NCBI RefSeq assembly: GCF_011038965.1
Contig: NZ_JAAKEB010000013.1
Location: 1-64,000 of the forward strand
Length of the DNA: 64,000 nucleotides
From: Adlercreutzia sp. ZJ141
Lineage (GTDB): Bacteria; Actinomycetota; Coriobacteriia; Coriobacteriales; Eggerthellaceae
Direction of reading: 5' to 3'
In this document: positions 1 through 64,000 of the stretch, one piece after another
How positions within the stretch are numbered: position 1 is the stretch's first letter
Layout of the letters: each line of letters begins with the position of its first letter
The notes under the pieces: generated by a model
The model's database searches: none
What the model was told of the DNA's origin: nothing
The model's input: the letters and a program-made list of their open reading frames with translations, nothing else
Translations under genes and position numbers: made by a program

Positions 1-554
1 TGCGATCTGGACCATCGCAGGCCCATCATAGGACAGGAAAGCCTTTTTCTGATTCTCATGTCAGCGGTACGGTTTAACCGTCTACCGCACCACAGGCATA
101 GCCTGTGGGTTTCTCACATGGCGCTAAAGCCATTGATTGATCCTTACTGAATTACTCCTTCATAAGCATTTCTCCCTCGATGTTTCCAGTAGGAACAATT
201 GACTGTGCTTGCTGTAATGGATGTATAGCTAGACGGCATTATCTGACCGTTTTGCGACGCCCCACACTCAGGACAGATTAAACTCCTTAATAATACTAAC
301 CATATGCAATGCAATAGATTATCTGTAACACACCAGCAGAAGGTGACCACAGTGCTTCCAAAGCAATAGCAATAGACGTCTGAAATATCCCTTTTTGATT
401 TGCATTAGCTTCTGTGCTCTCAGCAAGCTTTGAATTGGGAAATCCGACTCATTTTTCGCTATACCACCAGATAGATCTCATTGTTACCAACCAAAAGCAT
501 CTTTCTTTCTCTCGTATAATCAATCAATAACAAAGCAGCTCACTACTCAAAGCT
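1..554. other. gene-poor stretch at window start
   Basis: No convincing gene is visible here. A short hairpin with 8-bp arms (CCACAGGC / GCCTGTGG, 90-108) is present and could end a transcript entering from the left. A minus-strand reading frame at 144-350 contains one CPEC pair, but it has no good ribosome binding site and no recognisable family. The stretch is AT-richer than its neighbours and may be a decayed gene. Confidence 0.4.
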
Positions 555-1481
555 TTATGCGTCACGCCGTTCCGCTCTATCTATCTGTTCTAGCACTAAC
601 TTCTGTTTCTGTTCCCAATACTCAGCCTTTTCCTGGGAAAGCTCTTTGTCGAAAGTTAGTGTATATGCCTTATTGCGAGCAGCTTCATACTCTCCATTCA
701 CCATATCGTCCTCGATTTCATAAAGAACTCTTTCTAGATGGTTTTCTGCCATATTGATGTCATACTGTTCGCCTTGAACCACTCTTGCAACACCATCGAT
801 AATCAAAATTACTGCCAGAATTCCGCAAACGACTCCCATTGTTGCTAGGATGCTCAACCAGGACTTCCGTTTTTCTTTCCTTATTTTCTTTTCCGATTCC
901 TCTACAAGTCGTTTTATGGCAGCGTTCTCAGTGCTACCTTCTCCAATTATTCTTGATTTTTCATAAGACTGTCTCAGTGACGATACCCACGCTTCCGAAA
1001 TGCTACTCTCTCCATATTTGGCATAGTCCGCATAATCGATATTCGAAGCCGCAAGAACTGCGAAATCTAACAGCGCTTCTTTTGTATTAGGAATCCCAAA
1101 GCTTCGAATGAGATTGATTTTCCGCAAATCAGTCTCTTCGAGCTGCGTGCCAAGCCTTCGCCCCTTCTTTTTCCGAGGCCTAAGACTCTCTATACGATCA
1201 AGCTGAGCAGCGAGTTCACTAACGGTGCTTTTGGAAACACCTCTTACTTCATACCCACATAGATCACAGTGTGTTTGATAGGAGTCTATCCTTCCACCGC
1301 AATTTGGGCATTTATACACAGTTCCATAAAACTCTTCCCTGCGTACGCTTTCACTATTACCTATTGTCTGCGCTGAATTCGGTGGAGTTAAAACGTCTTG
1401 CACCTTTATCCTCACTCCGCACTTATAGCAAAAGACAGCATTCTCATTTAGAGATGTTCCGCATTGCGAGCAAAACGCCAT
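555..1481 (-). CDS. zinc-ribbon membrane protein of unknown function
   Basis: This 308-residue protein starts with a zinc ribbon (C4, C7, C18, C21) and has a second CxxC pair set at C58, C61, C72 and C75. A basic, Lys/Arg-rich linker follows. One membrane segment lies near residues 208-232, and a short charged helical tail comes after it. This layout is common in bacterial single-pass 'zinc-ribbon domain' proteins, whose role is mostly unknown. The start is supported by a GGAAGGGG box 7-8 bases upstream. The gene stands alone, with a TATAAT-like -10 about 35 bases before the start. Its binding partner and function cannot be read from the sequence. Confidence 0.8.
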   Translation of the reverse strand: MAFCSQCGTSLNENAVFCYKCGVRIKVQDVLTPPNSAQTIGNSESVRREEFYGTVYKCPNCGGRIDSYQTHCDLCGYEVRGVSKSTVSELAAQLDRIESLRPRKKKGRRLGTQLEETDLRKINLIRSFGIPNTKEALLDFAVLAASNIDYADYAKYGESSISEAWVSSLRQSYEKSRIIGEGSTENAAIKRLVEESEKKIRKEKRKSWLSILATMGVVCGILAVILIIDGVARVVQGEQYDINMAENHLERVLYEIEDDMVNGEYEAARNKAYTLTFDKELSQEKAEYWEQKQKLVLEQIDRAERRDA

Positions 1482-1631
1482 TATTAAACCCCTTCCGGCG
1501 ACTCAAACACCAGTCATTATAAGCTGCAAGACAGTGTTTTTTTGCTGAAAAGGGTGACCCGTTCTCATTCATTCCGAAAACTTGGTGTCTCTCGCGATGC
1601 TTGATACTCTCAGAACGCATCTTCAAGAAAA

Positions 1632-1658
1632 GTGACAAAATGCCCTGACCCCAATGTC
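1632..1658. repeat. diverged copy of the ATPase-cassette terminal repeat
   Basis: This 27-base stretch contains GTGACAAAATGCCCTGACCC. It matches the inner 27 bases of the 32-bp repeats at 3078-3109 and 4699-4730 at most positions. Only the copy at 4699 shares its orientation. It suggests that a similar element once ended or inserted here. Confidence 0.6.
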
Positions 1659-1823
1659 CCTTCCGTCCCTTATTTTCGAGTTTGACTAACTTCGGAAGAT
1701 TTATCGGAAATTTTCCGCAATAACTTCCTAAATTGTTCATTTTTTTCTGAATTGGAAGAATGCCGGATAGTGTGTCGAATGAGCATCGAATCGTTCAAAA
1801 GTGTCTCTTGATTTTACGCAGTA

Positions 1824-1845
1824 TATTGAGTAAATTTACTCAATA
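1824..1845. promoter_or_regulatory. 22-bp perfect palindrome, probable operator
   Basis: The palindrome is centred on AAATTT, with arms TATTGAGTAAA / TTTACTCAATA. It sits 29 bases before the ATG of the first DUF4143 ATPase, where it would overlap a promoter or the transcript start. Perfect dyad symmetry of this length suggests a binding site for a homodimeric regulator. No regulator gene is adjacent, so autoregulation is possible but unproven. Confidence 0.6.
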
Positions 1846-1874
1846 GCGTTCGAAGCTAAAGGAGACGAACCACA

Positions 1875-3071
1875 ATGTTCCAGCGCAAGATCGTTGCAAC
1901 CATCGCAGCAAGAATGCAAGAGGACGACAATCCCCTCTTGCAGGTAGTGGCAGGCCCCCGCCAAACCGGCAAATCAACCGCAATCGCTCAAGCGCTTGAC
2001 CAGGTCGAAAAGCCATTCCTTTCGGCAAGCGCTGATGACATATTCGCTCCCAACATAGATTGGTTACGTACGGAGTGGCAACAGGCACGCAATCTGCAGC
2101 GCAACTCGGAAAAGCCAACAATCCTCGTACTCGACGAGGTACAGAAGGTGGCCGGCTGGCCTAACGTAGTGAAGGGGCTCTGGGATGCCGACCGACGCGA
2201 GCAGCGACCCCTGAAGGTCGTTCTGTCCGGCTCGTCGAGCCTGCTTCTACGCAAAGGTTTGGAAGACTCGCTTAAAGGACGCTTTGAGGTGCTACGATCC
2301 ACCCATTGGAGCCTGGCAGAATGCCGGGAGGCGTTCGGCTTCACACTCGACGATTTTCTGTTCTTCGGGGGCTTCCCAGGCGCCGCACGACTGGCCGGCG
2401 ACGAGAGACGCTGGCGCGCCTACATGCGCGACTCGATTATCGAGCCGACTATATCAAACGACGTGCTAGAGCAGGAGGATGTGCGTAAACCAGCACTCAT
2501 GCGGGCACTCTTTGAACTGGGTGCACGCTTCTCTGCTCAGGAACTCTCTTACACCAAGATGCTCGGACAGCTTCAGGATGCTGGAAACACAACAACGCTG
2601 GCGCATTACCTCACCCTGCTCGACAAAGCGGGTGTCTTGTGCGGCCTGGAGAAATACGACCCGAAGGCAATCAAGCGCAAAAAGTCTTCACCACGGTTCA
2701 TGGTCTACAACACGGCGCTTATGACTGCGGCGTCCGGACGCGCTAAGGAGTTGTTGCTCAGCGATCCTGAACTGCGCGGCCACCTTGTGGAAAGCGCCAT
2801 AGGAGCTCACTTGCTCGCTTTAGGATCCGACCTTGGCTTTAACGTGCATTGGTGGCGCGAGGGCAACAGTGAAGTTGATTTTGTACTTGAAGGCGAAAAC
2901 AAACTTGCAGCGATCGAAGTGAAGAGCGGTCGAACGAAATCCCAGGGCGGCATGGCAGCGTTCCTGCGTACATGCCCCGAAGCAACGCGCATCGTAGTCG
3001 GCGGCAGTACTGCAGGCGCAGTCTCGATCGAAGACTTCCTCCTTGGTGACGTAGCCCTTCCCTGGTTGTGA
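1875..3071 (+). CDS. DUF4143-type AAA ATPase (1)
   Basis: This 398-residue protein has an N-terminal AAA module: Walker A GPRQTGKST (27-35), Walker B ILVLDEVQ (84-91) and a VLSGSSS sensor segment (116-122). The C-terminal half is the DUF4143 region, with a nuclease-like E/D...EVK pattern (E334, D336, EVK 349-351) resembling a PD-(D/E)xK fold. The family is widespread and often horizontally moved. Its biological role is not established, and nuclease activity is inference. A GGAGACGAACCAC box precedes the ATG. The stop codon falls within a 9-bp tandem TGACAATAG duplicate that leads into the next cassette. The second ATPase in this window has the same architecture but is clearly diverged in sequence. 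Confidence 0.9.
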   Translation: MFQRKIVATIAARMQEDDNPLLQVVAGPRQTGKSTAIAQALDQVEKPFLSASADDIFAPNIDWLRTEWQQARNLQRNSEKPTILVLDEVQKVAGWPNVVKGLWDADRREQRPLKVVLSGSSSLLLRKGLEDSLKGRFEVLRSTHWSLAECREAFGFTLDDFLFFGGFPGAARLAGDERRWRAYMRDSIIEPTISNDVLEQEDVRKPALMRALFELGARFSAQELSYTKMLGQLQDAGNTTTLAHYLTLLDKAGVLCGLEKYDPKAIKRKKSSPRFMVYNTALMTAASGRAKELLLSDPELRGHLVESAIGAHLLALGSDLGFNVHWWREGNSEVDFVLEGENKLAAIEVKSGRTKSQGGMAAFLRTCPEATRIVVGGSTAGAVSIEDFLLGDVALPWL

Positions 3072-3077
3072 CAATAG

Positions 3078-3109
3078 TGACAATAGGGTCAGGTCATTCT
3101 GTCACATGC
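3078..3109 (+). repeat. left 32-bp inverted repeat of ATPase cassette
   Basis: This is an exact reverse complement of 4699-4730. It begins 6 bases after the stop of the first ATPase gene and is preceded by a second copy of its first nine bases (TGACAATAG, 3069-3077). Confidence 0.95.
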
Positions 3110-3181
3110 GCACGGATTTACCATCCACCCAGAATGGATCTGCGCACGCAGACCACCGCTTTCGACTTAAGGAAGCACTGA

Positions 3182-4486
3182 TTAAAGATACATCACCATA
3201 TAGACGGGCAGATAGAGTATCTTTTCCGCCAACGAGACGTTGCCTTCGCACAGCACCACGGCTTTTTCGATTCGGTAGTTCTGGGAGGACAGCACCTTGG
3301 TCAAGGCGCTATGCCGCTTGTAGCTCTTCCCGCTCTTTACCTCTATGGGAAGAACCTGTCCGTTCCCTGTCTCTATCACGAAATCGAGTTCGCCTATGCT
3401 CTTATTGCGGAAGAACCGCAGTTTATACCCATGGCACTTCAGCTCTTGGGCAACAGCGTTCTCGTATATGGAACCGTAGTTCACCCCCAGCTCGTCGCTG
3501 AGAATGCTCTTCGCCACGTCCACCTCGCTCATTGCGCACAGCAGCCCCACGTCGTTGGCGAACAGCTTGAAGAAGCTCCTTTGCTCGGACATCTTGAGTG
3601 GATGCCTCGGCTCGGTGACGTTGATGACAGGCAACGCCACACCCGCATCCGCCAACCAAACGAACTCCTCGCTGTACCGCTCGTACGTTCCTTTGGGTGC
3701 CAAGCTTGCGAAGCTGAAACGCTTCGACTGCGAATCAAGCTGGGCGGGCAGCTGGTCGTACACGTCTTTGACGACAAGTTTGCTTGTTTCGGCATACTTC
3801 GAAATATCCGCACGATACAGGATAACGATATCGTTTTGGATGCGCTTGACCTCGGCCACGTTGCCGGATCGCGCGAACTCGTCAACTGCCGCCGGCATAC
3901 CGCCCACCAACAGATACTGGTGAAACAGCGAAAGCAGGCGTTCGTGGATGGGCCCGATAACCGAAGTTGACGACTCGAAGCAGCCCCTTACATAGGAGAG
4001 GGCTTCGTCACCTACGTCCAGCGCCCAGCAGAATTCCTCGAAATCGAGCGGGAACATCTCTATCGTCCGCAGGTAGCCAACGGGCTGGGATCTTATATCC
4101 TGCAGCTCAATGCCAAGAAGGGATCCCGACAGAATGAAGTCGTAACCTTCCCTTTGGACGAGGTACTTTATGTAGGTGATCGCCTCCTTGCACTCCTGCA
4201 CTTCATCTATAAACACGCACGTATCGCCAGCGATGAACCGGGAACCACCGAACGCGGACAGAACCATGAACAACTCGTCGGCGTTGCGGCACCCTTCCAT
4301 GGCAGAAAGGAGATCGGGCTGCTCGATGAGATCGAAGCGCACGTAATGCTCGTAGTTGCGGGAAGCAAATTCGTCAACAATGTAGGACTTCCCCACCTGC
4401 CTTGCGCCTGTCACCAGCAACGCACGGCTCGCGCGCGAGCTCTTCCACTCTTCCAGCTGCCGCGTGATCTTCCTCTTGAGAGACAT
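3182..4486 (-). CDS. DUF4143-type AAA ATPase (2), cassette cargo
   Basis: This 434-residue protein has Walker A GARQVGKS (27-34), Walker B VFIDEVQ (91-97), an ILSGSLLG sensor segment (118-125) and a C-terminal DUF4143 region. A nuclease-like GELDFV...IEVKSG pattern lies near 365-386 (E366, D368, EVK 382-384). It is the only gene between the 32-bp inverted repeats. The ATG is preceded by an AAGGAAAG box. The promoter region carries four TTGGAAA(A/G)ATCC motifs in two 46-bp direct repeats, so expression is probably tightly controlled. The role of the family is unknown. Its presence beside an unrelated-sequence paralogue suggests independent acquisition rather than tandem duplication. Confidence 0.9.
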   Translation of the reverse strand: MSLKRKITRQLEEWKSSRASRALLVTGARQVGKSYIVDEFASRNYEHYVRFDLIEQPDLLSAMEGCRNADELFMVLSAFGGSRFIAGDTCVFIDEVQECKEAITYIKYLVQREGYDFILSGSLLGIELQDIRSQPVGYLRTIEMFPLDFEEFCWALDVGDEALSYVRGCFESSTSVIGPIHERLLSLFHQYLLVGGMPAAVDEFARSGNVAEVKRIQNDIVILYRADISKYAETSKLVVKDVYDQLPAQLDSQSKRFSFASLAPKGTYERYSEEFVWLADAGVALPVINVTEPRHPLKMSEQRSFFKLFANDVGLLCAMSEVDVAKSILSDELGVNYGSIYENAVAQELKCHGYKLRFFRNKSIGELDFVIETGNGQVLPIEVKSGKSYKRHSALTKVLSSQNYRIEKAVVLCEGNVSLAEKILYLPVYMVMYL

Positions 4487-4502
4487 AGGCTTTCCTTCTG
4501 TA

Positions 4503-4611
4503 GGATTTTTCCAACCTGATAATCTACGAAAACAGGGATCTTTCCAACCATTCTATCGTCCGTTGGGATTTTTCCAACCTGATAATCTACGAAAACAGGG
4601 ATCTTTCCAAC
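4503..4611. promoter_or_regulatory. two 46-bp direct repeats, four operator-like motifs
   Basis: The units at 4503-4548 and 4566-4611 are identical over 46 bases and offset by 63 bp, close to six helical turns. On the minus strand each unit carries GTTGGAAAGATCC and GTTGGAAAAATCC 33 bp apart, giving four motifs spaced 33, 30 and 33 bp. The array ends about 16 bases before the ATPase start. This looks like a cooperative protein-binding array on the promoter. The 63-bp period is also a codon multiple, and the repeats translate on the same strand as VGKIPVFVDYQ twice, so a peptide-coding explanation is not excluded. Confidence 0.65.
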
Positions 4612-4698
4612 AAGCACGGCAAGTCGCTCCATCACGCAATGTAATGAGCGCGTCAGAAAGCCGCAAGCAGGGTGGCGGGAGACTAGATTGTACGGCTT

Positions 4699-4730
4699 GC
4701 ATGTGACAGAATGACCTGACCCTATTGTCA
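4699..4730 (-). repeat. right 32-bp inverted repeat of ATPase cassette
   Basis: This is an exact reverse complement of 3078-3109. It ends 12 bases before the stop codon of the TlpA-like gene, so the cassette lies tightly between two genes. Confidence 0.95.
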
Positions 4731-4742
4731 TTCGCTCCGCAT

Positions 4743-5360
4743 CTACAGCAAGTTATCGAGCGCGGTGGCGAGCGCCTCTTCTTCGACAACGCCGGAAACG
4801 TAGCCGATAACGTTACCTTCGGGGCTCACGACAACCGTTGTGGGAAAACCTCGCACTGCGTATGCCGACAACGCCTGACCGTCGGTGTCGAAATAAAACG
4901 GCATGGTAAATCCACCGTCGGCGATGTAGGCATCGGCAGCTTCACGCGTCTCGCGCGATTCATCGGTGGCGTTAATCATCATGAACTGCACCCGATCGCC
5001 GTACGTTTCCCACATGGACTGCATCATGGGCATTTCTTCCTTGCAGTACGTGCACCAGCTAGTCCAGAAGTTGATAACCACCGGCTTGCCCTCAAACGAC
5101 GACAGCGACACTTGCTGACCATTTTGGTCTTCCACGGTAAAATCGGGAGCCTCAATCGGCTCGTTATCTTTCGCATCCGCTGCCCCATCTTGCCCGTTTT
5201 CCGTTCCCTCCGACTGCCCGGCGCCCTGCGCACTTTCCGCACCAGAAGTCAGCGATGCATCCTTCGATCCAGCTAACGCACCGTATGCAACCGCTGCAAC
5301 AGCCACCACCGCAACCAATGCGACCGCAATGATGATCAGAGTTTTCTTTCCGTTCTGCAT
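4743..5360 (-). CDS. TlpA-like membrane-anchored thioredoxin
   Basis: The protein has 205 residues. An N-terminal anchor (about 7-30) is followed by a low-complexity acidic linker (31-70). A redoxin domain then carries the active-site WTSWCTYC (C103, C106) and the GFPTT cis-proline loop. It should face outward and reduce disulfides, taking electrons from the CcdA-like protein encoded just upstream. The ATG at 5360 is chosen over an in-frame upstream start because AGGAGGCTTT precedes it and the longer form would run into ccdA. Only 8 bases separate the two genes, so they are one operon. The client (cytochrome c maturation or general thiol repair) cannot be told from the window. Confidence 0.9.
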   Translation of the reverse strand: MQNGKKTLIIIAVALVAVVAVAAVAYGALAGSKDASLTSGAESAQGAGQSEGTENGQDGAADAKDNEPIEAPDFTVEDQNGQQVSLSSFEGKPVVINFWTSWCTYCKEEMPMMQSMWETYGDRVQFMMINATDESRETREAADAYIADGGFTMPFYFDTDGQALSAYAVRGFPTTVVVSPEGNVIGYVSGVVEEEALATALDNLL

Positions 5361-5368
5361 AAAGCCTC

Positions 5369-6136
5369 CTAAAAGCTCAATAGCGAGAGCGCCCTCCCCA
5401 TAAGCCCTGTTGCCATAAGGACGCCAACCACCACCAACAGCCCGCCGCACACCAGGTTAACAACGCGATAATGCCGTTTGATAACGTTGAACGCTGATTC
5501 CAGCTGCTTGACCAGCACCGCGCTGAGCACAAAGGGAATACCCAACCCCAGCGAATAGCACACGAGCATGGTAATGCCAACGAGCATAGAACCTTGCTGA
5601 GCGGCCAACAGCAGGGCCGAACCTAAAAATGCACCCACGCACGGCGTCCAGCCGGCAGCGAACACTAACCCAAACAACGCCGACGAGAAAAAACCCACCG
5701 GACGCACCGATGAATCCGCCTTGATGGTTTTATTCAGCAACCCAATGTTCAACACGCCCATGAAGTTTAGTCCGAACACGACAACAATCAGGCCACACAC
5801 GATATTGAACGCTGTTTGGTACGTTGTAAGAAACGCGCCGACCGTACCTGCAAAGGCGCCGAGTATCACGAACACGATGGTGAAACCAAGTACGAACCCG
5901 AGCGCATTCACCAGCGTTTTCGAAAGCAGCCCGGCCGATTCGGTTGTGGTGCTCGCTTCGGCAAAACCGTTTGCGGACGCGTCACCACTTGTGGCAACCT
6001 CGCCATCCGCACCGGCCGTTGCAATGCCCGTACCAGCATCGCCGGCGAAATACGCCAAGTAAATGGGGATCATGGGCAGAATGCACGGCGATACGAACGT
6101 AATGATGCCTTCGAGAAACGAAACAAGGTATTCCAC
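5369..6136 (-). CDS. ccdA: CcdA/DsbD-type thiol-electron transporter
   Basis: This 255-residue, about six-helix membrane protein carries the two redox cysteines of the family: C18 in FVSPCILP and C166 in GWTPCVGA. It passes electrons from cytoplasmic thioredoxin across the membrane to an outward-facing thioredoxin, here probably the TlpA-like product of the next gene. The GTG at 6136 is the likely start, since GAAGGAGGCGCAT precedes it and the protein then begins at the conserved first helix. Residues 31-70 form a Gly/Ala/Thr-rich loop between the first two helices, longer than is usual in CcdA. Confidence 0.88.
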   Translation of the reverse strand: MEYLVSFLEGIITFVSPCILPMIPIYLAYFAGDAGTGIATAGADGEVATSGDASANGFAEASTTTESAGLLSKTLVNALGFVLGFTIVFVILGAFAGTVGAFLTTYQTAFNIVCGLIVVVFGLNFMGVLNIGLLNKTIKADSSVRPVGFFSSALFGLVFAAGWTPCVGAFLGSALLLAAQQGSMLVGITMLVCYSLGLGIPFVLSAVLVKQLESAFNVIKRHYRVVNLVCGGLLVVVGVLMATGLMGRALSLLSF

Positions 6137-6193
6137 ATGCGCCTCCTTCAACAACGTAACCCGGCACTTACGCACCCGCACGATACGCGAGTC

Positions 6194-6209
6194 TGTTTCA
6201 CGTGAAGCG
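6194..6209. promoter_or_regulatory. parS-like 16-mer
   Basis: TGTTTCACGTGAAGCG matches the bacterial ParB-binding consensus TGTTTCACGTGAAACA at 14 of 16 positions; the mismatches are the A-to-G changes at positions 14 and 16. It is intergenic, upstream of ccdA. No parAB or dnaA lies nearby, so it could be an outlying chromosomal parS or a chance half-palindrome. Confidence 0.4.
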
Positions 6210-6286
6210 TACCATGCATGCAATCACACGCAATGTAAAACTCCGTAACAACTCGGTGATCTTCCTACCGGCATTTCTCACCCCGC

Positions 6287-6322
6287 AAAAGAGGGAGCAA
6301 AGCCGAAGTTCTGCCCCCTCTT
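6287..6322 (-). terminator. terminator after symporter gene
   Basis: On the minus strand an 11-bp stem (AAGAGGGGGCA / TGCTCCCTCTT, one mismatch) is followed by TTTTGC. It lies about 120 bases past the symporter stop. Confidence 0.6.
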
Positions 6323-6439
6323 GAGGAAACGCTGATTCAAGCCATCTTGTCATGCGTTTCCCGAACACACGCGTTGTTGCCACGTGAGTTCACGCACGCA
6401 ATTGCGGCGCGAACTGTTTGTCGTTATGTCGTTACCTTG

Positions 6440-8014
6440 TTACGCCGTAGCACCTTCCTGCGCTGCATCAGCCTCGTGCTCGCTCTCGAGTTCTTTGGCA
6501 TACTCGCGGTCGATCGCGCCCTCAACCGACGGCGGGTTCACGTCGAACGGCACGCTCTTCGTGAACAGGCTCACCACCGGCACAATGATAAGCGACAACA
6601 CCATGGCAATTGCACCACAGTTGATAGGACTTGCGATAAGCGGCGTACCCATGAAACCGAGTAGCATGTTGCCCGTGGTCAGGCTAACGCCCACAATGAA
6701 ACTCACCCACACAGCTGCCTTCGACACCTTGCCGGAGTACAAACCCCACAAGAAGGGCCCCAAGAACGCGCCGGCCAGCGCGCCCCAAGAAATACCCATG
6801 AGCTGGGCGATAAAGGTGATCGACGAATGATATTGCACTAGCGCGATAGCAGCCGACACGGCAACAAACACCAGCAGCAGCACACGCATGTAGCGAATTT
6901 TCTTCTTCTCTTCCATGCCTTTCACAATGTTGCCCTGAATGAGGTCGAGCGTGAGCGTAGATGAACTGGTGAGCACCAGCGAACTCAATGTTGACATCGA
7001 AGCCGACAGTACCAGCACGATAACCAGGCCGATCAGTAAGTCGGGCAGCGTCGACAGCATGGTAGGAACAATGGAGTCATACACCGGCGCTCCGTTGGGC
7101 CCCATTTCAACCTGGCTGCCATACAAACGACCAAAGCCACCTAAGAAGTACGAACCACCCGCAACCACAAACGCGAACAACGTGGAAATAATAGCGCCTT
7201 GTTTTACCGCAGGGCCGCTTTTAATAGCGTAGAACTTCTGCACCATCTGCGGCAAGCCCCACGTACCCAGCGACGTAAGGATAACCACGCCCAGCAAGTT
7301 CAGCGGATCTGGCCCGAACATGCTAATGAACGCGCCTTGCATTTCGGTTCCCTCGGCGGGAATTTGCGAGAGCGTGGTAAGTGCGCCCATGAAGCCGCCG
7401 TTGTCGCCGATAACCACCGCAATAACACCGCTGATGCCCAGCAACATAACAATACCTTGCAGAAAGTCGTTCATAACCGTTGCCATGTAGCCGCCAACCA
7501 CCACATACACGCAGGTGATCAGCGCCATGCCGATAACGCACCATTCATACGGCAAGCCAAACGCCATACCGAACAGACGCGACAGGCCATTGTAGACGCT
7601 GGCGGTGTATGGAATCAGGAACACGAAGATGATAGCCGCCGCGGCAATGCGCAAACCCTTACTGTCATAGCGCTTACCGAAAAACTCCGGCATGGTGGTT
7701 GCCCCCAGGCGGTGCGTCATCTCGCGCGTACGCGGGCCAAGCACCCACCAAGCAAGCAAGCTACCTAAAATGGCGTTGCCAATGCCTGCCCACGTGGCGG
7801 CGATGCCGTACTTCCACCCAAACTGACCGGCATAACCAATAAACACCACGGCGCTGAAGTAGCTCGTGCCGTAGGCAAACGCGCTCATCCACGGGCCAAC
7901 GTTGCGCCCTCCCAAAACGAACCCATCAACATTAGTGGTCGATTGGCGACAGTAAATACCCACGCCAACTGCAACGCCCACGAAAATGAGCACCATGCAT
8001 ATCTTTGCAATCAT
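6440..8014 (-). CDS. sodium:solute symporter (SSS family)
   Basis: This 524-residue integral membrane protein has about 13 helices and the SSS-family layout. The first helix is followed by the TTNVDGFVLGGRNVGPW loop, with sodium-site-like segments such as SAFAYGTSYFSAVVFIG and SASMSTLSSLVLTSSSTL. The family co-transports Na+ with organic solutes such as proline, pantothenate or carboxylates; the substrate here is not identifiable from sequence. The ATG follows AAGGAAAGGAAAAAACGAC. The gene is monocistronic: a terminator of the repeat-protein gene lies just upstream, and its own hairpin lies downstream. The C-terminus is charged and Glu-rich. Confidence 0.9.
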   Translation of the reverse strand: MIAKICMVLIFVGVAVGVGIYCRQSTTNVDGFVLGGRNVGPWMSAFAYGTSYFSAVVFIGYAGQFGWKYGIAATWAGIGNAILGSLLAWWVLGPRTREMTHRLGATTMPEFFGKRYDSKGLRIAAAAIIFVFLIPYTASVYNGLSRLFGMAFGLPYEWCVIGMALITCVYVVVGGYMATVMNDFLQGIVMLLGISGVIAVVIGDNGGFMGALTTLSQIPAEGTEMQGAFISMFGPDPLNLLGVVILTSLGTWGLPQMVQKFYAIKSGPAVKQGAIISTLFAFVVAGGSYFLGGFGRLYGSQVEMGPNGAPVYDSIVPTMLSTLPDLLIGLVIVLVLSASMSTLSSLVLTSSSTLTLDLIQGNIVKGMEEKKKIRYMRVLLLVFVAVSAAIALVQYHSSITFIAQLMGISWGALAGAFLGPFLWGLYSGKVSKAAVWVSFIVGVSLTTGNMLLGFMGTPLIASPINCGAIAMVLSLIIVPVVSLFTKSVPFDVNPPSVEGAIDREYAKELESEHEADAAQEGATA

Positions 8015-8080
8015 GTCGTTTTTTCCTTTCCTTACAAGAACTCAGTTACGCATCGGAGGCGCACACGGCCTTTGCAGGGC

Positions 8081-8113
8081 AAAAAAAATAGCACCGGCAA
8101 AACCCGTGTGCTA
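8081..8113 (-). terminator. rho-independent terminator of the repeat-protein gene
   Basis: On the minus strand AGCACACGGG and CCGGTGCT pair around TTTTG and are followed by A and eight T. The TAG stop codon of the repeat-protein gene is the first triplet of the stem. A terminator placed so exactly at the stop supports that reading frame as a real gene. Confidence 0.75.
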
Positions 8114-8464
8114 ACAATATCGGTAGATCAAATTTGGGGAATTCACGCGCGCACGCACGGATTGCTGAGCCTCGTGCTGACTCATCACGGCGCAAGCGTT
8201 CTCAACGGACTTCTGAGCTACATGCTGCGACATGATGGCGCACGCCACGTCGTCGCTCGTACACTTCTGGGCGACGTGCTGGCTCATCACCGCATTGGCG
8301 GTGTCGAGGGAACACTTCTGAGCGACATGCTGCGACATAATGGCGCACGCAACATCACCTTGCAGGCACGCGGCGGCACGCGCAATCGAAGACGCGCCGT
8401 GCGCGATTCGTGCGATTCGTGCGGTTGCCCATGCGGATGCGGTATGTTTCCAAGCGAATGCCAT
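8111..8464 (-). CDS. small MSQHVAQ-repeat protein, undescribed
   Basis: The protein has 117 residues if it starts at 8464; an in-frame ATG at 8674 would give 187. An Ala/Arg-rich N-terminus is followed by four 16-18 residue repeats with the core (C/N)A(I/V)MSQHVAQK. The repeats alternate in type. Units 1 and 3 read CAIMSQHVAQK with Ser TCG and His CAT. Units 2 and 4 read AVMSQHxAQ with Ser AGC or AGT and His CAC. Repeat offsets are 48, 54 and 51 bp, all codon multiples. TCG and AGC differ at all three bases, so Ser is being kept at protein level. A -10-like TAAAGT lies exactly 7 bases before the ATG at 8464 and no Shine-Dalgarno is seen, suggesting a leaderless start. A terminator begins at the stop codon. 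I do not recognise the family and assign no function. Confidence 0.6.
   Translation of the reverse strand: MAFAWKHTASAWATARIARIAHGASSIARAAACLQGDVACAIMSQHVAQKCSLDTANAVMSQHVAQKCTSDDVACAIMSQHVAQKSVENACAVMSQHEAQQSVRARVNSPNLIYRYC
8162..8353 (-). repeat. four coding repeats (A-B-A-B) of 48-54 bp
   Basis: On the plus strand, units begin near 8162, 8210, 8264 and 8315 with (C)TT(C/G)CTG(A/G)GC. Units 1 and 3 from the left are one type, and units 2 and 4 the other, giving a higher-order period of 102-105 bp. They encode the MSQHVAQ repeats of the small protein. Confidence 0.85.
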
Positions 8465-8811
8465 GCGCACCACTTTATCACAGCAAAGCGATTGCGCAAA
8501 GGCTTTTTTGCTGCGTTCGAGCTGTGTCTGCCGTGTCTGCCTGCTGTGCCGTACCGAGTTCAAGAGTCCAAAGCCACGCTGTGTCTGAGCTGTACCCGCC
8601 GCACCAAACCGTGCTACCATGACGTTTAAGAAAACACTGATTAATTCCACCAGTCCCGCGCTTGCCAAACACACCGCAAGAAACCCCTTCCGAAAGCTCT
8701 TTTTCGGAAGGGGTTTCTTCAGTACTCAGACCAATACCACTGTCAGGGCTCGACACCACTGAGACCGGCGTTACCAGTGACGTCGTCCAAATTCAGCGAC
8801 CAACACCTGCG
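8465..8811. other. intergenic region upstream of repeat protein
   Basis: The stretch holds the putative leaderless promoter of the repeat protein, a dispersed-motif copy (TAAGAAAACACTGATTAATT, 8627-8646) and the strong hairpin at 8678-8719. The reading frame of the repeat protein stays open through part of it, so a longer N-terminus is possible, but its composition there looks non-coding. Confidence 0.45.
8678..8719 (-). terminator. strong hairpin, terminator after paaK-like gene
   Basis: The arms AAGAAACCCCTTCCGAAA and TTTCGGAAGGGGTTTCTT form an 18-bp stem. It lies about 90 bases past the ligase stop on the minus strand. T-rich arms make it nearly symmetric, so it could also block plus-strand transcription. 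Confidence 0.75.
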
Positions 8812-10047
8812 TTAATAGCGGCTGTCGAAAATGCGTTTGGTCTTTTTCTCGGAACGAGGCAACTCGCCCATAGGCACGCCCTTGGCGTCGGGCGTGCAGC
8901 CCAACTTCGCCTTGAAGATCATAGCCAGCTCTTCCTCGCAGCGTGTCTTTTCGTCACCTTCAAGCGGCGTTTCGAACAGCACCGTAAGAACATCCTTGCC
9001 GCTGATGTTTTCGATCATCACCTGATACTCAGAGCTCGCACCATTCGTTACCTGAATGACCTCTTCCACCTGAGCCGGGAACATGTTGCACCCCTTCACC
9101 TTGAACATGTCATCGGTGCGTCCCGTAAGCGTTGCGATGCGCGGATGCTTGCTGCCGCACGCGCAGTCACCGGGAATGATGCGCGTTAAGTCGTGCGTAC
9201 GATAGCGGATGAGCGGCGCGCCTTCCTTCTGCAGCGTAGTGAGCACCAGCTCGCCTTCTTCCCCATCGGGAAGCGGCGCACCCGTTGCCGGGTCGACTAC
9301 CTCGATGTACACATAATCGCTCCAGATGTGCATGCCAGCATGCTCGTCGCAACTGATGCCGATGCCCGGACCATAGATTTCCGTCAGGCCATAAATGTCG
9401 TAAATCTGAATGCCCAGCTCGTTTTGGATGCGGTTGCGCATCTTCTCGCCCCAGCGCTCCGATCCGATAACGCCCTTGCGCAGCTTCAGCTTGTCGCGCA
9501 AACCGCGTGCCTGAATTTCCTCGGCCAGCAGCAATGCATACGAGCTGGTGGCACCGATAACGGTCGAACCCAAGTCTTGCATCATCTTCAGCTGCTTTTC
9601 GGTGTTACCGGGCCCCATGGGAATAGCCATAGCTCCCAGACGCTCGGCGCCCAGTTGGAAACCGATGCCTGCCGTCCACAGACCGTAACCCGGCGTAATT
9701 TGGATGCGGTCGCGATTAGTGATGCCTGCCATTTCGTAGCACCGCGCGAACTGAATGGCCCAATCGTCCACGTCTTTTTGGGTGTAGGGAATGATAACCG
9801 GCGTACCCGTGGTGCCCGATGAACTGTGAATGCGAACTACATCTTCGTCTGGCACCGCTTGAAGTCCCAGTGGATACGCGGCGCGCAGATCGTCTTTTTC
9901 GGAGAAGGGCAGGCGCTCGAAATCCTCTTGCGATTGGATGTCGGTAAGATCGATGCCTTCGAATTTCTTCGCGTAGAAAGCACTTCGCTCTTTTAAGGTG
10001 GCAAATTGCTTCTTTAGCAGGGCAAACTGCTCGGTGGTTAACTGCAT
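8812..10047 (-). CDS. paaK: phenylacetate-CoA ligase family enzyme
   Basis: This 411-residue adenylate-forming enzyme carries the PaaK-type phosphate loop HSSSGTTGTP (74-83), a YGLTEIYGPG segment and a YRTHDLTRI segment. It activates an aryl-acetate with ATP and CoA. The protein is somewhat shorter than the usual 430-440 residues, and the missing part appears to be N-terminal. It lies 240 bases downstream of iorB on the same strand. IorAB makes aryl-acetyl-CoA from aryl-pyruvates, so the ligase could run in the direction of acyl-CoA use with ATP formation, or activate free acids. AAAGAGGTTCCC precedes the ATG. The exact substrate is unknown. Confidence 0.88.
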   Translation of the reverse strand: MQLTTEQFALLKKQFATLKERSAFYAKKFEGIDLTDIQSQEDFERLPFSEKDDLRAAYPLGLQAVPDEDVVRIHSSSGTTGTPVIIPYTQKDVDDWAIQFARCYEMAGITNRDRIQITPGYGLWTAGIGFQLGAERLGAMAIPMGPGNTEKQLKMMQDLGSTVIGATSSYALLLAEEIQARGLRDKLKLRKGVIGSERWGEKMRNRIQNELGIQIYDIYGLTEIYGPGIGISCDEHAGMHIWSDYVYIEVVDPATGAPLPDGEEGELVLTTLQKEGAPLIRYRTHDLTRIIPGDCACGSKHPRIATLTGRTDDMFKVKGCNMFPAQVEEVIQVTNGASSEYQVMIENISGKDVLTVLFETPLEGDEKTRCEEELAMIFKAKLGCTPDAKGVPMGELPRSEKKTKRIFDSRY

Positions 10048-10287
10048 GGGAACCTCTTTCTCGATCTATGCTGCACGAAGATGCGCTGTTTTGCAGAATT
10101 GCGACAATGCGCAGGGTTACGATGCCGCGCAACGTTGCGCACGGAGTTTCGAAATACGACGCTTCAAGCCCACGACCCGCCAGCAACGCCAGCGGGTTCG
10201 CCCGAACTTGAAGCTAAAGCCATCGACCAGCCAACGCGGTGCGCGCGGCTATAAAAAGAGAGATGTTCGAACAAGAATCCATGTGCA

Positions 10288-10947
10288 CTATTGTAGGCTA
10301 AAGTACTGCTGTTGCAAGCGGCTTTTCACGATAAACCACGGGCACTCTGTGGTGTGTTTCTCCACAACGGTGTCTACTGCGCGTAAGTTCATGTCCACAA
10401 ATTTCGGTTTCACGCACAAAGAGATGGCGCTTTTCAGCTCGTCAATGGTAATAGGCACGCGACCTTCCGTAATGGCGCAAGCCAAAAGCACCATGTTGAG
10501 CACTTTGCTACTGCCGATTTCATGAATAAACTCCGCTTCATGAACAATCGAGAGCGCTTGATCGGCGATCATTGCACGATCAATACCGACAAGCACATCA
10601 TTTGCCCGATACGGTTCCTTCGACAACGCAGCGGTCACCGGCTGAATGGCAGTGACGGCGGTCACCAGCAAACCGTCGGTTGCCAGATACGGCAGCACGC
10701 GTGCCGCCTCTCCCGGTTCGAACGCGATAATCAGATCAGCGGTTCCCGGAAAGATCAGCGGCGCGTGCACCATTTCGCCATCGTTTCCCATGCGTACGTG
10801 CGACACCACGCTGCCGCCTCGTTGTGCCATGCCGATGGTTTCCGCCGTGCGCACATGCCAGCCCTTGCTCTGCGCCGCCTGAGCCAACACTTTTGCCGCT
10901 AGCACCGTGCCCTGGCCGCCCACACCTGTCAACAGTATGTTGATCAT
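10288..10947 (-). CDS. iorB: indolepyruvate:ferredoxin oxidoreductase, beta subunit
   Basis: The 219-residue protein begins MINILLTGVGGQGT, the gamma-domain signature of 2-oxoacid:ferredoxin oxidoreductases. With IorA it oxidises aryl-pyruvates from Trp, Phe or Tyr to aryl-acetyl-CoA and reduces ferredoxin. The ATG overlaps the iorA stop as ATGA and is preceded by GGAGGAACCCG, so translation is coupled. This rules out a longer upstream start inside iorA. There are 240 bases of non-coding sequence before paaK; I see no clear terminator in it. Confidence 0.93.
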   Translation of the reverse strand: MINILLTGVGGQGTVLAAKVLAQAAQSKGWHVRTAETIGMAQRGGSVVSHVRMGNDGEMVHAPLIFPGTADLIIAFEPGEAARVLPYLATDGLLVTAVTAIQPVTAALSKEPYRANDVLVGIDRAMIADQALSIVHEAEFIHEIGSSKVLNMVLLACAITEGRVPITIDELKSAISLCVKPKFVDMNLRAVDTVVEKHTTECPWFIVKSRLQQQYFSLQ

Positions 10948-12887
10948 CGGGTTCCTCCTTCTGCTGGCGCAATCGCATCGAACGGGCACACTTGCACGCA
11001 CAACCCGCAACCGTCGCACAGCGTTTCGTTCACAAGCGCCTGACCTCGATCTTTGCTTCGTGCGCCTGTCGCATCAAAGTCAAAGCCAATGGCGGGACAA
11101 CCGATCTCGGTAATGCACTTTTTGCAGCCCGTGCACGCTTCTGTATTAATGTGTACCGCCGGATCGGGCTTTTTCAGCTGAATGCACGGCGAACGGAAGA
11201 TGATGGCGGACGGCCCTTCGAAATCGATCGCCTCGCGCGCCGCCGCTTCCGCTTCCGCAAGATTTAACGGATCGGCGAATGTGATGCATTCCACACCTAT
11301 GGCACGCAGCACGCCTTCGATGCTTACCGGCTTGCGCTTGTGGCCCATGAGCGTGACGCCCGTGCCAGGGTGCGGCTGCGAGCCGGTCATGGCAGTGGTT
11401 GCGTTATCCAGCACCGTAACCGTGATGTCGTGCCCGTTATACACTGCATTCACAATGCCGGTTAGACCGCTCGCGAAGAAGGTAGAGTCACCCACAAACG
11501 CCACATGCTTCTTATGCGGCTCTGCCACAGCGAAGCCTTGCGCCATAGTAATGCCCGCACCCATGCACAAACACGTGTCCACCGCGTCGAGTGGCTTGGC
11601 ATTGCCCAGCGTGTAACAACCAATGTCACCGCACAGTACCGCATCGCGCTTGCCAAGCGCACGCTTCACCGCGTAGAAGCTGCCGCGATGTGGGCATCCC
11701 GCACAGAGCACTGGTGGGCGCACGGGCAGCGCGTCGGGATAGCGGGTAAGGGCAGATTTGTAGGTAAACTTCTTGACCAGCGACTCGAAAAAGCAATCCT
11801 CTTTGTCGAAGAAGTGCGCCAATCGCATGATAATGTCCTCGGTGGAATTCTCGCCGCGGTCGCTCGCATCGCCCGTGAGTTTGCCACGTACCTCAACCGA
11901 CAAATGACGCGTGCCTGCAAGCTTTAGCAGCTCGTCTTCAAGCACATAATCGAGCTCTTCGAACACAATTATTTCGCTGAGTCCTTCAGCGAAGCGCGCA
12001 GCAGCATCTGTAGGGAACGGGTAGGGCGTGCCTACTTGCATGAAACGATACGCCGGCAACGTCTCACCCATTTCTCTGGCAAGACGATCCAACAGCGAAA
12101 GCGCTTCGCGTGCATATGCAGCAGACACACCGCCCGCAACCACGCCAAACCGTGGACGTTCGGACGTGTTGCCGTCTTCTGTCACAGGGTTGAACTGCAC
12201 AAACGACAGATCTTCGCTGAAGTCGCGCGCTATGTCGCGCATACGCTGATTGATTTCACCATGCGCTTCGAAACTGCGTCGCGGGAAAATGACCCAGCGC
12301 GGGTCTTTCTCAAAACCTCCTTCAGGCACGTCAAGTGCTTGGGTTTCCGCCGGTACGTCGAAGAACGTGGATGCATGGCAGATACGCGTGGTGGGGCGCA
12401 CAATCACCGGCGTGCCGTAGCGCTCCGACAGCTCAAACGCCGCACGCATCATAGCAGCGCCTTCTTCGGGTGTGGAAGGATCGAGCACCGGCACCTTCGC
12501 GAATGAGGCAAAGCGACGCGTGTCTTGCTCGGTCTGCGACGAAATAGGACCAGGATCATCCGCCACAAACAGCACTGTTCCACCGCGCACGCCCACGTAA
12601 TTCAGCGACATCAGCGCATCGCTCGCTACGTTGAGCCCCACCTGCTTGCAGGTGAACAGCACACGAGCACCGCAGTACGCTGCGCCCGCAACAAGTTCCA
12701 GCGCCGCTTTCTCGTTGGTGGACCACTCTACGTGCACGCCATGCGCCACACCTGCGTCATGCAGCTTCGCCACCGTTTCGATGAGTTCAGACGACGGCGT
12801 ACCCGGGTATCCTGCCACCACGCGCACACCCGCTTCCAGCGCCGCCCACGCGAACGCCTCGTTACCCATCAGCAGTTTCTTCGCCAT
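10944..12887 (-). CDS. iorA: indolepyruvate:ferredoxin oxidoreductase, alpha subunit
   Basis: This 647-residue protein has an N-terminal pyrimidine-binding domain (GYPGTPSSELIET, near residue 28), a C-terminal thiamine-diphosphate domain with CGDIGCYTLG, and two [4Fe-4S] cluster motifs at the end (CTGCKKCITEIGC and CDGCGLCVQVCP). It catalyses CoA-dependent oxidative decarboxylation of aryl-pyruvates in amino acid fermentation. The ATG at 12887 is preferred because GGAAGAGGAACGT precedes it and the protein then begins MAKKLLMGNEA as in relatives. A longer open frame runs into purE. The gene lies 25 bases after purE and is coupled to iorB. Confidence 0.95.
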   Translation of the reverse strand: MAKKLLMGNEAFAWAALEAGVRVVAGYPGTPSSELIETVAKLHDAGVAHGVHVEWSTNEKAALELVAGAAYCGARVLFTCKQVGLNVASDALMSLNYVGVRGGTVLFVADDPGPISSQTEQDTRRFASFAKVPVLDPSTPEEGAAMMRAAFELSERYGTPVIVRPTTRICHASTFFDVPAETQALDVPEGGFEKDPRWVIFPRRSFEAHGEINQRMRDIARDFSEDLSFVQFNPVTEDGNTSERPRFGVVAGGVSAAYAREALSLLDRLAREMGETLPAYRFMQVGTPYPFPTDAAARFAEGLSEIIVFEELDYVLEDELLKLAGTRHLSVEVRGKLTGDASDRGENSTEDIIMRLAHFFDKEDCFFESLVKKFTYKSALTRYPDALPVRPPVLCAGCPHRGSFYAVKRALGKRDAVLCGDIGCYTLGNAKPLDAVDTCLCMGAGITMAQGFAVAEPHKKHVAFVGDSTFFASGLTGIVNAVYNGHDITVTVLDNATTAMTGSQPHPGTGVTLMGHKRKPVSIEGVLRAIGVECITFADPLNLAEAEAAAREAIDFEGPSAIIFRSPCIQLKKPDPAVHINTEACTGCKKCITEIGCPAIGFDFDATGARSKDRGQALVNETLCDGCGLCVQVCPFDAIAPAEGGTR

Positions 12888-12912
12888 ACGTTCCTCTTCC
12901 GTCGGCAAAACC

Positions 12913-13383
12913 TTACGCTTGCGCCATGGCCGCCTTGTAATCGATAATTTTCTGACGCGCTCCCTCGCAACCGGTTCCCATAATTTGAACCGCCAAAATG
13001 GCTGCATTCTTTGCGCCGTTGATGGCAACACACGCCACCGGCACACCACTTGGCATCTGCACCATAGACAGCAGCGAGTCAAGCCCGCCCAAATCAGACG
13101 TTTTCATGGGCACCGCAATAACCGGGCACGGCGTGTACGCAGCAACAACGCCGCCCAAGTGCGCGGCCTTTCCCGCAGCGGCAATGATCACGCGAATGCC
13201 GCGCTCGTGTGCCGTGCTGGCCCACTCGTGAACCTCAGCGGGCTTGCGATGGGCGCTAGCCACCTTCACCTCGTAAGGCACACCGAAATCATCGAGCTGT
13301 TTCATGCACGCTTCCATGACCGGCATGTCAGATTCAGACCCCATGATGATGCCAATATGCGGATTATTTCCAGAACACGACAT
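12913..13383 (-). CDS. purE: N5-carboxyaminoimidazole ribonucleotide mutase
   Basis: The protein has 156 residues with the class I PurE signatures MGSESDMPVM and SAHRKPAEVHEW. It moves the carboxyl group of N5-CAIR to C4 in purine synthesis. The start at 13383 is supported by AGGAGAAAAC; an in-frame ATG 18 bases upstream has no such box. No purK or other pur gene is adjacent; purB is 17 kb away. Its place at the head of an aryl-pyruvate operon is odd and may only reflect shared transcription. Confidence 0.95.
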   Translation of the reverse strand: MSCSGNNPHIGIIMGSESDMPVMEACMKQLDDFGVPYEVKVASAHRKPAEVHEWASTAHERGIRVIIAAAGKAAHLGGVVAAYTPCPVIAVPMKTSDLGGLDSLLSMVQMPSGVPVACVAINGAKNAAILAVQIMGTGCEGARQKIIDYKAAMAQA

Positions 13384-13488
13384 GTTTTCTCCTATCCTCA
13401 AAACGCAATAGTCTAAATTCTATCAACTCAGACCAGTAACGAAGTTCGAGTCTGTGTTGCAGAACGAAAAATTCGGTCATTCTCCCAC

Positions 13489-13517
13489 TTGACCCAAGAG
13501 CAAAACATAGGTAGACT
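13489..13517 (+). promoter_or_regulatory. promoter of tRNA-Phe
   Basis: TTGACC and TAGACT are separated by exactly 17 bases. The -10 ends 30 bases before the tRNA start. Confidence 0.7.
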
Positions 13518-13547
13518 ATCTACTCGCGTTCGAATCGATCGCAATTT

Positions 13548-13623
13548 GGTCGGGTAGCTCAGTTGGTAGAGCAGCGGACTGAAAATCCGCGTGCCGAGGG
13601 TTCAAGTCCCCCTCCGACCACCA
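13548..13623 (+). tRNA. tRNA-Phe (GAA)
   Basis: This is a complete cloverleaf. The 7-bp acceptor stem is GGTCGGG / TCCGACC, with a G-U at its base. The anticodon stem GCGGA / TCCGC holds the loop CTGAAAA, giving anticodon GAA. The T-loop is TTCAAGT, the discriminator is A, and CCA is encoded (13621-13623). The T-stem has one A-C mismatch. The last 21 bases and the following five are repeated exactly at 13778-13803. Confidence 0.97.
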
Positions 13624-13628
13624 TAAAC
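13603..13628 (+). repeat. 26-bp direct repeat, copy 1 (tRNA-Phe 3' end)
   Basis: This is identical to 13778-13803 and covers the T-loop end, acceptor arm and CCA of tRNA-Phe. The following 60 or so bases also align with those after copy 2, apart from a hairpin with compensating changes. Confidence 0.95.
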
Positions 13629-13631
13629 CGC

Positions 13632-13661
13632 ACGGCTCCCAACACTGGGAGCCGTTTCATT
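13632..13661 (+). terminator. terminator after tRNA-Phe
   Basis: ACGGCTCCC and GGGAGCCGT form a 9-bp stem with a 6-base loop, followed by TTCATTATT. It begins 8 bases past the CCA end. Confidence 0.75.
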
Positions 13662-13666
13662 ATTGG

Positions 13667-13883
13667 GGATAGTCCTGGGACTTGAACCCTGCGAAGGCGA
13701 AACCGTCCAGCGGACGGTTTCGGCGCGAGCACCGCGTAAGCGGGGCGCAGCGAAGCGGTTTCGCAAAGCGTAAACGCCAAGTCCCCCTCCGACCACCATA
13801 AACAGCACGACCCCCAGCAATGGGGTCGTTTCATTGTTGGGGAGAGTCCTGGGACTTGAACCCTGCGCCTTATGCGCTCGCCG
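13667..13883. repeat. tRNA 3'-end duplication with nested inverted repeats
   Basis: Past the first terminator the sequence contains GGGACTTGAACCC (13677-13689), an inverted copy of the tRNA T-arm. Next comes a perfect hairpin GAAACCGTCC-AGC-GGACGGTTTC. Then come GCGGTTTCGC and the second copy of the tRNA 3' end (13778-13803), followed by a second hairpin (ACGACCCC / GGGGTCGT, 13807-13829) and a repeat of the CCTGGGACTTGAACCCTGCG tail. It resembles an attachment-site duplication or the scar of a deleted tandem tRNA. Confidence 0.6.
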
Positions 13884-14540
13884 TTAGTACGTCGTCAGTA
13901 CATCGGCGGGCACTTCAATGATTATGTTGGCACCTGCCTTTTGCAGCACCTCTGTTGGCTGATAGCCCCATGCAACGCCGATGCTGAACGTGTTGGCGCG
14001 GCGCGCCACCTCCATGTCACCCGCGGAGTCGCCCACGTACGCCGCGCGACTGGGTGCCACCCCAAGCTCCTGTAGCGTGCGCAAAAGACCTGCGGGGTCA
14101 GGCTTGCGAGGAAACTCGTCGCATTCGCCATGTACAACATCGAACACACCCGGGAAATGCTCGGCGATAACCGATTGCGTGGCCGCGTCGAACTTGTTTG
14201 ACAGCACCGCCAACTTCGCGCCGCGGCTTTTCAGCTGATGGAGCATTTCGGGCATGCCCGCATAGGGAAGTGTGAGCCGATGTCCCAGCGTGGCGTAACT
14301 CGCCTTCCACCGGTCGAGCGCCGCCTGCGTGTCGGCTATGCTGGTGTTCGGCGGAACCGCCTGTTTTATCAAAGTGAACGCTCCGTTACCCACGTAGCTT
14401 AAGATTTCTTCGCGCGTGTGCTCAGGATACCCGCATTCGCGCAGCACTGTATTCGTCAGAACCACCAGGTCAGGGATCGTGTCGAGCAAAGTGCCATCCA
14501 AGTCGAACACGTATGCATCAAATGGGAGTTTTTCGTCCAT
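13884..14540 (-). CDS. HAD-superfamily phosphatase, phosphoglycolate phosphatase-like
   Basis: This 218-residue enzyme has the HAD nucleophile motif FDLDGT (D13, D15), a cap-domain helix bundle, LSNKFD as motif II, and YVGDSAGDMEVA as motif IV. Proteins of this shape hydrolyse small phosphate esters such as 2-phosphoglycolate; the substrate here is not settled by sequence. GAGGAATAG precedes the ATG. It lies 45 bases downstream of rlmH on the same strand, so it is probably co-transcribed with shikimate kinase and rlmH. Confidence 0.85.
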   Translation of the reverse strand: MDEKLPFDAYVFDLDGTLLDTIPDLVVLTNTVLRECGYPEHTREEILSYVGNGAFTLIKQAVPPNTSIADTQAALDRWKASYATLGHRLTLPYAGMPEMLHQLKSRGAKLAVLSNKFDAATQSVIAEHFPGVFDVVHGECDEFPRKPDPAGLLRTLQELGVAPSRAAYVGDSAGDMEVARRANTFSIGVAWGYQPTEVLQKAGANIIIEVPADVLTTY

Positions 14541-14585
14541 CTATTCCTCGCCTTTCTGCGGTTTTGCGGCTTTTGCAGCGCTTGC

Positions 14586-15065
14586 CTACTTATGATACGG
14601 CTCCCCGCGCGAGATACGCTGCGCACGGTACAGTTGCTCGAGCAACACCACGCGAGCAAGATTGTGCGGCAGCGTGATGGGTCCAAACGATAGCGTTTCG
14701 TGCGCCCGGGCTCGTACTGCATCGCTCACGCCATCAGACCCGCCAATGACGAAGGCCACGTCGCTCGTTCCGCCCAGCGCCAGCGCATCAAGTCTGCGGG
14801 AAAAGTCGACGCTACCGCGCTGCGTGCCCTCTATCGCCAACAGCACCACTCTTGTTTGCGCAGGCAGCGCGCCAAGTGTAGCAAGAATAGCTTCGCCTTC
14901 GCGGTTGCGCGCATCATCCACGCCTCCAGCTCGCGCCGGATCAACATCAGCAACTTCGCGCACGACCGTTTTCCCATAGGGCTGCAAGCGCTTCACGTAC
15001 TCGTCACACGCTTCTTTCCAGAAACGCTCTTTCAACTTGCCAACAGCAACGATGGTAAATCTCAT
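14586..15065 (-). CDS. rlmH: 23S rRNA pseudouridine-1915 N3-methyltransferase
   Basis: The protein has 159 residues, the family's usual length. It begins MRFTIVAVGKLKE, has the SPOUT-class SAM-binding FVIGGSDG, and ends in LYRAQRISRGEPYHK, the diagnostic RlmH tail. It methylates pseudouridine 1915 in helix 69 of 23S rRNA. It starts 18 bases after shikimate kinase and has no strong ribosome binding site, so translational coupling is likely. Confidence 0.96.
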   Translation of the reverse strand: MRFTIVAVGKLKERFWKEACDEYVKRLQPYGKTVVREVADVDPARAGGVDDARNREGEAILATLGALPAQTRVVLLAIEGTQRGSVDFSRRLDALALGGTSDVAFVIGGSDGVSDAVRARAHETLSFGPITLPHNLARVVLLEQLYRAQRISRGEPYHK

Positions 15066-15083
15066 GACTGAAAACGAAATGCG

Positions 15084-15605
15084 CTACGCGTGAAACTTTT
15101 CGAGAGCAGACGCAACCTTGCGCGCGGCTTCCGTGATGGTTAGACCGTTCACGTCAACCGTCACTTCAGCGTACTGCTCGTACAAGGGCCTGCGCTCATC
15201 GAACAGCTCGCGCAGACTCATGCCCATGCCGCCTTTCAGTACCACGCCGCGCTCTTGCAAGTCGCCCAAACGACGCGTCAGTTCGTCGTAGGTGATTTGC
15301 AAGTACACGATAACGCCTTCAGAAGCCAGATGCTTCATAGCAGCGTGCGAGTACACAGCGCTGCCACCCGTAGCTATAACGGTGTCTTCCATGTCGATAA
15401 CCGACAAAACCTGATTCTCAACCTCAATAAACCCATCGGGGCCACATGCATCAATGATCTTCTGCAGTGTTCTGTCGCATTGCTTTTGAATGAGCAGGTC
15501 GCCATCGACGAACTCCATGTTCAGCATCTTCGCCAGAACCACGCCCAACGTCGACTTGCCGGCTCCCGGCATACCAATGAGAACGATGTTGCTCTTTTCC
15601 GCCAT
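15084..15605 (-). CDS. aroK: shikimate kinase
   Basis: This 173-residue P-loop kinase has Walker A GMPGAGKST (11-19), a FVDGDLLIQ segment for shikimate binding, and ATGGSA in place of the usual GGG loop. It phosphorylates shikimate at O3 in aromatic amino acid synthesis. The start at 15605 has AAAGGGAG upstream; an in-frame ATG 57 bases earlier lacks one. It heads a run with rlmH and the HAD phosphatase. The Gly-to-Ser change in the GGG loop is worth noting, but the rest of the fold is intact. Confidence 0.88.
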   Translation of the reverse strand: MAEKSNIVLIGMPGAGKSTLGVVLAKMLNMEFVDGDLLIQKQCDRTLQKIIDACGPDGFIEVENQVLSVIDMEDTVIATGGSAVYSHAAMKHLASEGVIVYLQITYDELTRRLGDLQERGVVLKGGMGMSLRELFDERRPLYEQYAEVTVDVNGLTITEAARKVASALEKFHA

Positions 15606-15852
15606 GAAAACACTCCCTTTCACCAGCCTGCGCGTCCCGGAAAACACTGACCACGTTGCCACATCGCAGCTGCCCCACGCCTGAGTCTTTTACTAATCGG
15701 AGCCATTATAAAAGATGACCGCTTGGCCGCAAGTCCCGAACCAGCAGGCATGCAATAAGACACGACAAAACGACGAAATGAGACAAACCCGTGAGAGAAA
15801 ACTTCTATGAATTTCCAGGTCAATCAGGTGGTTTATCGAGTGCTGCAGATTC

Positions 15853-16764
15853 TCACGATTGCGATTCCAGTTCATTCGGCGCACAGGAGCGCTTCTTTAA
15901 CGGAAACGTTTCGCTGATAACGATGGCGGCAAAGATAAGGGCAAAACCCGCGATCAAACGAGGAGTCATCTGCTCGCCATACAACAGCACACTGAAAACC
16001 ACACCGAATACGCTTTCCAAGCTGAGAAGCAGCGATGCCTGCGCCGGCGGAACATGAGCCAACGCAATGTTTTGAAATAGCAGCGCCAAACACGACGCGC
16101 ATATTACCAAATACAACATGGTGGTCACTAAATCGGCATTTACTGCCGAAGCAGGGGGCAGTGTTTCTGTGCAGGCCCCCACCGCCAAACCACATACGCC
16201 ACCAACCAGAAATTGATACACAGTAAGTGCCAGCACGTTTAACCCTGCGTCAGAGAACTTCGAAACACACACGATATGGAATGCGAAGAAGAACGCACAT
16301 ACAAGCGTCATCAGGTCGCCAAACTCTATGGTCAGCTCGGATAGCGAGCCGGTCAGCGACACCAAACCCAAGCCAGCAACGGCAAGCACAGCCGCAACCA
16401 GGTTAAATACCGTCGGACGTTTCTTTGCCACAAGCCACCAGGCAAACGGCACGATAACGCAGTACACGCCCGTGATGAACGCGTTCTTCCCCGGCGTCGT
16501 ATACGCGAGCCCGATCGTTTGCACCCAGAAGGCCAGAAAGTTCAAAACGCCCACAATCAAACCCGCTACAAGATGCCGACGATCGAGTGACTGGCGCACG
16601 TGTTTCCACAAAATCGCAAGCAAGATCAGGCCAGCAAACGAAAACCGAATGCCGATCAGGTATGCCGGCTGAAGCACGTTCACGGCGTCTTTCATGAACA
16701 CGAAGGACAGGCCCCACATGATGGTGGCTGCCACAATGAGCAACTTGTACCAGACGTTTGACAT
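15853..16764 (-). CDS. EamA/DMT-family transporter
   Basis: This 303-residue membrane protein has ten predicted helices arranged as two EamA repeats. The first begins with IMWGLSFVFMKDAV, and the second includes LLSLESVFGVVFSVLLYGE, the typical end-of-repeat signature. The family exports or imports metabolites such as amino acids, and the substrate is unknown. The gene starts 46 bases upstream of the DUF2207 gene's stop on the same strand, so it may be its downstream partner. Confidence 0.88.
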   Translation of the reverse strand: MSNVWYKLLIVAATIMWGLSFVFMKDAVNVLQPAYLIGIRFSFAGLILLAILWKHVRQSLDRRHLVAGLIVGVLNFLAFWVQTIGLAYTTPGKNAFITGVYCVIVPFAWWLVAKKRPTVFNLVAAVLAVAGLGLVSLTGSLSELTIEFGDLMTLVCAFFFAFHIVCVSKFSDAGLNVLALTVYQFLVGGVCGLAVGACTETLPPASAVNADLVTTMLYLVICASCLALLFQNIALAHVPPAQASLLLSLESVFGVVFSVLLYGEQMTPRLIAGFALIFAAIVISETFPLKKRSCAPNELESQS

Positions 16765-16810
16765 CCCGCTTAACGTATTCCTTCCCTTGTTCTGCTTGCT
16801 TGTCGTTTTT

Positions 16811-19156
16811 CTACCCTTGCGGCCATGTGTTCAGCTCGGTGTCACCCCCAAAACTGCTACGCTCCGAAGACAGCGCTGCACGCGCCGCATGCATGGCCTC
16901 ATCGAGTGACCGTTGCAGCTCGTCGGCAGCACGCGCGTAGTCGGCGGCTTTCCTAGCATCGTCTGACCCCCAGGCGTTCGCAACAGCGGCGTCCAGCACG
17001 CCAAACTGATAGGCATACGGCACCAGAAGCCGCCAATCGACCACGGCGTCGGAAAGCGACTCGCCTCGATCACCGAACTCGAGCAGCCAGTTGCGCAGCG
17101 CCTTGCAGCGCGCAACCAGGTTGTTCCCCGAAACGGATCTGCGCGGAAGGTAATTACCCAAAACCGCCATGGCAAGCGCAGTGGGAACCGCAAACACCGC
17201 CGGAAACATACTACCCGCCAAAAGCGACAACGCAATGCCGCCAGCAAACACCACCAACGCCGCAATGAGCACGGCTTTTTGAACCGCGCGCGAACGCTCG
17301 TCGAAATAACCTCGGTGCCCAATCTCCGCACCAAGTTCGTTATTGAAGGTACTCATGGCATGAACGTACACATGCGCGTCTTCTTCGCCAAAACGCCTGA
17401 TGTCGGCCGTGGTCAGCTCGCCGGAGTCCTGTGCTATCACATCGAACAGCGCCGAAAGGACCGACGCATCAAAGGGGTCGCTAAGCGTGTCTGGTGCTGC
17501 AAGTGCTCGTAAAACAAGCTGGTCGCCGGATGTCGTTTCGCTCGCTTTACCTGCTTCGCCTGCTGCCCCCATTGCGCCCGTTTCACCCGCAACGTCGGCG
17601 CGCCACTCCCACGCAAGCGATCCTTCGTTTCGAAGATGCATTACCGTCGCAACAAAATCGGCCCGACTGGGATGATTCCATCGCCACAACCGACCAGCCA
17701 GCGCTGGATGAAGGTTGCTGTCGGGCATATCACACCAATAGTCGCCGGTGAAATCCGGCTTGCGCTCGCGCCCGAACGCAAGATAAGCAACAACCGCCGC
17801 GAAAAGCGCTATAACACACACGATCGCCGACACTGCCGCCCGATTGAGCTCGGCAAGACGACGCATACTGTTCTGGTCGGCCCATCCATCTTCTTCGTTG
17901 AGCGCCGTGGCAAGGCGCATGGTTTCGCCGGTTTCAGCTCGGGCTTCATCGGACACGTCGTAGAGCCAGCCAACCGGGAATGTTACGCGTGCTTCGGCAA
18001 ATTGCCCCGCTTCAACCCGGTCAGCCGAATACGTGATTGTGCCGTCATCGTTCACGCCAAACGTTCCACTCTGCGGTCCGTGACCCCACGCATGCACGTT
18101 GTCGCCAGCCACCGCCGAAACACCTTGGGGTACGGGTAGCGTCAGTGTCATGGTTACCTGCTCCGACGCCACGTTCCATTTGTCGCTTACATACTTCCAA
18201 TACACCTCGCCAACGTCTTTGTATGCAGCGACACCGTTGACGATTGTGTAGTCGAGCTCCACAACAAGGGGAGTTTGCTTTTGCTTATCTACTTCTTCCT
18301 GAGCGCGGAGTTCTTGGTCGGCCGCTTCGGTATCAGTCGTTTCGTTGCCGACGGAGTCAGCATCGACATCGGCGGTGACAGTTGTCATATCGGTTTCGGC
18401 GTCAGGCGCTGCGGCGGCAGAAGCGTCATTTTGCGCTTCTGGTTCGCCGGCGGATCGGTTTGCTTCTTCGCCTTCCCCTTTGCCTTCGCCGCCTGCCGTC
18501 GCAGTCCCTTCGGCATCTTCGTCATCTGTGCTACCCTCACCCGAGCCAACACCTATGAACACATAGATATCGTTTTGAGGGTTGTCCACCGCGAAGGAAT
18601 CGGCATCGGGACTCCCGCTTTTCCGCCAATCAACCACGAAGTAAGTGCTTGCCAGCTCGGTCCAATCTCCCACTGCCTCGCCATTGGAATCAGCCGCAGC
18701 GAAGCACACCGAGTTGACGGCAAGCTCGGCATTATCGGAAGGCTTCTCAACGTGCCACACGGCCGAAAGTTCGCCGCTCTCCCCGATAAGAACCCGGCGC
18801 TCAACCACATGCAGCGAGCCATCAGCACCAACCCGAGCATCAATGGACACGCTAGGGGAAGCAACAGCATCGGCGTACGCTACGGTCCTGCTTGCAGCAA
18901 CTTGACCGGCGGCGAGCAACATCGGACCTCTGTCAGCAGGCGCCGCCAGCTCGCCGCGCACACCGTTCGCAAAAGGAGCAGCCGCAACCAAAGCGAATGC
19001 GCATACAAGCGAAACGAGCGCACGCGCGCACGCCGCCAACAGCGAACGTAGCGAATGACACGACCAACGTCGCGCGATATGCCGCTCACCGCTAGGCGTA
19101 TAGAACGCATCGGGCGCATTCGAACGCGTTTTCTGCGCATGACCTGTGTTTTGCAC
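16811..19156 (-). CDS. DUF2207 membrane protein with acidic insert
   Basis: The 781-residue protein starts with a basic tail and a signal or anchor helix (38-62). An extracellular DUF2207 domain follows (about 92-430), then a membrane segment (440-461), a cytoplasmic part, and two further helices near 620-670. Residues 203-296 are a low-complexity Glu/Asp/Ala/Thr insert inside the DUF2207 domain. The family is conserved in actinobacteria and firmicutes, and its function is unknown. The start is a GTG with AAGGAGCAGAAAC before it. It is followed by the EamA transporter gene on the same strand. Confidence 0.85.
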   Translation of the reverse strand: MQNTGHAQKTRSNAPDAFYTPSGERHIARRWSCHSLRSLLAACARALVSLVCAFALVAAAPFANGVRGELAAPADRGPMLLAAGQVAASRTVAYADAVASPSVSIDARVGADGSLHVVERRVLIGESGELSAVWHVEKPSDNAELAVNSVCFAAADSNGEAVGDWTELASTYFVVDWRKSGSPDADSFAVDNPQNDIYVFIGVGSGEGSTDDEDAEGTATAGGEGKGEGEEANRSAGEPEAQNDASAAAAPDAETDMTTVTADVDADSVGNETTDTEAADQELRAQEEVDKQKQTPLVVELDYTIVNGVAAYKDVGEVYWKYVSDKWNVASEQVTMTLTLPVPQGVSAVAGDNVHAWGHGPQSGTFGVNDDGTITYSADRVEAGQFAEARVTFPVGWLYDVSDEARAETGETMRLATALNEEDGWADQNSMRRLAELNRAAVSAIVCVIALFAAVVAYLAFGRERKPDFTGDYWCDMPDSNLHPALAGRLWRWNHPSRADFVATVMHLRNEGSLAWEWRADVAGETGAMGAAGEAGKASETTSGDQLVLRALAAPDTLSDPFDASVLSALFDVIAQDSGELTTADIRRFGEEDAHVYVHAMSTFNNELGAEIGHRGYFDERSRAVQKAVLIAALVVFAGGIALSLLAGSMFPAVFAVPTALAMAVLGNYLPRRSVSGNNLVARCKALRNWLLEFGDRGESLSDAVVDWRLLVPYAYQFGVLDAAVANAWGSDDARKAADYARAADELQRSLDEAMHAARAALSSERSSFGGDTELNTWPQG

Positions 19157-19167
19157 GTTTCTGCTCC

Positions 19168-19196
19168 TTGCAAGTTTTCAGTGGTCACGGTATCAT
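19168..19196 (+). promoter_or_regulatory. promoter of tRNA-Ser
   Basis: TTGCAA and TATCAT are 17 bases apart, ending 24 bases before the tRNA. The region also contains the divergent start of the DUF2207 gene. Confidence 0.7.
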
Positions 19197-19220
19197 AGCA
19201 AATCGCATTTGTTGTTGCGT

Positions 19221-19311
19221 GGAGAGCTGACCGAGAGGCCGAAGGTGCTCGCCTGCTAAGCGAGTATACGCCAAAAGCGTATCTGGGGTTCGAATCCCCA
19301 GCTCTCCGCCA
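19221..19311 (+). tRNA. tRNA-Ser (GCU)
   Basis: This is a class II tRNA with a long variable arm. The acceptor stem is GGAGAGC / GCTCTCC with discriminator G. The anticodon stem CTCGC / GCGAG holds the loop CTGCTAA, giving anticodon GCT. The variable arm is TATACGC / GCGTATC-like, the T-loop is TTCGAAT, and CCA is encoded. Confidence 0.97.
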
Positions 19312-19324
19312 CTGGCAAGTTAGT

Positions 19325-19362
19325 CGAACCCCTACCTATTTTCAGGTAGGGGTTCGTTACAT
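19325..19362 (+). terminator. terminator after tRNA-Ser
   Basis: CGAACCCCTACCT and AGGTAGGGGTTCG form a 13-bp stem around ATTTTC, followed by TTACATT. It lies 14 bases past the CCA end. Confidence 0.85.
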
Positions 19363-19420
19363 TCGGCGGCACAAGCTAGCGACGAATGCCATGGCGCTTC
19401 GCTTGAACCATTGGTCCAGA

Positions 19421-19460
19421 TAAAAAAGTGCAGCTCATCGATTTTCATCAAGAGCTGCAC
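19421..19460 (-). terminator. terminator after transglutaminase gene
   Basis: On the minus strand GTGCAGCTC and GAGCTGCAC pair and are followed by six T. It lies 30 bases past the stop of the lipoprotein gene. Confidence 0.9.
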
Positions 19461-19489
19461 GCTATAACACTATAGATTTGTTGCTTGGC

Positions 19490-20791
19490 TTATGCTTTCT
19501 CTGCAAAAGCAATGGAGTAGACGAACGCATCCGGCGTGTAATAGTCGACCGCTTCACCGTCAACTTCAGCGTAAGGATATCCGAATGTGTTCAACGGATC
19601 TCCATCCTGAGCAGGATTCAACGTGAGATCCCTTCCACGAGAAAGCTCAACGCGCTTTTCGTCCCAGTTGCCCCAATAGTACTCTTGCATTTCTTTCGTC
19701 TCGTTGGACGACTTATCCCATTCGTTCGTCAAAACAGCCTTTAGAACGTCGGCAGGATCCGCCGGAATCCATCCGGTACCCGGCAAGTAGAACTCTGCCC
19801 AGCAATGCTGGTTCTTCGTGATGTCCTCATCGTTGATACGAACGCCGAACATCTCGCGAGCAGGCACTCCCGACGCACGGCATAAGGCAACAAACATGGA
19901 ATTGATGTCGGTGCACTTGCCCGCCTTCGTATCCAGCAAAGCACAAACATCGCCCTGGCCGCAGCCCTTAACATCGTTGTCGCGGTTCATGTTGGCAATG
20001 ACCCAGTCGTAAATCGCACGGGCCTTGCCCAAATACGTCGTTTCGTCCTTCGTAATTTCGTCGGCAAGATCTTTCACTTCACCGGTCACCGACACCATGC
20101 TGGAAGCGCCAAGGTACTCTTCCATGTCGCTTCCAACTGTGCCTTCTTCAACCAGTTCGGGGCAAGCTGCCTCTTCACGCTCTACGAAGAAAGAGCAGCT
20201 CGCAACTCGGCTCGCGGGCTCAACCGAGGCATCCCATTCAACGTACAGCATCTGATTTCCATAAGTATCTTCGGTGATTTCGGCTCTTGTTGCACCATCG
20301 GCTTCATAGGCAACATCGTCGATTACCTGATACTCGTTCGACTGAGCAACGGGAATCCAGGCACGAACAACACTACCCTTGTCGTATTGGGACATATCGA
20401 CGCTCGTCGTAACCGTACCGGCTTGCGTTGCTCCTTCAACAGTAACCGGAACGGATGCCCGAACCTCATCAGAGTCGGGAGCCATGGCGCTAATCGTGGC
20501 AGAACCAGCCTTAACGGCAGTCACAACACCTTGGTCATCAACCGTTGCAACATTTTCGTTGCTCGACTGATAAACGACATTGCTTGCTTCTTCAGCAGGA
20601 GTCACTTCGATCGTTGTGGTATCGCCCTTCTTAAGCGCCTGGTTGGCAACGTCGATTGTGATTTCCTGAGCAGCGCTGGGCTCTTCGGCAGGCTCTGAGG
20701 TCTCCGAAGACGTGCTGCATGAGCACAAAGCGAGAGGGAAAGCGATTGTCGCCATAAATAAGGCTGCCGCTTTCCGAACAGTCAGTTTCAT
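19490..20791 (-). CDS. secreted lipoprotein with Big2 and transglutaminase domains
   Basis: The protein has 433 residues. A signal peptide ends at a Cys pair (LALCSC, C23/C25) compatible with lipidation. A bacterial Ig-like Big2 domain (about 43-117) follows, then a transglutaminase-like domain with the Cys-His-Asp triad C293 (GKCTDINSMF), H329 (QHCWAEF) and D345 (PADPAD). It is probably an extracellular cysteine protease or cross-linking enzyme. The start at 20791 is chosen for AAAGGAGAACAAA and the basic signal-peptide head. Two tandem quasi-palindromes lie just upstream, and a strong terminator follows. Confidence 0.88.
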   Translation of the reverse strand: MKLTVRKAAALFMATIAFPLALCSCSTSSETSEPAEEPSAAQEITIDVANQALKKGDTTTIEVTPAEEASNVVYQSSNENVATVDDQGVVTAVKAGSATISAMAPDSDEVRASVPVTVEGATQAGTVTTSVDMSQYDKGSVVRAWIPVAQSNEYQVIDDVAYEADGATRAEITEDTYGNQMLYVEWDASVEPASRVASCSFFVEREEAACPELVEEGTVGSDMEEYLGASSMVSVTGEVKDLADEITKDETTYLGKARAIYDWVIANMNRDNDVKGCGQGDVCALLDTKAGKCTDINSMFVALCRASGVPAREMFGVRINDEDITKNQHCWAEFYLPGTGWIPADPADVLKAVLTNEWDKSSNETKEMQEYYWGNWDEKRVELSRGRDLTLNPAQDGDPLNTFGYPYAEVDGEAVDYYTPDAFVYSIAFAEKA

Positions 20792-20808
20792 TTTGTTCTC
20801 CTTTACAA

Positions 20809-20851
20809 CATTAGTAAACGTTGTTTTCAACATTAGGAACGTTGTTTTTCG
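20809..20851. promoter_or_regulatory. tandem quasi-palindromes before lipoprotein gene
   Basis: On the minus strand AACAACGTTCCTAATGTTG and AACAACGTTTACTAATGTTG follow one another, each with the arms CAACGTT / AATGTTG. They end 18 bases before the start codon. They look like two operator sites, or a small structured leader. Confidence 0.45.
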
Positions 20852-21336
20852 GCACTACACGCCATAAGGCATGAAGAAGGCCGTGCAGAAGGCTCCATTC
20901 GCTTTACAAGCTCAAAACAAGCTGTCCCCCACATGGCAGGCACGAACGGAATAATGAAAGCAGATAACGCGAATGAGGCTCGTACGCTGCCCAAGATATT
21001 CAACGAGCAACAAGCCGCAAAGCAGCCCTCCCCCGCTGCAGAAGCGAATATCTAGATCGCGAAGTGATAGTCTAACTTGCTAGATTCGATTTCGCAACTT
21101 CCCCTTCTTATGTTTCCTGTGTTGCGTATTTAAATTTACAAGAATTTGATGTTTTGAGGTGCCTACACACAACCCAGCCAAAAACGGATGCTGAGAGATT
21201 GGAGGCCTCATACAAGATTGGAACACTCATTCAAGACTCGCTCAAAACCCTGACTACAAGCAGTGAATAATCGGTCCTCGCACACTTTTTGAAACTTAAC
21301 CCTGAAACCCGATAAACAAGGCAAAAACCGCAGAAA

Positions 21337-21369
21337 ACAAAAATCCTGAAATCGTCTTCGATTCCAGGA
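21337..21369 (-). terminator. terminator after tRNA-Arg
   Basis: On the minus strand TCCTGGAATCG and CGATTTCAGGA pair around AAGA (one G-T pair) and are followed by TTTTTG. Confidence 0.85.
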
Positions 21370-21382
21370 CCTTACGTTCAAG

Positions 21383-21459
21383 TGGTGCGCCGTGAGGGAT
21401 TCGAACCCCCGACGTACTGATTCGTAGTCAGTCCCTCTATCCAGCTGAGGTAACGGCGC
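21383..21459 (-). tRNA. tRNA-Arg (ACG)
   Basis: The cloverleaf is 77 bases long. The acceptor stem is GCGCCGT / ACGGCGC with discriminator A and encoded CCA. The anticodon stem ACTGA / TCAGT holds the loop CTACGAA, giving anticodon ACG (read as ICG). The T-loop is TTCGAAT. Confidence 0.97.
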
Positions 21460-21480
21460 ACTTCCAAAACAGCAAAGGCT

Positions 21481-21509
21481 ATTTTGCTACTAAGACAAGC
21501 TCCTGTCAA
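21481..21509 (-). promoter_or_regulatory. promoter of tRNA-Arg
   Basis: On the minus strand TTGACA and CAAAAT are separated by 17 bases. The -10 ends 21 bases before the tRNA. Confidence 0.65.
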
Positions 21510-21569
21510 GCACGAATTTCACTTTTTTACAATGGACGTCATTGCTTGTTACCGCCCACGGATCAGCGA

Positions 21570-21623
21570 AACTTTTCATACTCAGCGCAACACCCCCGGG
21601 TGTTGCAGTTACTTTGAAAAGTT
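21570..21623. promoter_or_regulatory. nested 54-bp dyad
   Basis: Outer arms AACTTTTCA / TGAAAAGTT and inner arms GCAACACCC / GGGTGTTGC are both perfect. They are separated by 8 unpaired bases on each side and 2 at the centre. The symmetry suggests a double operator or a hairpin RNA. No gene adjoins it closely except the decayed ATPase fragment. Confidence 0.5.
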
Positions 21624-21715
21624 ACCCACAGTATTGCAGCCCATGGGTTAGCCGGCTGGACGGATAGCACCGACCTGCGTCAAACAGAAATCGACGTTGC
21701 CTTCTTTGCCATTCT

Positions 21716-21910
21716 CTATTCTCGGCGCAGATAATCCGCCAAATACGGAACTGCAAATGCAACTTTCCCTCGAGCAGGTGCTTCAATGATTCCAGCGTCA
21801 ATAAGCCTTTTGCGGTACTTTTGAACGTAGTCGTGCGGAAAAGACATTGACTTCCCGTTGTGGAGGTTCGTTTTCCTTTTTTTCCTATTTGTCAAGAAAG
21901 CGCTCAGCAA
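21716..21910 (-). pseudogene. C-terminal remnant of an AAA ATPase
   Basis: Sixty-four codons remain. The part YVQKYRKRLIDAGIIEAP..FAVPYLADYLRR resembles the winged-helix C-terminus of DUF815/archaeal-type bacterial AAA ATPases. The AAA module itself is absent, no ribosome binding site is present, and the frame opens in a T-rich tract, so this is a truncated relic. The family assignment is from memory of the motif and is moderate only. Confidence 0.45.
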
Positions 21911-22107
21911 CGGTTTAACCTCAGCCTGTCAAATGACACGTCAGGCCATTCCCTCTTGAGATGAATAGACGAGCAGAATATAGAAAGCAGAAGAGCCACT
22001 CGTTGCAAGTTTGGGCAAGAGCGGAAAGTGAGTTGATTCTTGCAGTTTCTTGCAAACGGCATCTTTGAAGCGCGAACGTCTTTTTTTCTCTTTCCGCGCC
22101 GCTTTGC

Positions 22108-22113
22108 TATACT
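22108..22113 (+). promoter_or_regulatory. -10 box of a probable leaderless gene
   Basis: TATACT lies 7 bases before the ATG of the cyclo-ligase gene. Transcription would start at or next to the ATG. No Shine-Dalgarno is present. Confidence 0.45.
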
Positions 22114-22120
22114 CGCCCTT

Positions 22121-22813
22121 ATGACTGATCGAGAACAACAAGCCACGCAGCAAAACGCCCGCAACGCTGCTGAAAGCACAACGTACGCCGACAAGGCCGC
22201 GAAAACAGCCTGTCGGAAAGCGGCGCTGGCCGCGCGCGATGCGATTCCACCCGAATTGCGCGCACAGAAAAGCGCTGCTATTTGCGCCGAGCTTGTTCGT
22301 TTGGCCGACAGCCTTCTGCAGCAAGCCAATATCGCGCCACATACGCGCGCCATAAAAGCAACGCACAAGCCAACCATAGCCGTATACTTCCCCATGAAAA
22401 GCGAAGTTGACCTGCATGACTTCTTCTTTGCGGCGTACAAGCGCGGCTGGCGTCTCGCCTTCCCCGTGATGACCGATACCGGCATGGCGTCCTACGACAT
22501 TCCCGTTGCGCGCTTTACCGAAGCTCGCAACGCTTTTCTCAGCACGCCGCTACGCACGATATCGCATGCCCACATGCGCGAACTCGTATATTGCCAGGTC
22601 AGCGCCGCTTCCATAGACCTCGCGATATGTCCGCTTGTCGCCTTCGACAACAGCAACGCACGCTTAGGATATGGCGGCGGAAATTACGATCGGCTCCTTC
22701 CCCAGCTTCGAGCGAACGCGCCCGCGATCGGTGTCGCATTCAGCGAGCAGCGCGTCCACCACGTACCCACCGAGCCACACGACAAGCCGCTACAACAAAT
22801 CGTGTGCGCGTAA
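22121..22813 (+). CDS. 5-formyltetrahydrofolate cyclo-ligase
   Basis: The 230-residue protein carries the family signature RLGYGGGNYDRLL near residue 190 and the early segment CRKAALAARDAIP. It uses ATP to convert 5-formyl-THF to 5,10-methenyl-THF. The first 27 residues before the Cys-Arg-Lys start of the fold are Ala/Gln-rich. The ATG at 22121 is preferred over an earlier in-frame ATG because that one lies inside the promoter. The start appears leaderless. A 164-base gap separates it from the glycosyltransferase gene on the same strand. Confidence 0.9.
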   Translation: MTDREQQATQQNARNAAESTTYADKAAKTACRKAALAARDAIPPELRAQKSAAICAELVRLADSLLQQANIAPHTRAIKATHKPTIAVYFPMKSEVDLHDFFFAAYKRGWRLAFPVMTDTGMASYDIPVARFTEARNAFLSTPLRTISHAHMRELVYCQVSAASIDLAICPLVAFDNSNARLGYGGGNYDRLLPQLRANAPAIGVAFSEQRVHHVPTEPHDKPLQQIVCA

Positions 22814-22977
22814 GCGAGCGCACCCTCCACAAAACCCCGCCAAGCCGCTTGCAATGATTCGATGAAGAGCGCTTTCAATCTGCGAAAACGAGTACAATAC
22901 GAACCCAGCGGCAGCAGTGCGCGCACGTTGCACGCGCTACCCGCATCGCAGCATCGCACCCGAAACGAAGGATTTGC

Positions 22978-24285
22978 ATGAACCCAGCAATTGTTGTTCC
23001 CACCTTTGTTTCCGCTCGCGCCGCCCGACGCGACGGCGGCGGCGTGACTACAACCTACGACCACACCACACCCCTTCAGCAAGATGGCGAACTTCCCCGT
23101 TTGCTTGAATCGTTGCAATCGGTAACTGGTGTCGGGCAAATAATTATCCTTGTTGCCGCTGAAAAGCCTATCGAAACGCAGGCGGCCGAGAAGGTGCAAG
23201 ATATCGCCATGCGCTTCCCGACGCTCAACATTGTAGTTATCGGCGCGCCTGAAGCAGCACTGGTGCATCAGCGAATGGAGCAGCTGAATCTGGGTCGTCC
23301 CACAAAGGAAGTAGGGCTTGCCGGATATGGTGCCATCCGCAACATGGGCCTGGTGATCGCACATGTACTCGGGTTCGACTCGGTGGTATTTTTGGACGAC
23401 GACGAAGTCATCGACGACCCGAACTTCCTGGTAAACGCCATGTATGGCCTAGGCAAGCTCACGCGTAAGGGTATTCCTATTCTGGCCAAAACCGGCTTCT
23501 ACTTAAATTCCCAAAACTCGTGCATGGCCAGTCGCGAAAACAAATGGTACGACCGCTTCTGGCAGCAGAACTCAGCCTTCAATGAATGGATAGCGAAAGC
23601 GTTGCGCGGGCCGCGATTGTCGCGCTCGAACCACGTGTGCGGCGGGTGCTTAGCCATCCACCGCGAAGCGTACAAGCGCCTTTCGTTCGACCCATGGATC
23701 GCGCGCGGAGAAGACCTCGACTACATGCTGAACCTGCGCATGTACGGATCGGATATTTGGTTCGACAACAAGTGGCACATGCGGCATCTGCCACCCGCAA
23801 CAAGAAGCGAAGGCACGCGTTTTCGCCAAGACATCTACCGCTGGCTGTATGAATTCCGCAAGATGGAATACAGTCGCACGCAAATTGACCTGATGAAGAT
23901 AACCGCCGACTCACTCGAGCCGTACCCTGGTCCATTCTTGCGCCCAGGCATCCGCCGCCGCATCCGTTTGACCGCATGGCTGCGCAGTATCGGTCGTCCC
24001 GACAAGGCGGCTTACCGCAAGGCAGCAAAAGCCGCGGCGGGCGAGGCGTCCGTGTACGCCGAGCGCAATTGCACGAACTACTTCGAGTTCCAGTACGTAT
24101 GGCCTGAGCTCATGTCTCGCCTGGAAAATGACCGTGCACTGCGTACGGCGCTCGTCCAGTCGACCATTCAGCGTCGCGGACTCGATGTCGCGCAAAGCGC
24201 TGCGGCCGTAGCCGAAGAGCCCACGCCAGTCCGCAACATCGACCCGGGCGCAACCACGGAGATTCGCCTGAACTTGGCCGAGTAG
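22978..24285 (+). CDS. GT-A fold glycosyltransferase (GT2-like)
   Basis: This 435-residue soluble protein opens with a nucleotide-sugar-like fold (NPAIVVPTFVSARA). It has an acidic metal-binding FLDDDEVIDD (DDDE 140-143), and later CGGCLAIHREAYKRL and RGEDLDYMLNLRM, where the ED could be the catalytic base pair of GT2-type enzymes. No membrane segments are seen. Donor and acceptor are unknown; it could act on a compatible-solute or cell-wall sugar. GAAGGATTTGC precedes the ATG. It lies directly upstream of a TauE gene and a LytS-type kinase gene on the same strand. Confidence 0.7.
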   Translation: MNPAIVVPTFVSARAARRDGGGVTTTYDHTTPLQQDGELPRLLESLQSVTGVGQIIILVAAEKPIETQAAEKVQDIAMRFPTLNIVVIGAPEAALVHQRMEQLNLGRPTKEVGLAGYGAIRNMGLVIAHVLGFDSVVFLDDDEVIDDPNFLVNAMYGLGKLTRKGIPILAKTGFYLNSQNSCMASRENKWYDRFWQQNSAFNEWIAKALRGPRLSRSNHVCGGCLAIHREAYKRLSFDPWIARGEDLDYMLNLRMYGSDIWFDNKWHMRHLPPATRSEGTRFRQDIYRWLYEFRKMEYSRTQIDLMKITADSLEPYPGPFLRPGIRRRIRLTAWLRSIGRPDKAAYRKAAKAAAGEASVYAERNCTNYFEFQYVWPELMSRLENDRALRTALVQSTIQRRGLDVAQSAAAVAEEPTPVRNIDPGATTEIRLNLAE

Positions 24286-24303
24286 GCGGACACAGGAATC
24301 GGA

Positions 24304-25236
24304 ATGGATGTTGTTTCGCTGATCGTTCTCCCCGCGCTTTGCGGCGTGGGAATCGGCATTTTCTCGGGGTTGCTGGGCATCGGCGGCGGCACTGTTATGG
24401 TGCCCGCATTCCGGCTGCTGTTCGACATGAGTCCCACCATGAGCACGGCAACCTCGATGTTCGCGATTATTCCCACGTCCATTTCCGGAGCGACACAGCA
24501 CCTGCGAAACAAAACGTGCCTGCCAGCCGTCGGCCTTGCTGCCGGCATCGGCGGGGCCTTCACCTCTCCAGTAGGTGTGTGGCTGGCACAATGCTCCCCT
24601 GGCTGGATGGTTATGCTCGCGGCAGCGCTGGTTATCGGCTATTCGGCGTTCACCATGCTGCAGAAAGCCGTGAAGATGGGGGCGTCTTCTCAGGGGGAGT
24701 CTTCTCAAAGCTCGTCCTCCCAAAGCTCGCCCGCGCAAGGGCTACATTCCCAAAGTTCGTCTTCACAAGCCGAAACGCAAGCAACGGCCGAGCCACTTGA
24801 AACCCCAGCAGCAACCAGCGTAACCAGCGTAACCAGCGAAGCTGCTCCGACAAAAACATCGCGTCGGCAACTCGCCCTTGCCGCGGGAATCGGCTTGATT
24901 GCCGGAGTCGCTTCGGGATATGTGGGTGTGGGCGGCGGCTTCCTCATGGTACCGTTGTTCATATCGCTTATAGGTCTGTCTATGAAGCAGGCTTCGGGCA
25001 CATCGCTCATCGCGGTCATGATTTTGGCCGTTCCGGGCGTTATCGAGCAAATGTTGCTTGGCAACGTGAACTACTTCGCCGGACTCGCCATCGTAGCGGG
25101 AACCGTTCCCGGTGCCATCATAGGTGCACGCCTGGTTCGCCGCGTGCCCGAACGCGCACTGCGTTTCATCTTCGGCGGCTTCCTCGCGTTTGCCGCCATC
25201 ATGTTAGCAGTCAACGAATTCGGCTTAATCGGCTAG
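24304..25236 (+). CDS. TauE/SafE-family anion exporter
   Basis: This 310-residue membrane protein has two TauE repeats, marked by GLLGIGGGTVMVPAF near residue 25 and GYVGVGGGFLMVPLF near residue 215. The family moves sulfite, sulfoacetate or related anions. The central loop (about 122-185) is a Ser/Gln-rich low-complexity stretch that is unusual in the family. It starts 18 bases after the glycosyltransferase stop and is followed after 9 bases by the kinase gene, so the three form one operon. Confidence 0.88.
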   Translation: MDVVSLIVLPALCGVGIGIFSGLLGIGGGTVMVPAFRLLFDMSPTMSTATSMFAIIPTSISGATQHLRNKTCLPAVGLAAGIGGAFTSPVGVWLAQCSPGWMVMLAAALVIGYSAFTMLQKAVKMGASSQGESSQSSSSQSSPAQGLHSQSSSSQAETQATAEPLETPAATSVTSVTSEAAPTKTSRRQLALAAGIGLIAGVASGYVGVGGGFLMVPLFISLIGLSMKQASGTSLIAVMILAVPGVIEQMLLGNVNYFAGLAIVAGTVPGAIIGARLVRRVPERALRFIFGGFLAFAAIMLAVNEFGLIG

Positions 25237-25245
25237 GAGGGCACC

Positions 25246-26559
25246 ATGACGCAAGAAAACGGGCGCGCAAGCAGTGCCATGTCCCATTCGTTCGTTCTCG
25301 AAATGCTCATGATCACCATTGCGGTGGCGTCATCGTTTGTGTTAGCCGGCACCATCTTCGGCCCACTGCATAGCCCACTGCTCACCGTGTTGTCGGGCTT
25401 AGTGTTCACCCTTTCCGTAGTGGTGGTGGTGCGGCTGCTGATGGATCCCGACTCCGTACGCGCGCATCAAACCGACTCGATGCTCAAGCTCGCCCGCCAA
25501 ACTCTGGAGAACATATCGGGCGAGGAATTCTCCACCGTACAGGCACAAAAGATTTGTTCGCTTTTGCTCCCATCAACAGCCGCCATCGCCGTGTCTATCA
25601 CCGATACCGAAGTTATCCGCGGATACGTTGGCTACGATGAAGAACGAAACCCCACCGGCTCTCCCATTCGCACACAAGCAACCCGCAACGTCATTAACGA
25701 TGGCGAAATGCGCATTCTCACCAGCTCATCTGCAATCGGCTTTCCCAGCCAGAAAACCAAGATCAACGCCGCTATCATTGTGCCGCTGAAGAAAAGTCGT
25801 CGGCAGATATGGGGCACCTTGAAGTTCTACTACCGCAACCCGAAGCAAATCACTGAAACGCAAACTTCCATTGCCGAGGGTTTTGGCAACCTGCTGTCAA
25901 CGCAGCTTGCAGCCGTGTCGCTTGAAGAACAGACTAAGCTTGCAACGCAAATGGAGCTGAAAATGTTGCAAAGCCAGATTAACCCTCATTTTCTGTTCAA
26001 CACTATCAACACTATCGCGTCGCTGATTCGCACCGATCCGAACAAAGCCCGGCAACTGCTGCGCGAGTTTGCCGTATTCTACCGGCGCACGCTGGAGAAC
26101 TCCGTCGATCTGATTCAGTTCGACCGTGAGATGGAACAAGTCGAACGGTATTTCTCGTTCGAAGTGGCCCGTTTTGGCACCGACCGTGTGCAGCTTCACA
26201 CCGACATACAGCCCGCCGTGAACGAAATCATGGTGCCGTCGTTTTTGGTGCAGCCCCTGGTAGAAAATGCCGTGCATCATGCCATGCCTGCCGAAGGGTT
26301 GTTGACCATTACCGTGAAAGGTGTCATGCACGGTGAAGACGCTATTATTCACGTCATCGACGACGGCGTGGGTATGGATGAGCAAACATGCGCGAATATC
26401 ATGAGCCCCGAAATGAGCACCGGTATGGGCATCGCCGTGAAAAACGTACGCGACCGTATTGCCGGCTACTTCGGAACCGGCGCAACCATGGAAGTTGCCA
26501 GCGAGCTGGGAGAAGGAACGCGCGTGACGCTGGTGCTGAAGGATGCCGCGAACCGTTAA
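25246..26559 (+). CDS. LytS-family sensor histidine kinase
   Basis: The 437-residue protein has two N-terminal membrane helices (15-40, 46-65), a GAF-like sensor (about 85-225) and a His_kinase domain of the LytS/YehU type. H248 lies in QINPHFLFNTINTI, and the ATPase part has VENAVHH and DDGVGMD. Such kinases signal through LytTR regulators. None is encoded in this window, so the partner is elsewhere or the kinase is an orphan. AGGAGGGCACC precedes the ATG. Its place after TauE suggests it senses a related anion or the envelope state. Confidence 0.9.
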   Translation: MTQENGRASSAMSHSFVLEMLMITIAVASSFVLAGTIFGPLHSPLLTVLSGLVFTLSVVVVVRLLMDPDSVRAHQTDSMLKLARQTLENISGEEFSTVQAQKICSLLLPSTAAIAVSITDTEVIRGYVGYDEERNPTGSPIRTQATRNVINDGEMRILTSSSAIGFPSQKTKINAAIIVPLKKSRRQIWGTLKFYYRNPKQITETQTSIAEGFGNLLSTQLAAVSLEEQTKLATQMELKMLQSQINPHFLFNTINTIASLIRTDPNKARQLLREFAVFYRRTLENSVDLIQFDREMEQVERYFSFEVARFGTDRVQLHTDIQPAVNEIMVPSFLVQPLVENAVHHAMPAEGLLTITVKGVMHGEDAIIHVIDDGVGMDEQTCANIMSPEMSTGMGIAVKNVRDRIAGYFGTGATMEVASELGEGTRVTLVLKDAANR

Positions 26560-26646
26560 CTATCTCGGCCAGCTGTTCTAAGTTACTCCGACAGCCTGCG
26601 CTTTCCTCATTCCAGATAGCACAACCAATTGCCACCCTGCGTTTCG

Positions 26647-27996
26647 TTAATCTTTGGGTGCACGCAGCAAAGCGAACGACCCCGAAACACCAAGGAGCAC
26701 GAGCATGGCAAGCACCGTAACAAAGGTGACATCATATCCAACGCCTTCGATAAGGAAACCCCACGCCGACGTGAACACCACGCCCGACAGCGAGCTTGCC
26801 GTGGAAATACGCGAGTAAATTGCCGGGTACTCACGCGTACCGAAGATGACGCGTGCCATAATGGGCATCTGCACCGTTTCCGCCGCATACAGAATGCCAT
26901 ACAGAAAACCAGCTGCCAAAAACAGCGGCGCCACGTTCGGAATCAGCCACAGAACAACAATACTCACAACTCCACATCCACCGGCCAGCAGCAATCCCGC
27001 AGGCGCGCTTTTGTCGCCAACAATCCCCAGCAAAACCTTACCGATTGCCTGCCCCGCCATGGTAGCGGCGGCAAGCGTTGCCGCCAGGGCTGCGATCTGA
27101 GGATACTCATTTCCAAGTGAACTTGCATACGACGGGAAGAACAGGTAGAACGACACCAGCGCCGTAACCATGACAGCAAACACCAACATGGCATAAAACG
27201 ACGGCTCGCGCAGGGCCTCCTTGGCGGTAACGCCCCGGCGTGGTGATCGAACCGGCCGGGCCGCTTGGGTTGATTGGAGCGGTTGAGCCGAGCGGTCGGC
27301 TTGGACGGATTGGGAAGATTGGTCGGATTGGCCTGATTGATCGGATTGCGGCATGCCCGCCTGCGCGCACCACTCTTTCGACCACACCGGATGCATTCCT
27401 AAATCAGATGGCCAACTTCGCACACAGAACAAGGTAAACGGCAACGCAATGGCAATCGTTAGGACACCGAACACCAGATACCCCAGCCTCCAGCCTTCCG
27501 GTCCACTGGCAATAATCGCCCCGCCAATCGGGTTAAAGATAACGCCACCCACACCCGTAAACGCCATGCAGATTCCCACGTAAAAGCCCACTCGCTTTTC
27601 GAACCACCGTCCTACCAGCGTCGACACAGCCAAGTAGAGAATAGGTGCATCACCAATACCCATGATAGCTCCGGCAAGATAGAAATCCCACACCGAGTCG
27701 AACTGAGACATCAGCGCCATCGGGGCACCCATAAGTACCACCGCCACCGACAGCACGATACGCAAGTCAGCCCGCTCCATCAAACGACCCATGAACGGCA
27801 GCGCAAGCGTTTGGGCAAGATAGAAAAATGTCATATACAGCGAGAATACTCCCTTACCAACGCCTAGTGCCTCGCTTACCGGTGTGTAGAAGATGCCAGC
27901 ACAACTAAACGTCAACGTAATCGGACCTAAGCAGAGTGCGCAGCCTGTCGCCACAACCAGATAGGGAAATATCTTTTGCTTGACTGAAAGCGCCAC
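26647..27996 (-). CDS. MFS transporter
   Basis: This 449-residue protein has twelve predicted helices and resembles oxalate/formate-type or monocarboxylate MFS carriers (ALPFMGRLMERADLR after helix 2). The substrate is unknown. The central cytoplasmic loop (about 214-255) is a Ser/Gln/Asp-rich repeat of the SDQSGQSDQSSQS kind, absent from typical family members. It uses a GTG start with GAAGGAGT nine bases ahead. A GC-rich hairpin (28023-28073) sits in its leader. Confidence 0.87.
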   Translation of the reverse strand: MALSVKQKIFPYLVVATGCALCLGPITLTFSCAGIFYTPVSEALGVGKGVFSLYMTFFYLAQTLALPFMGRLMERADLRIVLSVAVVLMGAPMALMSQFDSVWDFYLAGAIMGIGDAPILYLAVSTLVGRWFEKRVGFYVGICMAFTGVGGVIFNPIGGAIIASGPEGWRLGYLVFGVLTIAIALPFTLFCVRSWPSDLGMHPVWSKEWCAQAGMPQSDQSGQSDQSSQSVQADRSAQPLQSTQAARPVRSPRRGVTAKEALREPSFYAMLVFAVMVTALVSFYLFFPSYASSLGNEYPQIAALAATLAAATMAGQAIGKVLLGIVGDKSAPAGLLLAGGCGVVSIVVLWLIPNVAPLFLAAGFLYGILYAAETVQMPIMARVIFGTREYPAIYSRISTASSLSGVVFTSAWGFLIEGVGYDVTFVTVLAMLVLLGVSGSFALLRAPKD

Positions 27997-28022
27997 GAGG
28001 ATCTACTCCTTCTACCGTTTTC

Positions 28023-28073
28023 GCGGAGAAAGGGCGGCCGCCTTCTTCCCATAAGGCAGTCGCCCTTTCCCCG
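28023..28073 (-). promoter_or_regulatory. GC-rich leader hairpin of MFS gene
   Basis: GAAAGGGCG...GCCTT and AAGGC...CGCCCTTTC form a long stem on the minus strand. Its near edge lies 27 bases before the GTG start. It could be an attenuator or the terminator of the upstream unit. No T-run follows it. Confidence 0.4.
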
Positions 28074-28197
28074 TAACCCACGCATCGAAGGGAATTGTAG
28101 CGCCACGAAAACGCAACCGTCTACCGCATTGGCATGCGGAAATGTCAGCTTGCTTATGAAGCGTTGCGACGCTGCGCCATCCGCGACGACACTAATG

Positions 28198-28240
28198 AAA
28201 AAGGGATCGTCCAGTCACGCATGAGCATAACTGGACGATC
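28198..28240 (-). terminator. terminator after aminotransferase gene
   Basis: On the minus strand GATCGTCCAGT and ACTGGACGATC form an 11-bp stem and are followed by CCTTTTTC. Confidence 0.85.
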
Positions 28241-28295
28241 GTTTAAATCTGCAAACGCGAGGCTTGAATAAAAGAAAGCCGCACGTTAATCGATG

Positions 28296-29480
28296 TTATT
28301 CTTGCCGATAGCTCTCCATAAGAGCCTTAAACCCAGGCATAGCGCCGGTAATGACTTCAGGGGCAACGCAGTAGCTGATACGCACCCAGCCGCCCACGCC
28401 GAAGCTATCCGATGGAACGAGAAGCAGCTCGAAGCGTTTCGCGCGATCACTGAACGCCTGCGCATCATCTTCAAACGCCTTCACCCACAGGTAGAACGCA
28501 CCATCGGGCTGCACGTACTCGTAGCCAAGCTCGCTCAATCCCTCGGTTAGCAAGCGACGATTCTCACGGTACGCTTCCACATTGGATGGCTCGTCAATGC
28601 ATTTCGCAATGGCACGTTGCATGAGCACCGGAGCGCAGATGTAACCCAGCGCTCGCCCTGCACCAGCAACAGCCAGCGACACCTCGTGCGCGTTAGTCAT
28701 GCGATCCGACACGTACACGTAACCGATGCGCTCACCCGGCAAGCTCATGCTCTTTGAATACGAATAGCACACGATGGTATTCGCATACAAGCAGGGCACA
28801 TACGGCACCTCGCAGCCGTATGTAATCTCGCGATACGGCTCGTCGCATACGATGAAAATCTGATGTCCCAACTCAACCTGCTTACGCTCAAGCATGTCTG
28901 CCAAGCGTTCCAACACCTCGCGCGTATACACAGCACCAACAGGGTTGTTCGGTGAGTTTATAATGATAGCGCTCGTGCGCTCGGTAATAGCCGCCTCAAT
29001 AGCTTCAACATCCAGCTGGAAGCTGGGCACCAGCGTGGGAACTTCGATGCGCGTGCAACCAGCGGTTTCAATCCACACCCCATATTCGGGAAAGAAGGGG
29101 CTCGGGACGATAACCTCATCGCCCGGCTTCGTCACCGCAGACAACGAGATGGCAATGGCTGCGGCGGCGCCCGCCGTCATGTAGATGTTGCCCGGCGTGG
29201 CTTCAATACCGAAACGGCGACGAATGCTATCGGCAACTACCTGCTTTACCGCAGGATCGCCCGACGCCGGCGTGTAGCCATGCAGCGCGCAGGGCGGCTC
29301 TTCCATCAGCTCAAGTACCGCGCGCTTCAGCGCCTCGGGCGCAGGAACACTCGGATTACCGATGCTGAAGTCGAACACCTTGTCAGCACCGATTTCTGCC
29401 TTACGCTTCAAGCCGTACGAGAACAGCTCACGGATGGCGCTCGGTTCGTCGCCCAGCCCGAACATCCTCTCGTTAATCAT
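28296..29480 (-). CDS. class I/II PLP-dependent aminotransferase
   Basis: This 394-residue enzyme has NSPNNPVG (175-182), VCDEPYREITY with Asp213, and the PLP lysine K243 in SYSKSMSLPGERIGY. It belongs to the aspartate/aromatic aminotransferase group. Given the ior-paaK operon in the same window it might supply aryl-pyruvates, but that is inference. It is 45 bases from purB on the same strand and ends in a clear terminator. Confidence 0.92.
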   Translation of the reverse strand: MINERMFGLGDEPSAIRELFSYGLKRKAEIGADKVFDFSIGNPSVPAPEALKRAVLELMEEPPCALHGYTPASGDPAVKQVVADSIRRRFGIEATPGNIYMTAGAAAAIAISLSAVTKPGDEVIVPSPFFPEYGVWIETAGCTRIEVPTLVPSFQLDVEAIEAAITERTSAIIINSPNNPVGAVYTREVLERLADMLERKQVELGHQIFIVCDEPYREITYGCEVPYVPCLYANTIVCYSYSKSMSLPGERIGYVYVSDRMTNAHEVSLAVAGAGRALGYICAPVLMQRAIAKCIDEPSNVEAYRENRRLLTEGLSELGYEYVQPDGAFYLWVKAFEDDAQAFSDRAKRFELLLVPSDSFGVGGWVRISYCVAPEVITGAMPGFKALMESYRQE

Positions 29481-29525
29481 GTGACATGCACCTTTCCTTC
29501 GAAAACTTTTCTTGCTCGCAGCGCG

Positions 29526-30869
29526 CTAGAACTCCAACTCCTGCAAACGCTCAAACACCGCATCTTTGCGCGTAAGGAACGCCCACGGATCGAAAATAGC
29601 GTCGAGCTGTTCGGCCGACAGCTTGGCATCGGGGTCGGCTTCCAAGCGTTCGCGATACGTGGGGCCATCAACCGCGTTCTGAATGTCTTCCCACACTGCC
29701 ATGGCATTGCGTTGCACGATGACGTAGGCATCTTCGCGCGTGATACCCGTTTGTACCAGCGCCAACAGCACCTTCGAGCTAAAAATAAGGCCGCGCGTCC
29801 GCCACAGATTCTGCTCCATCTTCGCCGGATAGGTGCGCAGGCCATCGAGCATCCACTGCATTTTCCCGAACATGTAATCAAGCGCCGTGAAGCTATCGGC
29901 CAGCGCCACACGTTCGGCACCAGAATGCGAGATGTCACGTTCAAACCACAGCGCCACGTTGTCAAGCGCCACTTGTGCGTTGCTCTTCACCACGCGCGAC
30001 AGGCCACACACGCGCTCCGCCGTAATGGGGTTGCGCTTGTGAGGCATGGCCGACGAGCCTTTTTGCCCTTTCGTGAACGGCTCTTCCGCCTCAATAACGT
30101 CAGACTGTTGCAGCAGACGCACCTGCATAGCGATGCTTTCCAACGTAGACGCGCACACAGCAAGCGCGCACATTACCTGAGCATGACGGTCGCGCGCAAG
30201 CACCTGCGTGGACAGCGGGTCGGGAGTAAGGCCCATCTTCTCGCACACGTACTCTTCCACAAACGAATCGATGCTCGAATACGTGCCTACCGCACCCGAA
30301 ATAGCACCTGTAGCGGCTACCTCACGCGCTTGCTCCATGCGCACTTGCGCGCGCTTTAAGGCCCACGCCCAGCTGCCGAATTTCATGCCGAACGTCATGG
30401 GCTCGGCGTGAATGCCGTGCGTACGACCCACACACAGCGTCTCCTGGAATTCGAATGCACGACGCTTGCATGTTTCCCCAAGTTGCTTGATGTCATCCAA
30501 AATAATGTCAATCGCTTGCGTGATCTGGTAAGACAGCGCGGTGTCGCCCAAATCAGACGACGTCATGCCGTAGTGAACCCAACGGCTGGGCTTTTCTTGC
30601 CCCTCGGGAACATCGGCGTCAATGCATTCTGCCATGTTTGTGGTGAAGGCGATAACGTCGTGATTCGTCACCTTCTCTATCTCGTCGATGCGTTCGACGG
30701 TGAAGCCGGCGTGTTCGCGAATCCAGGCGGCTTCTTCCTTGGTAATGCCTGCTTGACCCAGCTCAGCTTGGGCTTCGCACGCAAGAACCTCGATCTCCTT
30801 CCAGATTTCGAACTTGTTCGCGAGCGTCCAAATATGACCCATAGCAGGGCGAGTGTAGCGATTGATCAT
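29526..30869 (-). CDS. purB: adenylosuccinate lyase
   Basis: This 447-residue enzyme of the fumarase/aspartase superfamily has the signature SSAMPHKRNP, the substrate-binding TSSDLGDTA, and the H-containing GRTHGIHAEP. It cleaves SAICAR and adenylosuccinate in purine synthesis. AAAGGCCTTGCC precedes the ATG. It is probably co-transcribed with the aminotransferase. Confidence 0.97.
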   Translation of the reverse strand: MINRYTRPAMGHIWTLANKFEIWKEIEVLACEAQAELGQAGITKEEAAWIREHAGFTVERIDEIEKVTNHDVIAFTTNMAECIDADVPEGQEKPSRWVHYGMTSSDLGDTALSYQITQAIDIILDDIKQLGETCKRRAFEFQETLCVGRTHGIHAEPMTFGMKFGSWAWALKRAQVRMEQAREVAATGAISGAVGTYSSIDSFVEEYVCEKMGLTPDPLSTQVLARDRHAQVMCALAVCASTLESIAMQVRLLQQSDVIEAEEPFTKGQKGSSAMPHKRNPITAERVCGLSRVVKSNAQVALDNVALWFERDISHSGAERVALADSFTALDYMFGKMQWMLDGLRTYPAKMEQNLWRTRGLIFSSKVLLALVQTGITREDAYVIVQRNAMAVWEDIQNAVDGPTYRERLEADPDAKLSAEQLDAIFDPWAFLTRKDAVFERLQELEF

Positions 30870-31091
30870 GGCAAGGCCTTTCTACGAAAATACGCACTAC
30901 GAAGTATAGTGCGTCAATCGCGGCCGCGCCCAGAAAACCACCGGAAACGAATCGAACGGCACAAGGGGGTGAGTTACAACTCACAGGTCAACCAGACAGG
31001 CAGCATGTTCGGCTGCACGTAGATGAAGCCGGCAGAAAACTCGCGAAATGCGCGATTGAGCAAAGTTACAGCGATCGCTATTTTGCTTGCT

Positions 31092-31763
31092 CTACAGCGC
31101 TTTGAAGATGCTGCGCACGTGATCGAGTAGGTCGGTGTCGGAGACGACAATAGCTTTGTCGCCGGGGAACAGGCGTGTGTCGGCGTTGCACACAATAGCG
31201 TCGTCCTCTTTGGCAACTGCAACAATCAGGCTGTCTTCGGGCATGGGAATGTCAGCAGCTAAAACGCCTTCGGCGTTGGAATGATGTCTCATACGCGGCA
31301 CCAGCATTTCAGCCAACACCACGTTGCCATGCGCCAGCGACGACACGACACTCACGCTGCCCAGTAACGCTTCCTCTTCAATAAGCCCCGCGATAACCGT
31401 GGTGGACGACACACACTCGATGCCTACCTCTTTGAAAATGCGCAAGTTTTTTGGGCTGTTCGCGCGGGCAATGCACCGTGGCACGTTGAACACGCGCTGG
31501 GCAATTTCGCACGAAACCAAGTTGCTGTCATCTTGTCCGGTAACCGCCACGAACACATCGGCATGACGAATGCCAGCATCCTCCTGATAACGGGAGTCGC
31601 AACCATCGCCATGAATGACCAGGTAGCGGCCTTGTAGAACAACCGACAGACGGTTCGCGGTTTCAAGCGATTGCTCAATGACGGCAACCGAGTTGCCGCT
31701 TTCCAGCAATACGCTTGCCAAATACTCCCCTATCTTTCCTCCACCGGCGATAACGATGTACAT
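31092..31763 (-). CDS. TrkA-family potassium-channel regulator (second)
   Basis: The 223-residue protein has an N-terminal RCK domain with IAGGGKIGEYL (residues 4-14) and a C-terminal TrkA_C domain. It binds nucleotides and gates a Trk/Ktr potassium permease. The start at 31763 follows AGGAAAGGGC; a slightly longer in-frame start is less supported. It lies 36 bases after its paralogue, and the two probably act as a heteromeric CeoB/CeoC-like ring. No potassium permease gene is present in this window. Confidence 0.9.
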   Translation of the reverse strand: MYIVIAGGGKIGEYLASVLLESGNSVAVIEQSLETANRLSVVLQGRYLVIHGDGCDSRYQEDAGIRHADVFVAVTGQDDSNLVSCEIAQRVFNVPRCIARANSPKNLRIFKEVGIECVSSTTVIAGLIEEEALLGSVSVVSSLAHGNVVLAEMLVPRMRHHSNAEGVLAADIPMPEDSLIVAVAKEDDAIVCNADTRLFPGDKAIVVSDTDLLDHVRSIFKAL

Positions 31764-31799
31764 GGTTGCCCTTTCCTCTGCCAAGCGCTTTTCGCGCCG

Positions 31800-32459
31800 C
31801 TAATCTTGAATGTACTTCGAAAACGGCTCGATCAGATCGTGACGAACGCACGCGAGAATGGAGTCGCCATGATACAGAATGGAATCCTTCGTGGGAATCG
31901 AGCTCGCCGATCCGTCGCCGCGCTCGAATACGATGATCCGCACGTTGTGGTCGCGCTCTATTTCGGAAACGCGGATGGTGCGCTTGTCGTGCCAACTTAA
32001 GTCGAGCGAGAACCGCAGCACTTCGAACTCACCAAACGTGTCGAGGTGCGAACCATGCCCCGACACCACCTTACTGAACACATCTTCGGCAACGAGCGAG
32101 GTGCCACACACGTAGTCGATACCCAGTTGCATGTACGCACGTTCATGATCGGGATTGTACAGACGTGCGATCACGTGAGGCACTCCACATAGACGGCTGG
32201 CAACCTCAGCGACCATGAGGTTGGTGTTGTCAGACTGGGTGACTGCCGCAACAACATCGCACTCCTTCGCCCCTGCTTGAATGAGCAGGTCTTCGTCGAA
32301 GCCTACCCCTTGTAGTGTGGAGCCGTTGAAGCCTCTTCCTAAATTCGTGAACGCGTCGGGGTTGCGGTCGATGACGCACACGTTGTTACCGCTATCGGAA
32401 AGCATATTCGACAAGCTCGAACCAACGCGGCCGCACCCGACAACAATGACATTGCTCAT
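31800..32459 (-). CDS. TrkA-family potassium-channel regulator (first)
   Basis: This 219-residue RCK-TrkA_C protein has the nucleotide-binding VVGCGRVGSSL near its start. AGAAGGAACGTCT precedes the ATG at 32459. It is clearly diverged from its downstream neighbour, which argues for an old heteromeric pair rather than a recent duplication. Confidence 0.9.
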   Translation of the reverse strand: MSNVIVVGCGRVGSSLSNMLSDSGNNVCVIDRNPDAFTNLGRGFNGSTLQGVGFDEDLLIQAGAKECDVVAAVTQSDNTNLMVAEVASRLCGVPHVIARLYNPDHERAYMQLGIDYVCGTSLVAEDVFSKVVSGHGSHLDTFGEFEVLRFSLDLSWHDKRTIRVSEIERDHNVRIIVFERGDGSASSIPTKDSILYHGDSILACVRHDLIEPFSKYIQD

Positions 32460-32541
32460 AGACGTTCCTTCTACGAATAACGATGCTGCCAAAAAGCATA
32501 CCCCAATATGGGCCGTAATGAGAGACGCGTCGGTTACAAAT

Positions 32542-32567
32542 GAAAAACCGCCGTACGAAGACGGCGG
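32542..32567 (-). terminator. terminator after lysozyme-like gene
   Basis: On the minus strand CCGCCGT and ACGGCGG pair around a CTTCGT loop and are followed by five T. It is 122 bases past the stop of the lysozyme-like gene and upstream of the TrkA pair. Confidence 0.85.
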
Positions 32568-32689
32568 GAAAACTCAAACGATACAACGAAACGAGAAAGC
32601 CACTGCAAAGGAGAAATACTCAGACTGAAGCCTTTCAGAAAACCTATCCATTCCACCAGCCCTGAACAGACGAGTCGACACGGAGGGCT

Positions 32690-33499
32690 TTAAATAAGCA
32701 TCATCTGGCCCAGCGTGTTATAGAACCAGTGATCGTAATTCGGTGGGCAGTATTTTTGGGCACCAGCATAGGTTATCGAGTAACCATAACCTTTGGCAAG
32801 ACCAGCCACATGTGCGCGAATGGCCTCTTCCCAACTCGACCAGCTCGAACTGCCCCAGCCCCATGCGTTGTATGGTTTAAAGCACACCAGTCCGTTGCCG
32901 CTTTCGGTGTTCGAAATAGCCGGCGAGAAGCGTGGGTCGATGCCGTTGTCCCATGCCGCTTCCGCAAACACGCTGCCATACCCGGCTAAATTCGTGCCAG
33001 CAAGGTACGCATCAATGCGCGCGCTCCATTCGGCAACGAATGCGTCTTTGCCAACTTCCCAGTCCACTTCGGACAACTGGGCTACAGCAGCCGATGCGGC
33101 GTCAGCGATCATCGTCGCCTGCTGCTCAGCCCGAGCCTGCTGCGCAGCAGCGATGCGAGCTTCTTCCTCCTGACGAGCAGCTTCCTCAGCCGCTTTGCGC
33201 GCCGCTTCCTCTTCAGCTTCGATGCTTTCAATACCCGCAGAAATATCGCGATTCGTTTCCATAGCTAACGACGAGCTATCAGTCGACAAGGTATCGGATG
33301 TTGCACCAGAAAAGTCAGTCGCAGCGGACGACGCGCTAACGGCGTCGATTCCAAACGTGTCAGCATCCGATGAGGCCCCGCTTCCCGCAGAGGCGAACCC
33401 GAGGCCGATGAAAACGGCGAATGCGCACGATACTAGCGAGCCAACCGCGAAACGCGCGACAATGCTCGTTGTACGATGCGTTTTTCTCCGCTGTGCCAA
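32690..33499 (-). CDS. secreted lysozyme-like (transglycosylase-type) protein
   Basis: The protein has 269 residues. A TTG at 33499 is the likely start, since AGAAAGGAAGCCGC precedes it. A signal or anchor helix (about 15-37) is followed by a Ser/Ala/Asp-rich stretch and an alanine/glutamate coiled coil (about 90-130). A compact C-terminal domain has ISNTESGNGLVCFKPYNAWGWG, where the Glu of NTESG may be the catalytic acid of a lysozyme fold. It probably cuts peptidoglycan during growth or division. The catalytic claim rests on motif resemblance only. Confidence 0.7.
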   Translation of the reverse strand: MAQRRKTHRTTSIVARFAVGSLVSCAFAVFIGLGFASAGSGASSDADTFGIDAVSASSAATDFSGATSDTLSTDSSSLAMETNRDISAGIESIEAEEEAARKAAEEAARQEEEARIAAAQQARAEQQATMIADAASAAVAQLSEVDWEVGKDAFVAEWSARIDAYLAGTNLAGYGSVFAEAAWDNGIDPRFSPAISNTESGNGLVCFKPYNAWGWGSSSWSSWEEAIRAHVAGLAKGYGYSITYAGAQKYCPPNYDHWFYNTLGQMMLI

Positions 33500-33775
33500 G
33501 CGGCTTCCTTTCTCCGGACAACAAAAACACGACAACCGCAAAGCGGATGACAGCTTGTTGGATTATGAGTGGGATTACTGTCGAAAAAGAGCTTTATGCT
33601 TTTGTCGCTGGTTGTATTTTACCGAATCGAACAGCCTAAACGCAAAGTTATATGGAGAGCAGCTCCATGTTTTGTTCGCTTGACAGTGGCAAAATTTGGC
33701 AAAAAACCAGGTCGTTTTACAATTTGCAGTAAGCATCAAAGTCCTGCGCACAAAAAACGTCACAAATCGCGCACC

Positions 33776-34204
33776 TTACGTTCGATCGCTCTTTTGCTGC
33801 TCAGCGGTCGGTAGATCGGTCTCATCGGCGTTCCAACAACTCGGAGGCTGCGGAGGTAAATGACCCACACTTACAAAGCGGTTCGACAGATTGGAAGACA
33901 CGACATAACGTGAATCAGGATTTTTTGGACGCAAATACGGTCGGCTCGACACGTACTCAACCCGCCCGTACGTTTCGGAGAGCACCGTTTCTGGACGCAC
34001 CTCGTATGGGTCGTCCAAGGCAGAGGCCATAGGAAGGAGCTTCCACAGCACAAGATACGCAACGCCGGCAACACCACCTGTTACCGGCATCGACGCGACA
34101 AACAAGATGCGCACCACAAGCGAATCACACTCAAACGCATGGGCTATTCCCGAACACACGCCGCCGACAACGCCGTTTCTGCTTCGCGTGATCTTTCTGT
34201 GCAT
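33776..34204 (-). CDS. PspC-domain protein
   Basis: The 142-residue protein begins with a PspC domain (R-SRNGVVGGVCSGIAHAF, then a membrane helix at about 28-60). A polar C-terminal tail of unknown role follows. PspC proteins take part in envelope-stress responses. GAGGAACAGCG precedes the ATG. It lies 26 bases after the CBS-domain gene's stop on the same strand. Confidence 0.85.
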   Translation of the reverse strand: MHRKITRSRNGVVGGVCSGIAHAFECDSLVVRILFVASMPVTGGVAGVAYLVLWKLLPMASALDDPYEVRPETVLSETYGRVEYVSSRPYLRPKNPDSRYVVSSNLSNRFVSVGHLPPQPPSCWNADETDLPTAEQQKSDRT

Positions 34205-34230
34205 CGCTGTTCCTCACAAATCCTCTTCAG

Positions 34231-35070
34231 TTATGCCTTGGTGGCATCTACCGTGTCGGATTCGGGCAAGCACTCGATACGGACCTTCGATATACGTAGG
34301 CGGCGCATAGCAACAATACGAAAGCGATATCCCTGGAAATCAAGCTGGTCGCCGGTTTCTGGCACAGTATCGAGCTTGCTCATAAGCCAGCCGGCCAACG
34401 TTTCGTAATCGTCGGAATCCTCAAGCGGCCAACCGCGCTCGATAGCTTCTTCCACCGTGCAACGCCCATCGGCCAACCAAGCGCCGTCGGACACCACCGA
34501 GATGAGCGTCGCTTCGTGGTCTGTCTCATCCGCAATTTCGCCGACAATTTCCTCAACGATGTCCTCGACGGTAATAAGGCCATCGGTCCCGCCATATTCG
34601 TCAACCACAATGGCCATCTGCTGTCGTTTCGTCTGCATTTCTGCGAGCAGGGGAAACACATCTTTCGATTCGGGAACAAACATAGCTTCGTACGCGTAGT
34701 CGGCCACAGTATCGTCGCAGCGACCATCCATAAGCGGAGCAATGAGATCTTTGAAATGAATGATGCCGGTAATGTTGTCGCAATCCTCGTGATACACCGG
34801 CAAGCGGGAATAACCCGTGCCACGCATGCGGTCGAGCGCTTGGCGGATCGTTTCCACATCTTCAACTAAAATCATGTCGACGCGAGGAATCATGATCTCG
34901 CGAACTGCCATGTCGCGCAAATCGAGAATGTCGCTGATCATGCGCTTCTCGTCGGCAAGTAGTTCCTCGTTGCCTTCGACCATTGATTTAATCTCTTCTT
35001 CAGAAAGCGACTGATTCTTTCGATTGAAGAGCTCGAACATGCCACGGCCCTGCTTCTTTCCCTTTTCCAT
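34231..35070 (-). CDS. CorC/HlyC-type CBS-domain protein
   Basis: The 279-residue protein has two CBS domains (IPRVDMILVEDV and QMAIVVDEYGGTDGLITVEDIVEEIVG) and a C-terminal CorC_HlyC transporter-associated domain. It lacks the N-terminal DUF21 membrane part, as CorC does. Related proteins influence magnesium and cobalt homeostasis. An internal ATG at 35040 is an alternative start. It follows the hemolysin III gene after 25 bases. Confidence 0.9.
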   Translation of the reverse strand: MEKGKKQGRGMFELFNRKNQSLSEEEIKSMVEGNEELLADEKRMISDILDLRDMAVREIMIPRVDMILVEDVETIRQALDRMRGTGYSRLPVYHEDCDNITGIIHFKDLIAPLMDGRCDDTVADYAYEAMFVPESKDVFPLLAEMQTKRQQMAIVVDEYGGTDGLITVEDIVEEIVGEIADETDHEATLISVVSDGAWLADGRCTVEEAIERGWPLEDSDDYETLAGWLMSKLDTVPETGDQLDFQGYRFRIVAMRRLRISKVRIECLPESDTVDATKA

Positions 35071-35095
35071 TCTCTAATCAATCCGCCTTTCGCGG

Positions 35096-35746
35096 TTACA
35101 CGACGTACAACGCCACCGACAAAAACTGTAACACGCTACCTGCAACCACGAACAAATGGAACACGAAATGCAGGTAGGGAATTTTTTTGAACACGTAAAA
35201 CACGGCACCGATCGTATATGACAAGCCACCGGCAAGCAAAAGCCAGAAGCCTGGCGCCGCAAGCGAGCTGTACAAAGCAGGCAGGAAGAACACGATGCTC
35301 CACCCCAATAGGAGGTACAACACCGCCGACACCCAACGTGGACGAAACACCCAAAATGCCTCGGCCGCCATACCCGCAAGCGCTACCGCCCACACGAACA
35401 CCGCCAGCAGTATACCGCCATGCGGTGCGAGCGTGATCAGGCAATACGGCGTATAGCTTCCCGCGATAAGCAGGTAGATACCACAATGATCGAGCACCTT
35501 AAACACGCGCTTTGCCTTTTCGGCAGCGATGGCATGGTACAGCGTGGACATAGTGTATTCGAGCAACAGCGATATGGAGAACACCAACGCCGCAAGCAAA
35601 CGAATACCGCCGCCATGGCTAACCGCAATAACCGTGAGAATAGGAATCGCGGCGATGGAAAGGGCAGCACCGATGCCATGAGAGATTGAATTGGCGATCT
35701 CTTCGCCAAGTCGGTACTCGCGCGTTATGTTCGTTTTCGTCGTCAT
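35096..35746 (-). CDS. hemolysin III-family membrane protein
   Basis: The 216-residue protein has seven predicted helices and the PAQR/HlyIII signature: EEIANSISHGIGA at the start, S..YH in STLYHAI, and a late FHLFV histidine. The family is related to metal-dependent membrane hydrolases; 'hemolysin' is historical. The ribosome binding site is weak. It heads a run with the CBS and PspC genes, suggesting an envelope or metal-homeostasis set. Confidence 0.9.
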   Translation of the reverse strand: MTTKTNITREYRLGEEIANSISHGIGAALSIAAIPILTVIAVSHGGGIRLLAALVFSISLLLEYTMSTLYHAIAAEKAKRVFKVLDHCGIYLLIAGSYTPYCLITLAPHGGILLAVFVWAVALAGMAAEAFWVFRPRWVSAVLYLLLGWSIVFFLPALYSSLAAPGFWLLLAGGLSYTIGAVFYVFKKIPYLHFVFHLFVVAGSVLQFLSVALYVV

Positions 35747-35842
35747 GGGTTTACTCTAACATGTATTCAACCCATTGAGTGTGGCGTTGCTGTCTGTAAT
35801 GAAGCTGCTACCAGCCAGTGGCCGAATCGCCCACTTACCGCG

Positions 35843-36865
35843 TTAGCAGATGCGGGGCAATTGCTCACCTACCAGCATGTCGAGAATGCGCGTGCCACCA
35901 AACGCTGTTTCCAACAGCACTTTCGGCCCCCGGTCTAAGCGGGCTGCCGACACCTCGCCAATAATGGCCGCATCGGCACCGTAACGGTTTGCACGCATGG
36001 CGGAAAGCGCCGCATCGGCCTCGTCAGGCGCAACAACACACACCATCTTCCCCTCGTTCGCAACTTGCAACACGTCGTACCCGAGCATGTCGCACGCGCC
36101 CTGCACGGCTGGCTTTACCGGAACGTCACTTTCGCGCACTGTAATGTCCACACCCGCCTGCGCAGCCAACTCGTTGAGCGTCGACGCCAAGCCGCCACGC
36201 GTGGGATCACGGAAGCAGCGCGTATGTGGGGCAACAGCCAACACATCAGCAATCAGATGATTCAGTGGTGCGGCGTCGCTTTGTACGTTCGCGGTAAACG
36301 ACAGGTCCTCACGGCACGCCATGATAGCAATGCCGTGATCGCCCAACGTGCCGCTCACCAGCACCTTGTCGCCTGGGCAGCATTGCGCGCCGCCCAGGTT
36401 CACACCTTCGGGAACTATACCGATGCCGCTGGTGTTAATATACACGCCGTCGCCGTGCCCCCGATTTACCACCTTGGTATCGCCCGTGACGATGCGCACG
36501 CCAGCTTCTGCTGCAGCGACAGCCATCGAAGCACAGATGCGCTTGAGGTCAGCGATGGGATACCCCTCTTCCAACACGAAACCGCAACTGAGATACAACG
36601 GGGCGGCGCCGCTTGTCGCCACGTCGTTTACCGTGCCGCACACGGCCAAGCGCCCGATGTCTCCGCCAGGAAAGAAATGCGGTGTAACCACGAAGCTGTC
36701 GGTCGAAAACGCCAGGCGCTCGCCTGCCTGCAACGCTGGCAGCACCGCAGCATCATCGCCACGACGCAGCTCATCGCCTGCGTACGCTTCAAAGAACACT
36801 TCGTCGATGATGCGTTTCATCATCGTGCCACCGCTTCCGTGGCCCAGCATGACTGTCGTATCCAT
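35843..36865 (-). CDS. hypE: hydrogenase maturation protein HypE
   Basis: This 340-residue PurM-like ATPase has GRLAVCGTVNDVATSG and RDPTRGGLASTLNE. It ends in PRIC, the C-terminal Cys that carries the cyanide ligand. With HypF it makes the CN ligands of the NiFe-hydrogenase iron. Start 36865 is preferred because GGGAAGG precedes it and MDTTVMLGHGSGG fits the family. No other hyp gene is in this window, which is unusual because hypE usually closes a hypABCDFE cluster. Confidence 0.94.
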   Translation of the reverse strand: MDTTVMLGHGSGGTMMKRIIDEVFFEAYAGDELRRGDDAAVLPALQAGERLAFSTDSFVVTPHFFPGGDIGRLAVCGTVNDVATSGAAPLYLSCGFVLEEGYPIADLKRICASMAVAAAEAGVRIVTGDTKVVNRGHGDGVYINTSGIGIVPEGVNLGGAQCCPGDKVLVSGTLGDHGIAIMACREDLSFTANVQSDAAPLNHLIADVLAVAPHTRCFRDPTRGGLASTLNELAAQAGVDITVRESDVPVKPAVQGACDMLGYDVLQVANEGKMVCVVAPDEADAALSAMRANRYGADAAIIGEVSAARLDRGPKVLLETAFGGTRILDMLVGEQLPRIC

Positions 36866-37002
36866 AACCTTCCCTATAACGTTTCTCAATTCGGCTTTTG
36901 TGAGCAGCCCCGGCACTTTCGCACTTGATCGGTCGCACGGTTACATGGTCGCACAAGTACTCGGTTTCGCGATTCCCTCGTCAGTTGCGCAGTTTCGCGC
37001 AG

Positions 37003-37425
37003 CTATGCAACCGACGGAGCAACCGTAAGCACCAGCTTGCCGTGTTGCACGCCCTTCGTTCCCAAAATCAAGTTCGCAACGTCTTGTACCAGCGTTACCT
37101 CGCCGCGCAAAACGATAACTTCCAAGCATGCATGTGCATCAAGGTGCACATGCAGCGACGTGGTGATATTGGCGAAATAATCGTGCTGGATGGCGTGCAG
37201 TTTCTCCTGCAAATCGCTCGCGTGGTGGTTGAACACGATGGTCAGCGTGCCCACCACTTCGGTGCCGGGCAGGGCGCATGCTTCCTCTACCAGCGCATCA
37301 CGCACGAGATCGCGCACCACCTCGCTGCGATTCTTCGCAAGACCCCGGCGCGCGACGAGCGCATCAAAGCGAACGAGTAAGTCTTCCGGCATGGCAACCG
37401 AAAAACGCATGAGGTCGTTGCTCAT
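37003..37425 (-). CDS. nikR: nickel-responsive regulator NikR
   Basis: The 140-residue protein has an N-terminal ribbon-helix-helix (MRFSVAMPEDLLVRFDALV) and a C-terminal ACT-like nickel domain. The nickel ligands are positionally conserved: H81, H92 and H94 of HVH, and C100. It represses nickel uptake or related genes when nickel is plentiful. It sits 137 bases before hypE and 15 bases after a small gene of unknown function. GGGTGGGATACG precedes the ATG. Confidence 0.95.
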   Translation of the reverse strand: MSNDLMRFSVAMPEDLLVRFDALVARRGLAKNRSEVVRDLVRDALVEEACALPGTEVVGTLTIVFNHHASDLQEKLHAIQHDYFANITTSLHVHLDAHACLEVIVLRGEVTLVQDVANLILGTKGVQHGKLVLTVAPSVA

Positions 37426-37440
37426 CGTATCCCACCCGTT

Positions 37441-37695
37441 CTACACAAGGCTCACCGTTATGTTCGATGCGCTGGCTGCATCATCTTCCAGCGCGTCTTT
37501 TGCCTCGTCAAGCGCTGCACGTACGTCATCGAGCAGCGCTTGTACCGTATGCAGCTTCTCGGACACCGTTTCGTAGCCGGCATCCCCCGCCATATGAGCG
37601 AGTGTGTGGGACCAACGGCGCTCCAGCTTGATATGATCGTCAATCTGGTCAATCATCTGCTCGAACTGCCCAGTATTTACTCCATTTGTGCACAT
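37441..37695 (-). CDS. small helical protein of unknown function
   Basis: The 84-residue product starts at 37695, where AAGGAGAAAGCC precedes the ATG. It is acidic and fully helical by composition, with an EKLHTVQALLDDVRAALDEAKDALEDD coiled-coil-like C-terminal half. One Cys is near the start. It is the first gene of the nikR-hypE unit and might be a nickel or hydrogenase-related accessory, but no family is recognised. Confidence 0.7.
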   Translation of the reverse strand: MCTNGVNTGQFEQMIDQIDDHIKLERRWSHTLAHMAGDAGYETVSEKLHTVQALLDDVRAALDEAKDALEDDAASASNITVSLV

Positions 37696-37722
37696 GGCTT
37701 TCTCCTTACGCATCGCGTTGTT

Positions 37723-37759
37723 CTTGCTACTATGGGTTATACGGCTAATCGGTAGCAAG
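37723..37759. promoter_or_regulatory. dyad between divergent genes, candidate NikR-type operator
   Basis: CTTGCTAC and GTAGCAAG are perfect 8-bp arms separated by 21 bases. They lie between the small nikR-linked gene and the divergent gene at 37796. Widely spaced half-sites are typical of NikR, but the classic GTATGA half-site is not present and the spacing differs, so this is a candidate only. Confidence 0.45.
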
Positions 37760-37795
37760 TTCAAGCGCGGCTCGCAAGGAAGTGTGATTTTTTCT

Positions 37796-38263
37796 ATGAA
37801 AGGTAACATGTACGAAACAGCTCTTGCTGAAACCTGGGCCTTGTTCGGCGACTACGCATGCGGCAGCGAAGCAGCACTGACGTGTGCGGTGTCTACATCC
37901 CCTTTAACTATTGAAGCACAGCGCGCCTTGAACAGCTCGTTTGCAACGTTTGGGTACGGGCGCGACGCCACGACATTCGTTGTGATGCGCGGAACATCAG
38001 GTCAAGAACAGCCGCTCGATCCCCAAGCACTGTTCACGCTGATTGAGGGGTTCGATCCGCTGCTATTAGTCGTTACCGATGCCGATGCGACTCGCCTGCT
38101 GGCAGAAGCGTACCGGTGCACCCTTCCACTCGATGACGCGAGCCATGCGTTCGGGCGAACCGTAGTGGCGTTTCGCAACTTCGAAAACCTCATGGAAAGT
38201 GCCCAGACAAAGCAAGTCGCCTGGGCACTATTGAAACGGCTCCCCAAATTCGGAGAATGCTAA
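37796..38263 (+). CDS. protein of unknown function
   Basis: The protein has 155 residues with an alpha/beta look (LLVVTDADATRLLAEAY, TFVVMRG). It has no signal, no membrane segment and no familiar catalytic motif. Two starts are possible: 37796 (AAGGAAG at a distance of 14) or 37808 (AAAGG close by). It is divergent from the nikR-linked gene, sharing the dyad in between. I do not recognise the family. Confidence 0.7.
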   Translation: MKGNMYETALAETWALFGDYACGSEAALTCAVSTSPLTIEAQRALNSSFATFGYGRDATTFVVMRGTSGQEQPLDPQALFTLIEGFDPLLLVVTDADATRLLAEAYRCTLPLDDASHAFGRTVVAFRNFENLMESAQTKQVAWALLKRLPKFGEC

Positions 38264-38316
38264 GCAAAGCACCTGGAAACGCGCGTTCGGCGTTGCGGGC
38301 TCTTGACACGTAACCG

Positions 38317-39729
38317 TCAGGCGAGAATCACAGCCTTCGCGGCATCAAGCAGATCATGCACCTCGTCAACCGTTTCGGCTTCGGCGTAGATGCGAACGAG
38401 CGGCTCGGTGCCAGAGGGGCGCATCATTACCCACGCATCGCCTTCTAGGTAGAACTTCACGCCATCACGCCGATCGACATCGACCACCTTCTTGCCACAC
38501 ACCTCGCTAGGCGCATACGCAGGAATAGTGTTCGCGCGGAAGTTCACCATCTGCTCATCAGTGATCGTAAGACCCTGACGCTCAAATTCGAGCTTACCCA
38601 CTTTCTCGAACATGTCGTCCATCAGCTGACCCAAACTCATGCCGCGCTGCGCCATTGTCTCGCACAGAAGCAGCGCCATCAGCAGGCCGTCACGTTCCAT
38701 AACGTGGCCGGGAATACCAATGCCGCCGGATTCTTCGCCGCCGAGCATGACATCACCCTTCTCCATTTCGGCGTAAATCCATTTGAAGCCTACCGGCGTG
38801 CTGGTTAGTTCGAGCCCCAAGCGCTTGCACTGGCGCGCAAGCATGGCTGATGCCGTAATGGTTGACACCACCCGACCAGAAAGCCCCTTGTCTTCGGCTA
38901 GATGCGACGTAATCAACGTGATGATGCGATGCGGGTTCACAAAGTTACCGTGCTCATCCACTGCACCAATACGGTCGGCATCGCCGTCGTTAATGAAGCC
39001 GGCGTCGTAGCCCAACTCGGGGACTTTCGCCAGACAGCGGTTCACCCATGGCGGAATAGGCTCGGGATGCAGTCCGTCGAAGGTGGGGTCACACGCGTTA
39101 TTGATCTCGCACACTTCCACACCAATCTCGCGCAGCAGGTTCGCCAGATGAATACGCCCAGCGCCATATAACGGATCGACAACCACGCGCAGCCCCGCGT
39201 TGCGAATGGCCTCAACGTCGACTGCTTCCTTCAGTGTGTGTAAATACGGGGTCATCAGATCAACTTCGACGTAGCTTGCGCGCGCCGACGTGGGCTTATC
39301 TGAAAACGCCGCCTCCACGCGATCGGTAAATTCCTTGCCTGCGGCACCACCATCCGCCATGCGCAGCTTCACGCCCAGGTATTTGGCGGGGTTGTGGCTG
39401 CTCGTAAGCATAATACCTCCCACCGCATCGGCATCTTGCGCCACACTCCAACACAGCGTAGGCGTGGGGCAGTAATCCTGGGTAAGCTTCACGGTAAAGC
39501 CATGCGTAGCAGCAACCTCGGCTGCCAGCTGCGCGTATGCATGAGCATCTTGACGGCAATCGTGCCCGATGATAATCGTGCCAAGGCTGTCGGCTGCGCG
39601 CCCCAACGCAACGGCATCCTCTTTAAACACACGCGCCGACGCATCGATAACGCGAACGAGGTTGTCGGCCGTGAAGTCCTCACCGATGATGGCGCGCCAT
39701 CCGTCGGTTCCGAAATGAATATCAGTCAC
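38317..39729 (-). CDS. phosphoglucomutase/phosphomannomutase family enzyme
   Basis: The 470-residue alpha-D-phosphohexomutase has the FGTDGWRA start, the phosphoserine loop TSSHNPA, the metal loop DGDADR and the C-terminal phosphate-binding RPSGTEP. It interconverts 1- and 6-phosphates of a hexose. The GTG at 39729, preceded by GAAGGATCCC, is the best start. With galE divergently placed 255 bases away it should feed sugar-nucleotide synthesis for the envelope. Confidence 0.92.
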   Translation of the reverse strand: MTDIHFGTDGWRAIIGEDFTADNLVRVIDASARVFKEDAVALGRAADSLGTIIIGHDCRQDAHAYAQLAAEVAATHGFTVKLTQDYCPTPTLCWSVAQDADAVGGIMLTSSHNPAKYLGVKLRMADGGAAGKEFTDRVEAAFSDKPTSARASYVEVDLMTPYLHTLKEAVDVEAIRNAGLRVVVDPLYGAGRIHLANLLREIGVEVCEINNACDPTFDGLHPEPIPPWVNRCLAKVPELGYDAGFINDGDADRIGAVDEHGNFVNPHRIITLITSHLAEDKGLSGRVVSTITASAMLARQCKRLGLELTSTPVGFKWIYAEMEKGDVMLGGEESGGIGIPGHVMERDGLLMALLLCETMAQRGMSLGQLMDDMFEKVGKLEFERQGLTITDEQMVNFRANTIPAYAPSEVCGKKVVDVDRRDGVKFYLEGDAWVMMRPSGTEPLVRIYAEAETVDEVHDLLDAAKAVILA

Positions 39730-39984
39730 GGGATCCTTCTTTCTTGTCCGGTTGGCTGCCTGCGCCCTCTCATCCCTTGCGCCAGATGACGTGACGGGGA
39801 AAGAAGCGAGCCGCCAACTCAAAGCCACTGCTTGTCACCCCATTATAAACAAGTTGTTTGTTCCTTTTGGCGAAAGCTCGCCGCTTCCCATAACCAAGCA
39901 TGTAGCCTGCTACCATAGCCCTATACAAAATGAAACAAACGGGACGAAGCGGGACAAGCAAAACGCCCAAGATAGGAGACAGTT

Positions 39985-41118
39985 ATGTCGAACAGAAGCC
40001 TCGCTCACAGCCATGGGGAAACCTGCATTCTGGTTACCGGCGGCGCAGGATTCATAGGAAGCCACACCTGTGTTGAGCTGCTCGAACAGGGCTACCACGT
40101 GGTAGTGGTTGACGACTTAAGTAATTCAAGCGCAATCGCACTTGACCGCGTGCGCGAGATAACTGGCCTTTCCGCCGATGATAACCGTTTGCGCTTCTAC
40201 GAGAAGAACATTCTCGACCGAGCGGCAATGGAAACTATCTTTGCAGAGAACGACATTGACGCCATCATTCACTTCGCTGGCTTTAAGGCCGTTGGTGAAA
40301 GTGTTGCAAAGCCGCTCGAGTACTATTGGAACAACATCACTGGCACCCTAACCTTGTGTGATGTCGCGCGTTCCCACGGCGTGAAAAACATTGTGTTTTC
40401 TAGCAGCGCAACGGTATATGGTGAGCCCGAGTTTATCCCCATCACCGAAGATTGTCCAAAGCACAGCGCCACAAATCCCTACGGGCAAACAAAGAGCATG
40501 CTTGAGCAAATTCTGTCCGACCTCTACGTGGGCGACAACGAATGGAACGTTGTGTTGCTTCGCTACTTCAACCCCATCGGCGCGCACGTGAGCGGCAAAA
40601 TTGGTGAAGATCCGCAGGGAATTCCCAATAACTTAGTACCCTACGTTGCGCAAGTTGCCGTTGGACGCCTAAGCAGCGTTGGTGTGTTCGGCGACGACTA
40701 CCCCACACCCGACGGCACGGGTGTGCGCGACTACATTCACGTGGTTGACTTAGCACGCGGGCACGTTGCAGCGCTTGACTGGATGGGCGGCAAAGTTGGC
40801 AGCGGAACCACCGTCACTTTAGGTGACATTCCCGGAGAAGCAGCCGAAGATGGCACCCGCCGTGGAGTTGCCATCTTTAACTTGGGAACAGGAACAGGGT
40901 CGAGCGTTTTGGATGTCATCCATTCCTTCGAGCGCGCCTGCGAGCATACGCTTCCCTACGATATCAAGCCACGTCGCGCAGGCGATATTGCCGAGAACTA
41001 TGCAGCATGCGACAAGGCACGCGTCGAACTTAGATGGGTGGCTGAATACGACCTTGACCGCATGTGCCAAGACAGTTGGCGCTGGCAGTCGTCAAACCCG
41101 AACGGATACCGCGGCTAG
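39985..41118 (+). CDS. galE: UDP-glucose 4-epimerase
   Basis: This 377-residue extended SDR enzyme has the NAD-binding GGAGFIG (19-25), the catalytic SSSATVYG and NPYGQTK (Tyr-x-x-x-Lys), and RYFNPIGAH. It interconverts UDP-glucose and UDP-galactose. The protein is about 35 residues longer than the usual 340, due to insertions near the C-terminus. AGGAGACAGTT precedes the ATG. The gene is divergent from the phosphohexomutase. Confidence 0.95.
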   Translation: MSNRSLAHSHGETCILVTGGAGFIGSHTCVELLEQGYHVVVVDDLSNSSAIALDRVREITGLSADDNRLRFYEKNILDRAAMETIFAENDIDAIIHFAGFKAVGESVAKPLEYYWNNITGTLTLCDVARSHGVKNIVFSSSATVYGEPEFIPITEDCPKHSATNPYGQTKSMLEQILSDLYVGDNEWNVVLLRYFNPIGAHVSGKIGEDPQGIPNNLVPYVAQVAVGRLSSVGVFGDDYPTPDGTGVRDYIHVVDLARGHVAALDWMGGKVGSGTTVTLGDIPGEAAEDGTRRGVAIFNLGTGTGSSVLDVIHSFERACEHTLPYDIKPRRAGDIAENYAACDKARVELRWVAEYDLDRMCQDSWRWQSSNPNGYRG

Positions 41119-41162
41119 CGTCGACCAATATCGGTTAGCACCGATTAGCGCAGCGTCAGTTA

Positions 41163-41210
41163 ATGAGGTTGTTATGGACGCGGTTACACACACGCCCGCA
41201 ACAACCTCAT
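41163..41210. terminator. convergent terminator hairpin (galE / LCP gene)
   Basis: ATGAGGTTGTT and AACAACCTCAT form an 11-bp stem with a 26-base loop between the two converging genes. No strong T-run is present on either side, so it is a weaker candidate. Confidence 0.45.
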
Positions 41211-41233
41211 GATAGTTTGCTAGCAACCTGCAA

Positions 41234-42649
41234 CTAGCCTACCGTCGCATCGCCTGTAGCCACACCACTTGCGCCACCTGCGCTTTGACCTTGAGTGTAG
41301 CCGGGATCAACGTATCCAGGATCGGAATACCCTGGGTCAACATACCCCGGATTGGTAAAACTCGGATCAACGGCCCCTGGGTCAACGTAGTTCGGATCGG
41401 TGTAACCGTAGTTATACCCCGGATCGGTGTAATACGCAGACGAATCATCGTAGTACGCGCCACCACTTTGATCGGCACCCGTAGAATCGCTCGCACCGCC
41501 ACCCGTACTTACCACTTCAACCGTGCTGGGGTCTTCTCCTGCTTCAACGAGTCTCATGAATTCGTCAAGCACCGCTTCGTCGGTGTACACATATGATATT
41601 CCATCCTCCATGCCAGTGTAGGAAGGCACCATAGCCGAATAGATAACAAGCTCATCGGCAGAATCTTTAAACTGAGTTGCCAAATCAATCAGATCATCAA
41701 CCGACAAGTCGGTGGTAACACAACTTGCTGCTGCGCTAATAACCCTCGGCAGATCGGTTACGGGCATTGCGAGCACTTCGTTTACAATAGCCATCACTAG
41801 TTCACGCTGATGAGCTGTGCGCGTGAAGTCGCCGTCAACGAACTGGCGTGTACGTGCGTAAGCAAGCGCCTGCTCGCCGTTGAGATGCTGCTCACCAGCT
41901 TCAATATACACACCAGGAATATGAGGGTCGTCAATGGGCTCTTCAACCGTGATATCCACTCCACCAACCGCATCGACCAACTCTGAAAGGCTCTCGAAAT
42001 CGACTTCAGCATAGTGCGAAATATCAATATCGAGTAGCTTTTCCGCCTCTTCGATGGCACCTGCCGCACCAAGATAGTTATACGCTGCATTGAACTTGTT
42101 CGTTCCGTAACCTTCGAGCTGAATCTGCGTGTCACGGGGAATGGAAACCATAGTGACAATACTCTTCGTTGGATCGACGCGAACGACCATGTTTGTGTCC
42201 GATCGCGAACCCTCAACCGAACCATCCGCACGTTTGTCGCTACCGATGAGCATCATGTAAAACGGCTCCGTGAACGACTTCGGCTTATCGGTTGACAAGG
42301 CATCTTGAATGGCGAGCAGCTCGTCATCGGTTTTGTCACCCTTGGTAAGCTCATTGTTTACCGAGTTAAAGTACAACGCAGCAGCAGACCCTACACCTAA
42401 CGCCGCCACAATAAACGCAGCCAGCATTCCGATGGCAATCTTTTTTCCAACACCCATGCGGCTACTCTTTTTGGAGTACGCCGGATTCATACGCGAGTAT
42501 TGACTCATGTTGCCAGCAGGGTTCACTGCCCCATACGAAGATCCCGGATACGGGACACGATTACCGTTAGCCATGTGCTGACGAGCCTGTCGCTCATAAG
42601 AGTTATTGAACTGCCCATATTGCTGCGTGTTTTTTTTCCGCCTCGCCAT
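41234..42649 (-). CDS. LCP-family cell-wall ligase
   Basis: The 471-residue protein has a polar cytoplasmic N-terminus, one membrane helix (about 66-90) and a LytR-CpsA-Psr domain with SRSDTNMVV, SIPRDTQ and YARTR. It attaches glycopolymers to peptidoglycan. The last 70 residues are Tyr/Pro/Gly/Asp-rich repeats of the YVDPGYSDPG type, which is an unusual tail. GAGGGCATCT precedes the ATG at 42649; an ATG 12 bases upstream is an alternative. It is convergent with galE. Confidence 0.92.
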   Translation of the reverse strand: MARRKKNTQQYGQFNNSYERQARQHMANGNRVPYPGSSYGAVNPAGNMSQYSRMNPAYSKKSSRMGVGKKIAIGMLAAFIVAALGVGSAAALYFNSVNNELTKGDKTDDELLAIQDALSTDKPKSFTEPFYMMLIGSDKRADGSVEGSRSDTNMVVRVDPTKSIVTMVSIPRDTQIQLEGYGTNKFNAAYNYLGAAGAIEEAEKLLDIDISHYAEVDFESLSELVDAVGGVDITVEEPIDDPHIPGVYIEAGEQHLNGEQALAYARTRQFVDGDFTRTAHQRELVMAIVNEVLAMPVTDLPRVISAAASCVTTDLSVDDLIDLATQFKDSADELVIYSAMVPSYTGMEDGISYVYTDEAVLDEFMRLVEAGEDPSTVEVVSTGGGASDSTGADQSGGAYYDDSSAYYTDPGYNYGYTDPNYVDPGAVDPSFTNPGYVDPGYSDPGYVDPGYTQGQSAGGASGVATGDATVG

Positions 42650-42853
42650 AGATGCCCTCATTCTCCCTCAAAGCCGTACGGCGAACTTTTTCCTTGAATG
42701 CATAAAACAAACAATTATTTTACCATCTCATAACGCCGCACATAAAACGGCCATTCGCGCACGATAATCTGCGCAAAAGCTGCGAAAAAAGCAAAGTTGC
42801 TCAGTTGGCTGCACAGGCGGCTCGATATGCCGAAGGAGTCGCTGGGATCGATT

Positions 42854-43483
42854 CTACTTTGTGCCGAATATGCGGTCGCCTGCATCTCCCAACCCAGGAA
42901 CAATATAGGCATCTTCGTTAAGACCCTCATCGATAGCCGCCACGTAAATATCCACGTCAGGATGAGCTTTTTGCATAGCGGCAACGCCTTCGGGAGCTGC
43001 CACCAAGTTCATGAGACGGAGATTCGTGCAGCCGCGGCTTTTCAGTGCACTCACAGCATCTATGGCGCTGCCGCCGGTTGCCAACATGGGGTCAACCACG
43101 ATTACAATGGAGTCCTCAACCCGCTTCGGCATTTTAAAGTAGTACTCCACCGGCTGATGGGTTTCCTCATCGCGATACATGCCGATGTGGCCCACATGCG
43201 CAAACGGCATAAGCTCCAGCATACCGTCAACCATACCAATACCCGCACGCAGGATGGGCACGATCGTGATGAAGCGCTGCTCAAGCTGCGGAAACATGCC
43301 TTCGCACAAGGGAGTTTGCACGCTCACTTGCTTTACGGCGAAATCACGCGTCACCTCATAGCCCATAAGCAGCGATATCTCTTTCAGGAGCTGCCGGAAG
43401 TCCTTCGAGGATGTATCCTCGCTGCGCATATGCGACAGCTTATCGAGTATCAGCGGATGAGACATAACGTGTACTTCGCTCAT
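42854..43483 (-). CDS. upp: uracil phosphoribosyltransferase
   Basis: The 209-residue enzyme has the PRPP-binding [12 protein letters not shown] (about 128-139), the [10 protein letters not shown] loop, and a conserved C-terminal [10 protein letters not shown]. It salvages uracil to UMP. The ATG at 43483 is supported by GGAAGGATGC; longer in-frame starts would extend beyond the family's normal length. Confidence 0.96.
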
Positions 43484-43625
43484 AGAAGCATCCTTCCGTA
43501 CGGTCTTTCGTTTTCGCATGCACCCGTTATAGCAGCTACCGATCGTAGGCAAGCCGCCACTCGCAGGAAAACAACAACCGCACGGAAGGAGAGCGCACTG
43601 CTTTCAGCCTCGCATTCAACACTCG

Positions 43626-46600
43626 CTACGCACGTCGCCGCACGAGACGAATTACCGCCGCAATCATCGCCGAAACAGCTGCCACAAGTGCAAACGTAAT
43701 AACGAATTTGTACGTGGTATCTCCCGTTTCGACAAGTGCGGCAGGTTTCTTGGTGCCACCTGCGTTTGGATCCTTCCCGTCTAACGGAGGATTACTTGTG
43801 CTACCGCCACCGCCACCGTCGCCATCCGGCGGGGTCACTGGCCCAGCCTCAGGCTTCGTTTCGGCTTTGCCCAAAGGATGCGTAACGCCTGTCAGCTCCA
43901 CCGATTTTTGCGACACAACACCTGCCCCGTTGGTGAGACGTAGCGTGTACCAGCCGTTTTCTAGGCGACCGTCATCCAGGGGTTTTTTGTCTGACCCTAG
44001 TGTGGGATCGGCCCATTCAGCTATGTAGGTGATACCCTTCTTGTAGCTGTTGCTCACATCAACAAAACCGCTCGTAGCATTTTGCCCACGGGCGATCTCC
44101 ACACGGCCCACATCCGACGGCCCCGTTGAAGGCCAGACCATAATGGTACGGGTGCCATTGTTAGCACTGGAACCATTTTCGTCGACACCGTTGATGCACC
44201 ATATGGCCATATCGGGCACTTGCGAATCCTTCGCGAACACAACAGCGCGCGCATCGAAGAGTGGGTCGTTAACACTCTGAGCAAGCGCTATGACCTTATG
44301 TGTTCCATCGGAAAGCGGACTTATCGTTTCGCTGATCCGTCCTTCTTCGGCCCCAATCATCTGTAGCGTTTTCTCATTATTGGCAGGGGATGCCAAAAGT
44401 ACCGAACCAATATTCACATTCAATGCGCTGAGATTCAGCTTCGCCCCCGCATCCGTTATCCACAAAGGTGTATCAACAGGCTTTGTGTCGGTTGCACCCG
44501 TGTTTGCGGCACTCTCGCGGGAATCCGCACCCGCAGTGACCTCATTAGCATCTTCACCCTGCACTTCCGCGCCCTCAGATGTCGGCGTCTCTTTAGCAGC
44601 TACGTGACTTATACGCTCGTCGCTGGCAAGCGTCGTGTCATCAGAGCCGACTAAGCTCATGCCCCAATCGCTAAACTCAATTGCCGTGGGCGTCACAGGG
44701 CCATCAGGGTTGTCTGGCACGCTCGGATCAACTGGTGTCAAAGAGGTGGCTTTCACCGCAATATCGCCATGTGCCTCACTGATAACCAAAACCTTTCCGT
44801 CATCAAACACCTTGACACGCGGATCGCTTGTAATGTCGCTGGCAATTCCGTCACGCGTTTCGGTCACCTGCCACGAGTCAACCTGCCACCCGTTAAAGGG
44901 CAACGCGATGAAATCGAGTTGCGAACCATCGGTAAAAAGTGCACCGTTGGAAAGCGCATGCTTCCAACCCGTTTCAGCACTCACCGACCGCGCTGCCATC
45001 AGCCCCCACGGGTTGAATTCGTCGAACGTCACCGTAAACGAGTCAACTTGCTCGGTTTGCGCTACAGCCGTGCAGGAGTGTTTGCGCTGTGAGTCGGTAA
45101 TGCGGTACGAGTACGATGTATCGGAGAGAAGCCGCTCATCAGTTCCGTTGCCATCGGGGCCACCCTGGTCGGTGAATGTTTCCGTAAAAACAGTCGGCGA
45201 GGTTTCGTCCAGGTTTGGTTTCTCGAAGGTGTGGATGGTTTGCCATTGACCTGTTGTGGAGTCCAGTCGCTCAAGCAGATAGGCGCTATCGGAGTTATCA
45301 GCCCCCCAAGGAATATCCGCCGCGATGTCTACGGTATGTGCCGTAGTATCAGCGATTTTTAAGCCGCGCGGCGTTGCCACTCCGTAACGCACATTTTCGG
45401 TATCATATCCCACCACGACATACTCGCCTACAGAGTCATTGTTGCTCATCGGGTCTTCTATGGTGGTGTAAGTTTTTTTGCCAGCATACATCGTCATCGA
45501 CATGCCGTAGTCGTTCCACTCTTCGGTCAGACACTTCACATCACCCTTGTAGGCTTTACCGTTGTATACCGACTTCCCGCCATTTCCGGAAAGGTTCATA
45601 CCAAACGCCAGCGTGAACTTGTTGAAACGCGAGCTTTCCTCGAACTTCAGGCCCATCTTCAGATTCAAAGCACACGAACCACCATCGGAATTCTTCCAGG
45701 TACTCAGCAGCGACTGACTACTTGAGCCGAAATCGTTGCCGTAGTCGAGCGCAAGCGGTGTGTCGGTCAAATTGAATTCCGAAGTATCTAGTCCGTCGAG
45801 ACGTGTATAGGTTTCGGGCTTCCCTTTTGTGTGGGGCATCAGCGTATCCGCTTCGGGCAAAAGCGCAAGCCGAGGCGTTTTGCTAGACAATCTTTCGTTG
45901 AAAGCACTTATAACCTTGTTGTAATTAATAGCCTGTTCATTATACGTCTCGATGGGCACAATTTTCACGTTGGGAGCATTAGGTGCACGCATGACGGCAA
46001 GGTCGAGATATTGATGGGCGCCAGGCCGCAGCACTTCGTAATAGTACAAGTCCATGGGGGTGCAGGTTAGCACCACACTGTCCTGCCCCTTAGAAATGTT
46101 CACAGAATACTGCTCCTCATGGGTTTTCGAGCCCTTGTACGAAGGAGTTACCCCAAACCCGGGCGTCTTTCCCACCTTCATCGAGTTCTTACCAGCTTCC
46201 GCGCCATACAATATGTTGAAATCAAACGACACCGATGCACTGGCACCGTACTCCACCGTGTTACCCTCAATGCGAGTAAGTGCCGTTGAACCCGAATCAT
46301 AGCCGCCGGTTGCAAGAGACACATCATAGCCGGTTGCAAGAGACACATCTTCAAAGGAAGGCGGCGCCTGAAGAACCGACTCCACCACAGGCTCGGTGTA
46401 GACAAACTCATGTCCTACCAAGCGCAGGTACATGGAGTCCCGATCTTGGGAGAAGTCTGAATCCATATCTGAATCCATACCCCAATCGAGGTTCGCCAAG
46501 AATGGAACGATTGGCGAGTTCTTACCCCAGTCGAACTCTATTTTATCTTCTTTATCGTTGCTCCAGGAAAAATCTACGCTGCTGCCATTGTCGTGGTAGG

Positions 46601-48758
46601 TATAACGATCGATGCGCATCCTGTCGCCGTAATCCTTTGTTTGGTCGAATAGCGCTGCCTGATAGAGAAGCTCGGCACCGTAATAGTCCATCATGGTAGC
46701 AAGACCCGCATCGGACGACTCACAGTTGGGAACCATGTCCTCAGCTACAGTAGGCTCGGACAACATCAGCAAAAGGTTATTGTTATCCAGCTCGTTGAAA
46801 TCCTCATGAATTCTGCCGCGCCACGGCGTAAACGTCCCACTCCCCTTGTCATAGCCGTAGAAGTAGCTTCCGAAAAACACCTGGTCGTTGGTATTGTTGT
46901 CCACGTATCCCGTTAGGCTTAGGCAATTCAGCGGCACTGTCCAGTTCGAAGTATTCGTATAGCGCGAAAGGTTGTAGGACGCATAGTTGTTTAATCTGCT
47001 TTTGTAGAAGGTACTGTCTGCGTCCTCATAGTACAGCGAGGTATCCTCATCGGCTTTATGACCGGCAAGCTTGCTGCCCGTTGTTTTATGCAGCCCGTTG
47101 TCGTCAGTAAGCCAGGTGAACCCGTACACGTTTTCCATGTCCAGGTAGCCGCTCGTTCCGTCCGGGCTCGCACCGTTCGCTGGGTCTACACTCGCACCGC
47201 TCTCTTCACCTGAATTCGCACCGCTTGCTTCGCCTGAACTCACATCACTTCCGTATTCAACCCACTCAAGATAACTCAGATACAGCTCGCCTTGCATGGC
47301 ATTTGACCCTGCGTAGCCGCCCACTACCAGTTCTGGGTGGCTATCGGCGTCAATATCGCCCACCGAAACCGAGGTCATTTGGGTGCTCGGCCCGCCAGCG
47401 GGTGCCCAGCGTGCACTTTTTTGAGCAGTGTTCGGCTGGGTAACGGTGATCGTCTTGGGTTCCTGGAAGTGATTCTTAATATTGAACTGCAGATCGGTTC
47501 CCTCAATCGTCTGGACCACCTGGATACCCGAACAGTAATTCGATCCCGCCGTAGGGTCGCCCGCCTGGAAGGCAATGATAATCTCTGCCTTGCCGTTTCC
47601 GGAAAGATCGGCCACTTCAAGCGATGCGGGCAGGTAGACGTTGCCAACCTGCGCGCCGTAATTTTGCAACGGTGCGGTATCAACAGGTATCGGCTGATGG
47701 TAGAAAAGGAGTTGGTCGGTTTCGCGCTGTTTCTCTCCTAAGCGCTGGGAAGCTTGCCACCCTTCGGGTAAGGAGATATCGGCATCCATTCTGGCCTGTT
47801 TAATGTAGAAGGAATACCACACATCCAGCCAAGGCTTGCCGTTTTCGTCGTAGCAGAACATCACAAGGTCTTCGTAGCCGTTGCCGTCAAGATCGCCCGA
47901 TTTCAAGTGATAGAGGTTGGGCTCCTGTATTGTGGCACTGTATTTGTCGTGGTCGAGCTGCTTGTACGATTCCGCACCGTCCGTGCGTGTATAGAAACTG
48001 CGACCCGGATCAAAGACGGCTATGTTTCCCGTCTGATAATCTTCAGGTACTACTCCGCCGTAGCAGGATCCTTCGCCGTACGAGGCATTGTAGACCCTTA
48101 CCTTACCGTCACCACTGAGCACTGCAAGGTCATCAAGGCCATCGTGGTCTAGGTCAACCGGAGCGACAGCTCCTATAGTCCCGCCTTTAGCTGCGAAGTC
48201 GTAGTAGAGGCTTCTCCAGTGCTTCGTGTTGTCAACATTTTCTGCAGTGGTTTTCACTATGTCGGAAAAATACATGGGAGATGTTATGTGGGAAGAACTC
48301 GAGCTATAAGGGTCGTACGTTAGCCAGCCGTACTCCAGCGGCGTGATGCCGACCCAGCCGTTCACGGGGTTGTCGGTGCCGCATTCTTCCGACACCGTGT
48401 TTTTGCGCGTGGTGTCAAATCCCATCAGACTTGCGCTCGACAAGCTCGAGTTGTCAGCGACAGGTACCAAGGTGGTACCGTCGTTGAGGGTTTCTCCGTA
48501 TTCGAGGGATTCCTCATCGGCAGAGACGGGCTGTGTGGTGCTTGAGGTGGGTGCTGTAGTATCTGCTTGTGTTGTGTCGGATTGCTGCACACCTTCGTTA
48601 GAAGAGGAAGGCTCCGCCAGCGCCCATTGCGTAGGAAAAAGCGAAGCCACCAGCGTGCAGACGATTAGTATTGATACGAGAGAAGCAAGATCAGGCATAC
48701 CCTTTGCACGAAGGGCACGGAAAGCACGAACCTTAAGGGCGGGCGTTTTTCTCATCAT
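43626..48758 (-). CDS. giant FG-GAP surface protein with LVxTGD anchor
   Basis: The 1710-residue protein has a signal peptide (to about 49), then four FG-GAP/VCBS calcium-loop repeats: DLDHDGLDD, DLDGNGYED, DLSGNGKAE and DIDADSHPE. These lie between residues 200 and 480 and suggest an integrin-like propeller. A long beta-rich middle follows, with several Ig-like modules toward the C-terminus. The end has TKKPAALVETGD, a hydrophobic helix and a RLVRRRA tail, the layout of a sortase substrate with LVETG in place of LPxTG. It should be wall-anchored and adhesive. No sortase gene is present here. GGAGGTT precedes the ATG but is masked by a leader hairpin. Confidence 0.85.
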   Translation of the reverse strand: MMRKTPALKVRAFRALRAKGMPDLASLVSILIVCTLVASLFPTQWALAEPSSSNEGVQQSDTTQADTTAPTSSTTQPVSADEESLEYGETLNDGTTLVPVADNSSLSSASLMGFDTTRKNTVSEECGTDNPVNGWVGITPLEYGWLTYDPYSSSSSHITSPMYFSDIVKTTAENVDNTKHWRSLYYDFAAKGGTIGAVAPVDLDHDGLDDLAVLSGDGKVRVYNASYGEGSCYGGVVPEDYQTGNIAVFDPGRSFYTRTDGAESYKQLDHDKYSATIQEPNLYHLKSGDLDGNGYEDLVMFCYDENGKPWLDVWYSFYIKQARMDADISLPEGWQASQRLGEKQRETDQLLFYHQPIPVDTAPLQNYGAQVGNVYLPASLEVADLSGNGKAEIIIAFQAGDPTAGSNYCSGIQVVQTIEGTDLQFNIKNHFQEPKTITVTQPNTAQKSARWAPAGGPSTQMTSVSVGDIDADSHPELVVGGYAGSNAMQGELYLSYLEWVEYGSDVSSGEASGANSGEESGASVDPANGASPDGTSGYLDMENVYGFTWLTDDNGLHKTTGSKLAGHKADEDTSLYYEDADSTFYKSRLNNYASYNLSRYTNTSNWTVPLNCLSLTGYVDNNTNDQVFFGSYFYGYDKGSGTFTPWRGRIHEDFNELDNNNLLLMLSEPTVAEDMVPNCESSDAGLATMMDYYGAELLYQAALFDQTKDYGDRMRIDRYTYHDNGSSVDFSWSNDKEDKIEFDWGKNSPIVPFLANLDWGMDSDMDSDFSQDRDSMYLRLVGHEFVYTEPVVESVLQAPPSFEDVSLATGYDVSLATGGYDSGSTALTRIEGNTVEYGASASVSFDFNILYGAEAGKNSMKVGKTPGFGVTPSYKGSKTHEEQYSVNISKGQDSVVLTCTPMDLYYYEVLRPGAHQYLDLAVMRAPNAPNVKIVPIETYNEQAINYNKVISAFNERLSSKTPRLALLPEADTLMPHTKGKPETYTRLDGLDTSEFNLTDTPLALDYGNDFGSSSQSLLSTWKNSDGGSCALNLKMGLKFEESSRFNKFTLAFGMNLSGNGGKSVYNGKAYKGDVKCLTEEWNDYGMSMTMYAGKKTYTTIEDPMSNNDSVGEYVVVGYDTENVRYGVATPRGLKIADTTAHTVDIAADIPWGADNSDSAYLLERLDSTTGQWQTIHTFEKPNLDETSPTVFTETFTDQGGPDGNGTDERLLSDTSYSYRITDSQRKHSCTAVAQTEQVDSFTVTFDEFNPWGLMAARSVSAETGWKHALSNGALFTDGSQLDFIALPFNGWQVDSWQVTETRDGIASDITSDPRVKVFDDGKVLVISEAHGDIAVKATSLTPVDPSVPDNPDGPVTPTAIEFSDWGMSLVGSDDTTLASDERISHVAAKETPTSEGAEVQGEDANEVTAGADSRESAANTGATDTKPVDTPLWITDAGAKLNLSALNVNIGSVLLASPANNEKTLQMIGAEEGRISETISPLSDGTHKVIALAQSVNDPLFDARAVVFAKDSQVPDMAIWCINGVDENGSSANNGTRTIMVWPSTGPSDVGRVEIARGQNATSGFVDVSNSYKKGITYIAEWADPTLGSDKKPLDDGRLENGWYTLRLTNGAGVVSQKSVELTGVTHPLGKAETKPEAGPVTPPDGDGGGGGSTSNPPLDGKDPNAGGTKKPAALVETGDTTYKFVITFALVAAVSAMIAAVIRLVRRRA

Positions 48759-48764
48759 GAGAGT

Positions 48765-48792
48765 AACCTCCGAATCCGTTATGTTGGAGGTT
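48765..48792 (-). promoter_or_regulatory. hairpin masking the Shine-Dalgarno of the FG-GAP gene
   Basis: On the minus strand AACCTCC (48792-48786) and the ribosome binding site GGAGGTT (48771-48765) form a perfect 7-bp GC-rich stem with a 14-base loop. The start codon follows 6 bases later. Translation would be blocked until the stem melts or is bound. Confidence 0.6.
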
Positions 48793-48961
48793 CAAGTGTA
48801 GCAACCGCTCTAAAAGAAATGCCTTTTGAACAGGAACTTTACCTACGCTTGCGCATGCATGTGAACAGAAGTTCAACCTCGCTCATAGCTTGTACGCAGA
48901 TACTTTACAACAACGCGAGGATGTACGACAGTGTGGCTCTTTGACCCATCTGTTCGCCCCG

Positions 48962-49420
48962 CTACGCATGCCGGGCTTTTCCCGTTATTGCTGTGGGCGT
49001 TAATTTCCACACAGCGGTGCGCTTACTACTTTTGGCAAGGGCGTCTTCGAAGTTGCCTACGTTCTCAGGAGCGTAGCGCGCGGCAATAGCGTACAGCGCG
49101 GCGGTTCGCTCGTCGGTATCTTCTACCAGCGACACAACACCGCACGCGACGGCGCTGGCGTAGGTGGTGGAGTACTGCTCGGGCAGGGGTACGACGTCAG
49201 TCACGCCCGTAAGGCAAGCGGCAGGGTTTGCCTCTATGATCTTGGTTTTCTCGCCATGCTTGGCGGAATGGAAGTACACAGTACCGTTCAGCACCACATG
49301 CGATACCGGCACCGCATAAGGCGCACCCTCGCAGTCGACAAGCGAAAGCACGCCGTAAGGGCAGCGCCCTAACACGTCCCAGGCAAATTCCGCGGTTTGT
49401 TCCCTATCCTTGCGACGCAT
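48962..49420 (-). CDS. pyridoxamine 5'-phosphate oxidase-like flavoprotein
   Basis: The 152-residue protein begins MRRKDREQTA, the usual start of NimA-like FMN-binding split-barrel proteins. It has YAVPVSHVVLNGTVYFHSAKHGEK, the FMN-phosphate region. Possible roles are flavin reductase or nitro-group reduction. An in-frame ATG at 49471 exists, but the extra residues are encoded by a copy of a short dispersed motif, so 49420 with GAAAGGCC is preferred. Confidence 0.88.
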   Translation of the reverse strand: MRRKDREQTAEFAWDVLGRCPYGVLSLVDCEGAPYAVPVSHVVLNGTVYFHSAKHGEKTKIIEANPAACLTGVTDVVPLPEQYSTTYASAVACGVVSLVEDTDERTAALYAIAARYAPENVGNFEDALAKSSKRTAVWKLTPTAITGKARHA

Positions 49421-49854
49421 GTTCGGGGCCTTTCTCTTCATAACTTCAATCAGTGTTTCCTTATGATCCACTTGCCAAGCTTATCGCTAAACAGCTGTTT
49501 CTTGAAGGGTGCCAGCGTGCCCGTGGGCAGTTAACACTTTTGCGGCACCGCAATGCCTGTAACGCTTACGCACAACGAAGACGCACGAGAAACGTAGATA
49601 CAACAAGCCCATAACTTTCGTCTACGCTCAGCTCAGATCAGTTCAGATTCCCAGACTATCGTGATAAAGCTATGGGGGAGGGTAAACACAATGATGCGAT
49701 ACTAAGCACAATTTGTCACCCCTCTATTCTCCATACCATTCACAGTTTCTCTTTGGCGAAGTTAGGCGTCCTTTTACGGTTTTGTACAGCCATCTTTAAC
49801 CATAATGCGATATAAATCACGTGGGTGTATCTCCAAAGAGAAAGAAGGAATCGT
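49421..49854. other. intergenic region before the SDR gene
   Basis: No gene is present. The stretch holds a minus-strand copy of the dispersed GGAAACACTGATT motif (49448-49463) and a pair of 11-bp inverted repeats (49746-49756 and 49833-49843) that bracket the SDR promoter and touch its ribosome binding site. Confidence 0.5.
49746..49843. promoter_or_regulatory. 11-bp inverted repeats around SDR promoter
   Basis: TTTCTCTTTGG and CCAAAGAGAAA are perfect complements 76 bases apart. The second arm abuts the ribosome binding site. They may be two operators for a looping regulator, or the base of a leader hairpin. Confidence 0.45.
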
Positions 49855-50631
49855 ATGAACAAGGACTATTTCGATCTGACCGGTCAGGTGGCAATCGTTA
49901 CGGGTGCGTCGGGGGGCCTCGGCGTGCAGATGGCCAAGGCGCTGGCCAACCAGGGTGCTAAGGTTGTTGTGATGGCGCGCCGTCAGGAAAAGATCGACGC
50001 GGTGGCCGCTGAGATCGCCGAAGAGTTCGGCGTGGAGACGCTCGCTATCCGCTGCGACATCACCGACACCGAAAATGTAAACGCCGCCGTGGCAGAAGTC
50101 GTTGAGAAGCTGGGCCGCATCGACATCCTTATCAACAATGCGGGCACGGGTGCCGTGGCTCCTGCTGAAGACATCACCGACGAACAGTTCTCTAACGAAA
50201 TGGAAATCGACCTGTTTGGCAGTTTCAAGGTTGCCCGCGCCGTAGCCAAGCAAGCCATGATCCCGGCCAACTACGGGCGCATCATCAATATTGCGAGCAT
50301 GTACGGCCTGGTGGGCAACAAAGTTGCCGGCAGCGCTCCTTACCATGCGGCAAAGGGTGGCGTGGTGAACCTTACGCGCGCACTAGCTTCCGAATGGGGT
50401 AAGTACGGCATCACCGTGAACTCCATCTGCCCTGGCTACTTCTACACTCCGTTGACCAAGGAAACGCTCGACAGCGATTTCTTCCAGCAGAATGCCAAGA
50501 CCATGATCCCCGAAGAGCGCTACGGTAACGAGGGCGAGCTCGACACGGCCGCCGTCTTCCTGGCGTCTCCGGCTTCGAGTTACGTTACGGGTGTGCAGCT
50601 GCCCGTCGACGGTGGCTACACCTGCATGTAG
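49855..50631 (+). CDS. short-chain dehydrogenase/reductase
   Basis: The 258-residue classical SDR has TGASGGLG for the cofactor, NNAG, the catalytic Ser of NIASMYG, and Tyr-x-x-x-Lys in YHAAKGG. It resembles gluconate 5-dehydrogenases and 3-oxoacyl-ACP or steroid dehydrogenases; the substrate is not fixed by sequence. AGAAGGAATCGT precedes the ATG at 49855. The gene is monocistronic, with a strong terminator downstream and inverted repeats upstream that suggest regulated expression. Confidence 0.92.
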   Translation: MNKDYFDLTGQVAIVTGASGGLGVQMAKALANQGAKVVVMARRQEKIDAVAAEIAEEFGVETLAIRCDITDTENVNAAVAEVVEKLGRIDILINNAGTGAVAPAEDITDEQFSNEMEIDLFGSFKVARAVAKQAMIPANYGRIINIASMYGLVGNKVAGSAPYHAAKGGVVNLTRALASEWGKYGITVNSICPGYFYTPLTKETLDSDFFQQNAKTMIPEERYGNEGELDTAAVFLASPASSYVTGVQLPVDGGYTCM

Positions 50632-51032
50632 TAGAAGCGAGCATAGTAAACAGCACCGAAAGGGCCGCATGAGATGTGCGGCCCTTTCGCTTTACATGCT
50701 TTATTCGACAAGCATCCATTTCCAGGCGGGAACTTGCCTGACGGTGCGCCCGTTGTTCCACTGTGACCTATGGGCAGACGCGGCTGTGCGCCTGTGCTCC
50801 TGTGCGAATTCCGGCCAGATGCCCCAATGTGACAAAGACTCACGCTACGTGGCATAATGACGCAGTTCGAGTCGTCGTTTGGAAGAGTATGCGTCAGAAG
50901 CGGCTGTTGCTTTAGCTCATTGAGTGATGTATGACATTTGGTGTGACCCCCTCTGACACAGACATATGCAGGGAGACAGTGTGGTATTAGCTGGTCTTTG
51001 GCACACGTTAACACACGAAAGGGGTGCGATCG
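50632..51032. other. intergenic region, terminator and repeat
   Basis: After the SDR terminator the region has no gene. It holds GTGTGACCCCCTCTGACAC (50941-50959), whose near-copy lies at the far end of the next gene cluster, and several TGTGAC motifs. Confidence 0.5.
50657..50696 (+). terminator. terminator after SDR gene
   Basis: CGAAAGGGCCGCA and TGCGGCCCTTTCG form a 13-bp stem with a short loop and are followed by CTTTACATG. Confidence 0.85.
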
Positions 51033-51857
51033 ATGTCTGGAAGAGAAGCAGACTCCCGTTTTGCCTGGTCACATCACGCCAAAATTCTCGTGATCGAGGA
51101 CGATGCGGCTATTAGTGACGTGGTGTGTTCGACACTGTGCGGGGCAGGATTTTGCTGCATCCCTGCCTATTCGGGTACGGAAGCTCGATTGCTGCTTGAT
51201 CAAAAGGACGTTTTCGACCTCGTGATTTGCGATTTGATGTTGCCCGGCATTCCCGGTGAAGAAGTAGTCTCGCTCATCCGCACGAAAAGTGCCGTTCCGA
51301 TACTTGTGACCTCCGCGAAGGCGCAGGTGGTCGACCGCGTGGCATTGCTTCATATGGGAGCCGATGACTATCTGGTCAAACCGTTTGATCTCGACGAACT
51401 TGTTGCACGTGTAGAAGCGCTCATTCGGCGCTCGATGCGCCCCGTCGGCGTTTTAGGTGAGAGCACAGCGCCCAAGCTCGCCAGTTCATCCAATTCCACC
51501 AGCCTCACCGCGAACTCATCTGCCCCTTCCCAAACATATGGGAAGTGGAAGCTCTACGAAGACGCGCGAAAGCTCGAAGCTGCAGGCACCCCTGTCAAGC
51601 TAACCCGCACCGAGTTCGATATTGTTGCCGCGCTCATGCGCCGTCCCAGTAAGGTATTCACCAAGCGCGAGCTCTACCGCGAGGTGTGGCATGAGGACGC
51701 CGCTGTTGAAGAGAAAGCTATCAACACGCACGTCTCCAACATCCGGACGAAACTAAAAGGAACAGGCACGGAGAGTTACATCGAAACCGTATGGGGCATT
51801 GGCTTCAAGCTAGCGGAGCTGGAAAAGTTGGAAGAGCTGTCGGAGTTGGAACAATGA
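51033..51857 (+). CDS. OmpR-family response regulator
   Basis: The 274-residue protein has a receiver domain (phospho-acceptor Asp in VICDLMLPG, VKPFD lysine) and a C-terminal winged helix (TRTEFDIVAALM...AINTHVSNIRTKL). A Ser/Thr/Asn-rich linker near 145-165 is long for the family. It probably controls the ABC transporter encoded next and pairs with the kinase after it. GAAAGGGG lies 8 bases before the ATG; a GTG nine bases upstream is an alternative. A GC-rich terminator follows the gene, so it may be transcribed separately. Confidence 0.92.
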   Translation: MSGREADSRFAWSHHAKILVIEDDAAISDVVCSTLCGAGFCCIPAYSGTEARLLLDQKDVFDLVICDLMLPGIPGEEVVSLIRTKSAVPILVTSAKAQVVDRVALLHMGADDYLVKPFDLDELVARVEALIRRSMRPVGVLGESTAPKLASSSNSTSLTANSSAPSQTYGKWKLYEDARKLEAAGTPVKLTRTEFDIVAALMRRPSKVFTKRELYREVWHEDAAVEEKAINTHVSNIRTKLKGTGTESYIETVWGIGFKLAELEKLEELSELEQ

Positions 51858-51912
51858 CTCAGCCGGCGTTCGCCCAGCTCGAAAGACAAACAGCCAAAAG
51901 GTTGTCTTCAAC

Positions 51913-51937
51913 AGCGCGCTCCTTTGGCGCGCTTTGT
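51913..51937 (+). terminator. terminator after response regulator
   Basis: AGCGCGC and GCGCGCT pair around TCCTTTG and are followed by TTGTC. It separates the regulator gene from the ABC-kinase operon. Confidence 0.6.
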
Positions 51938-51969
51938 CATAGGCCATCCAAAAAGCATGCCGAATCTTG

Positions 51970-52007
51970 TAACTTTCTTATAACTTCACGGAAGGTTCGT
52001 AAACCTT
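51970..52007. promoter_or_regulatory. direct repeats, candidate response-regulator site
   Basis: TAACTT occurs at 51970 and 51981, 11 bp apart, and TAAACCTT occurs near 52000. Tandem sites one helical turn apart are typical of OmpR-family regulators. They lie 50-90 bases before the ABC ATPase gene. Confidence 0.4.
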
Positions 52008-52059
52008 TGCCGTCCATACTCGAATCATCGAGAGGAACGATGGTTCGAAAGGAGAAGGA

Positions 52060-53058
52060 ATGGACGCAATAAGAACGTCTGACCTGACGAAGACGTACGG
52101 CGCCAAGCGTGCTGTTGACAACGTGAGCTTGCATGTGGGCGCAGGCGAAATCTATGGATTTGTCGGGCGTAACGGTGCTGGCAAATCGACCGTCATGAAG
52201 ATGCTCGCAGGGCTGGTGTTGCCCACGGCGGGCGAGATCGAGATTCTGGGGGAGCGGCAGGCGCCTGGGAGCACGAGTCGCCGACTCGGCGCGCTCATTG
52301 AGAACCCGGGTGTTCATCCGGGGCTGTCCGCTCTTGACAACGTTATGGTGCGCGCCCTTGCGCTTGGTGTTCCCCAGGCGAGGGTAGCGAGCATGGACGC
52401 ACTTGAGATCGTAGGCCTGGCACCGGTTGCAAAGAAGCTCGTCAAAACTTACTCGCTGGGCATGAAGCAGCGCCTCGGGCTCGCGCTTGCGTTGGTGGGG
52501 TCACCCGACGTACTGCTGCTCGACGAGCCGTTCAATGGGCTAGACCCACAGGCGGTGCGCGAGGTGCGCACAACCATCGTGAACCTTGCGCGGGCTCGCT
52601 CCCTTACGGTGTTCGTCAGTTCTCACGTACTTGACCAGCTTGAACGCATGGTTACCCGCTACGGAGTAATCCGCGACGGGCATCTTGTACGCGAAATGAG
52701 CGCGGCGGAGGTCGATGCCGAATGTGCCGACTACTTATCTATTCGCGCGGCAACGCCCCAGCTTGCTCTCGCAAAGCTTCAGGAAGCGTTCCCGACAGCG
52801 CGCTTTTCCGTGATGGAAGACGATGCGATCCGCGCGGAAGGCGAAGTATCAGCTGAGGATGCGGGGCGCGCGTTGTCAGAGGCGGGAATTCCCGTCACGG
52901 AGCTGTTCGTTCACGAACGTGACATCGAAGAACTATTTGTGGGGTTGATGGGTGCCGACCTGGCTATGCTTGGTTGCGACAGCGCCGCTTGGTCTCAGGC
53001 AACGAATGCCAACAGGCCGCGCGGGTTCGCTGGGAAAGAGGGTGGTCAGGATGCTTAG
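52060..53058 (+). CDS. ABC transporter ATPase, peptide-resistance type
   Basis: The 332-residue ATPase has Walker A GRNGAGKS (about 37-44), the signature YSLGMKQRLG, Walker B VLLLDEPFNGLD, and an extra C-terminal domain of about 100 residues. It resembles BcrA/lantibiotic-immunity ATPases. AAGGAGAAGG precedes the ATG. The last 8 bases overlap the permease gene, so the two are translated together. Confidence 0.92.
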   Translation: MDAIRTSDLTKTYGAKRAVDNVSLHVGAGEIYGFVGRNGAGKSTVMKMLAGLVLPTAGEIEILGERQAPGSTSRRLGALIENPGVHPGLSALDNVMVRALALGVPQARVASMDALEIVGLAPVAKKLVKTYSLGMKQRLGLALALVGSPDVLLLDEPFNGLDPQAVREVRTTIVNLARARSLTVFVSSHVLDQLERMVTRYGVIRDGHLVREMSAAEVDAECADYLSIRAATPQLALAKLQEAFPTARFSVMEDDAIRAEGEVSAEDAGRALSEAGIPVTELFVHERDIEELFVGLMGADLAMLGCDSAAWSQATNANRPRGFAGKEGGQDA

Positions 53059-53836
53059 CATGGTTAGATCGCTTCTCTATCGTATCGTGAAGTTACGCAT
53101 CTTCGCTGCCTTCATAGTAGTCATCCTTCTCTGTGCTTTGTTTACCCCCTTTATGCTGTGGCTCAACGAAGTGTGGCCCACCTTTGCCGCCACGGGGATT
53201 GTTGAACTTCCCGATGGGCCCGCGCCGGCGCTCCAGCTGTACGGATTTTCCCTTGTTGGAGGCTCATTCCTTTCTTCCGTTATCTGCTTGATGGTGGGGT
53301 GCCTTGTGGCATACGATTTCAACTTCGATTTCGTGAAGAATCTCGTTCAAGCAAAAGGTGGCAGGTTATCCTATGTTTGTGCGGCGATGATAAGTGCAGT
53401 TGTCCTTACCACGATCGTCGTTGCGGCGGGAACGGCTGTTGTGGCGCTCGCGCTGTTTCTGCAAGACATTCCGCTGACGCCCCCCGAAGTTGGCGAGGCT
53501 ATTCAATGGTTTATCCAGGTGGTGCTCTGTATATCTGCCTATGCGTCCATAGCTGTTTTTCTCGGTATCGCCACGGGTTCTGAGACGGTTGCGTGCATTG
53601 GTGGGGTGATTTTTGGCGGAGGTGTGATTGAAGCAGTCCTGCAAATGATCCTAGCCAATGTGCCTGGTCTGCCCGTTTTCATACGCGACTGCCTTGACGG
53701 GTACCTTGCTGCTGATTTAGATGTGCTGACCCAAGGAATCGTATGTGACCCGATGACGTACGTGCAAGCGGTGGTGACGCTGCTCGTCGTTGGAATTCTT
53801 ACCGCTCTCGTCATGCGGCGCAGGAGTCTGGGATAA
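53051..53836 (+). CDS. ABC transporter permease
   Basis: The 261-residue membrane protein has six predicted helices, the size of a BcrB-like permease. The ATG overlaps the ATPase stop (ATGCTTAG), and GAGGGTGG lies upstream. Together they probably export or neutralise an antimicrobial peptide at the membrane. The regulator upstream and kinase downstream suggest substrate-induced expression. Confidence 0.88.
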   Translation: MLSMVRSLLYRIVKLRIFAAFIVVILLCALFTPFMLWLNEVWPTFAATGIVELPDGPAPALQLYGFSLVGGSFLSSVICLMVGCLVAYDFNFDFVKNLVQAKGGRLSYVCAAMISAVVLTTIVVAAGTAVVALALFLQDIPLTPPEVGEAIQWFIQVVLCISAYASIAVFLGIATGSETVACIGGVIFGGGVIEAVLQMILANVPGLPVFIRDCLDGYLAADLDVLTQGIVCDPMTYVQAVVTLLVVGILTALVMRRRSLG

Positions 53837-53857
53837 GGTGTACTGGAAGGAGAGTCC

Positions 53858-54769
53858 ATGGACGGGGTGCTGGCAATAGCGGTGCTTGTTGTGGTGATTG
53901 CTGCGACGGCAGTCACCGTCGCACTCTACGAGCGAGAGCTCAAGCACATTGCGTACTTCCTGCGCCGTAGCGATCGCAGTTCCAACGAGCGGGCAACAGT
54001 AGGACTCTCCACGCCGGGCATCTCGTCGGTGGCTGCTGCCGTGAACAGCGAAATGGACAAGCTGCGCGATGAGCGCTCCGCCATGGACGAGCAACAAGAA
54101 ACGTTTCGGCGCGACCTTGCCGCTCTCTCCCACGACATCCGCACCCCCCTTACGGGTGCGCAGGGGTATCTTCAACTTTATGAACGAAGCTCTGACCCCG
54201 AAGAACAGGCCCGCTGCTTGCGCGAGGCGGCTTCGCGTCTTGCGGCCATGCGCGAGCTCACCGATAAGCTATTCGAGTATTCGAAAGCGGTCGACACTGA
54301 CCGGCCTTTGGAGTTGGGGCCGGTCGAGGTCCTTCCTGTTCTTGCCGAAGTTCTGGCAGGCGCGTATCCTCAGTTTGCCGCACGCGGTTGGGAAGCTCGC
54401 ATCCACTTCGAAGATGAGGACGTAACGATTCTGGGTGATGAAGAATCGCTTGCTCGCGTGTTCTCGAACTTACTGTCGAACTCCCTACGGTATGGTGCAT
54501 CTGCCCCAGCTATCACGCAGGAAATTGTGCCCGAGGAAGGCGACATGTTGGTTGTTATTTCGGTTTCCAATGAAGTAACGGACCCCAATTCAATTGAGAC
54601 AGATCGGCTGTTCGAGCGGTTCTATCGCGCCGACGGCGCACGCGGCGGCGGCGGATCGGGCTTAGGTTTGGCAATTGTTGCGAGCCTTTGTTCAAACATG
54701 GGAGGTTTCGTAGAAGCGCGTCTCGAAGGGAACAACCTCACTGTTGTCGTGAAACTTCGATCCGCGTAA
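53858..54769 (+). CDS. sensor histidine kinase
   Basis: The 303-residue kinase has one N-terminal membrane helix (about 3-22), a short linker, the HisKA motif LAALSHDIRTPLTG and a HATPase_c domain with NLLSNSLRYG and GGSGLGLAIV. It has little extracellular sequence, like intramembrane-sensing kinases that rely on their ABC partner. GGAAGGAG precedes the ATG, 21 bases after the permease. Confidence 0.92.
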   Translation: MDGVLAIAVLVVVIAATAVTVALYERELKHIAYFLRRSDRSSNERATVGLSTPGISSVAAAVNSEMDKLRDERSAMDEQQETFRRDLAALSHDIRTPLTGAQGYLQLYERSSDPEEQARCLREAASRLAAMRELTDKLFEYSKAVDTDRPLELGPVEVLPVLAEVLAGAYPQFAARGWEARIHFEDEDVTILGDEESLARVFSNLLSNSLRYGASAPAITQEIVPEEGDMLVVISVSNEVTDPNSIETDRLFERFYRADGARGGGGSGLGLAIVASLCSNMGGFVEARLEGNNLTVVVKLRSA

Positions 54770-54797
54770 GCGTTACAGGCATTGTGGCGCCGCAAAA

Positions 54798-54814
54798 GTG
54801 TGACCCTCTGACAC
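54798..54814 (+). repeat. short repeat matching 50941-50959
   Basis: GTGTGACCCTCTGACAC matches GTGTGACCCCCTCTGACAC at 50941 apart from two missing bases. The two lie just outside the regulator-ABC-kinase module, in the same orientation. Confidence 0.7.
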
Positions 54815-54827
54815 GTGGGCACCCGTC

Positions 54828-55673
54828 CTATAGAGAAGGGACCATGCGAGCACTCATGTCCATTGGTTTAGCTGCGAAAGGTGCTGTGGTTGCCAGACCA
54901 TCTACTCCGGTGCCTGCATACTCTTCGACATTCTTGAGACCGATACCACCCGCCGCGATAAGCGTGATATGGCTGTTCACGGCCCGAATTTGCTCGACAA
55001 CGTCTTTCAACTCTTCGGCAGGTATTTTGTCTAACTGGATACCATCGACGCCCGCTTTTGCTAAATCTAAGGCATGGTCTACCCCGGATTCGACAAACAA
55101 CTTCTTTTCTATGCAGCGCGCTCTGAACTCAGGCATTCTTTCGATGAACGCATCGAAACCCCCCAGGAACGCGAGATGCTGCTCAAACACCAAAACCGTT
55201 TCAGACAGTCCTAAGCGATGCGGATAAGCGCCACCTATCATAACTGCCTCGGTCATGAGATCCTTCACGCCCGGCATGCTCTTACGAGTCGTGAGTATTT
55301 CGCAGTGCGGGTTTGCCCTATGAGCTGCATCAACCATCTTTCTTGTCATCGTTGCGATGGCCGACAGATGATCGAAAACGTTGAGGCATACCTTCCAAGC
55401 AGCATGAAGATCGGCAGCTGACCCCTCAACTACCAAGAAAACCTCGCCGCTTTTCAGCTTCGCGCCGTCATCGCGTCCTTCGACCACACGACATCCGATA
55501 CGCTCCATGATCTGTCTCACAACGCTCGCACCAGCCAGCACGCAATCCTCACGCGTGAAGTATTCCATACGACCTGAACAATCACCTATTCCCAGAACCA
55601 TGCTTGTCAGGTCGATGTAGGGTATGTCTTCCTCGATGAAGCGATCTATGCGCTCAGTCGGTATTCTTATCAT
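54828..55673 (-). CDS. NadC/ModD-type phosphoribosyltransferase
   Basis: The 281-residue protein follows the quinolinate phosphoribosyltransferase fold: an N-terminal ferredoxin-like half, LTTRKSMPGVKD with the basic substrate residues, and a C-terminal barrel with DGIQLDKI and AAGGIGLKNVEEYA. Without nadA or nadB nearby it may be the ModD paralogue, whose role with molybdate is unclear. AAAAGGAAGTTTCA precedes the ATG. It converges on the kinase gene. Confidence 0.85.
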   Translation of the reverse strand: MIRIPTERIDRFIEEDIPYIDLTSMVLGIGDCSGRMEYFTREDCVLAGASVVRQIMERIGCRVVEGRDDGAKLKSGEVFLVVEGSAADLHAAWKVCLNVFDHLSAIATMTRKMVDAAHRANPHCEILTTRKSMPGVKDLMTEAVMIGGAYPHRLGLSETVLVFEQHLAFLGGFDAFIERMPEFRARCIEKKLFVESGVDHALDLAKAGVDGIQLDKIPAEELKDVVEQIRAVNSHITLIAAGGIGLKNVEEYAGTGVDGLATTAPFAAKPMDMSARMVPSL

Positions 55674-55782
55674 TGAAACTTCCTTTTCTCGTCATGCGAC
55701 GCTACGCGACAGTGAGTACACGAACCTATTGTCCCAAAATGAATGGAGAGGGGCAAAAGAAAATAACTGTCCTTGTTGTCCT

Positions 55783-55838
55783 GTGCCCATTGTCCGTATG
55801 CATTGCCCCGTACCTATAGTTTCGTGCCCATTGTCCGT
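55783..55838. repeat. two 15-bp direct repeats
   Basis: GTGCCCATTGTCCGT occurs at 55783-55797 and 55824-55838, 41 bp apart, in the gap upstream of the Xre gene. Their role is unknown. Confidence 0.7.
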
Positions 55839-55900
55839 TCGCTAAAAGCTGCGGGAGCTTTCGCATGCTAGGAGAATACTGCGATGTAAAGGGAATTCTA

Positions 55901-55929
55901 TTGACAAGCCCCCACATGCAATATATATT
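55901..55929 (+). promoter_or_regulatory. consensus promoter of the Xre gene
   Basis: TTGACA and TATATT are separated by exactly 17 bases. The -10 sits inside the left arm of the operator palindrome. Confidence 0.85.
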
Positions 55930-55955
55930 TGTCATGTCACATATATATTGCATGT
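55914..55955. promoter_or_regulatory. operator: 15-bp perfect inverted repeats
   Basis: ACATGCAATATATAT and ATATATATTGCATGT are exact complements with a 12-base spacer. They cover the -10 region and the transcript start of the Xre gene, so the regulator probably represses itself here. Confidence 0.8.
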
Positions 55956-55971
55956 TGAGAGGGGTGATGCC

Positions 55972-56172
55972 GTGGATGACGCAAAAAACGAACGCTTACG
56001 ATCCGCACGTACCGAGGCGGGGCTTTCACAGCAGCAGTTAGCCGATGCCGTAGGGGCAACTCGCCAGACCATCGGTCTCATAGAGGCTGGGCGCTACAAC
56101 CCAAGCCTCAAGCTGTGTACTGCCATCTGTAAAACACTGGACAAAACACTCAATGATCTCTTTTGGGAATAG
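55972..56172 (+). CDS. small Xre-family transcriptional regulator
   Basis: The 66-residue protein is one helix-turn-helix domain (SQQQLADAVGATRQTIGLIEAGRYNPSLKL) with no extra effector domain. The GTG at 55972 is the likely start, since GAGAGGGGTG precedes it. It sits 11 bases upstream of a membrane protein gene. HTH plus small membrane protein pairs are common in gut bacteria and are thought to respond to membrane-active agents, though evidence is thin. Confidence 0.88.
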   Translation: MDDAKNERLRSARTEAGLSQQQLADAVGATRQTIGLIEAGRYNPSLKLCTAICKTLDKTLNDLFWE

Positions 56173-56183
56173 GAGATGAAACT

Positions 56184-56747
56184 ATGCTTTGCACGCGTAA
56201 ATGGAACGATATTATGGGGCCAAAGGACGAAAGGCTTGAAGCCGAAGAGAACAAGGCCATGAGGATAAGCATGTACATCTTGCTTATCGGTTCGGTTTTA
56301 TGTCTTTATTACGCCATCATGCTCAACCAAGTGGCTTCCACCACGCAGCATCCCATCATGACCGACTTGGGCGCAAGCCTTGTCCCCGTGCAGGTTCCTC
56401 TTACGATCACGATCCTCATTGCGGGAATTGTTTCCCTGTGGATTCAACTTAAATCGGGTGCGGTGTCCAGCTACAAGCGTTTTGCGGAAGTGGATGCTAT
56501 TCCCTGGGATTACGTTGTAATATGCTCTGCATTTTGCGGTGCTGTGATAGGAGCCCTCACCTGCGGCATGCGTATCGTCGCAGAGATTCAGATTGTTGGC
56601 ATTAATCAGGTTACATGGTTCGGAGACATCGCTATAGGGGCCGTATTCTTTATCATGAGCTTTGCTATCAGCTTTGTAGTTCTCGCTTACACAATCCACG
56701 ATGCCATCAAGCACCGCCGTGCGCTCGATAGCGAACTGGAAGGATAG
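56184..56747 (+). CDS. four-helix membrane protein, Xre partner
   Basis: The 187-residue protein has a short polar N-terminus (MGPKDERLEAEENKAM) and four predicted helices (about 28-45, 65-85, 105-130, 150-172). It resembles the DUF6773-type partners of Xre regulators. AGGAGATGAAACT precedes the ATG. Function is unknown; it may be the target or sensor of the regulator before it. Confidence 0.75.
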   Translation: MLCTRKWNDIMGPKDERLEAEENKAMRISMYILLIGSVLCLYYAIMLNQVASTTQHPIMTDLGASLVPVQVPLTITILIAGIVSLWIQLKSGAVSSYKRFAEVDAIPWDYVVICSAFCGAVIGALTCGMRIVAEIQIVGINQVTWFGDIAIGAVFFIMSFAISFVVLAYTIHDAIKHRRALDSELEG

Positions 56748-56752
56748 GAGCA

Positions 56753-59254
56753 CTACCTGCTGCGACGACGCATGCGCACGACGGCAACCGCACCGGCGCA
56801 TGCGGCTATCGCGGCTATGCCTGTTGCAGTTGCCGCAGACACCCCCAGCGAGTCGCCCGTGGCAACCAGCGGCTTTTTCGTCGCACCTCCCGCCGGAACA
56901 GGAGCAGGTGCAGGAGAAGGAGCTTCACCAAACACACCGAACGGCGAGAGCGTGGTAACATTCACCGCTACCTTGCCATTCGTGACGACGAGACCCTTAA
57001 ACACCTCTTCTTGAGCGCCGGCAGGCAGATGCGCCACGTTCACCATCCATCCCTCATAACTCGTACCAACGTCGAACGTGAGCGCCAATGACCCCTTGAA
57101 ATCAATAGGGTACTTGGTATTCTTGTCACGTAAGGCCACATCGACCGCAAGGATTCGCTGCTTTTCCCCGCCCAACTCCGCAAGAGCGCTTGTGGTCTTC
57201 TCATCCACCGCAGTTAACACCAGCTCCACATCGGCCCACTCCGGAAACTCACCGATTGCGCTTACGATAACAGTCTTGTTGCCATCAACAAAGGGGGCTG
57301 AAACAGGCTTTTCAACGTATGCCGGCTCGGGCACTGGATTTGCGTAGGCCTTGATAGGGAAGTTATCATAGTCAAAGCTGTCGGAGGGAATATCGTCTTC
57401 GTCACCAGGATTGGACGCCTTCAGCTCTGCCACAATGTCGAATAGATCCTCTGTTAACTCCCCGCTATCCTCAGTTGTAATCGAATAACTTTCTCCGGGG
57501 TTGACAATACCACACGAATACTTTGTAAGAACTCCTTTCAGGTCGGGATCATCCTCGATCAACCTCTCCCAGCCGAGCCTGTTGATGCCTTTGTCAAGCT
57601 GGACAAGATAGAATTCTCCGTCTAAACCGGGCACGGCAGCTTTCTCTGTTACCACAACCGAGTACCTATGCCCTTTCTCCACAATCACGCTCTGCGGAAG
57701 ATGTACCAGGTGGTAGCCACCATACTCATACGTCAACGTGTCAGTTGCTACAAGCGTACCGTCCTTGGGACCTGTCGCATCTTTGTCCAAGAGATACATC
57801 TGGTAGGTTACCGTCGTGTTAGGGCAGGAGGTTTCGAACGACACCGAGGTGACTTCCTGACGCTCATCCGCCGTAAAAACGTTAGCCATGCTCGCCGGTA
57901 GTGGGTTCGGCAGCGTCATCGGACTGGTTGAAGGCATGAAGTCATACTGGTCGATAATGCGGTACTTTCCCTTGTCCCCCATGGTGGTGGTGTCGTAATC
58001 GAATGATTCGACGTTGTTAATGCTCTGATCGAAATAGGACAGGTAGAAGTAGCCATCATCGCCCCAGTTGAACTTGTTGGGGAACGTTCCCGATTCCGAC
58101 CCCCAGCTATTCTTGACAATCCAGGCTCCGTCACAAGGCGGCGGCGTGGCACCTGACACTTGCTCCGATGTTAAAAAGTTGTCCTTCGAGTATTCGTCGT
58201 TCCACCCTACGATGGTGACGGCGTGAGTTATCGGGACAACCTCATAGGTGTAGTGAGCCCACGTTTTAGTGTTGAGATACTTGTTGTCCTCAGGCGACAT
58301 GCCCGGCATATATTGGTCAGCGCAGAAGTTAATACTCACCGCACGCCCCTTGAGCAATTCGCTTTTGATGGCGTCAACGCCAGGCTGATTGAAGTGGTAG
58401 CCACCCTGACTATCAATGTCGGCAGGGGAGGGCAGCAGGTTGGCATCCTCAAGCTGTATGGAAGACATAAAGCGCCTTTTTTCGTCAACCGACCAGTCGC
58501 CTTTAGGGCTGTAGTAAACCGGATTACCTTCGCTGTCGTTGACGGTTTCCCCTTCCGTGCTGCGGTAGGGCACCTCCTTCTCGGGAACAGGACCTATTCC
58601 TGACGACAGCACCGACGTGATAGTGGGAGGCGAGCCACCCTGTTCAAGGACGATATCTGGGTCAGTTTTGTGGTTACCAGCGGCATCTACCGTGTAATAA
58701 CCCTCCCCCAGCTGGCTTTGGTAGTTGGCAGAACCTGAAGCAGTAATAGCTTCCTGAGAAAGGGGTGTGTAGGCGAGCCACGCGAGGTGAAGCTCTGACA
58801 GGTCAAGCCCTTGGGAAGCCGACCAACCCAGCTCGCTTAAGATACTCGTCTCCGATGCAGCCATTGCACCGAAGCTCCAGCAGGTGGCCCAAGGGTTCTG
58901 AAACTTGACCGGAGTTACCTTGTCGATTTTGGGATCGCGCAAATCGTACGCTTTGGGAATTGCTTCCTCCGACAGCGACGCAATGCCGTTTGTCGCGCCG
59001 AATCCGTTGTTCGCGCGATTGGTCAGGAGGTCGTCTACGTTTCCCGTCGCGTTGTATTTCTGGCGCATCTCGGCGTCAACCTCGTTGAACACACGTAAGA
59101 AGCGATCGATTGCCGCGCTGTTGTCAGCTGCGGCGGCGACGGAAGGCTCGGCGCAAGCAACACCTGGCATCACAGGCACAAATACAACGGCAAGCAGAAC
59201 AGCAAGTGCGGCGCGGGTTAGGCGATTAACGAAGGAAGGGGGCTGCATTTTCAT
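56753..59254 (-). CDS. secreted C1-family cysteine peptidase with LVxTGD anchor
   Basis: The 833-residue protein has a signal peptide (to about 35), then a papain-like domain. The oxyanion Gln is Q119, the nucleophile C125 (NPWATCWSFG), and the other catalytic residues H344 (ITHAVTIVGW) and N382 (VKNSWGSE). A lectin-like or Ig-like C-terminal half follows. The end reads TKKPLVATGD, a hydrophobic helix and RMRRRSR, a non-canonical sortase signal matching that of the FG-GAP protein. It should be displayed on the cell surface and degrade host or dietary protein. AGGAGTTCTG precedes the ATG. Confidence 0.92.
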   Translation of the reverse strand: MKMQPPSFVNRLTRAALAVLLAVVFVPVMPGVACAEPSVAAAADNSAAIDRFLRVFNEVDAEMRQKYNATGNVDDLLTNRANNGFGATNGIASLSEEAIPKAYDLRDPKIDKVTPVKFQNPWATCWSFGAMAASETSILSELGWSASQGLDLSELHLAWLAYTPLSQEAITASGSANYQSQLGEGYYTVDAAGNHKTDPDIVLEQGGSPPTITSVLSSGIGPVPEKEVPYRSTEGETVNDSEGNPVYYSPKGDWSVDEKRRFMSSIQLEDANLLPSPADIDSQGGYHFNQPGVDAIKSELLKGRAVSINFCADQYMPGMSPEDNKYLNTKTWAHYTYEVVPITHAVTIVGWNDEYSKDNFLTSEQVSGATPPPCDGAWIVKNSWGSESGTFPNKFNWGDDGYFYLSYFDQSINNVESFDYDTTTMGDKGKYRIIDQYDFMPSTSPMTLPNPLPASMANVFTADERQEVTSVSFETSCPNTTVTYQMYLLDKDATGPKDGTLVATDTLTYEYGGYHLVHLPQSVIVEKGHRYSVVVTEKAAVPGLDGEFYLVQLDKGINRLGWERLIEDDPDLKGVLTKYSCGIVNPGESYSITTEDSGELTEDLFDIVAELKASNPGDEDDIPSDSFDYDNFPIKAYANPVPEPAYVEKPVSAPFVDGNKTVIVSAIGEFPEWADVELVLTAVDEKTTSALAELGGEKQRILAVDVALRDKNTKYPIDFKGSLALTFDVGTSYEGWMVNVAHLPAGAQEEVFKGLVVTNGKVAVNVTTLSPFGVFGEAPSPAPAPVPAGGATKKPLVATGDSLGVSAATATGIAAIAACAGAVAVVRMRRRSR

Positions 59255-59441
59255 CAGAACTCCTTGCGCGTATTCGTTGCGAGCACGAAACAGAACAAAA
59301 GACAGAGTCAGTGGCAGAGCAAGGGGTGAAGCAAGGGGTAGGACAAGATGATGCGTAGCTGCAAAAAATGCGTTTGCGGCTCTCTTGATTCTATCCTATT
59401 GCGAAGACATAATCCCTGTACATGCCATTCGTTCTGTTTTG

Positions 59442-59477
59442 AATGGCGTTACAGCTAAATCTAACTGTAACGCCATT
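59442..59477 (-). terminator. hairpin after TipAS-MerR gene
   Basis: AATGGCGTTACAG and CTGTAACGCCATT form a perfect 13-bp stem with a 10-base loop, 66 bases past the regulator stop. No T-run follows, so it may be a bidirectional stop or an RNA-stabilising element. Confidence 0.5.
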
Positions 59478-59542
59478 GGTCGAGCAGCTGGTCAACGATT
59501 GTTGTGTTGGGAAAGGAATCTCACCACCCGGTATTCAGAAGT

Positions 59543-60355
59543 TCAGATCACACGCTCGATGATTTCAGCGAGAAGCGCCGTGGCTCCGTCACCGCAGGCC
59601 GAATCGTAATAGGTCACGAAGCGTTCATCTTGCAGGTAGCCTTTCGCAAGCGCAACGTGCGCCTGAGGGCTGTAGGCATCATCGCCCCAATGGGCGCGTA
59701 TCCATCGCGCGTGCATCTCGGCCAGCTCACTTGCGTCCGCATCGCTTACCTCATCTGACAGCAACATCTCCCGCAACTTATCCTTGATAGCGCGCTCCAG
59801 GTACTCTTTGGTATCCCATTCCTCCCGACTCATGGACGACATGCGCGCATTCGTCTGGTCAATCACTTCGTCTCCGTAGCGCTTCCGAGCTTCCTTTCCA
59901 TACGCTTCCTCAAAGTGCTCGACCGAGCTTTGTTTCAAAGTCTCAAAAGCCTCTTCATCTGTCATGTCCTTAACGTCCTTCCATTTCTCTATCAGAATGT
60001 CAGTTGTGCGCAGGAACGTGTTAAGACGATCCTGTTGCGCGAGCAGGCTCCTTCGGTGAAGTGAGAGTACCTTAAGCACATCGAGGTCGGGCTCCTCCAT
60101 CAGTTCTTTAAGATCCCCCAAGGGAAGTCCACACGAACGAAGCGTCCTGATCACACGCAGAGCGGCGACGTCTTCTGCTCCGTAGCGACGCCAATTGTTC
60201 GCATCGCGCACGGGACTCAGAAGTCCGAGCTGCTCGTAGTAATGCAGCGTTCTCACGCTCACGCCCGCCATGTTGGCAAGCTGCTTGGCCGTGTAGCCGG
60301 TGCTTACGGTGTTGCCCGCATATCCGGTGCTCATATCTTCGGTACCTGCTTTCAT
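59543..60355 (-). CDS. MerR-family regulator with TipAS domain
   Basis: The 270-residue protein has an N-terminal MerR domain (TAKQLANMAGVSVRTLHYYEQLGLL) and a C-terminal TipAS domain of the multidrug-binding type. It probably activates its own promoter or an export gene when a peptide drug binds. No export gene is directly adjacent. An internal ATG at 60334 is an alternative start. Confidence 0.92.
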   Translation of the reverse strand: MKAGTEDMSTGYAGNTVSTGYTAKQLANMAGVSVRTLHYYEQLGLLSPVRDANNWRRYGAEDVAALRVIRTLRSCGLPLGDLKELMEEPDLDVLKVLSLHRRSLLAQQDRLNTFLRTTDILIEKWKDVKDMTDEEAFETLKQSSVEHFEEAYGKEARKRYGDEVIDQTNARMSSMSREEWDTKEYLERAIKDKLREMLLSDEVSDADASELAEMHARWIRAHWGDDAYSPQAHVALAKGYLQDERFVTYYDSACGDGATALLAEIIERVI

Positions 60356-60444
60356 ATACGCTCGGTTGCAACCACAACGGATGGTAAACCCTTACGTAAC
60401 GTGATACGCAAGCCTGTTCGCATAACGGAAGAGCGAGAAAAAAG

Positions 60445-60534
60445 AGACTTCGCCAGTTTCTGTGAGTGATGAGAGTCTGTCAAGGATCGTCTCATGACAC
60501 ACGCTGTGCATTCTACGCAGACGAGCAAGGGAAA
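60445..60534. repeat. 90-bp direct repeat, copy A
   Basis: This copy matches 61391-61480 at 82 of 90 positions by eye, and every difference is a transition. On the minus strand it reads SLARLRRMHSVCHETILDRL..., similar in copy B, so it may be a fragment of a repeated gene. It lies outside the toxin-antitoxin locus on the left. Confidence 0.85.
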
Positions 60535-60744
60535 TGTCCAGGAGAAGCCCCTGATCTCGTAATCCATACGGTCCCGAAGACCATGCCCTTAGGCAACGTG
60601 GGTTAGCATACAGGGATTGATAAAACCTGGCGCCAGAGCCACAAAGAGAAAGGGGCTTCCCGACGAATGAGTATAACACCTACGTGGGGATGGATGTCTT
60701 ATCAACCATGCTACTCAGCGCTTTCTCCTCAGTTACCATCATGG

Positions 60745-60750
60745 TATACT
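60745..60750 (+). promoter_or_regulatory. extended -10 of the antitoxin RNA
   Basis: TGGTATACT is an extended -10 (TGN plus TATACT). The -35 region is poor, which is normal for extended -10 promoters. Confidence 0.5.
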
Positions 60751-60756
60751 GCAGAC

Positions 60757-60846
60757 ACCGGCAAAGCCCGAGGCCCTTAGCTAGGTCGGGCGGCGCAGGT
60801 TGTTTTGATTAAGGGTCAGCCGCTAACTGACCCTTACTCTTTGTTC
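60757..60846 (+). ncRNA. putative antisense RNA of a type I toxin
   Basis: The RNA would start about 7 bases after the extended -10, contain the hairpin CCCGA...TCGGG (60768-60790), and end at the stem AAGGGTCAG / CTGACCCTT (60811-60835) followed by T-rich sequence. It overlaps the 3' end of the toxin gene in antisense. This is the txpA/RatA type of layout. Expression is inferred, not shown. Confidence 0.4.
60811..60835. terminator. shared terminator between antitoxin RNA and toxin
   Basis: AAGGGTCAG and CTGACCCTT form a 9-bp stem with a 7-base loop. The toxin stop codon TAA overlaps the right arm. It is downstream of both convergent transcripts. Confidence 0.6.
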
Positions 60847-60959
60847 CCTTCGTCGTCTTCTCGTTTATGCTCCTTCCATGTTCTCCATATCTCAAGTATG
60901 AAGAGGGCAACGGTCGAAACCATCGCCAACACGTTCAGGGCTTCATGGATTACACCCAT
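60834..60959 (-). CDS. small membrane peptide, putative type I toxin
   Basis: The 41-residue peptide MGVIHEALNVLAMVSTVALF... has one hydrophobic helix (about 8-24) and a highly charged C-terminus (TWKEHKREDDEGNKE). Size, single helix and charged tail match holin-like toxins of the TxpA/BsrG kind. AAAGGAGCGGTGCC precedes the ATG. A convergent promoter and shared terminator downstream suggest an antisense antitoxin. The frame continues upstream for 37 codons, but only this start has a ribosome binding site. Confidence 0.6.
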   Translation of the reverse strand: MGVIHEALNVLAMVSTVALFILEIWRTWKEHKREDDEGNKE

Positions 60960-61234
60960 AAGGCACCGCTCCTTTCGAAGCGCCGCCCACGTTCGGACTT
61001 TGCCAGTCTGTCTATGATACTCCTTAACCACAAAGCCCATAATGGCGAACTCTTTAGTGATCACATTCACCCAGGTTCAATGCCGCTAACTGGATCCTCT
61101 TTCGTTTTCCTGCGTATTACGTTTTTCCGGTGTGGTGTTCCACGGCGCGTCGGTGCGCGCTTGCGCGAAAAATCAGTGCGGGCGGGATCTCATGACCACA
61201 CCCACACCTGTGGTTCCGTTAACCTGGCTTGCAG

Positions 61235-61327
61235 TTAGCCTATATTGCTCATACGCTTGCGCATTGATTCGTCGTTCTCGATGTGAATGGCATAGGAGTT
61301 ATGAACAATGCGATCTAATGTGAAATT
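61235..61327 (-). pseudogene. IstB (IS21-family ATPase) C-terminal remnant
   Basis: Thirty codons read TLDRIVHNSYAIHIE...DESMRKRMSNIG and a stop. This is the conserved C-terminal end of the IS21 transposition helper IstB (DRIVHNxYxI...GESMRKR). The frame is closed by a stop codon immediately upstream, and no istA is present. It is a decayed insertion sequence. Confidence 0.75.
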
Positions 61328-61390
61328 CTATATTTTGTGAAGCTATTCAGAAAGTCATCAGATCAAAACGGAATAACCTTCAAACAACTT

Positions 61391-61480
61391 AGACTTCACC
61401 AGTTTTTGTAGGTGATGAGAGTCTGTCAAGGATCGTCTCATGGCACACGCTGTGCATTCTGCGCAGGCAAGCAAGGGAAA
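61391..61480. repeat. 90-bp direct repeat, copy B
   Basis: This is the second copy of 60445-60534. The toxin-antitoxin locus and the IstB remnant lie between the copies, which are 946 bp apart. Confidence 0.85.
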
Positions 61481-62176
61481 CAGATGACACAAAGAGTCAA
61501 AAGGTGGACGTTTTTTCACGATGTACATGATTTTGCAAAGTTAGCCAAAGCGTTCGCCACTTTTTCTACGAAATGCATGGTGTAACGCAGCCGATAAAGC
61601 CCACCCTGTACACACCACAGTTTTGGAGAAAACAGGGGTTGTCTCTGAACAGAGAAAACGTAGTAGCTCCTTCAATGAAGAAAGAACAGTGTCCATTCTT
61701 CCCTCACCTAATCGTACATTTCGTAGAAAAACTTCCCGAAGAAACGATTAGCTTTGTACGATCGCGTATTTCGCGGGTTTCCTTGCATGTTTGACTAGCA
61801 GCAGCAGCGACGTACTTCCGTCTTTTCAGACACCTCTTCGATGCTTCCCAAAATCACCTGTGCTGTTTTGCCACATGCCAAATATCACTACAATGAAATC
61901 TTACAACAATAGGGGCCATATCCGCTGGTCATTAGCGAATAGAGCCCCTTACAACTGTCAAACTTGAGCGAACACTACTTCACGTACTTCAGAGCCTTAA
62001 CCTGACATTTTTGGAGACTTCCGAGCCTTAACCCCTAACCATCGGCAAGACAAGGTGTTCATAGTGTCGCTCAATGCACGTGCACTCTGATGAAAAGAAC
62101 AGTCCGAAACCTGAAACGCAAACGCGAGATCCCAGACAGGGACCCCACGTTCGCTTTCAATGAACAATACGTTTGT

Positions 62177-63832
62177 TTACTCCATCTTTCCTGCAATCCT
62201 CCAAGCAGCAATGCGCCCAGTCAAAAGTGCACGACTCACGCTCATGCAGGGAGTAACCATTCTCTGAACCAAACCTCCGTAGAAGTTCCCTGAGCAGTTA
62301 CCGGCAGCCCAAAGCCCTTCGATTGGTTGGAAGCTATCATCGAGCACCTGCATGTCTGCGTTTACCTCAAGGCCACTGAGAGTGGTCAGACAGGTGGCCT
62401 GACGTGCTATGGCATAAAATGGTGCTTTCGCGATCTTTTTCACCTTACTGCCAAGTTTACCGAAATCTGGCTCGTAGTCGTAACCACCTTCAGCAAGCTG
62501 ATTATAGCGCTCGACCGTCGCCTTAAATGTATCTGCAGGAACTTCGATCAACTGCGCTAGTTCCTCAAGCGTATCCGCCTTAAGAATATTGCCTTCCTCT
62601 AATGCTTTGGGAATCAGCTCGGACCAGTCGCTGTTCTGGGTCATACCTGTCGTTCCCATGTCTGGCATGTCATTCAAGTAGTTGTCATCGAAGATCTGAT
62701 AGTGCATGCAACCTGGTTGACGTACGTCTTGAGCCCACACCTCGTCGTAGTTTACATCTTCATTGGAGAAACGCTCTCCGTTCTTGTTCACGCGGAGCCA
62801 CGGAACCGGAGTCCCTTTCAACGTCGGCACAGCAACACCAGGATCGTAATGAATATTTGAGCAATGCGGTGCACGTTGAATCTGGCCGCCCGCCCACAGG
62901 CCCATTAGAATACCGTCACCTGTAGTGACATCTGGACGTGAGTACCCAATACCAAGACCAATGGTCTGAGGCATCAGATCATGGCGCATCTCTTCGTTAC
63001 CTTCATAGCCGCCAGTAGCCAGAATCACACCTTTGGTAGCATTGCATAAAATGTACTCACCGTTTTCATTTTGAGCAACAACACCAGTCACTCGACCAGT
63101 TTCATCTTGGCGAAGCTGCTTGGCTGGCGTATTATAACGCACCTCCACCTGACCTTCCGCTGCGGCATCTTCCACAAGAGCCGTGGCAATAGCCGCCATG
63201 CGGCTGCCACCAATACCTCGCTCACCGCGTGGTAAGTGAGCAACGGGATATGTCCGATGCCACTCGTTGTCAGGCTCCACGGGACTTTCCACCATGAAAG
63301 GCCCCAGTTCAGTGTCTTTGTATTTGTTTATAATCCAATCGGCCATTTCACCGCTATAGTTCACCCAATTTCCGAGTACCTCCCAACTTCCAAGGTTGTT
63401 CCCACCATTGCGCTGTATGTCTCCAACAATTTCCCAGCCGTTCACATCGATACTCTGCTCCTTCTGCAAAGAAGAGCCAACAGCTGCAAATCCAGACCCA
63501 TGGGTAAATACGCACTCCACTTTCTGTAGCAGGATGACCGACATCCCTTCTTCAACGGCGGTAGCCACAGCAGCGGCGCCTGCGTTACCGGCTCCGCATA
63601 CAACCACATCAGCTTCGAGCGTCTCCACGATTTCGGAGTCTGTTATCTCGGCAGGTTTATCTTTGTAACTCGACTGCTGCACCGATGCAGTGGAATCCTC
63701 CTTGGTTTCTTCGGCGGTGTCATTTTGAGGTGAACATCCCGCCATACAAGACAATGCGGCAGCTCCTGCCAAAGTTGCCGATCCCGCCAGAAAGTCTCGA
63801 CGCGAGCACTGCACTTTGTTCATCTTGCTCAT
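62177..63832 (-). CDS. Tat-exported FAD-dependent reductase (flavocytochrome c family)
   Basis: The 551-residue protein has a twin-arginine signal (SRRDFLAG, R11-R12) and a lipobox Cys (C33), so it should be an exported lipoprotein. An FAD-binding VVCGAGNAGAAA (77-88) is followed by a fumarate-reductase-like flavoprotein domain with HxPRGERGIGG and TGGYEGN. Such enzymes reduce enoates or other acceptors in anaerobic respiration and are expanded in Eggerthellales. No heme domain or cytochrome partner is encoded here. AAAGGGATCTT precedes the ATG at 63832. The acceptor is unknown. Confidence 0.92.
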   Translation of the reverse strand: MSKMNKVQCSRRDFLAGSATLAGAAALSCMAGCSPQNDTAEETKEDSTASVQQSSYKDKPAEITDSEIVETLEADVVVCGAGNAGAAAVATAVEEGMSVILLQKVECVFTHGSGFAAVGSSLQKEQSIDVNGWEIVGDIQRNGGNNLGSWEVLGNWVNYSGEMADWIINKYKDTELGPFMVESPVEPDNEWHRTYPVAHLPRGERGIGGSRMAAIATALVEDAAAEGQVEVRYNTPAKQLRQDETGRVTGVVAQNENGEYILCNATKGVILATGGYEGNEEMRHDLMPQTIGLGIGYSRPDVTTGDGILMGLWAGGQIQRAPHCSNIHYDPGVAVPTLKGTPVPWLRVNKNGERFSNEDVNYDEVWAQDVRQPGCMHYQIFDDNYLNDMPDMGTTGMTQNSDWSELIPKALEEGNILKADTLEELAQLIEVPADTFKATVERYNQLAEGGYDYEPDFGKLGSKVKKIAKAPFYAIARQATCLTTLSGLEVNADMQVLDDSFQPIEGLWAAGNCSGNFYGGLVQRMVTPCMSVSRALLTGRIAAWRIAGKME

Positions 63833-64000
63833 AAGATCCCTTTCTCTCGCTGAAGTAAGCGCGTTCTTTTGTGGCAAACCCTTACGGAGACTTGTCACAA
63901 CGCTGACCACTCGAAAACCTTATGCGCTAATACACGATTCGAAACGCTACCTTTCGGTCCAATTTACCGGTAAGCCTAAACTAAAAGGACTAGACCCTCA
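63833..64000. other. upstream region of the flavoreductase
   Basis: The window ends 168 bases upstream of the gene. Its promoter should lie here, but I see no clear -35/-10 pair or operator. Confidence 0.4.

Follow-up and report, generated by a model that had tools for sequence, protein, structure and literature searches.

A reading frame with a conserved tyrosine-rich end, probably a leader peptide gene, precedes a sodium:solute symporter gene in Eggerthellaceae

In Escherichia coli, a ribosome held at the tnaC stop codon protects the adjacent RNA from termination upstream of an aromatic amino acid permease, TnaC being a ligand-induced arrest peptide that works with Rho. The nearest described counterparts of the locus reported here are the aromatic-codon leader aroR of Corynebacterium glutamicum, which carries Phe-Tyr-Phe before the DAHP synthase gene (PMC11802643), and the leaderless cysteine uORFs of mycobacteria (PMC4633059). 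For the tyrosine genes of Actinobacteria, a survey from 2005 identified no RNA regulatory elements (PMC1262725), and our literature search retrieved no paper on the Eggerthellaceae leader described below.

The window analysed is a stretch of 64,000 nucleotides from Adlercreutzia sp. ZJ141 (contig NZ_JAAKEB010000013.1, positions 1 to 64,000). On its minus strand, an open reading frame of 117 codons plus TAG (8111..8464) runs from an ATG at 8464 to the stop at 8113-8111. The initial annotation had presented this frame as a small repeat protein. Much of that description stands, namely a translated and selected frame with its own -10 element and terminator, but the product is not best seen as a stand-alone protein, and the emphasis on repeats was misplaced: these occupy the variable central part of a leader ORF that is linked to a single downstream gene. 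From comparison of related loci, we consider it fairly probable that the ORF encodes the leader peptide of a cis-acting attenuator located before an SSS-family symporter gene and probably sensing tyrosine.

The reading frame, its repeats and its relatives

Four repeat units lie in the frame, CAIMSQHVAQKC (unit 1, 8312..8347), NAVMSQHVAQKC (unit 2, 8261..8296), CAIMSQHVAQKS (unit 3, 8207..8242) and CAVMSQHEAQQS (unit 4, 8159..8194), all on the minus strand. The annotated count of four MSQHVAQ units is right, but only three are exact and the fourth reads MSQHEAQ; MSQH(V/E)AQ covers them all. The offsets between units are 51, 54 and 48 bp, all multiples of three, and the alternation of codons is as claimed, with Ser encoded by TCG/AGC/TCG/AGT and His by CAT/CAC/CAT/CAC in units 1-4. 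The A-B-A-B arrangement drawn from this alternation is only partly explained by a clean duplication of an A-B dimer: 4 of 36 nucleotides separate A1 from A2, whereas 12 separate B1 from B2, a divergence equal to that of A/B pairs. Simple dimer duplication was thus rejected as the full cause, B1 and B2 being too different. Pairwise comparison of the units gave pN values of 0.03-0.25 against pS values of 0.43-1.03, a bias toward synonymous sites calculated on few sites and consistent with the protein-level selection previously claimed from the repeats.

That selection was also recovered between species. Over the whole ORF, dN/dS is about 0.25 between congeners (pairs within 12 genera, which are not independent, making the value descriptive). 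In repeat-bearing genera it amounts to 0.58 in the first 12 codons, 0.18 in the middle part containing the repeats and 0.35 in the last nine codons; the corresponding values in genera without repeats are 0.27, 0.29 and 0.16. Such strong protein-level selection on repeats is unusual for a leader peptide, and we know of no counterpart of a tandem repeat selected in this way inside one; why a leader should contain such a repeat is a question that the locus raises. Across leaders, the repeat follows the consensus [CR]-A-[VL]-[MA]-S-x-H-x-A-[QA]-Q, with third codon positions free. Metal binding through the C-x5-H-x4-C arrangement of the units was considered and rejected, the Cys being replaced by Arg or Leu and the His by Arg or Val in many units. 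Structure prediction returned an all-helical peptide of low confidence (pLDDT 73, pTM 0.33) and without a defined fold. In line with the annotation, no family was found for it: three leader peptides searched against Pfam and NCBIfam yielded nothing above cut-off, and a stand-alone protein family was discarded as the identity of the ORF on this ground. Rfam covariance models gave only chance-level matches in region 7500-9000.

A contig scan with the leader as query found no match, probably because the query is too divergent, and a second scan with the symporter as query yielded 77 named loci, in Adlercreutzia, Gordonibacter, Eggerthella, Slackia, Parvibacter, Senegalimassilia, Ellagibacter, Rubneribacter, Enteroscipio and others. 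With the downstream symporter as an anchor, the upstream regions of about 98 of the symporter loci in the family genomes were read, and most of them contain a short ORF ending in [Y/F]-R-Y-(x)-stop, with or without repeats (for example, MNFGEGHIAHTVASAATDVFSAPLYYYYSYRYL followed by the stop codon in Ellagibacter). Searching 138 family genomes brought up convincing relatives of the leader in many genera, and most Eggerthellaceae genomes having the symporter gene also have the leader; with homologous frames in dozens of species, the ORF is more than a product of chance. Many species and genera keep the leader without repeats, retaining its RY-stop end along with hairpin and promoter. Outside the family, the 3' pattern described below turned up in four genomes of the class; in three of them the leader stands before the same symporter.

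Conserved elements and genomic context

The constant part of the 82 distinct leaders is the C-terminal [Y/F]-R-Y-(x)-stop, not the repeat. Tyr accounts for 34.7% of the final nine residues against 0.6% elsewhere, with up to six Tyr among these nine positions in some leaders and a single one in 15 of the 82. The Arg codon is CGA in all 82, although the adjoining symporter and PaaK genes seldom use CGA (1 of their 35 Arg codons); just ahead of this Arg stands Tyr in 62 leaders and Phe in 15, and atypical ends are represented by one IYR-stop and one SDRYF-stop. The alignment was anchored on CGATA, so that leaders without CGATA would have been missed, and a few symporters had no anchor. In every aligned leader, the frame is kept and the stop codon lies 1-3 codons past CGA. 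On the sense strand, [YF]RY(x)stop occurs in 75 of 96 upstream regions, compared with a mean of 0.36 in mononucleotide shuffles; the antisense control gave 14 regions, the CGATA motif being near-palindromic. In the window, this 3' element reads TAC-CGA-TAT-TGT-TAG-CACACG (8105..8125, minus strand), that is, Tyr-Arg-Tyr-Cys-stop running into the hairpin. As a nucleotide motif, CGATAY-N4-RGCAC keeps a fixed spacing though the position of the stop shifts. The stricter TAYCGATAY-N4-AGCACRYG has matches in 65 of 137 family genomes, a single one in all but two, and its reversed control had no hits; in one of these two (G040), the second match falls at the end of a contig and resembles the opposite edge of the same locus, and the other genome is G085, treated below. 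One clade (L149, L152-L154, L157-L160 and L162) has a long conserved end, P(M/I)SRRNDA(Y/F)(T/S)(A/S)IYYYRY, which resembles an arrest-peptide motif.

At the other end of the ORF, the -10-like box that had been noticed 7 bases before the ATG is a TAAAGT (8472..8477, minus strand), and relatives share it: TGNTAAAGT-N6/7-ATG is kept across 56 aligned leaders. A TAAAGT placed only 6-7 nt before the ATG leaves no room for a Shine-Dalgarno sequence, and the conserved arrangement suggests that the mRNA is probably leaderless, starting at or next to the ATG. Inside the ORF, 17 nt from the A of the ATG, lies a second 5' element, ACATA (8443..8447, minus strand). The base preceding CA(T) is A in 53 of 56 leaders while the encoded residue varies, which argues for a constraint at the nucleotide level. 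The combined pattern TAAAGT-N6/7-ATG-N14-ACATA occurs in essentially one copy per genome, at the leader locus, with zero control hits.

A terminator starting at the stop codon had also been claimed, and it is indeed present: the first bases of the hairpin (8089..8113, minus strand; -13.2 kcal/mol, z -4.2) are the TAG itself, and the stem is followed by a T8 tract (8081..8088, minus strand). A simple terminator scan missed this hairpin, probably owing to its bulge. In an alignment of 20 sequences, compensatory changes were seen at the two basal pairs. When a U-tract was scored as at least 5 within 50 nt, the leader of the window had an intrinsic terminator with U-tract, as had 36 of 82 leaders; in these U-tract leaders, the hairpin lies on the stop codon and has a mean z of -3.6. 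The other 46 have a hairpin-like sequence without U-tract, weaker relative to shuffles (mean z -0.9); in these, termination must be Rho-dependent or the regulation must be different, and Rho may do the terminating. Repeats and U-tract go together, since 33 repeat-bearing leaders have a U-tract and one does not, against 3 with and 45 without among the other leaders; the lone exception (L028) looks like a false positive of the repeat pattern. The genomes being related, this association could reflect few evolutionary events. A conserved pairing of an antiterminator with the 5' arm of the hairpin was sought in 37 leaders and none was found (mean z 0.01, 2 below -1.65).

The presumed regulated gene, encoding an SSS-family sodium:solute symporter (6440..8014, minus strand; Pfam SSF, 3e-54), begins 96 nt past the leader stop. 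Its ortholog gives a strong match in 119 of 137 family genomes, nearly always single, and the leader supplies a substrate hypothesis for this single-copy protein, which probably imports tyrosine or another aromatic amino acid. Upstream of the leader, also on the minus strand, are genes for a PaaK-like aryl-CoA ligase (8812..10047; TIGR02155, 4e-115, below the equivalog cut-off) and for the beta (10288..11019; NF005325, 1.5e-44, below cut-off) and alpha (10944..13082; TIGR03336, 665 bits, above the cut-off of 650.9) subunits of an indolepyruvate ferredoxin oxidoreductase (IOR); the listed start of the alpha ORF may be too far upstream. A PaaK gene in the same orientation precedes the leader and symporter in about 30 of the 77 named loci. 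In four genomes, there is no separate leader and PaaK itself ends in FD(S/N/D)-R-Y-stop with the same 3' element. At L065, L066, L077, L082, L147 and L171, a PaaK C-terminus with CGATAY...AGCACATGGG was observed to stand in for the leader before the symporter. A strong inverted repeat at 8678-8719 (GAAACCCCTTCCGAAAGCTC / GCTTTTTCGGAAGGGGTTTC), which gave spurious miRNA matches, is probably a bidirectional terminator that separates PaaK from the leader promoter. Elsewhere in the window, an ORF on the minus strand (4411-4731), beside an ATPase-like gene, contains a direct repeat, GTTGGAAAGATCCCTGTTTTCGTAGATTATCAGGTTGGAAAAATCC, in two copies (VGKIPVFVDYQVGKI).

Aromatic amino acid synthesis begins with DAHP synthase, and in genome G085 a gene for this enzyme is preceded by a second complete leader, with 5' and 3' elements and the end PPSFYFFTYRYR-stop; this leader (FYFFTYRYR-stop; L181, around 1032-1192) lies about 110-160 nt before the gene. 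Other DAHP synthase genes in the family have no such leader. The G085 copy is the strongest pointer to the sensed compound, and it comes from a single genome.

A proposed switch and its alternatives

We propose that the leader works as follows. Ribosomes would load at the 5' end of a leaderless mRNA beginning at the ATG or directly beside it, translate through the repeats and arrive at [Y/F]-Arg(CGA)-Tyr-(x)-stop. If translation and release were fast, the hairpin would form and transcription would stop. A ribosome held at the last Tyr codons or at the stop, most likely by a shortage of charged tRNA-Tyr, would shield the 5' arm of the hairpin with its footprint; RNA polymerase would then read through and the symporter would be made. 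As the stop codon is part of the stem, a ribosome standing there would hide the 5' arm, its footprint having been put at about 26 nt (PMC13236596), and the lack of a conserved antiterminator favours such direct masking over a trp-type switch. Two findings argue against pure codon counting: a codon counter would be expected to keep several Tyr codons, where 15 of 82 leaders have a single one near the end, and counting leaves unexplained the lower dN/dS of the repeat part (0.18) relative to the end (0.35). One might speculate that, in the genera with an intrinsic terminator, the nascent tandem helices co-sense, for example through ligand binding or a pull on the ribosome, as a built-in second sensor beside the Tyr codons, an idea that we regard as tentative and rather unlikely.

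The main rival is an arrest peptide of the TnaC/SpeFL type, in which the nascent peptide would stall the ribosome at RY-stop when the ligand, an aromatic amino acid or a product, is plentiful, the symporter being induced together with aromatic breakdown; the direction of the response would then be opposite to that of shortage sensing. The fixed peptide end with its fixed CGA codon, the protein-level constraint far upstream of the C-terminus, the longer conserved ends found in one clade (PMSRRNDAYTAIYYFRY, for instance), the catabolic neighbours IOR and PaaK and the lack of a U-tract in over half of the leaders, like the Rho-controlled tna operon, are all in line with arrest. The copy before a biosynthetic DAHP synthase gene, on the other hand, suits starvation logic better, and the presence of as many as six Tyr within nine residues resembles codon sensing; we consider this reading unlikely, though worth keeping in sight. 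A small helical protein acting in trans or on the symporter, its adjacency reflecting a functional partnership, would fit the strong purifying selection on the repeats, the ORF's own promoter and terminator and the low-confidence all-helical model. We nevertheless find it improbable: many genera keep the leader without repeats, what stays constant is the nucleotide elements and the RY-stop end, the stop codon itself carries the hairpin, and in four genomes the end of PaaK substitutes for the leader. Also conceivable is a structured RNA or DNA operator, either a riboswitch or a protein site at CGATAY...AGCACAYGGG plus ACATA, with translation being incidental; both motifs are conserved at the nucleotide level with fixed spacing. 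This is very improbable, given that the frame and a stop 1-3 codons after CGA are always retained, that dN/dS is about 0.25, that 27-117 codons of variable sequence separate the motifs and that region 7500-9000 has no Rfam match above chance level.

Comparison with known leaders

Eggerthellaceae (Adlercreutzia, Gordonibacter, Eggerthella, Slackia, Senegalimassilia and others) are medically interesting gut bacteria with few known regulators, and the attenuator that we favour, if true, would be a family-wide control switch for a putative aromatic amino acid transporter. As in E. coli trpL and pheL, amino-acid codons in the Eggerthellaceae leader are followed by a predicted terminator, but no alternative antiterminator hairpin was detected. 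Like tnaC, it lies upstream of a transporter, here a predicted aromatic amino acid transporter, and a hold at the stop codon is proposed here. With aroR of C. glutamicum, the leader of aroF, it would share the make-up of an actinobacterial leader peptide with aromatic codons before an aromatic amino acid gene (PMC11802643); it differs from aroR in that its main target is an SSS transporter, that no antiterminator was found and that it is long and repeat-bearing, with a YxYRY-stop end and a hairpin on the stop codon. The leaderless cysteine-rich uORFs of mycobacterial cys genes place a C-terminal cluster of a single amino acid before genes for that amino acid (PMC4633059, PMC1262725), an arrangement that the probably leaderless frame described here would resemble. 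The Eggerthellaceae leader, by contrast, has Tyr instead of Cys, is longer and repeat-bearing and, in the genera that carry the repeats, is followed by a recognisable terminator.
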